Below, one piece after another: positions 1-34,469 of a stretch of 34,469 nt of DNA. How positions within the stretch are numbered: position 1 is the first letter of the stretch; the number at the start of each line of letters is the position of its first letter. Position numbers and translations under genes: made by a program. A model generated the notes under the pieces. It had not been told where the DNA came from, searched no databases, and saw nothing but the letters and a program-made list of their open reading frames with translations. The DNA is from a virus, in IMG/VR virus record IMGVR_UViG_3300036876_000038, positions 1 through 34,469 of that record; one strand, written 5' to 3'.

Positions 1-35
1 CAGAATCAGTGCAAAATATTGATATCGAACATTAA
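1..35 (+). CDS. 3' end of a 47-residue phage protein cut by the window edge (partial)
   Basis: Read in the frame that follows from the right-end copy, these bases give the last residues (ending NIDIEH) and the TAA stop of the small gene complete at 34183-34326. It is not a separate gene, only the other side of the circle join. The fibre start codon follows 21 bases after the stop. Confidence 0.75.
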   Translation, partial: ESVQNIDIEH

Positions 36-178
36 AGATTTAAGGAGCACATTGCTATGGCTGGCATAAAGATTTCTGCTTTACCCGCGGTTCCATCTGC
101 GTTATTAACCGATTTTTTACCTGTCGTGCAAGGTGGTGTTACAAGTCAGGAAACACTTTTACAGATTGGGACATTATA
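1..178. repeat. Left copy of terminal direct repeat (genome closure)
   Basis: This stretch is repeated at 34292-34469 with a constant offset of 34,291. Only two bases differ: G128 against A34419 and T134 against C34425. Both fall in third codon positions of the tail-fibre gene and are silent. The simplest reading is that the sequence is circular or terminally redundant and was cut open here, with strain-level variation giving the two mismatches. Confidence 0.9.
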
Positions 179-1739
179 CGGTTTTAATTCTGGTACGAAT
201 TTATTAGCTTTATCAAATGGCGGTACAAACGCAAACTTAACCGCAGCACTTGGAGCGGTGCCATATTCTACAGCGAGCGCTATGGCGTTTCTAGCGCCGG
301 GCACAAGCGGACAATTGTTTCAGTCGGGTGGTGCTGGTGCGCCCGCTTGGTCTACAGCCACATACCCTGCCACGGCTGGATCCTCTGGCGCTGTTTTAGT
401 TTCAGGCGGTACAAACTTTACTTCAAGTTTTGCAACGGCGATCACATCTGTGGGCGCTCAATCTCAAGCGCTTAATATGAATTCTCACTTAATTAATAAC
501 GTGCTAGATCCTGTTTCTGCGCAAGACGCCGCGACAAAAAACTATGTTGATAATATTGCAACGGGTGCAGGTGCGCCGGTAGTTGCTGCTACAACGGGTG
601 CATTAACTGTAACACAAGCGGGTGCAGGTGTTGGTGCAACACTTACCAATGCTGGGGCGCAAGCCACGCTATTGCTAGACGGTCAAAATCCAACTGTGGG
701 TCAACGCGTTTTAGTTAAAAACCAAAGCGGTGGTGCAAACACGCAGAATGGTGTTTATACCGTTACAAGTGTTGGGTCTGGCGCTACAAACTGGATATTA
801 ACTCGTGCCACTGATTATTCCACACCGGCTGACATTAATGCCACGGGGATTATTCCGGTATCCGCTGGTACTGTTAATGCAAATACTGGCTGGATCAATA
901 CCACTTTAATGGTCACGGTTGACACGACTGCGATCACGTTTATTCAATTCGGCGTGAGTTTTCCTGTTAGCGTTCCAAACGGTGGTACGGGGCTTACAAC
1001 GTCTACCACGGCTTATGGATTGATTGCAGCGGGTACGACTGCAACGGGTGCTTTGCAGACTTTAGCGACGGGTTCGGCTGGGCAAATGTTACAAAGTGGT
1101 GGAGCGGCTGCGTTACCTACTTATTCTACTTCAACTTATCCGGCTACTAACGCCATTAATACATTGCTTTATGCAAGTTCTGCGAATGTTATGGCGGCTT
1201 TGCCTACGGGTAATAGTGGAATATTAGTTACAAGCGCTGGTGGGGTTCCCTCTATTTCTTCTACAGTTCCTGCATTTACAACGTCTAGCATTACTTTTAA
1301 TCCCACCACAGGTGGTATTGTTGGAACAACGACAAATGATAATGCTGCTGCGGGTTTTGTTGGCGAATATATTAGTGCATCGGTCGCGTCCGGTTCAGCA
1401 ATATCTATAACAAGTGGCGCAGCAACAACAATTACATCTATTAGTTTGACGGCTGGTGATTGGGATGTATGGGGAAAGTTTACAACGGTAGCCGCGGGAG
1501 GTACTATTGTTGTTGTTGTATTACCGAGTACAAGTTTAGTAAACAATGCTTTAGGGGATGAAAATAACTTTATAACAATTTATAACCCGCTTATAGCTGG
1601 AAATTCCCCAGGTGGATTAACACCCATAAGAAGATTAAGTATTGCTTCAACTACGACGGTTTATTTAATTGCTTTTGCTTCCTTTTCAGGATCGACTTGT
1701 TCAGCTTATGGTCAAATACAAGCAAGAAGAGTTAGATAA
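57..1739 (+). CDS. Tail fibre protein
   Basis: A 560-residue protein very rich in Gly, Ala, Ser and Thr, with little Cys or charge, typical of a trimeric beta-structured phage fibre. Residues about 140-165 (NMNSHLINNVLDPVSAQDAA) match the common tail-fibre motif ending in DAATKNYVD. Residues about 173-300 form a domain that recurs in the fibre at 33267-34136. Two related units, NGGTN...GQLFQSGG...STATYPAT at about 54-106 and NGGTG...GQMLQSGG...STSTYPAT at about 308-364, look like an internal duplication. The C-terminal 130 residues, ending YGQIQARRVR, resemble a fibre tip. AAGGAG lies 10 bases before the ATG. In the closed genome it follows the other fibre genes, so it probably contacts the host receptor. 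Function is inferred from composition and context. Confidence 0.8.
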   Translation: MAGIKISALPAVPSALLTDFLPVVQGGVTSQETLLQIGTLYGFNSGTNLLALSNGGTNANLTAALGAVPYSTASAMAFLAPGTSGQLFQSGGAGAPAWSTATYPATAGSSGAVLVSGGTNFTSSFATAITSVGAQSQALNMNSHLINNVLDPVSAQDAATKNYVDNIATGAGAPVVAATTGALTVTQAGAGVGATLTNAGAQATLLLDGQNPTVGQRVLVKNQSGGANTQNGVYTVTSVGSGATNWILTRATDYSTPADINATGIIPVSAGTVNANTGWINTTLMVTVDTTAITFIQFGVSFPVSVPNGGTGLTTSTTAYGLIAAGTTATGALQTLATGSAGQMLQSGGAAALPTYSTSTYPATNAINTLLYASSANVMAALPTGNSGILVTSAGGVPSISSTVPAFTTSSITFNPTTGGIVGTTTNDNAAAGFVGEYISASVASGSAISITSGAATTITSISLTAGDWDVWGKFTTVAAGGTIVVVVLPSTSLVNNALGDENNFITIYNPLIAGNSPGGLTPIRRLSIASTTTVYLIAFASFSGSTCSAYGQIQARRVR

Positions 1740-1758
1740 ATCTGATTGCAATATTCAA

Positions 1759-1786
1759 GATAGCCCACAAATCATAATGGGCTATC
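1759..1786. terminator. Hairpin between convergent genes
   Basis: GATAGCCCA and TGGGCTATC form a perfect 9-bp stem around a 10-base loop. It lies between the end of the plus-strand fibre gene (1739) and the end of the minus-strand gene (1802). There is no immediate T run on either strand, although T-rich sequence begins at 1802 on the plus strand. A two-way terminator is likely. Confidence 0.55.
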
Positions 1787-1801
1787 AAGGAGAAAAAATA
1801 G

Positions 1802-1948
1802 TTATTTTTTCTTTTTCTTCTTACCGCGAGCTTCAGAATAAGCAATTGCAACACTTTGTTTTTGAGGCTTTCCGGCCTTCATTTCCCGCTTCACGTTAGT
1901 TGAAAAACCTTTTTTACTTTTAGCGGCATTGCCTTTAACGAGTGGCAT
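1802..1948 (-). CDS. Small basic conserved phage-type protein (48 aa)
   Basis: Starts MPLVKGNAAKSKKGFSTNVK, then REMKAGKPQKQSVAIAYSEA, and ends in a lysine run. The core REMKAGKPQKQ(S/A)VAIAYS is a pattern I recognise from many short phage and metagenome ORFs annotated as hypothetical. It is strongly basic, so binding to nucleic acid or to acidic virion proteins is possible, but no function is established. It is the only leftward gene left of the plus-strand pair at 2013-2493 and faces the fibre gene. Confidence 0.75.
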   Translation of the reverse strand: MPLVKGNAAKSKKGFSTNVKREMKAGKPQKQSVAIAYSEARGKKKKKK

Positions 1949-1957
1949 AATAATTCC

Positions 1958-1985
1958 TTTAAGTTAAGCATAAAGACTATATAAT
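1958..1985 (+). promoter_or_regulatory. Candidate promoter for the 2013-2493 gene pair
   Basis: TATAAT at 1980-1985 is a perfect -10 box. The best -35 is weak (TTTAAG at 1958-1963, 16-base spacing). It sits 28 bases before the first start codon, between divergent genes, and is the natural place for a promoter. Confidence 0.4.
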
Positions 1986-2012
1986 AACCTAACCACAAGG
2001 AGATACAAACAA

Positions 2013-2210
2013 ATGGAATTAACCTTAAAATTTGACCAGAATACCTCAATCTCAATCAAGGATTTAATGCACCATTACCGAGTGAATACAACCGCAGATA
2101 TCATTTCAAAAGCCCTGGCGGTCTTAAAGATAGTAGCGCATGTAGACAAAACCCAAGGCGAGATCGTCGCACGAAAAGGCTTAGATGAAACGCAAATCAT
2201 AGTAAGGTAA
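2013..2210 (+). CDS. Ribbon-helix-helix-like small regulator (putative)
   Basis: 65 residues. An N-terminal beta-like stretch (MELTLKFDQNTSISIKDLM) is followed by two helices (about residues 14-45). The tail, GEIVARKGLDETQIIVR, resembles the end of small RHH-type DNA-binding proteins in which an E-G-G-E-x-x-x-R-x-G pattern precedes KIxI/V. AAGGAG lies 10 bases upstream of the ATG. It is the first of two plus-strand genes inside an otherwise leftward region, so it may regulate its own pair. RHH assignment is inference from pattern only. Confidence 0.55.
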   Translation: MELTLKFDQNTSISIKDLMHHYRVNTTADIISKALAVLKIVAHVDKTQGEIVARKGLDETQIIVR

Positions 2211-2217
2211 GACCTAC

Positions 2218-2493
2218 ATGCGGGATACGGCCATGGAAGATATTTATAAGGTCAAAGAGTTTGATATACAGCAAGTTGAGAGTTCTCTCGGGATAGGTAA
2301 TATCACTGAAAAAGACAAATTTGTTGCTGCAAAGCAAATCCTTTTCGGCCTGGCTACGCTGTACATTTTGACGGTTGCGGCTTATATTTATGATCCTGTT
2401 GATGGTGACAAATTGCTGGATATCTGTACCACGGCGTTTCCGCCTTTAGCGACTTTGATTCTAGTGGCTTACTTTCGGGATAAAGGGCATTAA
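2218..2493 (+). CDS. Small two-helix membrane protein, holin candidate
   Basis: 91 residues with two hydrophobic segments: about 39-58 (AKQILFGLATLYILTVAAYI) and 67-85 (LLDICTTAFPPLATLILVAY). A 35-residue charged N-terminus precedes them and the C-terminus is short and charged (FRDKGH). This is the shape of a class II holin or another inner-membrane phage protein. It follows the RHH-like gene by 7 bases. A second in-frame ATG at residue 6 (MEDIYKVKEF) is an alternative start. It is far from the lysozyme (12923), which weakens the holin call. Confidence 0.6.
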   Translation: MRDTAMEDIYKVKEFDIQQVESSLGIGNITEKDKFVAAKQILFGLATLYILTVAAYIYDPVDGDKLLDICTTAFPPLATLILVAYFRDKGH

Positions 2494-2494
2494 G

Positions 2495-2674
2495 TCACTT
2501 AACCGCCCAAACATGATTTTCATCTTGCAGAAAAATAAAGTTAGTTGTGATATTCGAGCTACTACCTACCGTATGGCTTACCAACCAACCGCCCGGAACT
2601 TTAGCACGCCAAGTTCCGACCTGCAGTTTGTTTGTATTATTTTGAGCAAAAATATCTTCCCATTCAAATTTCAT
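2495..2674 (-). CDS. Small phage protein with WRAKVPGGWLV motif (59 aa)
   Basis: Begins MKFEWEDIFAQNNTNKLQVG and continues TWRAKVPGGWLVSHTVGSSS, ending DENHVWAVK. The W-R-A-K-V-P-G-G-W-L-V core followed by a final F(V/L)xDxxHxW is a recurrent pattern in short hypothetical proteins of phages, of unknown function. GGGGTGAT lies just upstream of the ATG. Its stop is one base past the end of the convergent membrane gene at 2493. It is the last gene of the leftward block. No function can be assigned. Confidence 0.7.
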   Translation of the reverse strand: MKFEWEDIFAQNNTNKLQVGTWRAKVPGGWLVSHTVGSSSNITTNFIFLQDENHVWAVK

Positions 2675-2817
2675 AAATCACCCCATTCATAGTTATTATC
2701 AAAAGCCTCAATGAGCCACCAAAATAAATATATAAAACAAATCCAACCTAACATTTAAAATACATCCAAAAGTAAAATTATAATTATTATCAATAAAAAT
2801 GTATGCACCTTGCTACC

Positions 2818-2970
2818 TCACTCGAAAAACTCTAACGTTTTTAAAATCCCTACCGTAAAAAATATCTCCAAAAAAATTAATGTAAAAGGGTCATGGTAAA
2901 TGCCCTGACACATTGTAGTTGCAATAGCGATTATCATGCCCAGGCAACTAAGTTTATTCTTCTTCGTCAT
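2818..2970 (-). CDS. Small membrane protein (50 aa)
   Basis: Begins MTKKNKLSCLGMIIAIATTM and has two hydrophobic stretches (about 9-21 and 30-43), with the C-terminus TLEFFE. The start inside the end of the upstream gene (17-base overlap) is chosen because a longer reading would run through that gene. Lys-rich N-terminus then hydrophobic segment fits an inner-membrane peptide. No family recognised. The 143 bases between this gene and 2674 are very AT-rich and hold no convincing ORF; they may carry the promoter or leader of the 59-residue gene. Confidence 0.5.
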   Translation of the reverse strand: MTKKNKLSCLGMIIAIATTMCQGIYHDPFTLIFLEIFFTVGILKTLEFFE

Positions 2971-3157
2971 GATGACACTCTTTAGATTCATGCCAATTAG
3001 ACATGGTATCTGCAAAAGACTTACATTCTTGCATCACATTAATCAAGTTAATATCAAGAGAAGGAATATTAGGTTTTTTAGCTTCAAGTGCATCCCCTGT
3101 TAAATTAACTATCTCAAGCATGATTTTCATTAATTTTATTTCATCTTTTCTTATCAT
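2954..3157 (-). CDS. Hypothetical protein (67 aa)
   Basis: Starts MIRKDEIKLMKIMLEIVNLT and ends CHHDEEE. It looks helical and acidic at the end, with an HxxxxCHH cluster near the C-terminus that could bind metal. The start at 3157 is chosen because the ATG shares ATGA with the stop of the upstream DUF551 gene, so the two are probably translationally coupled; a longer in-frame extension lies wholly inside that gene. No family recognised. Confidence 0.6.
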   Translation of the reverse strand: MIRKDEIKLMKIMLEIVNLTGDALEAKKPNIPSLDINLINVMQECKSFADTMSNWHESKECHHDEEE

Positions 3158-3417
3158 TTCGGTTGCTCCGGTAAATGCATCCAATGGGTGACGCCGCCTA
3201 ATACGTTTCCTTTGTTTTCTTGCGAGCAAAAGAAATATTTTGCGCTTTCGTTGTCTGGTTTTATTCCTTGGCTTGCTAAAAATTCATTCATTATTTTTGC
3301 ATCAACAAATATAGCTACAACTTGCCCTAATTCTTTACCGCCTTTTGCACCATTGGCTGCAACTAAAACTGTTTGATGATGCTTTGGTAAATTATCGTGT
3401 ACGCTAATCCATTTCAT
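3154..3417 (-). CDS. DUF551 family protein
   Basis: 87 residues. The N-terminus MKWISVHDNLPKHHQTVLVA and the C-terminus VTHWMHLPEQPK are the two hallmarks of DUF551 (W-I-S-V-x-D-x-L-P near the start, V-T-H-W-M-x-L-P-x-P-P at the end), a domain common in phage early or accessory genes and of unknown biochemical role. The middle is longer than in the shortest members. Coupled by ATGA overlaps to genes on both sides (3414-3417 and 3154-3157). Confidence 0.8.
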   Translation of the reverse strand: MKWISVHDNLPKHHQTVLVAANGAKGGKELGQVVAIFVDAKIMNEFLASQGIKPDNESAKYFFCSQENKGNVLGGVTHWMHLPEQPK

Positions 3418-3725
3418 TGCAAAACCCCCTCATTGATTTTTACACCGTCTTTATAACGCATATAGCTACCGTGTATATTTAATTGAGGAAAAATTTGCTT
3501 AGCAATAGATGTAATATCGTCCATAGCCATATCTATTTCACTAACATGAAAAGTTTTACATACATTGGCGATAGCCAATGCAATTGAAGTAAAGACGGTT
3601 CGCATATCATCTAAGTCTAATGAATTACTTGTATGCTCGGCGATAGCTTCCATTATTTTTTTTTGTATTGTGGCTGCATTTTCAATTTGTTTCGGGCTTA
3701 AAATAACCGACACTTTTTCCTTCAT
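3414..3725 (-). CDS. Hypothetical helical protein (103 aa)
   Basis: Begins MKEKVSVILSPKQIENAATI. Mostly predicted helix, with the segment DMRTVFTSIALAIANVCKTF at about 40-59 amphipathic to hydrophobic. It has no membrane signature strong enough to call. ATGA overlaps link it to the genes before and after. No family recognised; a role in the early host-takeover block is inferred from position only. Confidence 0.6.
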   Translation of the reverse strand: MKEKVSVILSPKQIENAATIQKKIMEAIAEHTSNSLDLDDMRTVFTSIALAIANVCKTFHVSEIDMAMDDITSIAKQIFPQLNIHGSYMRYKDGVKINEGVLQ

Positions 3726-4252
3726 GCTGCTTGCTCCACCAATTGATCAATGATTGATTGGCATTCAGTTCCGGCAAATTCAAAAGATTTAATGGTGCCG
3801 TGTTCGCTTAGAAGCTCTAAATTTTCTTGTCTTGATGTTGAGCGTTCATCTTTACCATAATATTTATTTAAAGCTTCAAAGTCGCATGCGTCGCCATAAT
3901 GTCCGCAATCAAAGCCGATCCAACTGTCATCACATGGAGTTGATAATAAATCTTTTAGGTGGTGTTGTTTACCGCCGAAAGTTAATCCATTATGGCAACT
4001 TATATCTAATCTATCATAACCAAATTCGCCGAATTCATCTGGGCATCCCCCGACTTTATTCGCAGGATGCAATGGGTGCAATGCAACGTATCCGCATCTT
4101 TGACCCATCTGATTTAAAACTATTAAATATTCATGCTCTTTATATGTCCCGCCGCCTTCGATCACTACCCATGGTTTTCCATCAACTGCGTCAATTACAG
4201 GATAAAATGGCTTATCGCCCTTTAGCTTTAATATTTCAGTAATACAACTCAT
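3722..4252 (-). CDS. Conserved phage hypothetical protein with GFDCGHYGD motif (176 aa)
   Basis: An N-terminal half with PWVVIEGGGTYKEHEYLIVL and CGYVALHPLHP, then CHNGLTFGG (about 86-94), then WIGFDCGHYGDACD (about 111-124). The order G-Y-V-x-(L)HP..., H-x-G-L-T-F/Y and W-x-G-F-D-C-x-H-x-G-D is one I recognise in many phage proteins of unknown function. The clustered Cys, His and Asp could form a metal site, which is inference. It starts at an ATGA overlap with the upstream gene and ends at one with the next. Confidence 0.7.
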   Translation of the reverse strand: MSCITEILKLKGDKPFYPVIDAVDGKPWVVIEGGGTYKEHEYLIVLNQMGQRCGYVALHPLHPANKVGGCPDEFGEFGYDRLDISCHNGLTFGGKQHHLKDLLSTPCDDSWIGFDCGHYGDACDFEALNKYYGKDERSTSRQENLELLSEHGTIKSFEFAGTECQSIIDQLVEQAA

Positions 4253-4479
4253 TTTTTTAACCCCCTATCAAAAAGCAAAGCACTGATATCGTGCTCAACC
4301 GCGTCTAGCATATGATTCTTAGTAAGATCATATGGATTGAACGCATTTAAACGCACGTCCTGGATTATTTCAAGGGCTTTTGTTAGTCCTTGCTTATAAC
4401 CTACACTGCGATCTTTATTCTTAAACGGAAAAGTTATACCGCTTATTAAGCACGTGTGTGTATCTTTTTCCATTTCCAT
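4249..4479 (-). CDS. Hypothetical protein (76 aa)
   Basis: Begins MEMEKDTHTCLISGITFPFK and ends ALLFDRGLKK. No recognised domain. A second in-frame ATG at codon 3 (MEKDTHTCLI) is a possible start. The stop overlaps the next ATG by 4 bases and its own start lies 2 bases from the upstream stop, so it belongs to the coupled run of small leftward genes. Confidence 0.55.
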   Translation of the reverse strand: MEMEKDTHTCLISGITFPFKNKDRSVGYKQGLTKALEIIQDVRLNAFNPYDLTKNHMLDAVEHDISALLFDRGLKK

Positions 4480-4481
4480 TA

Positions 4482-4937
4482 TTATTCCACCAAGAAAACT
4501 AGTTGTTTTTTATAAATCTCAAAATCAACTGCTGTTGATTTCCTGCGCTCTAATATTGATTTTCCATCCCAGCGAAAACCTAAGCGTAAATGTATTGATT
4601 TTGATTCTTGTGTTAGTACAAATCCCACGCCAAGTTCTGACTTGACCAATAAAAACATTTTTTCATTATTGGGGTCAAACATAGGCAAGACTGAATCGCC
4701 TTTTTTCCATCCTAACGTATAAGCTAAATCATAGCTTATACGCATTCGAACAAATTTTATTTCATTGTCATTTTTTTTATAGGAGGTAAATTCAACGCGG
4801 CATTCCTCACCTTGCAAAGAGTTTCTGTTTTGCATCCTTCCTGTGTTTATAGGAGCCCAGGAAATTGAATCTATCATATCGCTTAATGTTGATCTTTTAG
4901 TTGTTTGTGCTTTTGCTAAAGCTGCTCGATTTTTCAT
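4482..4937 (-). CDS. Hypothetical protein (151 aa)
   Basis: A basic N-terminus (MKNRAALAKAQTTKRSTLSD) is followed by alternating beta-like segments such as FVRMRISYDLAYTLGWKKGD (about 62-81), with a loop MFDPNNEKMF. The hydrophobic Y-x-L-A-x-x-L-G-W-x-x-G-D pattern is reminiscent of small swapped-hairpin (AbrB-like) DNA-binding folds, but that is a weak impression. AAAAGG lies 6 bases upstream of ATG. Follows its upstream neighbour after 11 bases. Confidence 0.55.
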   Translation of the reverse strand: MKNRAALAKAQTTKRSTLSDMIDSISWAPINTGRMQNRNSLQGEECRVEFTSYKKNDNEIKFVRMRISYDLAYTLGWKKGDSVLPMFDPNNEKMFLLVKSELGVGFVLTQESKSIHLRLGFRWDGKSILERRKSTAVDFEIYKKQLVFLVE

Positions 4938-4948
4938 TTAAAAACCTT

Positions 4949-5314
4949 TTAAATTTGTTTACTGGAAGATATTATTTTTTTCAGTAGATCTAACATTTCT
5001 TCGCCGCTTTTAACTTTTATATGTGTAGCACTCTCCTTGGGTGGGGCTTGTGGCAAAAGTTCATGTGGGTAGGTTAAAGCGCCGCCGTAAACGTCAGTTT
5101 TTAAAGGTAGCTTTTCAGTTAATCCACCCATTGTAAAAATCATTTTTTTTCCGAGATCAATATATAAAATATTTCCATTCTTCAACTTATCGCCATTTAT
5201 GTCCACTACCTGCAAAAGAATATCATCTTCAGAGGTTGATCTTAATCTTAAAAACAATTGGTTCTTGTCTTGCGTCTTTTCTGCTTCGCGTTTATTCCAA
5301 ACTTTAATTTTCAT
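4949..5314 (-). CDS. Hypothetical protein (121 aa)
   Basis: Begins MKIKVWNKREAEKTQDKNQL. Beta-rich through about residue 65 (DILLQVVDINGDKLKNGNIL), a Pro-rich linker (PQAPPKES) and a C-terminal helix ending KKIISSSKQI. No family recognised. It is the first gene after the hairpin at 5332-5361, so it may start a new transcript or translational unit. AAGGGAATC lies just upstream of its ATG. Confidence 0.55.
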   Translation of the reverse strand: MKIKVWNKREAEKTQDKNQLFLRLRSTSEDDILLQVVDINGDKLKNGNILYIDLGKKMIFTMGGLTEKLPLKTDVYGGALTYPHELLPQAPPKESATHIKVKSGEEMLDLLKKIISSSKQI

Positions 5315-5331
5315 ATGATTCCCTTATGTGA

Positions 5332-5361
5332 TTAATTGGTAAGGGCTGCATAACAGCCCTT
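5332..5361. terminator. Hairpin with shared TTAATTGGT flank (copy A)
   Basis: AAGGGCTG and CAGCCCTT form an 8-bp stem around CATAA at 5341-5361, next to TTAATTGGT (5332-5340). T-rich sequence follows the stem on the plus strand; on the minus strand, which carries the genes here, the tail is ACCAATTAATC. It separates the 5368-5439 and 4949-5314 genes. A similar arrangement occurs at 6952-7012. Confidence 0.5.
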
Positions 5362-5367
5362 TATTAT

Positions 5368-5439
5368 TTATATTGGCACTTGTAGGGCAATGACTGTTGC
5401 AAAGACAGCATATATTACAAGCCATGTTAAGCACACCAT
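5368..5439 (-). CDS. Possible 23-residue single-helix membrane peptide
   Basis: ATG-initiated ORF reading MVCLTWLVIYAVFATVIALQ then VPI. Almost the whole peptide is one transmembrane-like segment. GGGG lies 7 bases upstream of the start. It starts 5 bases after the end of the secreted-protein gene at 5444 and stops just before the hairpin at 5341-5361. Such a short ORF may be chance; the hydrophobic run and the ribosome site are the only support. Confidence 0.35.
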   Translation of the reverse strand: MVCLTWLVIYAVFATVIALQVPI

Positions 5440-5443
5440 TGAG

Positions 5444-5863
5444 CTAACCCCGTATAAGACTAACTTGTTTATTTTCATGCGCGACCGTAGAGCATTCGCC
5501 ACGAATGGTCATTATTGCATCTAAATATATCCAATTTTCTGCTAGTGAATGAACATAATATGTTGTGTGAGTAAAATCACTTATTCTTGTTTGATATCCT
5601 TCACCGGATTTAATCGTGACGTTATAACAACTGACAGCTTTAGAATGCCAAGCACCCTTTGCAAATTGCGAGTGGAGCTCTTTGCATATCTCATAGTCCT
5701 GGGTTGCGCCACTTGCATTATTTATAGAAACCTCAAAATACCCAGGATATGTAAATTTCCCGGTTTTCATTACCTCAGTATCTGATTTTGCGACGGCTGC
5801 ACAATTTGCATGCGCATTAACCGATAAAGCTAAACAGCTTATTAAAACTAATTTTTTAAACAT
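5444..5863 (-). CDS. Secreted/periplasmic protein with signal peptide
   Basis: 139 residues. The N-terminus has a textbook signal peptide: MFKK, a hydrophobic core (LVLISCLALSV) and a cleavage site after NAHA (about residue 19). The mature part carries Cys residues at about 21, 60, 79 and 124, consistent with disulfides, and is beta-rich (YPGYFEVSINNASGATQDYE). I do not recognise a family. Phage-encoded exported proteins often alter the host envelope or block superinfection; that role is inference. It lies in the leftward early block between two groups of small genes. Confidence 0.65.
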   Translation of the reverse strand: MFKKLVLISCLALSVNAHANCAAVAKSDTEVMKTGKFTYPGYFEVSINNASGATQDYEICKELHSQFAKGAWHSKAVSCYNVTIKSGEGYQTRISDFTHTTYYVHSLAENWIYLDAIMTIRGECSTVAHENKQVSLIRG

Positions 5864-5930
5864 GAAAATTTCCTAACATAAATTTAAATTTAAATCCTTT
5901 TGTTATTGTCCTGTCGATCTTATTATATCC

Positions 5931-6098
5931 TCAATGCTTTTGCGCTAGTGAAACTGATAGGGGTATCAATGCTAAAATCATGCAAATAAGGCTGAATGCA
6001 TCAAAACCCCAAAACCTTCCATTATTTTTTGCTAAATTAAAGATAAATATTCCAATGTTAATTGACACTATAACAATGCATATCACTTCATTAATCAT
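5931..6098 (-). CDS. Small two-helix membrane protein (55 aa)
   Basis: Begins MINEVICIVIVSINIGIFIF, one transmembrane segment, then NLAKNNGRFWG and a second segment ICMILALIPLSVSLA. The ATG at 6098 overlaps the upstream stop by 8 bases; this start is preferred because the longer form adds residues encoded by the upstream gene in another frame. Its shape would suit a small holin or antiholin, but there is no lysis gene nearby. No family recognised. Confidence 0.55.
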   Translation of the reverse strand: MINEVICIVIVSINIGIFIFNLAKNNGRFWGFDAFSLICMILALIPLSVSLAQKH

Positions 6099-6369
6099 AT
6101 ACTTTAGCTTGTTCAAATCTTTCGTTAATTTCTTTAAACAATGCCAATAACAATTCTTGCACATTTAAAGTTTTATCAGGAACAGCATGCTGTAAGCGCA
6201 GTATAGCTGTGCTGAAAAAACTAGTTATAATGCATATTAAAGCATTGCAAAAACCTTCTGGCGTCCCAATATTTGGAACGCCATGTTTTTCATTGGTTTT
6301 TGATAAAGTATCTAAAAGATCGCTAACCATTTCTTTCAGCACTTCTTCGGTCATTACAAATTTTTTCAT
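6091..6369 (-). CDS. Hypothetical protein (92 aa)
   Basis: Begins MKKFVMTEEVLKEMVSDLLD. Helical, with a central less polar segment (FCNALICIITSFFSTAILRL, about 41-60) and an acidic C-terminus (NERFEQAKVYD). The central segment may be a membrane helix or a buried core. The ATG shares 4 bases with the upstream stop and the stop overlaps the next start, so three genes (6743 to 5931) look translationally coupled. Confidence 0.55.
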   Translation of the reverse strand: MKKFVMTEEVLKEMVSDLLDTLSKTNEKHGVPNIGTPEGFCNALICIITSFFSTAILRLQHAVPDKTLNVQELLLALFKEINERFEQAKVYD

Positions 6370-6743
6370 TTAATTTTTTCCTTAAAGCATCTCGATTTTA
6401 GTTTTACGTGTCCAATTTTGGATTTTTGTTCTAAGCCGTGTATATATTCTTCAAAAAATATTGCAACTTCTATTGGTAAATGTCCTGTTGGTAAAGACTT
6501 TACATCGTCATGGTTTACGTGCGCTGGTACTTTATAATCTTGCAACAATTTAATCACATCACTTACATTGTCTAACTTCCAGCGATCCATTAACATTTTT
6601 ACGGTGTAATATTTTCGTCCTTCAGTCGCTTCTTTGTATTTTTCAATTACGTTTTCTTTATTTATCTTTTCAATATGCATTGGGACTTCGGCGCCGGTAG
6701 GGCTATGTTTTACAATATGTATTACTTTTTTTGGTGGTTGCAT
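6366..6743 (-). CDS. Putative helix-turn-helix protein (125 aa)
   Basis: Basic protein. Residues about 46-75 (YTVKMLMDRWKLDNVSDVIK followed by LLQDYKVPAH) resemble a winged-HTH of the excisionase/MerR-like kind: a helix, a W-K-L turn and a second helix, then a wing-like VPAHV. The C-terminus is Lys/Arg-rich. No exact family recognised, so DNA binding is inference. ATGA overlap with the downstream gene. Confidence 0.5.
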   Translation of the reverse strand: MQPPKKVIHIVKHSPTGAEVPMHIEKINKENVIEKYKEATEGRKYYTVKMLMDRWKLDNVSDVIKLLQDYKVPAHVNHDDVKSLPTGHLPIEVAIFFEEYIHGLEQKSKIGHVKLKSRCFKEKIK

Positions 6744-6752
6744 AAATTCCCT

Positions 6753-6929
6753 TTATTTCTCAACACAAATATATTTTACCGACTTCAGCAAAGTTTGGAA
6801 TTCATCATGAGTAAATTTACCGGCTGAAATACATTTCTCTTTAGTGGAAAATTCTTGAGATAACATTGATACACTATCGCCGTGTGACAGCATGGATGCA
6901 TAAAATGTTAAAATTAAAACCCATGACAT
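6753..6929 (-). CDS. Small Cys-pair protein with hydrophobic N-terminus (58 aa)
   Basis: Begins MSWVLILTFYASMLSHGDSV and ends SVKYICVEK. A short signal-like hydrophobic N-terminus is followed by the pattern F-x-T-K-E-x-C...A...V-K-Y-I-C-V-x-K, a two-cysteine arrangement seen in short phage and bacterial exported proteins of unknown function. AAAGGA lies 8 bases upstream of the ATG. It sits directly downstream of the hairpin at 6963-7012. Confidence 0.6.
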   Translation of the reverse strand: MSWVLILTFYASMLSHGDSVSMLSQEFSTKEKCISAGKFTHDEFQTLLKSVKYICVEK

Positions 6930-6951
6930 TTATATTTCCTTTTGCTCTTAC

Positions 6952-7012
6952 TTAATTGGTGAAGCGCAGCACAGGGTCAGTGTGTTTATCATTCCTAATA
7001 GGTTGCTGCGCT
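6952..7012. terminator. Hairpin with shared TTAATTGGT flank (copy B)
   Basis: AGCGCAGCA (6963-6971) and TGCTGCGCT (7004-7012) form a perfect 9-bp stem with a 32-base loop, beside TTAATTGGT at 6952-6960. It lies between the single-strand-binding gene (stop 7029) and the next leftward gene (start 6929). The flank and GC-rich stem repeat the layout of 5332-5361, suggesting a related terminator or processing element. Confidence 0.45.
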
Positions 7013-7028
7013 CCGTAACATGGTGACG

Positions 7029-7490
7029 CTAAAATGGTATGTCATCATTCAGATCGTCGCTCGCAACTGGAATTGGTGGCGCAATCTTTTTATCATCTGA
7101 CAATACTTTTACATAATCTTTTACTGAGTTGCTATCGTTATACATCCCGGAACCGTCTGGTCTTTGCTTACCTTTCTGTATAACTAGTTCTAACTTACCA
7201 GTGCGACCTATACAATCTTCAGCTGACATCGCACCAAATGTATATTTATCCGCAAGACCTGTACAATCTGTGAAATGTTTTAACTTGTGTGGCATGGAAT
7301 CTAAAAGATAATCAAACACTATTCTTTCCGATCCGTTTTTATCCCACATGCGCAGCATTAACTTAATCATTTCTTTACCTGACGACTTCGAAAGTTCGTC
7401 GGTTGCTTTCATTACTTCAAAGTTATACACGCCGGGTTCAATTAAACTTACTGCGCTCAATTCTTCTTCAGTCATTGTTGTTAGCTTCAT
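7029..7490 (-). CDS. Single-stranded DNA-binding protein, DUF669-like
   Basis: 153 residues. PGVYNFEVMKATDELSKSSG at about 19-38 followed by KEMIKLMLRMWD is the typical opening of phage DUF669-like proteins that partner single-strand annealing systems. The last residues, DLNDDIPF, match the acidic C-terminal tip of bacterial SSB that recruits partner proteins. It overlaps the Sak4-like ATPase gene by ATGA, giving a two-gene recombination unit. Expected role: coat single-stranded DNA during replication and recombination. An OB fold is expected from the family, not shown by the sequence alone. Confidence 0.75.
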   Translation of the reverse strand: MKLTTMTEEELSAVSLIEPGVYNFEVMKATDELSKSSGKEMIKLMLRMWDKNGSERIVFDYLLDSMPHKLKHFTDCTGLADKYTFGAMSAEDCIGRTGKLELVIQKGKQRPDGSGMYNDSNSVKDYVKVLSDDKKIAPPIPVASDDLNDDIPF

Positions 7491-8338
7491 GCTGCATTGT
7501 CCTTAATTTTAGTTTTCAAAAGGTCTATAATCTTTTGTATCACATCAGTGGAGAGTTCGTCGAAACTTTCGGCACTGTGTTTCTCTTTCCATTTAGCTTG
7601 TATCGCATCGCTTACTTGTAATAACTTTATTAATTTTAACAATTCATCCACTTGTGTTGCACTTGCTGGGGTCAAAGGCACTACGGCCTTTTCTATTGAC
7701 TCCAATCCATACCGCTCAATTACTTTTGCATAACTAAACTCAAACGATTCGTGCATCGGAAACGAATCTATTCTAGACTTCTTAGTTACTGCAAAAAACT
7801 CTTTTCCTCGAAGCTGTGTCTCAAAGACTAAATCAAACATATAACCTAAGCGGTTGTAGCACGCGTAGGTTTGCCCCACCACGGACATGTTATTACCATA
7901 TTCTTTTTTAGCTTGGCAAGTAATAATTACATTCATATCTATACGTAATAATAAATTTACTAACAACTTCATTTTTTTATTAGCCATCGAGACATGACGA
8001 CCAAAATCTGAACCTACAACCTTTTCACAATCTGCTTGTAAGTTATCATATGGAATAGTTAAAGAGTCTATCACCAAGGTTGTGAAGTTATGTTGTGTCG
8101 ACATAAGTTCGCGCACTTGAGATAATATCTCGTCAAAGTCTCCACTTGCTAAAACTAATCCACCACTTTGTGTTATTGCTTGCGCATATTTCTTTTTAGA
8201 TGTTGTGTCTTCTGTATCAATGTATGCAGTGTTTGGAAACTGACACGCACATGTTGATTTTCCTGTACCCATTTCACCGTAAAACATTGCTTTCAACCTT
8301 TGTTGTTTAATCTCTGGTTTTTTAAACTTTAGCGCCAT
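7487..8338 (-). CDS. Sak4-like RecA-fold recombination ATPase
   Basis: 283 residues. Walker A GEMGTGKST at 21-29, followed by CACQFPNTAYIDTEDTT, and Walker B TLVIDSLT at 87-94, then a helical stretch and VIITCQAKKEYGNNMSVVGQ (about 137-156). This order (AAA_24, phage nucleotide-binding) is that of Sak4 proteins, RecA-like ATPases that anneal or pair strands with help from an SSB. The SSB-like gene directly downstream with a 4-base overlap supports the call. The C-terminal 70 residues are helical and more variable. An alternative is a generic AAA ATPase of unknown role. Confidence 0.8.
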   Translation of the reverse strand: MALKFKKPEIKQQRLKAMFYGEMGTGKSTCACQFPNTAYIDTEDTTSKKKYAQAITQSGGLVLASGDFDEILSQVRELMSTQHNFTTLVIDSLTIPYDNLQADCEKVVGSDFGRHVSMANKKMKLLVNLLLRIDMNVIITCQAKKEYGNNMSVVGQTYACYNRLGYMFDLVFETQLRGKEFFAVTKKSRIDSFPMHESFEFSYAKVIERYGLESIEKAVVPLTPASATQVDELLKLIKLLQVSDAIQAKWKEKHSAESFDELSTDVIQKIIDLLKTKIKDNAA

Positions 8339-8340
8339 GT

Positions 8341-8709
8341 TTACATTCCTTGTAAGTTAAATATTTCCAACTGTTTGTCTAGCAAATCTTCTAATGTGGG
8401 TAAAAGATATTTTGCAATGCCTTCGACCCACACTTCTAAAAAGTCACTCGCTGTGTCTTTACAAAAACTATTTCCCATTAACTTTATTAGAGCTGGGCGC
8501 ATAGTGCGCTCATACTCTGGATTGTCAGGACTCACTGCTTCCATTGCTGCAAATTCACTTTCACATAATATAAGTGAGCACAGTTCTAACATTTCATGTT
8601 CAGGTATTTCTTTAAAAATTAAAACATATTCCTGGATGATAGTGTCAAACTTTGAGTAATTATGTATCAAACTCTTTGCAAATCTTACTGACTTGCTTCC
8701 ATGTTCCAT
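8341..8709 (-). CDS. Hypothetical protein (122 aa)
   Basis: Begins MEHGSKSVRFAKSLIHNYSK. All-helical, acidic (EIPEHEMLELCSLILCESEF at about 34-53). It is followed by the Sak4-like gene after 2 bases, so it is probably co-translated with the recombination pair and may be an accessory factor. No family recognised. AAGGA lies about 10 bases before the ATG. Confidence 0.55.
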   Translation of the reverse strand: MEHGSKSVRFAKSLIHNYSKFDTIIQEYVLIFKEIPEHEMLELCSLILCESEFAAMEAVSPDNPEYERTMRPALIKLMGNSFCKDTASDFLEVWVEGIAKYLLPTLEDLLDKQLEIFNLQGM

Positions 8710-8755
8710 ATTGTGTCAATCCTTGACGTAAAAACATTTATTACAATTATTACAA

Positions 8756-8923
8756 TTATTCTGTCAACTCCACTTTTGTGTTTTGTCTTGCAACACTACG
8801 CTCTAAAATAATCTTAACTTGTTCCGGTAACTTTATTTCATTCTGCACAGAAAGTATTTTTAGTTTCTTCCAACACTCTTTAGTCACACTAACATTTATT
8901 TTTTGTAGAAACTCTTTTGACAT
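8756..8923 (-). CDS. Arc/RHH-like small regulator (55 aa)
   Basis: Begins MSKEFLQKINVSVTKECWKK. A beta-like strand (KINVSVT) is followed by two helices (ECWKKLKILSVQNEIKLPEQ and VKIILERSVA), the ribbon-helix-helix order; I-N-V-S-V would be the DNA-contacting strand. AGGAAAT lies 8 bases before the ATG. Just after the stop there is a short direct repeat of TTACAATTA (about 8740-8758) that could be a binding site or chance. RHH assignment is by pattern. Confidence 0.6.
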   Translation of the reverse strand: MSKEFLQKINVSVTKECWKKLKILSVQNEIKLPEQVKIILERSVARQNTKVELTE

Positions 8924-8984
8924 AAAATATATTTCCTAAACAGTACAATGATATCAGGAGGTAAAATAGCTTTATAACTTTATA

Positions 8985-9200
8985 TCATGTAAACCAGTGA
9001 AAACCTTTTGCCATAAGGCCTAGAGTACCTATATGGAATGCAATCATGATCCCAAACATCCAACGTATGTCGTACTTAATCTCTTTAAAACTGTCAGTCA
9101 TATGGTTATACATGTAGTCCATTGTGGCTTCTACTTTTGACAATCTTGACTCAAAAAGGAGATCGTATTTTGTGATTAGGAGTTGTTCTTGTTCGGTCAT
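8985..9200 (-). CDS. Small coiled-coil plus C-terminal membrane-helix protein (XhlA-like?)
   Basis: 71 residues. Residues 8-45 form a heptad-like helix (YDLLFESRLSKVEATMDYMY), followed by one hydrophobic segment (about 48-66, MFGIMIAFHIGTLGLMAKG). This is the plan of XhlA-type haemolysin/holin accessory proteins and of many phage membrane-tethered coiled coils. Its stop is followed by an AGGAGG-like site near 8955-8961 on the other strand, probably coincidence. Starts 2 bases after the upstream gene. Confidence 0.55.
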   Translation of the reverse strand: MTEQEQLLITKYDLLFESRLSKVEATMDYMYNHMTDSFKEIKYDIRWMFGIMIAFHIGTLGLMAKGFHWFT

Positions 9201-9202
9201 TT

Positions 9203-9664
9203 TTATTCTTCTCCACTCGTCAAAGCTAATTTAAGAGCTGGTGTATATTCAAAATTGGCGCCATTTTCGACTAATACATCTAAGTGAAACGAGACATTAA
9301 CATCGGATAATTCGGTTTTTGATTCCTCAATCGCCATCATTGCGTATTGTGCAGCGATCTGATCGCCATTAAATTCGTTGGTTCCATCCTGATTTATTAG
9401 ATCTATTACTTCGTCTAATGAGTGTAAATTTTGTAAAGTTGAGCTTATTACCATTTTGGTTCCCTCAGTTTTATGTTTTAGCTTTTTAGCCACACGTTTG
9501 CGCTTAATATCTTCAATCGATGAATGCGGAAAAACCCAATTGTTGCCGATCTTAGAAGCTTTTTTAATTGAACCGTTCCAGCATAGCAACCTTAGGTAAT
9601 CTCGGCTTAATCCTAGGATTTTACCGGCTGTTTCGCAGGTGAGGAGCTTTTCTTCGTTAAGCAT
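9203..9664 (-). CDS. Excisionase/MerR-type winged-HTH DNA-binding protein
   Basis: 153 residues. Residues 6-57 (LLTCETAGKILGLSRDYLRL ... GNNWVFPHSSIEDIKRKR) match the HTH_17 type of DNA-binding domain: L-x-T/x-E-A-x-x-L-G-x-S-x-x-x-L/I, then G-x-x-W-x-F-x-x-x-D-I. The remaining 95 residues are acidic and may mediate interactions. In this early block a regulatory or excisionase-like role is likely, but without an integrase a regulator is more plausible. Confidence 0.7.
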   Translation of the reverse strand: MLNEEKLLTCETAGKILGLSRDYLRLLCWNGSIKKASKIGNNWVFPHSSIEDIKRKRVAKKLKHKTEGTKMVISSTLQNLHSLDEVIDLINQDGTNEFNGDQIAAQYAMMAIEESKTELSDVNVSFHLDVLVENGANFEYTPALKLALTSGEE

Positions 9665-9665
9665 A

Positions 9666-9878
9666 TTAATTCACCCTTTCAGCGCGTAAAACTTGCTGTG
9701 TTTCTTTCTCATAAACAAAATAAGTAACACCTAAAACTTGCTGGCTTATCATCTGATTCCTTGTATAAGCGCATTTTAAAGCTGTTTCTTTTTTCTTATA
9801 TACTTTGAAAATATGTGGCTTAACATTGTTAGCGGTTAAATCAGTTTGAAAGCCGTGTGTGTAAATCACTGCGTACAT
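9666..9878 (-). CDS. Hypothetical protein (70 aa)
   Basis: Begins MYAVIYTHGFQTDLTANNVK and ends QQVLRAERVN. Alternating beta and helix, positive net charge. No family recognised. Preceded by GAGGAC 8 bases before the ATG, inside the end of the 38-residue gene upstream. Ends one base before the HTH gene start. Confidence 0.55.
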   Translation of the reverse strand: MYAVIYTHGFQTDLTANNVKPHIFKVYKKKETALKCAYTRNQMISQQVLGVTYFVYEKETQQVLRAERVN

Positions 9879-9888
9879 TTTATTGTCC

Positions 9889-10005
9889 TCACTTAATAAT
9901 TCCGGTTATTACTAATTCCATGAATTCTAGGTGGGTAACTTCTTTTATGTCCCAGCTTAGTTTGTTGTAGCTTTCCCAGTACCATTGCGCGATTGTCTTT
10001 TTCAT
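9889..10005 (-). CDS. Small hypothetical protein (38 aa)
   Basis: Begins MKKTIAQWYWESYNKLSWDI and ends LVITGIIK. Tryptophan-rich (W8, W10, W18). A clear GAGGG ribosome site lies 8 bases before the ATG, and the stop is 10 bases before the next start, so it fits the compact leftward run. No family recognised and the length makes it uncertain. Confidence 0.5.
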   Translation of the reverse strand: MKKTIAQWYWESYNKLSWDIKEVTHLEFMELVITGIIK

Positions 10006-10053
10006 TTTCTTGCCCTCAGCTGTTCTTAATGATTACATTATATCATGCAATCA

Positions 10054-10215
10054 TTATCCGTCAACCTTTTTTTCGCATTTTAATTTAAATTTTTCGATCA
10101 AAGATAACATGATACTGTTAGCTGAAGTTTCCTGAACTATTGTTTGAGTTTTCATAAAAACCCACAAATCCTTAGGCATTCTGACTAACATTGTCTTTGG
10201 TTCAATTGCTTGCAT
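10054..10215 (-). CDS. Arc/MetJ-like ribbon-helix-helix regulator (53 aa)
   Basis: Begins MQAIEPKTMLVRMPKDLWVF. The order strand (TMLVRMP), helix (KDLWVFMKTQTI), turn, helix (ANSIMLSLIEKFK) is that of Arc-type repressors, where S-A-N-S-I-x-x-x-L-I closely follows the usual S-x-N-S-x-I-x-x-L-I. AAGGGG lies 10 bases before the ATG. It is the first gene of the leftward block and faces the rightward replication genes, so it is the best candidate for the switch protein of this divergent region. Confidence 0.7.
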   Translation of the reverse strand: MQAIEPKTMLVRMPKDLWVFMKTQTIVQETSANSIMLSLIEKFKLKCEKKVDG

Positions 10216-10309
10216 ATGTAAAATTCCCCTTTAAAATTCAATTGCTTGTGCTACTTATATAATATATCATTGATATTAAGTGATTTTAACTTTTAAGGCA
10301 AGTACTTTT
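10201..10309. promoter_or_regulatory. Divergent control region with 12-bp direct repeat and overlapping -10 boxes
   Basis: TTCAATTGCTTG occurs at 10201-10212, inside the first codons of the RHH gene, and again at 10237-10248, exactly 36 bases apart. A plus-strand TATAAT lies at 10258-10263, and its complement at 10259-10264 reads TATTAT for the leftward direction. No convincing -35 box was found for either. The repeats sit where an autoregulator would act. Confidence 0.55.
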
Positions 10310-10663
10310 GTGCAAAATATAAAGATACCTCCATTCGGCTGGCCACTCTATAAGATCCAAAAAGCCGGTCGTCGTCCTGCAAATTCAGTTTGTTTATTCA
10401 TCGGCCATAAAGCCTGGAAAGACGCCAAGAGCTTTGCAGAGGTATACCCTAAGCGCACGCTTATGATTCCGCCATATCTATCGGCAAATGAATTCTTTTG
10501 GCCGGTCAAGGGCTGTGACATTTTGATATTCGATTCGGGTTGGGGTGGCGTAGACTATGTAGACGAAGTTGTTGCGCGACTTTACAAGGATGGAGCGCAT
10601 ATGGTGCGCTCTGTGAGCTATGAAAATAAATTAACTGTACATCAAAAGGACTTGTCATTATGA
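10310..10663 (+). CDS. Hypothetical protein upstream of the replicative helicase (117 aa)
   Basis: Mixed alpha/beta protein with PPFGWPLYKIQKAGRRPANS near the start, FIGHKAW, and CDILIFDSGWGGVDYVDEVV at about 79-98 (a strand ending in Asp as in nucleotide-binding folds, but with no P-loop). The GTG at 10310 is chosen because AAGG lies upstream, while the earlier in-frame GTG at 10280 abuts the -10 box and has no ribosome site. It overlaps the helicase gene by 4 bases (ATGA), so the two are coupled and a replication role is likely. Family not recognised. Confidence 0.6.
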   Translation: MQNIKIPPFGWPLYKIQKAGRRPANSVCLFIGHKAWKDAKSFAEVYPKRTLMIPPYLSANEFFWPVKGCDILIFDSGWGGVDYVDEVVARLYKDGAHMVRSVSYENKLTVHQKDLSL

Positions 10664-11652
10664 ATTTCAATGATCCAATATCCGATTACCCGCAGCTTGA
10701 CTTAGAGAATGTTATTCCGATTCATGCGAATACCGAGCTTAACAAAATGAACCCGCTTACTTATGATGAAATCATCGTTTCAAACCCTGCACCTATGCAA
10801 TACGTTGTTTACCCCTGGCTACCCACGCAAGGTATAGCGTTTATCTATGCCGCAACTGGTGTGGGTAAAACCCTATTTGCGCTCAATGTCGCCTATGCAA
10901 TCGCGGCGGGCGGTAACTTTCTAAAATTTAAATGCCCAAAGCCTCGCAAGGTACTCTATATAGACGGGGAAATGGCTTATAGCCAGCTGCACTCACGGTT
11001 TATGGATGTTGTGAAGCAACAAGGCGCTCTTACTTACCCGGAAAACTTTCACCTTCTAACCCCTGAAAAAGCAATATTTACCCTTCCACGGATCTGCAGT
11101 GTCGAAGGCCAAGAGTACTATTATAAGAAAATTGTAGAGTTGGGCATCGAAGTTCTTGTGCTTGATAATCTCTCCACGCTATCCGCTATCGACGAAAACA
11201 ATTCCGAACAATGGAAGGTCATTCAAGACTGGTTAATTTATTTGCGTTCAAAAGGCATTTCAACACTTATCGTCCACCATGCTGGTAAAGAAAAGCGTGG
11301 GTATCGTGGTACATCTCGGATGCTAGATTGTGCAGATACTGCCATATCGCTTCAAGATGTATCAAGCGGACAAATGGAAAATGAAGTTGATAACGAGAAG
11401 AAATTTAAGATTGAGTATCAAAAGAGCAGATCTTTTGGTGGACAAGACTCACTTTCGTTTGAAGTTTCGCTTACCGCTCAAGGTTGGACTTATGAGTCAT
11501 TGGAGAAATCTAATACAATTCGAATCATTGAAATGTTCTCGGAGCTCAAAATTAAGCCAGCTGACATTGCAAACGAGCTGGGTATAAATCGATCACATGT
11601 ATATAGAATAATCAAACGTGCTAAGCGTGATGGGCTGATTCGGAGCGAATAA
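10660..11652 (+). CDS. RepA/AAA_25-type replicative helicase with C-terminal HTH
   Basis: 330 residues. Walker A AATGVGKT at 64-71, a VLYIDGEM strand at 98-105, Walker B VLVLDN at 165-170, then IVHHAGK (204-210) and GYRGTSR (214-220), the typical order of AAA_25 and RSF1010 RepA-like hexameric helicases. Residues 298-320 (IKPADIANELGINRSHVYRI) form a helix-turn-helix not needed for the motor and likely to give sequence-specific DNA contact. The repeat array immediately downstream (11684-11925) is the natural target. No separate primase or DNA polymerase is seen, so host enzymes would finish replication. Confidence 0.8.
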   Translation: MNFNDPISDYPQLDLENVIPIHANTELNKMNPLTYDEIIVSNPAPMQYVVYPWLPTQGIAFIYAATGVGKTLFALNVAYAIAAGGNFLKFKCPKPRKVLYIDGEMAYSQLHSRFMDVVKQQGALTYPENFHLLTPEKAIFTLPRICSVEGQEYYYKKIVELGIEVLVLDNLSTLSAIDENNSEQWKVIQDWLIYLRSKGISTLIVHHAGKEKRGYRGTSRMLDCADTAISLQDVSSGQMENEVDNEKKFKIEYQKSRSFGGQDSLSFEVSLTAQGWTYESLEKSNTIRIIEMFSELKIKPADIANELGINRSHVYRIIKRAKRDGLIRSE

Positions 11653-11762
11653 ATTGGGTCTAGGCCGCTCTACGCACGCCTAGTGTACAAACGCACTCAT
11701 ATTCCCCGGAAAGCCTTACTGTGCATGGGTTTGCGCTTGTACACTAACAGGTAGACACCTAG

Positions 11763-11834
11763 TGTACACGGTGGTGTACACGGCCTCTCTTTTGTACACT
11801 TGAGTACACTCTTTTGTACACTGGTTTGTACACT
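11763..11834 (+). repeat. Dense iteron cluster (TGTACACT family)
   Basis: Six copies start at 11763, 11775, 11793, 11803, 11815 and 11827, giving spacings of 12, 18, 10, 12 and 12 bases. The last four read TTTGTACACT, TGAGTACACT, TTTGTACACT and TTTGTACACT. Copies would lie on about the same face of the helix. Confidence 0.8.
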
Positions 11835-11844
11835 GGCTTTTTCT

Positions 11845-11880
11845 CTTATATATATGATTATATTATATATATTATATATA
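11845..11880. promoter_or_regulatory. AT-rich unwinding-type tract
   Basis: Thirty-six bases made of TTATATA and ATTATATA-like runs with a single G, immediately followed by another TGTACACT. It is the easiest place in the region to melt and fits a DNA unwinding element. It could also hide promoter -10 boxes for the gene at 11954. Confidence 0.55.
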
Positions 11881-11953
11881 TGTACACTAGAGAGCCCGAG
11901 CGGTCTATTTTCGGGTAAGTGTACACCTGTAAAATTATGGAGAAAATTTTAAA

Positions 11954-12136
11954 ATGGATTCTTTTTTGGACAGCAAAATTAAGTTATTTCAATTGATTAA
12001 AAAAATATCAGATCATTACGGTGGTGAAGACATCGAATTGCTTCACGATTACCAAATTGACGTTTTGGAGAAATATAAAAATAATCTCATTCAGGTGATT
12101 GCTTATTTTGAAGATGAATTGAAAAAGTTAACCTGA
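11954..12136 (+). CDS. Hypothetical acidic helical protein (60 aa)
   Basis: Begins MDSFLDSKIKLFQLIKKISD and ends FEDELKKLT. It is predicted all-helical with possible coiled-coil character. GGAG lies 14 bases before the ATG, rather far. It is the first gene after the putative origin and precedes the nuclease operon. No family recognised. Confidence 0.55.
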   Translation: MDSFLDSKIKLFQLIKKISDHYGGEDIELLHDYQIDVLEKYKNNLIQVIAYFEDELKKLT

Positions 12137-12165
12137 GTGGTTAATCACTGGTTAACCTGGTTAAC
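12127..12165 (+). repeat. Cluster of GGTTAAC boxes
   Basis: GTTAACC (12127-12133), GGTTAATC (12139-12146), GGTTAACC (12150-12157) and GGTTAAC (12159-12165) lie within 39 bases, spaced 9 to 12 bases, at the end of one gene and before the next. GTTAAC is palindromic. They look like tandem operators or a second, smaller iteron set. Confidence 0.5.
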
Positions 12166-12191
12166 TTTTCCCGGAACAAGGAATGTTCTAC

Positions 12192-12395
12192 ATGAAACCT
12201 AGCACCCCTGAATGGTCAGAAATGACAAAAACTGCAAAGAACGCGTATTTCAGCGCATTACATGAACTATACGGAGCCACAAAACATGAGAAGGAATCTC
12301 AAAGCCCCATCCACATTGCCAGACAAAGCCGCAATACCTCACGAAGCTTGCGAACAGATCAAGTTCACGACATGGTTGTTAAGGACCTATCCTGA
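12192..12395 (+). CDS. Possible 67-aa protein overlapping the nuclease gene
   Basis: Begins MKPSTPEWSEMTKTAKNAYF. AAGGA lies 9 bases before the ATG, a good ribosome site, and the first 35 residues look protein-like. The last 37 codons overlap the start of the VRR-NUC gene in another frame. It may be a real small gene whose tail overlaps, or the true product may be shorter. No family recognised. Confidence 0.4.
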   Translation: MKPSTPEWSEMTKTAKNAYFSALHELYGATKHEKESQSPIHIARQSRNTSRSLRTDQVHDMVVKDLS

Positions 12396-12693
12396 GATAA
12401 AATTCACATCCTCTGCCAACGGTGGCAGGAGAAGTCTCTCAGAAGGGGTCAAATTTAAGCGTATGGGCGTTTCTGCGGGATTCCCTGACATGGAGATACC
12501 TTTTCCTGTAAAACCTTACCACGGGCTTTATATTGAGTTTAAACGCATATCGGGTGGTGTGGTGTCTGAAGTGCAGAAAGAGTGGCTGGATTATTTAAAT
12601 GGGAAAGGGTATTATGCGGTTGTTGCCAAAGGTTTTGATGCTGCGAAGGAAATTTTTCTTAGCTATATCACCAACAAACCCGACGCTGCTTGA
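12286..12693 (+). CDS. VRR-NUC family nuclease
   Basis: About 135 residues. EACEQIKFTTWLLRTYPEIK, the SSANGGRRS loop, GVSAGFPDMEI and YIEFKR followed by Q-K-E-W give the VRR-NUC (PD-(D/E)XK-like) order: a first acidic helix, an N-G-G-x-R loop, G-x-P-D and x-E-F-K as metal-binding catalytic residues, then a conserved Q. Phage members are Holliday-junction or flap nucleases acting in replication and recombination. The ATG at 12286 is preferred because GGAG lies 9 bases upstream; an in-frame ATG at 12262 would add 8 residues. It ends just before a terminator. Confidence 0.8.
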   Translation: MRRNLKAPSTLPDKAAIPHEACEQIKFTTWLLRTYPEIKFTSSANGGRRSLSEGVKFKRMGVSAGFPDMEIPFPVKPYHGLYIEFKRISGGVVSEVQKEWLDYLNGKGYYAVVAKGFDAAKEIFLSYITNKPDAA

Positions 12694-12748
12694 TTTTATT
12701 AGACCCGTTTTAAACTTACTCCCTCAGTTCGTGATATCAGCCTGGGTC

Positions 12749-12773
12749 ACCCGTCCTAACAACGGGTTTTTTT
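12749..12773 (+). terminator. Intrinsic terminator after the replication genes
   Basis: ACCCGT and ACGGGT form a 6-bp stem with a 7-base loop, followed immediately by a run of seven T. This is a standard rho-independent terminator that ends the helicase-nuclease transcript. Confidence 0.85.
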
Positions 12774-12786
12774 GTTTTGGAGTTAT

Positions 12787-12945
12787 ATGTTAACAAGCAA
12801 ATGCTGCGAAAAAGATCTTGATGTTGTTCCGGGCGACGGTCAATCTCGGTATTATGTTTGCAGCTTTTGTCTACGCCCTTGTGATAGTATTTTCTCTACA
12901 CCGACCAAAAAGGATTGCCTTAATGAACACGGAAATGCTAGCTAA
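12787..12945 (+). CDS. Small zinc-ribbon-like protein (52 aa)
   Basis: Begins MLTSKCCEKDLDVVPGDGQS, then RYYVCSFCLRPCDSIF. Cys 6, 7, 25, 28, 32 and 44 include a CxxC ribbon after YYVC, a pattern shared by many short phage zinc-ribbon ORFs. GGAG lies 4 bases before the ATG, just after the terminator. It overlaps the lysozyme start by 23 bases in a different frame. The same DNA read in the lysozyme frame encodes a membrane-like segment, so one of the two readings may be the functional one. Confidence 0.5.
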   Translation: MLTSKCCEKDLDVVPGDGQSRYYVCSFCLRPCDSIFSTPTKKDCLNEHGNAS

Positions 12946-13348
12946 AATTCGCGCCTCTCTCATTAAACACGAAGCCTTAAAACTAAAACCTTATCTAGAT
13001 TCTGTCGGCAAAATTACAATTGGCATTGGGTACAATCTATCGGATCGCGGCATGCCGATCGAATGGGTGAATAATCAATTTGTTGAAGATGTCGATTATC
13101 TTGAGGTGGCTTTCTCACATTTCCCTTGGTGGAAGCAACTCAACACTGACCGACAAATTGTTTTAATCGACATGGCATTCATGGGATTCAAGCGCTTTCT
13201 TGGGTTCGTTAATCTCATATCTGCATTAGAAAAACATGATTACCACCTTGCCGCTGACGCCATGCTAGACAGTGAATGGGCGGAGGAAGTTAAGAATCGC
13301 GCAATACAACTTGCAGAGGGTATGCGACTTGGTGTATATAATATCTAA
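12923..13348 (+). CDS. GH24 (T4-type) lysozyme endolysin
   Basis: 141 residues from the ATG at 12923, which has AAGGA 8 bases upstream. The catalytic triad of the T4-lysozyme family is present at E17, D26 and T32, in KHEALKLKPYLDSVGKITIG, with the same 8- and 5-residue spacing as T4 E11, D20 and T26. The following GIGYNL and the rest of the fold (WWKQLNTDRQIVLIDMAFMG) fit. It hydrolyses peptidoglycan for lysis. An in-frame extension back to about 12821 would add a transmembrane-like segment of the SAR type (NLGIMFAAFVYALVIVFSL); the better ribosome site supports the shorter form. Confidence 0.85.
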   Translation: MNTEMLAKIRASLIKHEALKLKPYLDSVGKITIGIGYNLSDRGMPIEWVNNQFVEDVDYLEVAFSHFPWWKQLNTDRQIVLIDMAFMGFKRFLGFVNLISALEKHDYHLAADAMLDSEWAEEVKNRAIQLAEGMRLGVYNI

Positions 13349-13376
13349 TATTGTTAAGGTAATAGCTCTACAAGAG

Positions 13377-13414
13377 AACCGCTACAAGCACCATCGTTTC
13401 TGTAGCGGTTTTTC
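13377..13414 (+). terminator. Intrinsic terminator after the lysozyme
   Basis: AACCGCTACA (13377-13386) pairs perfectly with TGTAGCGGTT (13401-13410), with a 14-base loop, followed by TTTT. A strong rho-independent terminator between the lysozyme and the packaging genes. Confidence 0.9.
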
Positions 13415-13456
13415 CTTCACAAAAATCTGATTTATTTGCAAAGGAATTGCAATCAC

Positions 13457-13903
13457 ATGGATGTTAAACCCTACAAAATTCCCCACCCGTTTCGTAAGCA
13501 AACTAAGAAGCTTATCGACAAAATCGTTAAAGATATTGCCGAAGGTTCAACTTGTAAATACGCCGCTCAATCTAACATGGTGAGCGAAACTATTTTTCAT
13601 GTATGGCGTCGTCAAGGTGAAGTTGACATCAGTATGGAAGTCGATTCCTTATCCGCTTATCTAGTTTCGTCTCTAGCAAAAATCAAACAATGTGAAATAA
13701 AACACTGTCGCTCTTTGATCTTACACACTGACAAAAGTCACCGCGGTGCTGAATGGACACTCGAACATGCCTACTGGCGAGAGTTCGGATCTAGCGCACC
13801 ACTCATGCAATTAACTGCAGACATCGAAGCATTCAAGGCACAATTTAAACCTGACAAAGTAGAGGAATCCCATGGCGAATCTCACGACAACGAAGCGCAA
13901 TAA
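13457..13903 (+). CDS. Terminase small subunit-like protein
   Basis: 148 residues. A basic N-terminus (MDVKPYKIPHPFRKQTKKLI) then an HTH-like region (AEGSTCKYAAQSNMVSETIF followed by HVWRRQGEVD) that would bind the packaging site, then AEWTLEHAYWREFG at about 99-112, a pattern seen in phage small terminases, and a charged C-terminal tail. The start at 13457 is preferred over the TTG at 13436. It lies first in the packaging block, the gp3 position of P22, but four small genes separate it from the large subunit. Assignment rests on the HTH and context. Confidence 0.65.
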   Translation: MDVKPYKIPHPFRKQTKKLIDKIVKDIAEGSTCKYAAQSNMVSETIFHVWRRQGEVDISMEVDSLSAYLVSSLAKIKQCEIKHCRSLILHTDKSHRGAEWTLEHAYWREFGSSAPLMQLTADIEAFKAQFKPDKVEESHGESHDNEAQ

Positions 13904-14099
13904 GATACCCAAATCCGAATTCGGCGAACCAGCGAAGCGCAAATATCCTATGCCAGACAAAGTGCATGCGGTCAACGCTAAAGCCCGGGCAACACAACAA
14001 GCGAACAAAGGTGCTTTGAGTAAAGGTGAGGAACGCAAGATAGATATCAAAGCGAATAAGGTTATTGGACACAAAACAATGTCTGGAATACGCAAATAA
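13872..14099 (+). CDS. Small basic phage protein, DUF6582-like
   Basis: 75 residues. The run NKIPKSEFGEPAKRKYPMPD followed by KVHAVNAKARA is typical of short phage and metagenome proteins with K-I-P-x-x-x-F-G-x-P-x-x-R-K-Y-P-x-P-D-x-x-H-x-x-N-A-x-A-R. It is strongly basic. Some members have been linked to the DUF6582 family, from memory. It overlaps the terminase small subunit by 32 bases. Function unknown; DNA-binding or virion-associated roles are possible. Confidence 0.65.
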   Translation: MANLTTTKRNKIPKSEFGEPAKRKYPMPDKVHAVNAKARATQQANKGALSKGEERKIDIKANKVIGHKTMSGIRK

Positions 14100-14115
14100 C
14101 AAAAGGATTATTACC

Positions 14116-14295
14116 ATGGAAGATAACGGATATCAAGGAGTCGGCGCTACCGCCTTCGATCTACCAAATTCCCAAATGCCCCACCCGCATGCAAAGCCTT
14201 ACTACGGTGACCAACGCGTCCCCACCCCAACAAATAGCGCTGCAAAGATTGTGCATCACGCTGAAGTAATGCGAGCTGTTTTAGAAGGCAAATAA
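14116..14295 (+). CDS. Hypothetical protein (59 aa)
   Basis: Begins MEDNGYQGVGATAFDLPNSQ, then PHPHAKPYYGD, Pro- and His-rich with little secondary structure until the last helix (AAKIVHHAEVMRAVLEGK). AAAGGA lies 10 bases upstream of the ATG. An in-frame extension back to 14065 lies within the preceding gene and is not needed. No family recognised. Confidence 0.55.
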   Translation: MEDNGYQGVGATAFDLPNSQMPHPHAKPYYGDQRVPTPTNSAAKIVHHAEVMRAVLEGK

Positions 14296-14454
14296 ATGCA
14301 ATGTACGACGTGCAAGTATCCACACAGTGAAGTGGTGTATACCAGACACGACGACACGAAAGGCCACACCGAGAGGCGACGTCAATGCCTAAGGTGTGGC
14401 ATGCGCTTTACAACGCATGAGAAGCTAAAAGAGAAGAAACAAGAAACTAAATAG
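14296..14454 (+). CDS. NrdR-like zinc-ribbon protein (52 aa)
   Basis: Begins MQCTTCKYPHSEVVYTRHDD, then HTERRRQCLRCGMRFTTHEK. Cys 3, 6, 31 and 34 form two CxxC pairs, and R-R-R-Q-C-L-x-C-G-x-R-F-T-T is the signature of the zinc ribbon of NrdR, the bacterial repressor of ribonucleotide reductase genes. Only this ribbon is present; the ATP-cone is missing. It starts directly after the preceding stop and ends 33 bases before the large terminase. A DNA-binding role is inferred from the family. Confidence 0.7.
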   Translation: MQCTTCKYPHSEVVYTRHDDTKGHTERRRQCLRCGMRFTTHEKLKEKKQETK

Positions 14455-14487
14455 CTTCACGCTACGCTTTTAACAGGACGTTACTAG

Positions 14488-16074
14488 ATGTTGTCAATAT
14501 CAGACTGCAGACGAGATTTTAACGCGCTACGTGATTCCTTTGCGCGTCAGGATTCGCAGCACATTGAATTCAAGGATGGAGAGACAATACTTTATGCACG
14601 CGATAAGAACAAAGTCTATATACCAAATGCAACTGGCGCACTTTTTCATAACGACAATACTTTTGTTCAACTCATTATGGGCCCATATGGATCTGGTAAA
14701 TCTACAATCTGCGTTAACAAGATTGTGGAGCATGCCTGCAGAATGCCCGTATGGCACAACGGACGCAGACGAGCTAAATGGCTCATTATACGAAACACAA
14801 GTGGCGAGCTACAATCCACCACCCTCCAAACATGGCTCACATGGTTTGGTGATCTTGGGGACATCAAGAAGCGACAAAAGCCCTTACTGACTTACGAGCA
14901 TACATTCAACGATGGTCATGGTTTAATTGAGCTTCAGTTAGTATTCATCGCATTAGATCGTGATGAAGATATAAGAAAGCTTAAATCAATTGAAGCGACT
15001 GGCGCATATATCAACGAATTATCCGAAGTTCCGCAAGCCGTACTTCATCATTTAATTGGACGTGTTAATGGTCGTTATCCTAGCCCAGCTTTTTGCAATC
15101 AGCCTTATTGGAGCGGCATTATTTGCGATACTAATCCACCCGATGAGGATCACTGGATATATCGAGACTTTGAGCTCAACCCTACGCCGAGCTATAAGAT
15201 CTTTCACCAACCGTCAGGCTTAATTGTTAATGCTGACGATGGAAGCTTTGCAAAAGACGCTGAAGGTAACTACATACAAAACCCTGAATGCGACAACTAT
15301 CCAAATCTATCAAAGGACTACTATGTCAAGCTTGCCGAGAAAAGATCTGAGGGCTTCATTAAAGTATATTGCGGCGGAAAGTATGGGTTGGTTGAGTCTG
15401 GCAAGCGTGTATATCCTGAGTATAATGACGACCTACACTCTGTACAAAGGCTCGATGCAATTCAAGGTTTACCTATCCATCTCGGTTGGGATTTTGGTCT
15501 TACACCTAGCTGCATCGTGGTACAAATCACGCCTCGTGGACAACTTAGAGTCTTAAGAGAATATACATCAGAGGACATGGGAATACGCACCTTTGCAAAG
15601 GGCATTGTATTGCCGGGATTAATCACTGACTTCGTGTACAACAAAGTAGGTGAGTCTGAAGCGGATCCGGCTGGTGCTGCAGGTGACATGATAATGGAAG
15701 AACTAAGCTGCATTGGAGAGCTTAATAACCTTGGTATTCTAACCAATGGTGCGAGCACTAATGATATTGATGTACGCCATAGTAGCGTGCGTTATTTCCT
15801 AAATTCAATGATCGATGGACAACCCGCATTTCTAATTTCACGCGAACATTGTCCGACATTGCGGAAAGGATTTATCAACGGCTATCACTTCAAGCGCTTA
15901 AGTATAAGTGGGGACGAACGTTATCAAGACAAGCCTAATAAAAATAAATTCAGTCACCCACACGATGGCTTGCAATACATCGCCATGAAGTTTGCCGCTG
16001 ACCGCATAATTGAATCGAAGATAAAAACCGAAGTTGTCGACATGTACAACCCTGCATTTAGATGGAGTAATTAA
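14488..16074 (+). CDS. terL: Terminase large subunit
   Basis: 528 residues. ATPase domain: Walker A GPYGSGKST at 65-73, a candidate Walker B with catalytic Glu in GAYINELSEV (172-181) and motif III-like CDTNPPDEDHW (213-223). C-terminal RNase H-like nuclease: D335 in LGWDFGLT, D393 in EADPAG and D493 in HPHDG as three metal-binding Asp. This packages DNA into the prohead and cuts concatemers. Length and plan fit P22-like gp2. AGGA lies about 10 bases before the ATG. A cluster of small genes separates it from the portal. Confidence 0.9.
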   Translation: MLSISDCRRDFNALRDSFARQDSQHIEFKDGETILYARDKNKVYIPNATGALFHNDNTFVQLIMGPYGSGKSTICVNKIVEHACRMPVWHNGRRRAKWLIIRNTSGELQSTTLQTWLTWFGDLGDIKKRQKPLLTYEHTFNDGHGLIELQLVFIALDRDEDIRKLKSIEATGAYINELSEVPQAVLHHLIGRVNGRYPSPAFCNQPYWSGIICDTNPPDEDHWIYRDFELNPTPSYKIFHQPSGLIVNADDGSFAKDAEGNYIQNPECDNYPNLSKDYYVKLAEKRSEGFIKVYCGGKYGLVESGKRVYPEYNDDLHSVQRLDAIQGLPIHLGWDFGLTPSCIVVQITPRGQLRVLREYTSEDMGIRTFAKGIVLPGLITDFVYNKVGESEADPAGAAGDMIMEELSCIGELNNLGILTNGASTNDIDVRHSSVRYFLNSMIDGQPAFLISREHCPTLRKGFINGYHFKRLSISGDERYQDKPNKNKFSHPHDGLQYIAMKFAADRIIESKIKTEVVDMYNPAFRWSN

Positions 16075-16075
16075 T

Positions 16076-16225
16076 ATGTACGCTGACCCAAACCACAAGG
16101 AAGTAATCGCCAATGACAATGACATCAAGCGTCAGGTGCCATTAATTACGACTGAGCGAGAAAAGATAGAAGCGCCCAGTCAACTTATGAATGAAGCATT
16201 ATTTTTTCGTTCAACTAATAAATAA
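16076..16225 (+). CDS. Hypothetical protein (49 aa)
   Basis: Begins MYADPNHKEVIANDNDIKRQ and ends EALFFRSTNK. GGAG lies 8 bases before the ATG, and the start is 2 bases after the terminase stop, so it is likely translated with it. A longer in-frame reading starting inside the terminase is not preferred. Polar; no family recognised. Confidence 0.5.
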   Translation: MYADPNHKEVIANDNDIKRQVPLITTEREKIEAPSQLMNEALFFRSTNK

Positions 16226-16241
16226 GCATGGAGCAAAACAA

Positions 16242-16478
16242 ATGTTTGATTGGCTAAGATTTATCGAATTACGCAAAGCCTACATTGCGATACCCGCAAC
16301 CGAAACTTTAGAAATGATCCGTCATTTCCTAGATACAAACGGAATGCCTATGCCCAAACCAAAATACATATACCAGGAACAGGACGTACGCACATGGAAA
16401 TACTTAGACAGCAACTACAATGCTAAAAAGCATTCAACTTCAATTAAGCAGATACGCAACCCGGCTTTTATTTATTGA
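16242..16478 (+). CDS. Hypothetical protein (78 aa)
   Basis: Begins MFDWLRFIELRKAYIAIPAT and ends RNPAFIY. GGAG lies 8 bases before the ATG. Contains a proline-rich stretch (NGMPMPKPKY) and ends basic. No family recognised; position between the terminase and portal suggests a late or accessory product. Confidence 0.55.
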   Translation: MFDWLRFIELRKAYIAIPATETLEMIRHFLDTNGMPMPKPKYIYQEQDVRTWKYLDSNYNAKKHSTSIKQIRNPAFIY

Positions 16479-16490
16479 ACGGATAAAATA

Positions 16491-16802
16491 ATGGAATATT
16501 CTTACTACGGAAATTGGTATAATCCATCCCATAAAACAGCAAATGGAGTTCATTTCATGGCGGTTGATGTTTATATGCAAAAGATATTAGAGAAACACAA
16601 AGAAGAATACACATTATGGCGTCAAGAATGCCAATCTGAAATGTTTAAAGAGCTTAACAATTTAAAGCGCAAGGTACGCGGCCACACCTCAATGCTGGCT
16701 CTTATAGCGGATGAGCACATACCTTTGCTAAACAAATCAGTTAAGAAAATGAATATTGATTTAGCGAATATATTGGATATTATAAACATGGAGGCGTTAT
16801 AG
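16491..16802 (+). CDS. Hypothetical coiled-coil protein (103 aa)
   Basis: Begins MEYSYYGNWYNPSHKTANGV; residues about 30-98 are helical with heptad-like spacing (QKILEKHKEEYTLWRQECQS and following). The in-frame ATG at 16557 (MAVDVYMQKI) has a better ribosome site, GGAG 8 bases upstream, so the product may be 81 residues. No family recognised. Confidence 0.55.
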   Translation: MEYSYYGNWYNPSHKTANGVHFMAVDVYMQKILEKHKEEYTLWRQECQSEMFKELNNLKRKVRGHTSMLALIADEHIPLLNKSVKKMNIDLANILDIINMEAL

Positions 16803-16804
16803 TT

Positions 16805-17065
16805 ATGGCTTGCAATTGCGAAAACCCCGATGGCAGCAGTGCCTCACGATGTTATGGCACTTGCGGTAATATGCGTGGCATACAACAAGGTGAGCAAACA
16901 GTAAGATTTTCCATTGTGGAAGACAAGATGGATAGGTTAACCGCAATCCTTGAGGCACGCTCAGACTTAATCACCAGAACATTAGATTTAAAAATCCAAG
17001 AAAACTACACATTAGGTTTTATGGATGGTTTTAAAACGTGTAAAGGTATACACGAAGACTATTAA
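16805..17065 (+). CDS. Hypothetical Cys-rich small protein (86 aa)
   Basis: Begins MACNCENPDGSSASRCYGTC, with Cys 3, 5, 16 and 20 in CxC...CxxxC, possibly a small zinc site, followed by a helix (FSIVEDKMDRLTAILEARSD) and a polar tail ending GIHEDY. The start is 2 bases after the upstream stop. No family recognised. Confidence 0.55.
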   Translation: MACNCENPDGSSASRCYGTCGNMRGIQQGEQTVRFSIVEDKMDRLTAILEARSDLITRTLDLKIQENYTLGFMDGFKTCKGIHEDY

Positions 17066-17086
17066 TAATTAATGGAGTAATAAAAT

Positions 17087-17341
17087 ATGTCGATTCAAAC
17101 ATTCACTATCAATTTCCCCGGTCAAAATAACACTGTAGTGCCACGCATTGGTCACTTATATGACCCTGCAAACACACTAGCTGCTATTGCTACAGCGGGC
17201 TATTTAGATGGTTATATCTTAAGCCAAGGCATGAGCATTCTACCCACTGACTTTATTGCCGCCGTAGGTTCAGACGGACATCAATGGTATAAGCCTGTGT
17301 TTTCAGCTTCAGGATCTTGCACATTAACTGTGTTGCCATAA
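17087..17341 (+). CDS. Small possible virion-associated protein (84 aa)
   Basis: Begins MSIQTFTINFPGQNNTVVPR. Beta-rich, with LAAIATAGYLDGYILSQGMS and FIAAVGSDGHQWYKPVF and a very plain LTVLP end. I have the impression this belongs to a small phage family found next to capsid and tail genes, but cannot name it; a decoration or adaptor role would be inference. GGAG lies 10 bases before the ATG. Confidence 0.5.
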   Translation: MSIQTFTINFPGQNNTVVPRIGHLYDPANTLAAIATAGYLDGYILSQGMSILPTDFIAAVGSDGHQWYKPVFSASGSCTLTVLP

Positions 17342-17383
17342 CCTAACTAAAGGATTTTTTAACTAAACTTAAGGAGAAGTAAG

Positions 17384-17653
17384 ATGCATTTTTTCGACGC
17401 TGTAAAAGAATTGTTGCAAGGTAAATTTGTGGCTCGTGTTGCTTGGGCTGTTTCTGGTGAATACGTTGCTCTTTTGCCAGGCATGCAGTATTTATGGAAA
17501 ATCATGCACCAACCAAACCCCGCTGCAGGCAATTGGATTCCACTTATGGAAGACATGTTAGCGGCTGACTGGGCGGTGGTTGACAAAGCGGCTGCAGCTG
17601 CAGCGGTGCCTGTAATTGAAGCTGTCGCGGTTGATGCTGTAGCGGCTGCTTAG
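17384..17653 (+). CDS. DUF2829 / Tad2-like protein (putative anti-Thoeris)
   Basis: 89 residues. The order F-D-A-V-K-E-L-L-Q-G-K-F-V-A-R-V-A-W (about 4-21), GEYVALLPG (about 25-33) and WIPLMEDMLAADWAVV (about 51-66) matches DUF2829 (opening F-x-A-L...G-K-x-V-A-R-x-x-W, closing P-x-x-x-D-M-L-A-x-D-W-x-V). DUF2829 includes Tad2, a phage protein that binds the signal molecule 1''-3' gcADPR and so blocks Thoeris defence. The last 25 residues are an Ala/Val-rich extension after the family domain. AAGGAG lies upstream of the ATG. The family call is good; anti-Thoeris action is inferred. Confidence 0.75.
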   Translation: MHFFDAVKELLQGKFVARVAWAVSGEYVALLPGMQYLWKIMHQPNPAAGNWIPLMEDMLAADWAVVDKAAAAAAVPVIEAVAVDAVAAA

Positions 17654-17667
17654 TGTTAAAATAACAA

Positions 17668-17880
17668 ATGATACTGGAAGCTCAAAAAGACATATTGCCC
17701 AATGGTGGCATTATGATCGAAGAGTCTCTGATTGTGCCGCAAGGCGAGACCAGCACAGCTACCCCTTGGATGGGATTCGATCGCCGGGGCTGGGTAACCA
17801 GAGAGGCTGCAGGTGAAATCCCTGCACAGTATCACCCTTTAAGCATCGGCCACTCAATTGGTTTAGAGTACGCGCCTTAA
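17668..17880 (+). CDS. Doubtful ORF (70 aa) overlapping the tRNA-like element
   Basis: Begins MILEAQKDILPNGGIMIEES and ends IGLEYAP. There is no ribosome site before the ATG, and the last 13 codons lie within the tRNA-like sequence at 17843-17918. The amino-acid pattern is not typical of a small protein. The stretch 17705-17737 contains a possible GTCTC/GAGAC hairpin with a GCC-GCAA-GGC cap, so it may be structured RNA or a degraded gene instead. Confidence 0.25.
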   Translation: MILEAQKDILPNGGIMIEESLIVPQGETSTATPWMGFDRRGWVTREAAGEIPAQYHPLSIGHSIGLEYAP

Positions 17881-17918
17881 AGAAGCGCGGTGTGGTGGTT
17901 CGATTCCACCCCTTTGCA
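17843..17918 (+). pseudogene. tRNA-like element, degenerate tRNA
   Basis: All four arms can be drawn. The D-arm is perfect: ACTC/GAGT (17852-17855 with 17866-17869) and an AATTGGTTTA loop with the conserved GG. The T-arm is perfect: GGTGG/CCACC with loop TTCGATT (17894-17910). The anticodon stem is perfect, CGCGC/GCGCG, but its loop is 9 bases (CTTAAAGAA), not 7. The acceptor GCATCGG/CCTTTGC pairs at 5 of 7, base 8 is C rather than T, and no CCA is encoded. The 5' half resembles an arginine tRNA. It is probably a decayed tRNA or a tRNA mimic. Confidence 0.6.
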
Positions 17919-18027
17919 AGACGTTTCACCTTACGCTTACGCGTTATAAGACCGGATTCTGTGGCGTGAGGTTTAGTTTAAAATACCAATACGGTAGCAA
18001 TTGGTAGGTAATTGGTAGTTGGTTATA
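17919..18027. promoter_or_regulatory. Hairpins between the tRNA relic and the zinc-finger gene
   Basis: ACCTTACGC (17928-17936) pairs with GCGTGAGGT (17964-17972) with one G-U pair, around a 27-base loop. TACCAAT (17984-17990) pairs with ATTGGTA (18000-18006), followed by repeats of AATTGGTAG. These could be remains of RNA genes or a leader for the next gene. No protein-coding reading is seen. Confidence 0.35.
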
Positions 18028-18045
18028 ATGACAAGGATATGTCGT

Positions 18046-18552
18046 GTGAAAAAAAAATATTTAGACGAATCATATTTAAAGGAATGCCATACTTGTCTTT
18101 TCATTTACGATACACCGTCTGTTTATTTTTCGAAAGACAAAACGACTAAGTCAAAACTATGCAAGATCTGCAAATCTTGTGATAAGAAACGCATAAAATT
18201 AAAATATGCTGAAAGAGCATACTTTAATATCCCAATCCGCTGCATTACTTGTAACAATATTTTCTTTGCATCTAAAGGTATTTTGAATCGTGGTAATGTA
18301 ATACATACCAATGATGGGAAATATTGCTCTCTAGCATGCGTCATACCAGGCGGCTTTGGTCGACCATGGAATGGTCAAAGACGGGGCGCAAATAATCCAA
18401 ATTGTAAATATAGTGAAGAGACCATTCGAAAAGCTAAACTTTTAATTAAACATGGAGCATCAATAAAAGAAATAGCTAAAACCTTGAGTATTGGAAGAAC
18501 CACTTTATCGAAAATAAAAAACAACAAGCGTTGGAGTCATATAGAAATTTAA
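18046..18552 (+). CDS. Zinc-finger and HTH protein, homing-endonuclease-like
   Basis: 168 residues. N-terminal CxxC pairs: ECHTC at about 14-18, CKICKSC at about 43-49 and CITCNN, plus KYCSLAC, suggest two zinc ribbons. The C-terminus (residues about 123-168), SEETIRKAKLLIKHGASIKE followed by IAKTLSIGRTTLSKIKNNK, is the HTH found at the end of phage HNH and NUMOD homing endonucleases. No clear HNH catalytic motif is visible. The GTG at 18046 has AAGGA 8 bases upstream; the longer ATG at 18028 lacks one. A free-standing mobile gene next to a tRNA relic is plausible. Confidence 0.6.
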   Translation: MKKKYLDESYLKECHTCLFIYDTPSVYFSKDKTTKSKLCKICKSCDKKRIKLKYAERAYFNIPIRCITCNNIFFASKGILNRGNVIHTNDGKYCSLACVIPGGFGRPWNGQRRGANNPNCKYSEETIRKAKLLIKHGASIKEIAKTLSIGRTTLSKIKNNKRWSHIEI

Positions 18553-18580
18553 TTAAATATTTAAACAAGGATGTTTATGT

Positions 18581-20767
18581 ATGGAAAAACAAACCACCGA
18601 CGTCAACAATTTGTTATCAAACGACGAATTAAACGAGATGGAAGAGCGTCGAATAGACGAACTTAATATTGCCGGCGTCGATGAAAAGGTTGTATTAGAA
18701 CGCACGAATAAAAACCTTGAAGCCTGGACAGGTTATTTTCACGAAAACATAACACGCGGTAAAGACGATATGAACTTCGTCTTGAGAGACCAATGGACGG
18801 CGGTTGAGCGTTCAGAGTTCACGCGTTTATTTAAGCCTGCGATGACGTTTAACAAACTTTATGATGCTACGAAAAAGATCGCAGGAGAGCAACGTAAGAA
18901 CAAGCCTGACTTGATAGTACGATCTTTAACGGGTAAGGCAACACAAGAGCAAATAAACTTACGAGCTGACTTAGTAAGGACCATATCTTATCAATCACAG
19001 AACGATTTAGTTTATCAAACAGCATTTAGATCAGCCCTCATGATGGGATTCGGTGCCTTCCAGGTTATGATAGACTTTGAAAACGCAAATAGCTTTAACA
19101 AAATAATAAAATACGACCTTATCCCTGACGCCACATTATGTTCATGGGATCCAACCGCTACAAAGCCGCATAAAGGTGATGGCAACTTTTGTTCTAGGCG
19201 TTTCATATTCACGCGTGACGAGTTTTTTGCAACCTACCCTTACGTAAGCAACCCGGTATCCTATTGTGATCCATACATACTACTAGACTTCCAGTGGATG
19301 ACCCGCGACACCATTGTTGTGTGTGACGAGTTTGTCAAAGAATGGTATCCGGTAAAGATCGTTAAGCTTTCTAACGGTGAGGTAATGACGGAAGATGAAT
19401 GGACGAACCGCTCAAAGAGATTCGAGGACAATAGAGAATTTGTTGAGGGTTCGATCGTTGGAGAGATTATTACTCGTGAAATACCTAAAATTGTTGCTAG
19501 TCGCCAAACTCAAGATTATAGAATTATGCATTATCGAATGATCCGTGACAGGATTATTGACTTTTCCGAATGGCCTTCTAAAAACTTACCTATTCCTTTT
19601 GTAGACGGTGATAGTTACTGGGTTGAAGGTAGACAATACACAAAATCATTTATTCATGAGGCGCGTGATGCTCAAAAGTTTATTAATTATGTTGGCTCTG
19701 AAATTGCTGCTGAAATTAAGAATCGTCGACGTGAGCAATGGGTGGGCACTCCAGACAATATTAGCGGTTATGAGCAAGAGTGGAGAAACCCAGAACAACA
19801 AATTGGTATTATTCGTGCGAAACCAGACCCCAAGACTGGGCAATTGCCGCAAAAGATGCCTGCATGGGACTTGTCACCGGCACTTATTCAAAATTTCCAG
19901 CGCGGAACGCAAGATATTAGAGAAATACTGGGTTTTAGCGAGTCAGAACAATTACAAGGTAAAGACATTTCAGGGAAGGCACGACGCGAGCGAAAACTAG
20001 AAGGTTCGATGTCGGCTTATGTATTTTTTGATAATTTAAACCAAGCAATCGAACAAGGCGGTCGGATCGTAAATGATTTATTACCATACATTATTGGCGA
20101 AGACGAGCGCCATATGGTGGTCTCTAAAAAAGACGGCAACACAGAGACAATTATCTTAAACCACATGGGTGACAACGGCGTAATACGCAACCAAATCGAA
20201 GCGGGTGAGTTCGATGTAGAGATTGATACCGGTCCCAGCTTTGCTGTACAAAAAGAAGTGGCGCTGGAATTCTTACAACAAACGCTTCAAGTATTCCCAC
20301 AATCGTTCCCACTCATTGCGGATCTATGGGCTAAAAACCTTGACGTACAATTCATGCCGCAAATTGCTGACCGCTTTAAATCTATGGTTCCACCTGAAAT
20401 ACTTGCGAAGGAAGAAGGCAAAGAACCACCACCAAAGCAACCCAACCCGCAAGAAATGATGATGCAACAAGAAATGAAAATGAAAGAGCAAAAGATGCAA
20501 ATTGAAGAGCAAAAGATGCAAATTGAAGGCCAGCAATTAATGGAACGCGCAGAGGAACTCAAGATACGTAAAGAAAAGCATTTACTAGAACAAGCTGAAA
20601 TGATCCTCAAAGCGAAGCATGACACATTAAAGCTTGGTCTTGACGAACAGAAAAATGCTATTGAGCTTGAAAAGATGGATCACGATTTTACGCATAAAAT
20701 CTCTGCGTTAATGGCAGATATCCATAAACACCATAATCCACAAGAGAAGAAGGAAAGTAAAAAATAG
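18581..20767 (+). CDS. P22-like portal protein
   Basis: 728 residues, against 725 for P22 gp1. The opening MEKQTTDVNNLLSNDELNEM, the strand-helix region ENITRGKDDMNFVLRDQWTA, and RPAMTFNKLYDATKKIAGEQ-type pattern (here FKPAMTFNKLYDATKKIAGE) fit the P22 portal family. Near residues 620-720 is a long Met, Gln, Lys and Glu-rich coiled coil with the repeat EQKMQIE, the barrel-type C-terminus. The portal forms the dodecameric DNA channel at one vertex. AAGGA lies 10 bases before the ATG. It has the position of gp1 in P22 between terminase and scaffold. Confidence 0.88.
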   Translation: MEKQTTDVNNLLSNDELNEMEERRIDELNIAGVDEKVVLERTNKNLEAWTGYFHENITRGKDDMNFVLRDQWTAVERSEFTRLFKPAMTFNKLYDATKKIAGEQRKNKPDLIVRSLTGKATQEQINLRADLVRTISYQSQNDLVYQTAFRSALMMGFGAFQVMIDFENANSFNKIIKYDLIPDATLCSWDPTATKPHKGDGNFCSRRFIFTRDEFFATYPYVSNPVSYCDPYILLDFQWMTRDTIVVCDEFVKEWYPVKIVKLSNGEVMTEDEWTNRSKRFEDNREFVEGSIVGEIITREIPKIVASRQTQDYRIMHYRMIRDRIIDFSEWPSKNLPIPFVDGDSYWVEGRQYTKSFIHEARDAQKFINYVGSEIAAEIKNRRREQWVGTPDNISGYEQEWRNPEQQIGIIRAKPDPKTGQLPQKMPAWDLSPALIQNFQRGTQDIREILGFSESEQLQGKDISGKARRERKLEGSMSAYVFFDNLNQAIEQGGRIVNDLLPYIIGEDERHMVVSKKDGNTETIILNHMGDNGVIRNQIEAGEFDVEIDTGPSFAVQKEVALEFLQQTLQVFPQSFPLIADLWAKNLDVQFMPQIADRFKSMVPPEILAKEEGKEPPPKQPNPQEMMMQQEMKMKEQKMQIEEQKMQIEGQQLMERAEELKIRKEKHLLEQAEMILKAKHDTLKLGLDEQKNAIELEKMDHDFTHKISALMADIHKHHNPQEKKESKK

Positions 20768-20779
20768 GGATTAAATTAA

Positions 20780-21511
20780 ATGGACTTAATCTTTAACGAA
20801 GACTGTCTGGAAGGCATGAATAGGATAGAATCAAAATCAATTGATATGATTTTGTGCGACCTTCCATATGGAGTAACCAAAAATTCATGGGATGTACCAT
20901 TGAATTTAGACATCTTATGGAGTCATTATTCACGGGTAATTAAAGATAATGGCGCTATAGTATTGTTTTCTCAGCAACCATTTACTTCGACATTAGTTCT
21001 AAGTAACCCCGAATTGTTCAGATATGAATTAATCTGGAAAAAATCAAAATCAACTGGATTTTTGAATGCCAAAAAATGCCCTTTGAGAGAGCATGAAAAC
21101 ATTTTAATTTTTTACAAAAAACTTCCCACCTACAATCCTCAGCTATATAACAAAGATCCTAAAAACATTATGGCGAAAAAGATTAGCGCGCAATCCCCTT
21201 GCTACGGAAAATTCAATAATATTAGCTTAAGAGGCATACCCATAGAGCTTGGATATCCTAGAAGTATTATTGAGATATCTTCTACGCAAGGATCACACCC
21301 TACAGAAAAGCCAATTTCATTATGCGAATATTTAATTAACACTTATTCCAACAAAGATGAGTTAATTTTAGATAACTGCATGGGATCTGGATCAACTGCA
21401 CTCGCTTGCCTGAAGACTGGACGCAAATTTATTGGATTCGAATTAAATAAAAAATATTACGATATTTCGCTAGAAAGAATTAAGAATTGTAAAGAATCTA
21501 TACCTATATAG
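20780..21511 (+). CDS. DNA methyltransferase (N6/N4-type)
   Basis: 243 residues. Motif IV DLPY at 27-30 (in place of DPPY), motif X-like HPTEKP at 173-178 and motif I DNCMGSGST at 198-206 with a following FIGFEL, so the order IV then I makes it a beta-class N6-adenine or N4-cytosine methyltransferase (N6_N4_Mtase family). It likely methylates the phage genome against host restriction, or modifies host DNA. No matching endonuclease is present. It sits between portal and scaffold, where P22 has no such gene, and is more AT-rich than its neighbours, so it is a moron-type insertion. Confidence 0.88.
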   Translation: MDLIFNEDCLEGMNRIESKSIDMILCDLPYGVTKNSWDVPLNLDILWSHYSRVIKDNGAIVLFSQQPFTSTLVLSNPELFRYELIWKKSKSTGFLNAKKCPLREHENILIFYKKLPTYNPQLYNKDPKNIMAKKISAQSPCYGKFNNISLRGIPIELGYPRSIIEISSTQGSHPTEKPISLCEYLINTYSNKDELILDNCMGSGSTALACLKTGRKFIGFELNKKYYDISLERIKNCKESIPI

Positions 21512-21606
21512 ATGCATTAAATCCAAGTAAAAACCGTGGTAAAAACCATGGTAAAAACCATGGTAATTTTCGCGAATATATACCCGTATAGATGCATTAA
21601 ATCTAA
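21500..21606. repeat. Duplicated 27-bp block flanking a 12-bp tandem repeat
   Basis: A 27-base block (ATACC...GATGCATTAAATC...) at 21500-21526 recurs at 21580-21606, 80 bases apart, with three mismatches. Between them GGTAAAAACCAT is repeated in tandem from 21538, with a near copy before it (21526-21537), and CCATGG palindromes arise at the joins. The first block spans the end of the methyltransferase gene. It may mark an insertion boundary or a regulatory array before the scaffold gene. The remaining bases to 21706 hold no ORF. Confidence 0.7.
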
Positions 21607-21706
21607 AAAGGCATATTCTCTTATCATACAGTGACAAGGTTGTTGCTGGGCGACTAGGGCGCCTAATACCTATGGGCAAAGAATGCCGAAGTGGAGAAGT
21701 TAGAAT

Positions 21707-22516
21707 ATGGAAGTTCAGGATGAAGCGAACCAAGTTCATGAAGGACTTGACGATAATGTGATGGATAGTTTAGGGGTTCATGAAGATCTAAGCGAAGTGC
21801 CGCAAGGCGAGTACGAAGATAATCATGAAAGTAAGGGTTCCACGCAGACATTAAGCGTCCAAAAGCGTTTAAAGTCTCAACGTAGAGCACACGAACGGGA
21901 AGTTCGTGATTTACACGCCCGAATAGGCGACCTCGAATCAAGGATGACACAACCCATGCAATCACACGACTCAAGCGCCAATCCCTATGAATCCGAACAA
22001 ACTCACGGAAACATAGACGAGCATATCCACAAGGCGGTCAGTTATGCGCTTCAACACAAGGAAATGGAAGAGCGCAAAGCTTTAGAAGCGAAAAATCATC
22101 AGCATGTTAAACGTCAGTATCAAGAGTTTGAAAAGCATCTTGATCATATGGGTGACAAATACGATGACTTTCACGATGTAGTGTACGGCGATCACACGCC
22201 CTATACAGAAACCATGCGCGACTACGCTATGACATTGCCAAGATCCGGTAAAGGAAGTGCCGGGGAAGTGCTTTACAAACTGGGACAAAACCCAGACGAA
22301 CTAGCCCGTATTTCAAAACTTCATCCTCTAGATCAATCAAGTGAGATGTCAAGACTGTCCCATGCTTTGATAGGTAATGCTGAAGGCAAAGCCGCTCAAC
22401 AAAACCGGCCTTTAGGGCAAATCAAAAGCAATCCAGTCTCGAATCATCGCGGCGTCAATGAAAAGACACCTGTGAGTGACATTAGGAAAAGTATGAAATC
22501 CGGTACCTTTAAGTAG
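21707..22516 (+). CDS. Scaffolding protein (P22 gp8 slot)
   Basis: 269 residues, highly charged and helical, with a coiled-coil-like region AHEREVRDLHARIGDLESRM at about 61-80 and a basic C-terminus ending RKSMKSGTFK, which in scaffolds binds the coat protein. Length (P22 gp8 is 303) and the position between portal and coat support the call. It would guide procapsid assembly then leave the capsid. GGAG lies 9 bases before the ATG. No sequence-specific motif proves the function. Confidence 0.72.
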   Translation: MEVQDEANQVHEGLDDNVMDSLGVHEDLSEVPQGEYEDNHESKGSTQTLSVQKRLKSQRRAHEREVRDLHARIGDLESRMTQPMQSHDSSANPYESEQTHGNIDEHIHKAVSYALQHKEMEERKALEAKNHQHVKRQYQEFEKHLDHMGDKYDDFHDVVYGDHTPYTETMRDYAMTLPRSGKGSAGEVLYKLGQNPDELARISKLHPLDQSSEMSRLSHALIGNAEGKAAQQNRPLGQIKSNPVSNHRGVNEKTPVSDIRKSMKSGTFK

Positions 22517-22588
22517 GCAATTTAGCGCAATTTACGCCTAAATTTAATGCTTTGGGTGCCATAAATCCAACGGAATGGAGAACTGGCA

Positions 22589-23809
22589 ATGCCCAATCAA
22601 TTTATTACGACCCAACTCGTCTCGAATACTGCTTTAGCAATGTTTGCGAACAACGCACCTTTTGTTATGACTGGATCCCGCATCTATCAAGATGACTTCC
22701 AAAATTCTGGTTATAAGATCGGTGACACTTTACAAGTTCGCAGACAAAACAACTTTGTCATAGGTGATGGCTCAACCGCCGTACCACAAGACATCATTGA
22801 AACTGTCGAAACAATCACTGTCGCGCATCAATACCACGCATTGATTGCATACACCGTTCAAGATTTATCTTTGCGAATCGAAGACTTTTCTCGCATGTTT
22901 ATTCAACCTGCGATTCAAAACATTATCACCCAAATGGAACGCGATATTTGCTCCATGGCTGAACAACAATTAAATTATTTCACCGGTACTGCAGGCACGC
23001 CAATTAATTCCTTCCAGACTGTCGATTTAGCAGGTGCTAAGTTGTTGGAGCAAGGTGTTAATATTTCATCTGACGCATACCTTGCAATGACTGTACGTGA
23101 TGGTTCAAGCTTAAAATCAGCTTTATTAAACAACTTCACACCAGTATTTAACGAAGACATCGTGCGTCAATCTGCAATTGGTCACTTGTCCTACTTCGAT
23201 ATTTTCCAATCTCAAAACATTGTGAAGCATCAAGCTGGCGCAGGTCCTACCTTAACACCTACTGACGCATTAACTGTAAATGGTGCTGTATCTTCAGGTA
23301 ATACAATTGTATTGGCCGGGGCAAATGGTGGTGGTGCTGCTGTAACAAATTACTTCTTACCAGGTGATTTAATTTCCATCGCAGGCGTTCACAGTGTTAA
23401 TCCATTGTCACGCGCATCAACCGGTCAAAACATGCAATTTGTTATCACATCCGCTGCAAATTCTGCAATTGGTGGTGCAATAACAATTACTGTTGCGCCA
23501 ACGATCATAAGCTCAAGTGCAAGCCCTTTACAAAACGTTGATAACGCTATACCAAACGGCGCTGTAGTCACCGTCGTACAAAGTTACAACGTAAACGTGG
23601 CCTATCCTGCACGCGCGCTAGATATCGTTTGCCCACCTTTATACAAGCTACAAGTGCCTTACGCATCTGTTGCAATCGATCCTGAAACTGGCCTGTCTTT
23701 AGCTGTAACACAAACCGGCGACATTTTAGGCTATCAAAACTTAATGCGTATCGACATTTTATGTGGGTTCTCATGGCATCCACAATACGCTGTTAAATTA
23801 CTATCCTAA
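22589..23809 (+). CDS. Major capsid protein, P22 coat-like (gp5)
   Basis: 406 residues against 430 in P22. Starts MPNQFITTQLVSNTALAMFA, typical of the P22 coat family, followed by QVRRQNNFVIGDG. A long loop region from about residue 220 to 330 with SGNTIVLAGANGGGA would be the extra I-domain. GGAG lies 8 bases before ATG. It forms the icosahedral shell. Follows the scaffold by 72 bases, the correct order. Confidence 0.85.
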   Translation: MPNQFITTQLVSNTALAMFANNAPFVMTGSRIYQDDFQNSGYKIGDTLQVRRQNNFVIGDGSTAVPQDIIETVETITVAHQYHALIAYTVQDLSLRIEDFSRMFIQPAIQNIITQMERDICSMAEQQLNYFTGTAGTPINSFQTVDLAGAKLLEQGVNISSDAYLAMTVRDGSSLKSALLNNFTPVFNEDIVRQSAIGHLSYFDIFQSQNIVKHQAGAGPTLTPTDALTVNGAVSSGNTIVLAGANGGGAAVTNYFLPGDLISIAGVHSVNPLSRASTGQNMQFVITSAANSAIGGAITITVAPTIISSSASPLQNVDNAIPNGAVVTVVQSYNVNVAYPARALDIVCPPLYKLQVPYASVAIDPETGLSLAVTQTGDILGYQNLMRIDILCGFSWHPQYAVKLLS

Positions 23810-23819
23810 GGATTAAATC

Positions 23820-24050
23820 ATGGAACCGTTTGAAAGAAGTTGTTTGTACCATGCTAAACATCCAATGCGCGTTATTGAGCAATCCGATGAGGTTACATAC
23901 AAGCAACTTTTGGAAAGCGGTGAATGGTTCGACCACCCAAACAAAGCTAAAGTTAAAGAAGTTAAAGGAGAATTGACACATGAAAAGCAGATACGATCGA
24001 GCACCAGGGAAGGAAGCCGCAATCGCAAAGGTTCGCCAAAACCGTTATGA
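23820..24050 (+). CDS. Small phage protein (76 aa) after the coat gene
   Basis: Begins MEPFERSCLYHAKHPMRVIE. The first half has C-L-Y-H-A-K-H-P and a later E-W-F-D-H-P, a combination seen in short phage ORFs next to capsid genes (Y-H-A-K-H...E-W-F-D-x-P). The last 25 residues overlap the next gene in another frame. Function unknown. Confidence 0.6.
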   Translation: MEPFERSCLYHAKHPMRVIEQSDEVTYKQLLESGEWFDHPNKAKVKEVKGELTHEKQIRSSTREGSRNRKGSPKPL

Positions 24051-24246
24051 AGGCGAACAAAAAGCTAATGACGAATTTGTAAAGCGCGTCGAAGCCGAAC
24101 AAAGCCGCCATGGCGGACGTATACCTAATATCAATCCTGAGATGATGGATTTTTGCAGCTATATGTCAAACAACGGTGAGCACGCTCAAGAACTAGCGCG
24201 TGATATTACAAAAGGCATGGACAAAGTAGCATTCCCGCTTAAGTAA
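23980..24246 (+). CDS. Hypothetical protein (88 aa)
   Basis: Begins MKSRYDRAPGKEAAIAKVRQ. Basic and helical, ending MDKVAFPLK. AGGAG lies 8 bases before the ATG and it overlaps the upstream gene by 71 bases, so the ribosome site lies within that gene. The region between the coat and gp4-like genes often codes small head-associated proteins. No family recognised. Confidence 0.6.
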   Translation: MKSRYDRAPGKEAAIAKVRQNRYEGEQKANDEFVKRVEAEQSRHGGRIPNINPEMMDFCSYMSNNGEHAQELARDITKGMDKVAFPLK

Positions 24247-24259
24247 TATTATTTATCGA

Positions 24260-24286
24260 ATCGACACGTTTAATCGACGTGTCGAT
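24260..24286. terminator. Hairpin between the head and tail genes
   Basis: ATCGACACG (24260-24268) pairs perfectly with CGTGTCGAT (24278-24286) around a 9-base loop, and ATCGACAC occurs a third time at 24300-24307. There is no T run after it, so it may be an attenuator, an RNA-processing site or an operator rather than a full terminator. Confidence 0.45.
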
Positions 24287-24322
24287 ATTCTTGATAAAAA
24301 TCGACACATGGAGTGTTAGATC

Positions 24323-25363
24323 ATGGCGCAAGTTGTCAGGACGACAAACGACGTAATTATAAATGCGCTCTATCTAATAGGCGAGCTCGGCGTGGGCGAA
24401 CCAGTTGATGCATTCATGTTGTCCACGGGTTTGGATTTAATTAATGAACTGCTTGATAAATTCGCATCAGACTCCATATATATCCCATACCTTACGACCT
24501 TGAATCATCAGTTTATTGTCGGCAAAGACACATACTCAATTTCAGACATTATTTTAGGTACAGACATTACAGCTGACCGTGTAGTCGACTTAAGCCTTGC
24601 GACTTATACTGTTCCTGGAACTGGAATTAATCAACAATTTCAACCCATTTCATTTAATTTTACAGCGGATAACATTACAAGCTCGTTAACTGTAGGATCA
24701 ACCCTGGCATTCCCAACGGGTACACCTGTTATTATTACTACGTTTGGCTTTATTCCTCAGCCGCTTGTACCGGGTGTTACGTATTACACAATATGGCAAA
24801 CAGCAACGACACTCCAATTAGCCTTGAGCGAATCCAATGCTTTGCTAGGCATATTTATTCCTCTGACAACTAATGGCATCCCCGTCAATGTTTTGACAAC
24901 TTATCTAGGCAATTTTAATGCTGCACAAACAAGCTTAACCTATCCCATGCGCATTATTAGCAAAGCCGAATATTATGGTGTTGTAAGACAAAACAATTTG
25001 CTAGCGCGTCCCGGATTTATATTTTTAAACAAGCAGGCAAATGAAAGCTTTGTAACTGTATATCCTGCACCTGACCAACCATATCCGTTTATGCTGCAAG
25101 TGAAATCAATGATTAATTCATTGAGCGCACAAGACACCCTAGGCGAACTACCACCAAACTATTACGGGTTTTTAAAATACGCTTTAGCTCGAAAATTTAT
25201 AGCTTATTACCCTTCAGGCAATTGGCCACAACAAAACGAAACGGAATATAACGACTACTACGACACGTTCAAGAATACCAATGAGACTGATTTAACTATT
25301 CGTCCTTCGGTCACGCTAACTGCACCTGAGCCATTTTACTGGCCAAACATTTTGAGTTACTAA
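24323..25363 (+). CDS. P22 gp4-like tail accessory / head completion protein
   Basis: 346 residues, twice the 166 of P22 gp4. N-terminus MAQVVRTTNDVIINALYLIG and LINELLDKFASDS then the typical strand FIVGKDTYSI, all found in the P22 tail accessory factor family, and the C-terminal helical part with PNYYGFLKYALARKFIAYY at about 280-298. The excess length comes from a beta-rich insert at about residues 100-200 containing PLVPGVTYYTI. The protein would cap the portal. GGAG lies 10 bases upstream. Confidence 0.8.
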   Translation: MAQVVRTTNDVIINALYLIGELGVGEPVDAFMLSTGLDLINELLDKFASDSIYIPYLTTLNHQFIVGKDTYSISDIILGTDITADRVVDLSLATYTVPGTGINQQFQPISFNFTADNITSSLTVGSTLAFPTGTPVIITTFGFIPQPLVPGVTYYTIWQTATTLQLALSESNALLGIFIPLTTNGIPVNVLTTYLGNFNAAQTSLTYPMRIISKAEYYGVVRQNNLLARPGFIFLNKQANESFVTVYPAPDQPYPFMLQVKSMINSLSAQDTLGELPPNYYGFLKYALARKFIAYYPSGNWPQQNETEYNDYYDTFKNTNETDLTIRPSVTLTAPEPFYWPNILSY

Positions 25364-25365
25364 CC

Positions 25366-27237
25366 GTGAGCGAATCTAAGGATTTTCCCATTGTTGGAAG
25401 CTATAACAGCCAATTAGGTTCGACCATTGATTGCGAAAGGTCTGTTAATTGTTTTGAATATACGGACGCTTTAGGCAAGAAACAAAAAGCATTAATTGGA
25501 ACGTCTGGGCTTATTAATACAGGCTTTGTGTTTGGCGCTGAAACAGGCGCATTTCGCGCACAATATGTTTACGGTACAGCTCAATTTTTTGCTGTTGGGG
25601 CATCGTTATTCCGTATAAGCAATTCAACCGTGCTAAGCAAAATAGGGACTTTTAACACACCTGCAGGCTATGTAGGTGTTGATGGAAACTCTTTCCAGGT
25701 TATGTTTGTTGACGGCGTTAATGGGTACATATGGGACACACTAGCTAATACTTTTGCCATAATAACTGACGCAAGTTTTCCTACAGCGCCAATTGACGTC
25801 TGTACACTGGATGGTTTTTTTGTAGTTGCTAACGCGAATACACCGGACTTTTATCTATCAAGCTTCAATCAAGGCATGGTCTGGGGACCTTCAGCGAACA
25901 ACTACACCACCAATTTTGCGGGAATTAACACACAGGTTACGGTTGGCGCAAGCACTCTAACAGGTGGTGCAGCGGGTACACAAAATTATAGAACCGGAAT
26001 CCCTGTTGTGGTGGTATCCTCTGGTACGCTTTCGGCACCACTGGTTGCGGGCGTTACTTATTACACTATTTACACCAACGGCACTACAATTAAGCTTGCG
26101 ACAACTTATGCAAACGCCATTGCCGGAATTGCTATCGCATTCACAGGGGACGGTACGGGGACACAAACCATAACGTCTTTAGGTCAACTGCAGAAAGGTT
26201 CTATAACGTCACATCCCGGAAACATTGTGGCTTGCAGAACGCTACATAGAAAGCTGTTTCTATTCAGTTCATTTTTCACTGAAGTTTGGGAAAATGCGGG
26301 TATCGGTACAAACCTACCTTTCAGACGTAATAATTCGCTATTGATGGAATATGGCACCGCATCAATTGGTAGTGTTTGCGCTAGCTTCGATCTATTGGTA
26401 TTCCAGGGCTTAGACCGTGATGGTTTAGGCGCTGTCATGATGGTGCGCGGCACTGAAGCAATACCCATAAGCACAAGAGCATTAAATGTGGTACTAGGTC
26501 GCTATGCGGTGCTTGGACAACTTACAGACTGCAGCGGTTATTTAATCCGTGAAAACGGCTTAATTTTTTATCGAATGAATTTTACAGCCGCAAACCACAC
26601 ATGGGTTTACAACGTAACGCAAAGCGACCCGTCACAAGATGAAACAAAAAAATGGCATGAAGAAGAAGTCTTAAACGGCAATCGTCACCCTGCACAAACA
26701 CATGCTTTTTTTAACGGTAAAAGCTATGTAGGAAGCTATTTAGGTCCCGTACTTTATCAAGTATCACCGGTCACTTATACGAACGATGGTGAAGTTATTC
26801 GACGCATGCGCATCACGCGTCCTATTGTTCCACCTGGTTATCAGCGCTTGCGCATCGACCGTTTACAAGTCGACATGCTGCAAGGCAATGCTGCAGAGCT
26901 CGATCCCGTTTCTGAGGAGCTCGATTTATTTACAGAAAACGATTTAAACCTGCTAACAGAAACAGGGATCAATATTGCGCTTGAGCAAAGCATAGTTATT
27001 TACGATCCTCAGCATTTATACCTATTTTTATCCATCTCAAAAGACGGCGGTCAAGTTTATGGATACAGAGAGCGTGCGCCGATGGGATTCATTGGACAAC
27101 GAACATATAGAACGCTCTGGCGCAAACGCGGTACTACCGTGCGTGGCCAAGGCTTCGTTGGAAAGTTCGAATATTTTGGATCTGCACCTTTCGTTGTGCT
27201 GGGTGCGTCTTGGTGTGTTGAGCAATTACCGGAATAA
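25366..27237 (+). CDS. P22 gp10-like packaged-DNA stabilisation protein
   Basis: 623 residues (P22 gp10 is 472). The opening SESKDFPIVGSYNSQLGSTI followed by DCERSVNCFEYTD and the repeated beta-blade pattern, for example FQVMFVDGVNGYIWD and GKSYVGSYLGPVLYQV, fit the phage stabilisation protein family, a beta-propeller tail hub. GTG start, directly after the gp4-like stop by 2 bases. It contains the insert at about 210-272 that is related to the one in the gp4-like protein. DLFTENDLNLLTETGI near the C-terminal third recalls the motif of the 34183 gene. Confidence 0.78.
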   Translation: MSESKDFPIVGSYNSQLGSTIDCERSVNCFEYTDALGKKQKALIGTSGLINTGFVFGAETGAFRAQYVYGTAQFFAVGASLFRISNSTVLSKIGTFNTPAGYVGVDGNSFQVMFVDGVNGYIWDTLANTFAIITDASFPTAPIDVCTLDGFFVVANANTPDFYLSSFNQGMVWGPSANNYTTNFAGINTQVTVGASTLTGGAAGTQNYRTGIPVVVVSSGTLSAPLVAGVTYYTIYTNGTTIKLATTYANAIAGIAIAFTGDGTGTQTITSLGQLQKGSITSHPGNIVACRTLHRKLFLFSSFFTEVWENAGIGTNLPFRRNNSLLMEYGTASIGSVCASFDLLVFQGLDRDGLGAVMMVRGTEAIPISTRALNVVLGRYAVLGQLTDCSGYLIRENGLIFYRMNFTAANHTWVYNVTQSDPSQDETKKWHEEEVLNGNRHPAQTHAFFNGKSYVGSYLGPVLYQVSPVTYTNDGEVIRRMRITRPIVPPGYQRLRIDRLQVDMLQGNAAELDPVSEELDLFTENDLNLLTETGINIALEQSIVIYDPQHLYLFLSISKDGGQVYGYRERAPMGFIGQRTYRTLWRKRGTTVRGQGFVGKFEYFGSAPFVVLGASWCVEQLPE

Positions 27238-27242
27238 TTTTC

Positions 27243-27506
27243 ATGGCTAATAACTTTGATGAGTTCCCTTTATATGATCCGTTAATTAAGGCCGGATCCA
27301 ATAAAATGTCAGACATATGGGTCAATGCCATGGCTGATTTTTACATGAATTTAATAGCCTATATTACGCAGGGGGGCATAATACCGCCCTCGCTCACTAC
27401 AGCACAAAGAGATAATTTACAAAAGGTACAAAACGGACAAACGATATATAATACAGATCTAGGGACGAACCAGTACTTTAAAGCAGGTACATGGACGTCG
27501 TATTAA
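27243..27506 (+). CDS. Short tail protein in the needle (gp26) position
   Basis: 87 residues, against 233 for P22 gp26. A helical N-terminus (YDPLIKAGSNKMSDIWVNAM) is followed by TTAQRDNLQKVQNGQTIYNT and FKAGTWTSY, a pattern found at the ends of phage fibre proteins (L-T-x-x-Q-R-D...G-x-x-I-Y-N-T...G-x-W). It likely is a short tip or plug. Starts 5 bases after the previous gene. Role inferred from gene order and the C-terminus. Confidence 0.55.
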   Translation: MANNFDEFPLYDPLIKAGSNKMSDIWVNAMADFYMNLIAYITQGGIIPPSLTTAQRDNLQKVQNGQTIYNTDLGTNQYFKAGTWTSY

Positions 27507-27535
27507 CTAGATTAATTACATAAGGATATGTGGTT

Positions 27536-28192
27536 ATGATGAGCGGCGCGGGTGGTTTAGCAAGCATGCTTGGCGGCATGGGTGGAAGTGGTGGCGGACA
27601 CTCTGGAAGTGGTCTCGCAAGTTTATTTAGTGGGCTATTCGGAAATTCCGGTGGACCCTATAAAGATGCCATGAAGCAATACGAGAAATATGGACAGAAA
27701 GGCCAAGATGCCATAAACCCATTTGCTCAAGCCGGACAAGGCGCTATAGCGCCATTCCAGCAATGGTTGCAAAGCCAAAAGGATCCTTCCCAATTTATTA
27801 ATCACTTGATGAGCCAGTATCAAGAGTCGCCCTTTGCGCAAAATCAGCAACAACAAGGCATCCGCGCATCCAATAACCTTGGTTCAGCAACCGGTCTAAC
27901 CGGCTCAACGCCACTGCAAATGCAAGCCCAACAAAACGCACAAAACATTTCAAGCGCCGATCAAAACGGCTGGCTGCAAAACGTTTTAGGAATCAATAGC
28001 AATTACGGTAATGGCCAAATGCATATGATGGACCAAGGTCAAGGCGCTGCAAATCAATTGATGCAGCTATTCCAAAACATGGGCATGCAAATGGGCGAAG
28101 GTGCTTATGGCAAAAAAGCCGGGCAACAAAATGATATGAACAACACAATGGGCGGTTTATTCCAAATGCTCGGCGGCGGATTATTTAGTTAA
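27536..28192 (+). CDS. Ejection protein in the gp7 slot
   Basis: 218 residues (P22 gp7 is 229). Gly- and Gln-rich with MSGAGGLASMLGGMGGSGGG at the start and repeated QNAQNI, QGQGA elements. The start at ATG 27536 has AAGGA 9 bases upstream, so the GTG at 27530 is not preferred. Position and length suit an ejected head protein. No specific motif. Confidence 0.6.
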   Translation: MMSGAGGLASMLGGMGGSGGGHSGSGLASLFSGLFGNSGGPYKDAMKQYEKYGQKGQDAINPFAQAGQGAIAPFQQWLQSQKDPSQFINHLMSQYQESPFAQNQQQQGIRASNNLGSATGLTGSTPLQMQAQQNAQNISSADQNGWLQNVLGINSNYGNGQMHMMDQGQGAANQLMQLFQNMGMQMGEGAYGKKAGQQNDMNNTMGGLFQMLGGGLFS

Positions 28193-28202
28193 GGGGATTT
28201 TC

Positions 28203-29537
28203 ATGGCTTTACCATTACCTAAAGTTATACCAGACACCGAAGCGGGCGGCGGCATTGTTACGGCTATGAGCGGTATTAATGCGCTCAAAAAGAAACAACT
28301 AGAAAATAAATTTTTACCCTTAAGTAATGCTATCAAAGCACAAAATGCAATGTCTTACAGTGGCCGTCAAGGGAACGTAGGAATGTTTTTACGTGGTATA
28401 TCACAAATGCCTGCAGCCGAAAGACAAGCCTATTTAGCGGATCCTACTAATCGCCAAAATTACATGAAAATGCTAGAAGACTTTAGGTCAGGCATTGGAA
28501 AAGAAGGCCAAGGCGGCGGTAACCTTTTAACACCTGAATACGTCAACTCTTTTGGGTTAGGAAGCCAAGGCGATAATGGCTCGAATGACAATGCTATGAA
28601 TTTCAACCCTATTAAAAAGATAGGCGCAATTGTTAATGCGTTGACTGGAAATACACAGCAACCACAACAACAATCTCAACCAGGAAATTTACAACAACCA
28701 AGCGCACCTATGCCACAAAATAATAATGGCTTGAGCCAAGATGATATAAACGATACTCATATTCCGACAACCGAAGAAAGCAACGGTAATAATTTAACAC
28801 CACCTGAACAACCTCCTATGCAACTTGACATGGAGTGGCCGCAACCTTTATCGCCAAAGGAAAGAGATACATTATCATCGCAGCTTTTAAGCAACAAAAA
28901 CGCTGCTGGTAAGGTGCAATCTGCACGTGCTGAAGGTGCCGCGACGCTTGATAAATTCTTGTTAGATAATCGAGCTGAATTTTCAAAAGTAATCAATGAC
29001 GCCATAAAATACCAAGGTTTATATGGACGCGGCGCGCGATGGCTTGATAAATTCAAAGAAAATCAGCCCGAAGAATACGCCAATTTTATGTCTGTAAAAA
29101 CTTCATTGACAGAACATTTAGGTAACCAAATTAGATTCATGGAGCATATGGGCGCAACTGACGCTCAATCTAAAGCCGCCGAAGATATGTCTATCGGTTT
29201 AGATAAATTAGATCAAAGCCCTGAGACATCGAGAAAGGTTATCAACAAATCTTTGGGAACATTATTTAAATTATCTGACGCGGTTTATAATGTTGCCGAG
29301 CCAAGATACCCTGGCGTTTATAAAAAACTTCACGGCATTCCTACGTTGAAAGGCGATTATTTGCCTACTCCAAAAAAGCAAAGCGCTGAACCGGTTAATG
29401 AAAAAAATGTTGAAGGCCAAGCCGCAGGACCTGACATGGTGTGGTTAATAAATCCAAAAACTAAAATGAAAGAGCAAATTCATAAAGATTGGAAAGATGA
29501 ATTGATCAACAAACAAGGCTACGAAGAGGTCGAATAA
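28203..29537 (+). CDS. Ejection protein in the gp20 slot
   Basis: 444 residues (P22 gp20 is 471). N-terminal helices ALKKKQLENKFLPLSNAIKA, then a Gln, Asn and Pro-rich linker (about 150-200), then a helical C-terminal half ending KDWKDELINKQGYEEVE. This mixed low-complexity and helical layout is usual for DNA-ejection proteins. Preceded by AAGGGG. Gene order and size are the main support. Confidence 0.62.
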   Translation: MALPLPKVIPDTEAGGGIVTAMSGINALKKKQLENKFLPLSNAIKAQNAMSYSGRQGNVGMFLRGISQMPAAERQAYLADPTNRQNYMKMLEDFRSGIGKEGQGGGNLLTPEYVNSFGLGSQGDNGSNDNAMNFNPIKKIGAIVNALTGNTQQPQQQSQPGNLQQPSAPMPQNNNGLSQDDINDTHIPTTEESNGNNLTPPEQPPMQLDMEWPQPLSPKERDTLSSQLLSNKNAAGKVQSARAEGAATLDKFLLDNRAEFSKVINDAIKYQGLYGRGARWLDKFKENQPEEYANFMSVKTSLTEHLGNQIRFMEHMGATDAQSKAAEDMSIGLDKLDQSPETSRKVINKSLGTLFKLSDAVYNVAEPRYPGVYKKLHGIPTLKGDYLPTPKKQSAEPVNEKNVEGQAAGPDMVWLINPKTKMKEQIHKDWKDELINKQGYEEVE

Positions 29538-29538
29538 C

Positions 29539-31344
29539 ATGGCAAACGCACGCCCAGACTACACAAAGCCTAGACCTAAAGTTGATGAAGCTCAACCGGA
29601 CTACACACGCCCAAGATACGCTCAAAACGACAATGAGAGTTTAGAGCAAACAAAAGAAAAATATCTAGGCGATATGCGCAAATCTTTTACCCCTGAAAAA
29701 CAGCAAGAGAGAATAAAAGGACTCAAGCAGGGAATTATAAACGTCGGCAAAGGTTACGCTAATTTATTGCCTAACGTAAATTTAAAAAAAGACAAATCCG
29801 CAAATAGTCCTGAGGCTAAACAAGGTGAGGCCATTGCGGACATTGGATCGTTCTTTTTGCCTGGCGGTGTTTTTAAGCTTGGTAAATATTTGCCGGGCGT
29901 TAAAAGCGCGGTTAAAGGGTTGGAAGAATTGCCAAAGACTAATGCTTTATTAAAGATTGGCAAAGGAACCGGTGAAAATGCATTATCAAGTGCCGCGCTA
30001 GGCGAAAAAGAAAAACAAAAGGAAAACGCCAAATTCGGCGGTGAAGTTGGGCTAGGCATGAATACAGCGGCTCAAGTTTATGGTCTTAGAAACCCTATAG
30101 TTAATGCTTTGTTACGCGGAACAGCAGGGGCGGGACTCGGTTATGGGTCAAGTGAATTAACCGGTCAAGATCCTTACAAATCGGCTGGCGCAGGGTTCGC
30201 CGCTGGTGCTGGATTACCACAAATCGGAAAACTATTCGGAATCGGCGCAACTCAACCAGGGCTTGAAACCTTGAAGCATTTAAACCCAAATGAGATCATA
30301 CCGAAGTTTGAAGCGTCACAAAGGCTTGGACGCATTGGAACGCCTGGCGAATTAAGCGGAAATCCTTTTGTAGCTGGGCAAGAAGGCCGCTTTAAAGCAA
30401 CGGGTGAAGCCGCCGCATTAAATGCTCAATTGGGTAAACAAAAAGTAGGTCAAGAGCAAACCGCAATCAAAGATTTATTAAATACCATTGAGGATAGATC
30501 AACCCCTCAGGCGGCTGCAGCGTCGGCCAAAAAAGTGGCGGATCTTTATGATAAAGCTTACCACTGGAATTTATTACCTAATACGGTAAAATCATTAAAG
30601 AAAGATCCTGTTATTGCCAAAGCTTTTAAAGATGTTAAAAAAGATGTTGCCTATTCAAGAAAGTTACAAGGAATTCCAGAAAATAATTTTGCTTATTTAA
30701 ATCAAGTTAAAATTGCGATTGATGATATGAAAGGTCGAGCTTTAACAGCGGGTGATAAAGGGCGCTATCTTGAATTTAAAGCTGCATCAAAAGATTTAAC
30801 AAAACAAATGGATCAAATGGTGCCTATATATAAAACGGCAAGAATGGAAGCGCAAAAGGGCATTATTCGTGACAAGATGGAGAAAGCTCTTGAATCAAAA
30901 GAAATAAAAGGTTCTCATTTTTATAGTAAAATTCTTACTAATGAAACAAAATTTAATAGGCTTAAGCGAAGCCTTAAAAATGTTCCTGAAGCTCAAGATA
31001 TGCTACAAGATATGCGAGATACATGGAAAGACTTAATCAATCTTGAAAGCACAAAAAGCGGATCACACACAGCTGAAAAAGGTTTAAGCCAAAGCCGGGC
31101 TATTCCACAACAAATCATGGATCAGTGGAACAAATTAACAGGCTCAAAAAGTAATGTCGAAGCTTTAAAATATATTAATAGCCCTGAATGGATAAAAGGC
31201 TTTGATGATATAGCGAAAATGAAAGACAAGGTTAAACGCGAGAATGCTTTAGCCGAAATGTTAGGAACTCTAACAACCGGTAAGATAGTCAATAAATCAC
31301 AAGGAAGTGATAAAAATGGCAATAACACTAAGCCAAGGGTTTAA
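29539..31344 (+). CDS. Ejection protein in the gp16 slot
   Basis: 601 residues (P22 gp16 is 609). Starts MANARPDYTKPRPKVDEAQP. Gly- and Ala-rich region at about 190-225 (ALLRGTAGAGLGYGSSELTG) that could insert in membranes, then a long helical lysine-rich part to the end. Single-base gap to the preceding gene suggests coupling. It overlaps the next gene by 29 bases. The size match to gp16, a protein that crosses the envelope during DNA ejection, is the best evidence. Confidence 0.62.
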   Translation: MANARPDYTKPRPKVDEAQPDYTRPRYAQNDNESLEQTKEKYLGDMRKSFTPEKQQERIKGLKQGIINVGKGYANLLPNVNLKKDKSANSPEAKQGEAIADIGSFFLPGGVFKLGKYLPGVKSAVKGLEELPKTNALLKIGKGTGENALSSAALGEKEKQKENAKFGGEVGLGMNTAAQVYGLRNPIVNALLRGTAGAGLGYGSSELTGQDPYKSAGAGFAAGAGLPQIGKLFGIGATQPGLETLKHLNPNEIIPKFEASQRLGRIGTPGELSGNPFVAGQEGRFKATGEAAALNAQLGKQKVGQEQTAIKDLLNTIEDRSTPQAAAASAKKVADLYDKAYHWNLLPNTVKSLKKDPVIAKAFKDVKKDVAYSRKLQGIPENNFAYLNQVKIAIDDMKGRALTAGDKGRYLEFKAASKDLTKQMDQMVPIYKTARMEAQKGIIRDKMEKALESKEIKGSHFYSKILTNETKFNRLKRSLKNVPEAQDMLQDMRDTWKDLINLESTKSGSHTAEKGLSQSRAIPQQIMDQWNKLTGSKSNVEALKYINSPEWIKGFDDIAKMKDKVKRENALAEMLGTLTTGKIVNKSQGSDKNGNNTKPRV

Positions 31345-32920
31345 TCCCATATGGTACATCGCAGACTTTAACGGCAAACCCTTAGCGGGCGGATATCTTG
31401 CGCCTTTTTCAAGTTTAAACCCTGAAGTTGTCAAGCCAATTTACGAAGATGTTGGTGGTAATTATCCCTGGCCTCAAGTGCCTATCCCACATACCCAAAA
31501 CTTAACAGGTATCTTGTTCGATGCCTCAGGCTCGCAAGGTCCGTTCTTTTTTAAATTCGATTCTACTATCCCCGGTGATCTATACGACCTTGAAGTTTAT
31601 GACGCTGACGGCAATTTAAGATGGACGGTTGATGGTTATTCCGGGTCTGGCACGGGCGGGGGCGGTGGCGGGACTACGGTTCTTAATCCTAGAAATCTTG
31701 TCATCAACAATGTCTTTTGGAGAAACTCACCTTCTCCAAGCCCTGCCGGACTGTTTTGGGATTTAGCGCCGGGTGCAAACACTGGTCTTGCGCAAACTGG
31801 ATCAAACGCAGGTCCCGATATTTGCTTTGTAAGTGACACGGCGGGTGCAACCGACAATGTAAGCTTTCCATCATTTAGCCTTGGAAGTTCGCAACTTACA
31901 CCTGACGTAACACCTGAGGTCTATTTAAAATATGCCTGCACGGTTGTCGGGACTGAAAGCAAAAAATACGTTCAATATCCGATAACCAAAGGCGTGCAAA
32001 ACTTATCAAACCAACCTGTGGTCATTACATTTTGGGCGCGTGGGAATTCGGGCAATACTGCATTAACGCTTTCTTGGTTGCAATTTTTTGGTGACGCCGC
32101 ACCTGCGTCAGCGTCTGCAGTTACCATTATTGGAACCGTTACAACTACTACATCATGGGTTCAATACACCATAACAACCGCTGTGCCAAACGCAACTGGG
32201 TCACCTACACCAAATCAATTGGGTGTTTGTGGAAACGATGGTTTATTTTTACAAGTTAATTACCCGCTTAATGCACTTAGCGACATTGACCATGTAAAAC
32301 TTTGCGCTTATCTCGGTACGGTCGCGCCAACTACAGAATACCAAAATTATGACGTTATAGACGGCGCAATAAATACACCTAGAACAGGTGACATCAGAAC
32401 TAGTATTAATACATTTTCACCTTTTGGCTGGGTCGGAATGAATGACACTACAATTGGTAGCGCTTTATCTAATGCAAATGGGCGCGCAAGTGTTGATACA
32501 TTTCCATTGTTTAGTTTTCTTTGGAATATCAATGCCGCATATACACCTATGTTTACAAGCACTGGCGTTCCTGTTGCGCGCGGTGGAAGTGCTGTAGGGG
32601 ATTTTGCGTCAAACTATAAAATCCAATTGACCGCAAGTTTAGGCCGAGTTATGGCGGGTGCTGGTGCCTCAACGGGTACTACTACGGCGCATTCTTTGGG
32701 TCAATTCCTGGGTGAAGAAACGCATAATTTATCACGCGCTGAATTGCCGCAAGTATTAACTACTACGACACCATCATCAACTGCACAAGCGGGTGTTGGT
32801 GTTGCTGTTGTAATCCCTGCAGCGGGGTTTGGTGGCGCAACTCTAAGAAATCAAGAAGGTGGTAACTCATTCAACCAATTACAACCTACTGTCTACATGA
32901 ACGTATTCATAAAACTATAA
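31316..32920 (+). CDS. Tail fibre/spike with N-terminal anchor and collar-like tip
   Basis: 534 residues from the ATG at 31316, preferred because AAGGAAG lies 9 bases upstream. Residues 1-100 (MAITLSQGFNPIWYIADFNG and ending LYDLEVYDADGNLRWT) form a virion-anchoring domain, separated by a glycine linker (about 113-122) from a beta-sandwich (about 125-340) and a C-terminal region with HNLSRAELPQ and QLQPTVYMNVFIKL, like phage tail-collar proteins. Likely host-recognition fibre. It follows the ejection genes. Confidence 0.72.
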   Translation: MAITLSQGFNPIWYIADFNGKPLAGGYLAPFSSLNPEVVKPIYEDVGGNYPWPQVPIPHTQNLTGILFDASGSQGPFFFKFDSTIPGDLYDLEVYDADGNLRWTVDGYSGSGTGGGGGGTTVLNPRNLVINNVFWRNSPSPSPAGLFWDLAPGANTGLAQTGSNAGPDICFVSDTAGATDNVSFPSFSLGSSQLTPDVTPEVYLKYACTVVGTESKKYVQYPITKGVQNLSNQPVVITFWARGNSGNTALTLSWLQFFGDAAPASASAVTIIGTVTTTTSWVQYTITTAVPNATGSPTPNQLGVCGNDGLFLQVNYPLNALSDIDHVKLCAYLGTVAPTTEYQNYDVIDGAINTPRTGDIRTSINTFSPFGWVGMNDTTIGSALSNANGRASVDTFPLFSFLWNINAAYTPMFTSTGVPVARGGSAVGDFASNYKIQLTASLGRVMAGAGASTGTTTAHSLGQFLGEETHNLSRAELPQVLTTTTPSSTAQAGVGVAVVIPAAGFGGATLRNQEGGNSFNQLQPTVYMNVFIKL

Positions 32921-32932
32921 GGAAATAATTTT

Positions 32933-33220
32933 ATGGCTTTAACAATTTTAAATGTTTTCCCGCTAGATCCAAATTTAAAAACAGGACCCACACGCATGAT
33001 GTCTGGACCTGTAAGAATGCGACCGGTGACGCTAGATACACCTTACGGCGAATTTGCGACATGGTTGTATGTTGGAGTAACAGGTAATGTCAGCTTGACC
33101 GAATGGGACGGCACGACAATCACCTTGGTAGGCTTAGCGGCGGGCGTTTGGCATCCTATTTATTCGTTACAAATAAATAGTGCTTTAACGACTGCAACTA
33201 ATATTTTGTGGGGAAGTTAA
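32933..33220 (+). CDS. Small phage structural protein (95 aa)
   Basis: Begins MALTILNVFPLDPNLKTGPT. The C-terminus, VGVTGNVSLTEWDGTTITLV then WHPIYSLQINSALTTATNIL, matches short phage proteins in which V-G-x-x-G-N-V-x-x-x-x-x-D-G...ATNI ends a beta-sandwich, such as spike-base or head-fibre-like proteins. GGA lies about 10 bases upstream. Located between the two fibre genes, so it may join the spike to the tail. Confidence 0.62.
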   Translation: MALTILNVFPLDPNLKTGPTRMMSGPVRMRPVTLDTPYGEFATWLYVGVTGNVSLTEWDGTTITLVGLAAGVWHPIYSLQINSALTTATNILWGS

Positions 33221-33242
33221 AAAACTATCGATAGTTTTTTTT
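33219..33242. terminator. Palindromic terminator after the 95-residue gene
   Basis: Six A, then CTATCGATAG, then eight T make a 22-base perfect palindrome centred at 33229/33230. It acts as a hairpin with a U tail in either direction, with a minimal loop. It follows directly the stop codon at 33218-33220. Confidence 0.6.
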
Positions 33243-33266
33243 ATTAATTTTAAAAAGGAATTTAAA

Positions 33267-34136
33267 ATGTCAACAATTGGTGCGTTAAATCATGAAAAGC
33301 AATTAGGCGCTGTACGTGTTGTAGCTGCTGCTAATCAAAGCGGTACCTACTTCAATGGATCTACTAACAATGGTGTGGGCGCCACATTTACTTATGCAAC
33401 CGGCGCGTTAACCATTGATAGTGTTGCGCTTGTTTTAAATGATTATGTTTTATTCTCAGGCCAAACATTAGGATATCAAAATGGTATCTATCAAGTTGTT
33501 GTAGCAGGTGCAACCGGTGTTGCTGCAGTTTTACAGCGTCGTGGTGATTTTCAATGTATCGAACAAATTAAATTAGCTCAATATGTTCCTGTTGCTGCGG
33601 GTACTGTCTATGCAGGATCTATGTGGTTAGTTGTCGAACCTCTCCCTGCTGGTGTTGGAGTTCCAATTGTTTCTGGTAATAACAACATTGTGTTTGTGGA
33701 TTCTGGATCAGTTGCCGGTGGTGCGTTCTTAACTGTTGCAAATAACTTATCTGATGTTGCAAGTGCTCCTACTGCATTAGTAAATATCGGTGCGTTACCT
33801 TTGGCGGGCGGACAAATGACAGGGTCTATCTTGTTAGATCGCGGTACAGCTACAAGTACTGCAGGTGCTGCGACTGTCAATCATCAAGCTGGTGTAATTA
33901 CAACTGAAGCTTTAACTACTGCAGCGGCTGCCGCTTATGCATTCACCTTAACCGATTCACGTATCACTACTGCATCCATTGTTCAATTGCAATTAATGGG
34001 TGGAACAAACACAACTCGCGGTCTTGAGTTACGTGCAATTCCTGGAACCGGTACAGCGACACTTTCAATCTATAATAACAACGTTGCGGGAACCGCTTTA
34101 AACGGTACGTTGATATTTGGATTTAACGTTATCTAA
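33267..34136 (+). CDS. Tail fibre protein
   Basis: 289 residues, Gly/Ala/Thr/Val-rich. Residues about 17-145 share a domain with residues about 173-300 of the 560-residue fibre (for example the common run of GVGAT, then QNGxY and the PVAAGTV/PVSAGTV strand). The region NNLSDVASAPTALVNIGALP (about 163-182) is the common L-S-D-V-x-x-x-x-A-x-x-N-I/L-G-L motif of phage fibres, followed by GGQMTGSILLDRG and a C-terminal GTLIFGFNVI strand. AAGGA lies 8 bases before the ATG. Likely a partner fibre of the one at 57. Confidence 0.75.
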   Translation: MSTIGALNHEKQLGAVRVVAAANQSGTYFNGSTNNGVGATFTYATGALTIDSVALVLNDYVLFSGQTLGYQNGIYQVVVAGATGVAAVLQRRGDFQCIEQIKLAQYVPVAAGTVYAGSMWLVVEPLPAGVGVPIVSGNNNIVFVDSGSVAGGAFLTVANNLSDVASAPTALVNIGALPLAGGQMTGSILLDRGTATSTAGAATVNHQAGVITTEALTTAAAAAYAFTLTDSRITTASIVQLQLMGGTNTTRGLELRAIPGTGTATLSIYNNNVAGTALNGTLIFGFNVI

Positions 34137-34145
34137 TCATCTTTG

Positions 34146-34169
34146 GGGGGCGCAATGCCCCCTTTATTT
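34146..34169 (+). terminator. Intrinsic terminator after the 289-residue fibre
   Basis: GGGGGC and GCCCCC form a 6-bp GC stem with a 5-base loop (34146-34162), followed by TTTATTT. A standard rho-independent terminator. Confidence 0.8.
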
Positions 34170-34182
34170 AAGGGATTAAATT

Positions 34183-34326
34183 ATGAATTGGTTTGGCGGT
34201 GGTTTTATATCCATTATTATTTATGGAGGCGGTGCGGCAGCTGTTAATGATCCGTATGCGCTATTAACCGAATCAAGCAATAATATTTTGACAGAATCAG
34301 TGCAAAATATTGATATCGAACATTAA
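34183..34326 (+). CDS. Small phage protein (47 aa)
   Basis: Begins MNWFGGGFISIIIYGGGAAA, hydrophobic and Gly-rich, then LLTESSNNILTESVQNI with the L-L-T-E...I-L-T-E motif that recurs in phage tail-region proteins; the gp10-like protein has LLTETGI too. It starts after AGGG about 10 bases upstream, and its 3' end is repeated at window positions 1-35. It links the two fibre genes in the closed genome. Confidence 0.6.
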   Translation: MNWFGGGFISIIIYGGGAAAVNDPYALLTESSNNILTESVQNIDIEH

Positions 34327-34469
34327 AGATTTAAGGAGCACATTGCTATGGCTGGCATAAAGATTTCTGCTTTACCCGCGGTTCCATCTGCGTTATTAAC
34401 CGATTTTTTACCTGTCGTACAAGGCGGTGTTACAAGTCAGGAAACACTTTTACAGATTGGGACATTATA
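34292..34469. repeat. Right copy of terminal direct repeat
   Basis: Same as positions 1-178 except A34419 and C34425. It contains the end of the 47-residue gene, the 21-base gap and the first codons of the tail-fibre gene. Confidence 0.9.
34348..34469 (+). CDS. 5' end of the tail fibre (partial, duplicate of the gene at 57)
   Basis: Encodes the first 40 residues (MAGIKISALPAVPSALLTDF and on) of the same protein as the gene at 57-1739 and runs off the window. It is the circle join, not an independent gene. Confidence 0.85.
   Translation, partial: MAGIKISALPAVPSALLTDFLPVVQGGVTSQETLLQIGTL

Follow-up and report, generated by a model that had tools for sequence, protein, structure and literature searches.

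We analysed a 34,469-nt virus record (the window, meaning the whole of this stretch of DNA) that carries terminase, portal and coat genes of phage type, and in which a replicative helicase gene is followed directly by an array of short boxes. The features of this region are given below by position; a dot marks features without a strand.

10280–10663, strand +: small ORF, 127 aa, directly upstream of the helicase, with homologues in relatives
10660–11652, strand +: 330-aa replicative helicase of RepA type (AAA_25, RecA-fold), HTH at the C-terminus; proposed to serve as initiator and motor
11500–11628, strand +: C-terminal HTH domain, residues 281–323; three modelled helices, pLDDT about 84–93
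11587–11610, strand +: recognition helix segment NRSHVYRI, residues 310–317; best box predictor in the covariation scan
11682–11925 (244 nt), strand. : ten boxes of the type AGTGTACA forming an array; proposed iterons (8 exact, 2 with one mismatch)
11682–11689, strand +: box 1, AGTGTACA
11738–11745, strand −: box 2, AGTGTACA
11761–11768, strand +: box 3, AGTGTACA
11773–11780, strand +: box 4, GGTGTACA, one mismatch
11793–11800, strand −: box 5, AGTGTACA
11803–11810, strand −: box 6, AGTGTACT, one mismatch; the sole non-TGTACA box, also given as AGTACACT
11815–11822, strand −: box 7, AGTGTACA
11827–11834, strand −: box 8, AGTGTACA
11846–11880, strand. : A/T tract (34 of 35 A/T), proposed DNA unwinding element
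11881–11888, strand −: box 9, AGTGTACA, past the A/T tract
11918–11925, strand +: box 10, AGTGTACA, past the A/T tract
11954–12136, strand +: small conserved ORF, 60 aa, which closes the replication slot and also lies 3' of O-type initiators in relatives

Helicase and box array

The helicase matched AAA_25 (E = 8 × 10−27) and, above the cut-off, HTH_23 in Pfam. Its core is a RecA fold with Walker motifs and is closest to RepA: RSF1010 RepA is the closest solved structure (1g8y, best by phmmer; fold Z 23.7, VIA), and RepA entries were also best in Foldseek with the helicase model. The AlphaFold (AF2) model (whole-protein pLDDT 87.5) places the HTH helices at residues 281–294, 300–307 and 311–323, in agreement with the initial annotation, which had the gene end in an HTH. 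The helicase is without a primase domain. We identified no partner primase or polymerase in the window, and among the neighbouring proteins scanned we recognised neither a RepC-like family nor ParA or ParB.

The first box begins 30 nt past the helicase stop, and the array is intergenic. TGTACA occurs nine times exactly and once as a variant within 242 nt (11684–11925), so that the ten TGTACA-type boxes reported initially were borne out by count, with the tenth at 11803–11810; the central spacings reported with them (12, 18, 10, 12 and 12) were right to within one base. A count over the whole window, which had been proposed as a check, gave 17 TGTACA against 9.3 expected, and the eight outside the array are scattered at about the expected rate. 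A unit longer than the hexamer is more informative. Of the nine exact copies of the full box AGTGTACA in the 34 kb, eight belong to the array and the ninth stands at 25801; for AGTGTAC the figures are nine within the array and two in the rest of the window. Nine copies of AGTGTAC within 470 nt around the helicase stop correspond to a Poisson P of 2 × 10−17, compared with a best value of 8 × 10−6 in 60 dinucleotide shuffles and of 4 × 10−5 at 10 other gene ends of the locus. The DnaA box TTATNCACA, which iteron plasmids using DnaA have near their iterons, is absent from the window.

The near-pure A/T tract of the initial annotation is the top 35-mer for A/T in the whole window, with boxes 1–8 before it and boxes 9 and 10 after it. 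Between the last two boxes (11893–11915), a short inverted repeat, CCCGA...TCGGG, was seen by eye in a G/C-richer stretch, and several relatives have G/C-rich stretches at the matching place. GC skew switches sign near 11 kb, where gene orientation switches too.

Arrays behind related helicases

A query with the window helicase as a single protein returned no match and an alignment query was needed to find relatives, of which 136 distinct helicases were gathered (loci are numbered with the prefix L). The first two found, L081 and L041, have arrays in the same place with the words GGTTAAT/C and TGGAATA. Arrays at P < 10−7 past the helicase stop were detected in 40 of the 98 relatives with enough flank (about 40%); at 575 control gene ends in these 98 loci, 5 loci reached that level, and 2 did so in at least one of 60 shuffles each. 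Arrays were associated with the C-terminal tail, being present behind 1 of 11 helicases without it and 57 of 116 long-tailed ones (Fisher p = 0.011, with two tails, L183 and L107, reclassified by eye after the tail-length classifier had misplaced them); for about half of the long-tailed relatives no array was found by the criterion used.

Within the clade of the window helicase, the words were AGTGTACA in the window, GGTTAA-type in L081, L092 and L202, GGGTACT in L275, TGATTCA in L277, L093, L200 and L281, TGGAATA in L041 and TGATTAC in L095. All 11 non-redundant clade members compared have an array behind the helicase, arrays being one entry criterion for the comparison, and related helicases lacking an array, named beforehand as one observation that would refute an origin, did not turn up among them. 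An exact search of viral contigs for the double box TGTACACTNNTTTGTACACT returned seven records with a comparable array in none, and the letters of the box are therefore not conserved. Conservation in relatives thus extends to the presence and position of the array, and in part of the clade to its geometry, but not to the TGTACA letters, since the box changes with the recognition helix.

Named phages and plasmids yielded distant helicases only. No array was found at the place tested in Serratia phage Serbin, a Synechocystis plasmid, an IncQ2 plasmid or Vibrio phage 82E33.2, and pATHE01 has only four AGAGCAA there. Dense arrays right past the stop were also seen with primase-helicases or helicases that have a different C-terminal domain (L104, L109–L112, L133, L138, L139, L141, L144, L146, L147, L149, L150, L185 and L191), with words such as GGTGCTA (10 copies), TCGCGCA (13) and CGCAACC (14). 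The Chlamydiae relatives L155, L161 and L169 combine a TKSQVETR helix with three copies each of AATCGGA/TCGGAAA past the stop, a weak signal below threshold.

Covariation of recognition helix and box

We assessed whether box similarity follows the eight residues that open the third HTH helix or the helicase core in 44 non-redundant helicase–array pairs. Array presence was an entry criterion for this set, and the test therefore speaks on letters and not on presence. Across all pairs, box and helix similarity were correlated (r = 0.38; partial r given the core = 0.32, p = 0.0002). The correlation was strongest in the window clade (11 members; r = 0.72, partial r = 0.71, p = 0.0002), where box and core were nearly uncorrelated (r = 0.13), and was weaker outside it (partial r = 0.27, p = 0.0006); these are Mantel tests, which are liberal where sequences share ancestry. 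When 271 eight-residue windows were scanned along the protein, residues 310–317, at the start of the third modelled helix, had the highest rank in the window clade, and in the full set the nine top-scoring windows all fell within that helix. With the window clade removed, a core segment (192–199) tied with the helix, which counts against the model. L081 has 74% of the core in common with the window but little of the helix, and the boxes of the two are barely more alike than average, while L081, L092 and L202 have both helix features and box in common.

We compared this set with loci fetched later, which came from bacterial genomes and from one plasmid. Six of the seven with a close helix match carried the box of the near neighbour or one sharing its core: TGGGACA was predicted and present in L358, L360 and the Nitrobacter plasmid L345, L348 has AGGAAAC with GGAAAC in common with its neighbour, L350 has GCGCAAC, and L351 has GCGCAAC, of which its second neighbour shares GCAAC. 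In L366 the match was narrowly missed. Among the helix–box combinations are SKSKVDRL, SKSRVDRL and SKSTVNRM with TGGGACA, and SKGYVSKV with AGGAAAC, and the later loci added new words (GTAAACA, 11 copies; TGGAACA, 9; TGCGACA, 7). Over the 44 pairs, the nearest helix predicted a similar box in 19 cases compared with 14 for the nearest core, and prediction from the helix succeeds only where there is a close neighbour. These comparisons indicate that the letters of the box in the window clade follow the recognition helix of the fused HTH rather than the helicase core. Together with the arrays of the relatives, they support the earlier proposal of an iteron-like array beside an HTH that could read it.

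Box geometry

With the last box ahead of the A/T tract as zero, boxes in the window stand at −145, −89, −66, −54, −34, −24, −12, 0, +54 and +91, those of L092 at −143, −87, −75, −64, −52, −33, −23, −11, 0 and +54, and those of L202 at −146, −89, −79, −68, −45, −34, −23, −11, 0 and +54, with a largely similar pattern of orientations in all three. Compared with eight relatives whose letters differ, 42 positions coincided within 2 bp against 27 expected from shuffled intervals (p = 0.0002), a test in which three registers were set by hand and whose signal comes mainly from L092, L202, L081 and L041. The window's geometry recurs clearly in L092 and L202 and weakly in L081 and L041; with the register used, it did not recur in L275, L277, L200 or L095. 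Several relatives have the A/T tract in a matching place relative to the boxes. The tract stands out in most members of the window clade; in many other relatives it does not, which counts against the model.

Exchange of initiators in a shared slot

We also compared the initiator slot among relatives with terminases up to 80% identical. The flanks of the slot are shared, with the RHH-like (ribbon-helix-helix-like) or another upstream ORF before it and the small ORF and a VRR nuclease after it, while the initiator itself varies. That of L007 and L038 is O-like (a phrog_270 replication initiator in L007), with GCGCA inside the gene at 17.7 and 19.1 per kb, respectively, against 1.7 and 1.8 elsewhere, and L080 has an HTH_36 protein with five CAGTCCC inside. 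Other AAA_25 helicases occupy the slot in L039, L040 and L055, each with its own array within 1–28 nt (CGGACAG, 10 copies; GGCAAAC, 11; AGCGATC, 6). In L042 (1324–2862) the gene encodes a VapE-like AAA+ helicase (PF05272) and is followed 8 nt later by nine CCTGTCA; the layout thus survives a swap to an unrelated helicase family. L022 has an AAA_25 helicase and then seven GGAATC recognised by eye, an array that the automatic scan missed. In this lineage, therefore, helicase initiators have the array behind the gene and O-type initiators, where repeats were found, have them inside. A further terminase relative, L066, has an IS605 OrfB/TnpB-like gene upstream of its terminase (4759–6189).

The 127-aa ORF has homologues in L055, L202, L042, L040, L095, L200 and L041, and stands before other helicases in L055, L042 and L040. 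L081 and L039 have a Toprim_3 primase in its place, and the product of the ORF may be a Toprim-like protein in degenerate form. GTTAAC occurs three times where the 60-aa ORF ends and just past it (12127–12165), close to the word of the L081 origin boxes; these words may be due to chance or may be a relic of another origin.

Function of the array

We consider it highly likely, on the strength of these sequence comparisons, that 11682–11925 is the phage's replication origin and that the adjoining helicase is its initiator, held at the boxes by its HTH and loading itself. The C-terminal HTH would bind the AGTGTACA boxes with one recognition helix, and we infer one subunit, per box, which would collect helicase subunits next to the A/T tract. 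The tract would then open and the hexamer would load itself on the single strand, with neither a separate origin-binding protein nor a helicase loader.

An operator, through which the HTH tail or another repressor would control the replication operon or later genes while replication starts elsewhere, appears improbable. The TGTACA hexamer is palindromic, HTHs of the helicase-tail kind are common in repressors, and the RHH-like ORF (10054–10215) and a single TGTACA just before the helicase start (10636) both lie upstream of the helicase, all of which would suit regulation. Ten boxes of mixed orientation over 244 nt, with an A/T tract between them and behind the gene, would however make an unusual operator; moreover, the tail that covaries with the boxes is part of the helicase, and the slot is a replication slot. 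The RHH-like ORF was rejected as the box reader since it is also present in the O-type relatives L007 and L038 and does not track the array. That ORF enters again into the least probable reading, a partition or centromere site with a separate protein as its reader, comparable to the repeats of plasmid-prophages: clustered short repeats beside an RHH-like ORF resemble some plasmid centromeres, but the scanned neighbours include no recognisable ParA or ParB, the specificity of the boxes tracks the helicase tail, and arrays recur in relatives where we found neither the small ORF nor the RHH-like one.

Only marginally less remote is a separate protein, for example the product of the 60-aa ORF, that would bind to the boxes and bring in the helicase in the manner of RepC, the HTH tail having another role. 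RSF1010 RepA does work with a separate RepC (PMC8965321), and the 60-aa ORF is conserved beside the array. The same ORF also lies behind the O-type initiators of L007 and L038, however, was not found with many arrays and matched no DNA-binding family, and the RepA gene of the IncQ2 plasmid compared here is followed by repC, with no array directly behind RepA.

Discussion

The best reading of the locus is an initiator–helicase replicon that would work like the Rep-ori systems of SaPIs and PICIs, with a RecA-fold helicase of the RSF1010 RepA type. In SaPI/PICI Rep-ori and SCCmec Cch2, the origin lies directly 3' of the initiator–helicase gene and has many short iterons, sets of which flank an A/T-rich region and are read by the C-terminal domain of the helicase, with a specificity that varies by member (PMC6092414, PMC7581432). 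The window resembles these in layout, with boxes 1–8, the A/T tract and boxes 9 and 10 placed 3' of the helicase, and the helix–box covariation is an indirect sign that the C-terminal domain may read the boxes here too. The helicases differ, being DUF927 or Primase_C/D5-like in SaPIs, PICIs and Cch2 and AAA_25 RecA-fold, in a tailed phage, in the window. RSF1010 RepA, in contrast, is loaded at an origin melted by RepC (PMC8965321), and the IncQ helicase has no DNA-reading tail, whereas that of the window has an HTH tail with an array next to it. PrimQH primases also fuse a C-terminal DNA-binding domain, a winged helix, to a RepA-type helicase, for which the authors suggest possible origin recognition (PMC5862659); they differ from the window in having a primase domain, and no iterons are reported there as matched to the tail.

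In lambda O, P22 gp18 and phage L gp18, iterons go with an origin-binding protein that diverges fast, and each has its own word; the P22 origin does lie inside gene 18, as stated in the initial annotation (PMC8022706). Those initiators are not helicases and their iterons are intragenic, unlike the helicase and intergenic array of the window, and both types share one slot in this phage lineage. Close relatives of this phage have O-type initiators with intragenic repeats in the slot. For the replication strategy proposed as different from that of P22, "plasmid-like" is a poorer description than "PICI/SaPI-like". In the PLE RepA–ori system, initiator and iterons (three repeats of ~30 bp) swap as matched pairs, and such change is under known pressure from a phage nuclease cutting PLE origins (PMC8263062); the PLE initiator is of a different kind from the window helicase, and no origin-cutting nuclease is known for the window system. 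We found no description of a RepA-type helicase combined with an HTH tail and an array in the open-access literature that we searched, most subscription papers lying outside this coverage.

Taken on sequence evidence, the helicase and array of this soil phage are very probably a self-contained start site for copying its genome. We find it somewhat probable that they belong to a broad undescribed class of replicons, in which RepA-type helicases load themselves at boxes read by their tails, and in which a few residues of the recognition helix and all of the roughly ten boxes have repeatedly changed together with the geometry kept in at least part of the class. The approach offers a computational route to replication origins in uncultured phages and mobile elements, and extends the PICI-like layout of helicase gene followed by iterons to an unrelated helicase in tailed phages. 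The dozens of matched helix–box pairs are material on how an initiator and ten sites shift specificity together, a joint change that is an open question of origin evolution. If the broad class holds, the box would be readable from the helix (for example, SKSKxxR would give TGGGACA, SKSQVSK GGAAAC and SQPTVNR TGAATCA), and origins in metagenomic phages could be located from the initiator alone.

Follow-up and report, generated by a model that had tools for sequence, protein, structure and literature searches.

A Tad2-fold gene maintained beside a P22-like portal gene lacks the canonical ligand-loop motifs

Results

The gene and its domain

The window analysed here is one IMG/VR virus record in its entirety (34,469 bases) and encodes a P22-like coat protein and a P22-like portal protein. 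Between the genes for the terminase large subunit (TerL) and the portal, where an earlier sequence-only reading had placed it, lies a short ORF with a good ribosome-binding site, AAGGAGAAG standing 5' of its ATG (Table 1). Among its relatives, dN/dS exceeded 1 in none of the 888 pairs with usable dS (median 0.37; approximately 0-0.2 in most of the closest pairs). Therefore, the ORF is a translated gene, and it is under purifying selection.

Table 1. Features of the window around the Tad2-like gene
Feature	Position	Strand	Basis or remark
Terminase large subunit (TerL)	14488-16074	+	Gene annotation
Upstream "NFPGQ" ORF, 84 aa	17087-17341	+	Modelled fold like LME-1 capsid chain orf16 (PDB 9eg4_H)
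Tad2-like (PF11195) ORF, 89 aa	17384-17653	+	ATG start, TAG stop
Tad2-like domain, residues 1-66	17384-17581	+	Pfam match, AlphaFold model
Start of beta1-beta2 loop, W21-A22-V23-S24	17444-17455	+	Canonical counterpart W-N-G-K
Clade motif W38-K39-I40...P44...A47-A48-G49-N50, beta3 and beta3-beta4 loop	17495-17533	+	Clade versus canonical alignment
L54-M55-E56-D57	17543-17554	+	Canonical counterpart S-Q-T-D
Ala/Val-rich C-terminal tail, residues ~68-89	17585-17650	+	Low pLDDT, differs among relatives
tRNA gene or remnant	17843-17918	+	Rfam RF00005
Cys-rich ORF	18019-18552	+	C-terminal helix-turn-helix (PF02796, 1.3e-6)
Portal protein	18581-20767	+	phrog_156, P22-like
N6/N4 DNA methyltransferase	20780-21511	+	PF01555, 3.2e-27

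The sequence-only reading had assigned the product to DUF2829, the family of the anti-Thoeris protein Tad2, and both peptide stretches that it quoted occur in the product as written. The assignment is borne out by profile and by fold. PF11195 (Tad2-like, the current name of DUF2829) matched residues 1-66 over profile positions 1-73 of 73, with E=2.8e-9 and a score of 37.8 bits (cut-off 25). The same profile matched all 49 aligned relatives, none of which had any other Pfam match. The AlphaFold model reached a mean pLDDT of 84.8, block values within the domain being 85-97, with helices at residues 3-11 and 55-59 and strands at 15-18, 27-30, 37-40 and 63-66. Its strong PDB matches were Tad2/AcrIIA7 structures only, with Z scores of 9.2-10.4 and the next best at 3.8. 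No virion protein appeared among the Foldseek and VIA-align matches listed for the model, which does not exclude a virion role. The Ala/Val tail noted earlier is also real; it is a variable extension of low confidence, with a pLDDT of 55-58 and a sequence that varies among relatives, many of which end in ...EAA or ...DAA.

Relatives and sampling

Searches with the protein's own sequence, by tblastn in phages and in viral contigs, returned no relatives. The portal protein was used as bait instead and yielded 80 related viral contigs. A profile search of this set gave 57 Tad2-like ORFs, a count in which the window's own record figures twice and one ORF lies elsewhere on the opposite strand. A second route, a search by the clade motif described below plus one locus from a genome collection, provided 79 loci for analysis, some of them on contigs that overlap the portal route. 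In the genome collection, the portal search of contigs had no match and the clade motif had one, on a contig of 34 kb from a MAG assigned to Planctomycetota. This hit is not taken to indicate a host: PF11195 occurred in only 2 of 392 sampled Planctomycetota genomes, that MAG included, and the contig is phage-sized.

The ligand loops and a clade-specific motif

According to a review (PMC12043709), the loops beta1-beta2, beta3-beta4 and beta4-alpha3 together with strand beta4 lie at the gcADPR pocket of Tad2, and cyclic dinucleotides are bound at an insertion between beta2 and beta5. We set 60 distinct canonical relatives against 94 distinct sequences from the window's clade. In the canonical set, R18, W21, N22, G23, W56, S59, Q60, D62, D67 and W68 (canonical numbering) were invariant. 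The W-N-G of the beta1-beta2 loop occurred in 60/60 canonical relatives and 0/94 clade members; a W-N-G-K pattern was part of the scan behind the canonical set, which is therefore biased toward it, but in 20 of the 60 the K is missing, so that this pattern cannot have selected them, and all of them have W-N-G. Likewise, the S-Q-T-D of the beta4-alpha3 loop was found in 56/60 canonical relatives and in no clade member. The window protein has W-A-V and L-M-E-D at these places, and in the clade the information at positions 22 and 23 is limited to about 0.9 bit, among the lowest values in the domain. The long beta2-beta5 insertion of the cyclic-dinucleotide-binding Tad2 proteins is also absent from the window's domain of 66 aa.

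The clade retains R18, W21 and the D....DW core, and the window protein has R18, W21, D57, D62 and W63. Moreover, the clade has conserved residues of its own. W-K-[IV] occurred in 86 of the 94 members and N-A-G-N in 77, each against none of the 60 canonical relatives. W38, K39, I40, P44, A48, G49 and N50 carry 3.7-4.2 bits in the clade, while position 47 is A in the window and N in 83/94 members.

SPO1 Tad2 (gp34.65; PDB 8sme, 8smf, 8smg) shares the fold, at 28% identity and Z 9.4-9.6 over 65 residues, as well as the R..W and D..A.DW core. Compared with it, the window protein lacks W-N-G-K and S-Q-T-D and has a shorter beta2-beta3 segment. MoTad2/ModTad2 (8v3e, 9eib; Z 9.6-9.8, 32% identity), which binds His-ADPR (PMC13299392), has the W-N-G-K loop that the window protein lacks. 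SptTad2 and HgmTad2/AcrIIA7 (8wjd, 8kbi, 8kbj, 8kbk; Z 9.2-10.4) share the fold but possess the long beta2-beta5 insertion.

A stable pair in a variable interval

In the motif route, the portal gene lay downstream on the same strand in all 68 loci with more than 1.5 kb of downstream sequence (median distance 91.5 nt), and the NFPGQ ORF lay within 600 nt upstream in 64 of 71 loci. The 68 loci are not independent because they share common descent; the portal adjacency shows long maintenance, not 68 separate events. In one locus (L070) the order is reversed, with the Tad2-like ORF (4050-4295) ahead of the NFPGQ ORF (4574-4825). The sequence-only reading had described the interval between terminase and portal as an accessory pocket that may contain other counter-defence genes. 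The description suits the other window ORFs of the gap, with recurrences in just 1-16 of the 61 loci, but not the Tad2-like gene (47/61) and its NFPGQ neighbour (48/61), which form a stable pair in an otherwise variable gap. As for other counter-defence genes, none was recognised in the gap, and PADLOC returned no match.

The model of the NFPGQ ORF (mean pLDDT 88) matched the LME-1 phage capsid chain orf16 with Z 10.0, the next match standing at 4.1, and this resemblance makes a capsid role likely. By sequence, the two reached only E=0.52, and the window copy had no Pfam or PHROG match.

Several other elements lie near the pair. The tRNA-like element scored 36.9 bits in Rfam against a gathering score of 29; it was not called by ARAGORN, has a 9-base anticodon loop in its fold, and overlaps the 3' end of an ORF at 17668-17880. 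One relative (L010) has a tRNA-Phe (gaa) at 8746-8823, between the same two genes. The Cys-rich ORF, located after the Tad2-like gene and before the portal, recurs in only 2 of 61 loci. The methyltransferase gene lies immediately 3' of the portal gene.

Tad2-like genes elsewhere in phages provide a reference for this position. The SPO1 Tad2 gene sits in a run of small genes, whereas the window gene stands next to that for the portal. Pseudomonas phage Skulduggery carries a Tad2-like domain in SKUL_8 (phrog_872), in the TerL-portal interval of a genome whose portal is also PHROG 156; SKUL_8 differs in its length of 164 aa, its additional N-terminal part, its retained W-N-G and the gene that separates it from the portal. 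A phrog_872-type relative of the Skulduggery gene lies within the head module of phiAH14a, and IME10, Louie and a Vibrio phage have canonical Tad2-like genes near lysis or terminase genes. Many phages of the window's group (L102, L103, L104, L105, L106 and L096) have a second Tad2-like gene elsewhere, whose product of roughly 125-160 aa has two mini-domains in tandem and likewise lacks W-N-G; in the window record, none was found at Pfam level.

Divergence and presence along the portal tree

Across 32 loci, mean identity was 45% for the Tad2-like gene, 61% for its NFPGQ neighbour and 70% for the portal, and the divergence of the Tad2-like gene followed that of the portal (Mantel r 0.71). In the tree built from portal sequences, 55 of the 68 rows carry the gene and 13 lack it, a distribution that requires 5 presence changes (at least 4-5). 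Several lineages without it still have the NFPGQ neighbour and the portal.

Discussion

The product of 17384-17653 is probably a distinct variant rather than a standard Tad2. The sequence-only reading had it trap the Thoeris signal 1''-3' gcADPR. Such trapping is unsupported because W-N-G and S-Q-T-D, which belong to loops described as lining the pocket, are missing from the window protein and from 94/94 clade members; this is an argument at the level of the loops described in PMC12043709 rather than of contact residues. A canonical Tad2 acting against type I Thoeris would fit the PF11195 score over the curated cut-off, the match of the model to SPO1 Tad2 with gcADPR (8smf_H, Z 9.4, 28% identity) and the retained R18, W21, D57, D62 and W63. 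Nevertheless, with both loop motifs gone and positions 22-23 hardly constrained, we regard it as very unlikely.

We tentatively favour the reading that the protein is a ligand sponge of Tad2 fold that has been remodelled and is expressed along with the head genes. On this view, a Tad2-fold protein that has diverged and whose pocket has been rebuilt is encoded by a stable, mostly vertically inherited head-module gene, carried by uncultured phages of a P22-like group. It may still act as a small-molecule sponge, presumably oligomeric and serving counter-defence, whose ligand would be one that canonical Tad2 proteins bind differently or not at all, and it would be produced together with the portal, probably late. 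The conserved residues of the clade fall in beta3 and the beta3-beta4 loop, near the gcADPR pocket region of PMC12043709, which by sequence would favour such a sponge, as would a modelled Tad2 fold with no competing fold match. Purifying selection on a Tad2-like gene also counts for it. By analogy, so may the canonical Tad2-like genes in late modules of other phages and the finding that at least one TIR NADase detects portal proteins (SpbK-YonE, PMC12847820). On the other hand, the loss of the canonical invariant N22, G23 and Q60 (numbering of that alignment) counts against a sponge and makes ligand binding of any kind no more than putative, and the stable portal-side position and the divergence that follows the portal, as in structural genes, count against it as well. 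A narrower version, a sponge of new ligand specificity in a capsid-portal cassette, co-made with a portal that would be the kind of trigger a TIR-type NADase senses in SpbK-YonE, seems improbable to us.

The Tad2 fold may alternatively have been co-opted for virion assembly, the product being an accessory protein of the head or portal, or else a minor component of the capsid. The fixed position between an ORF modelled like LME-1 orf16 and the portal, the divergence in step with the portal and the disappearance of the ligand-loop motifs from the entire clade all point this way. However, the gene is missing from 13 of the 68 portal-tree lineages, several of which retain the upstream partner and the portal, and it diverges faster than either neighbour; this faster divergence and the presence changes resemble what a counter-defence gene would show rather than a core component of the virion. 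The loci, being of common descent, do not represent independent events, and the listed fold matches contain no virion protein. We consider assembly rather unlikely, though the main alternative. There is also a slim chance that the protein targets a nucleic acid or a host protein, as an anti-CRISPR-like inhibitor or a regulator would. AcrIIA7, by its PDB name an inhibitor of type II CRISPR-Cas, shares the Tad2 fold, and weak matches to phrog_643, named "transcriptional regulator", occur in 21 of 49 members. But that name is a label and not a test, and the AcrIIA7 structures were solved with cADPR and cGG, so that the Tad2 fold is a ligand binder in AcrIIA7 too.

Automatic annotation would label 17384-17653 "anti-Thoeris". 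The PF11195 label alone does not imply gcADPR sequestration, because a whole clade keeps the fold without the signature ligand-loop residues. If the remodelled sponge still binds a ligand, the range of specificities of the sponge fold would be broader than known; if the protein is instead a virion part, the Tad2 fold would have been exapted.
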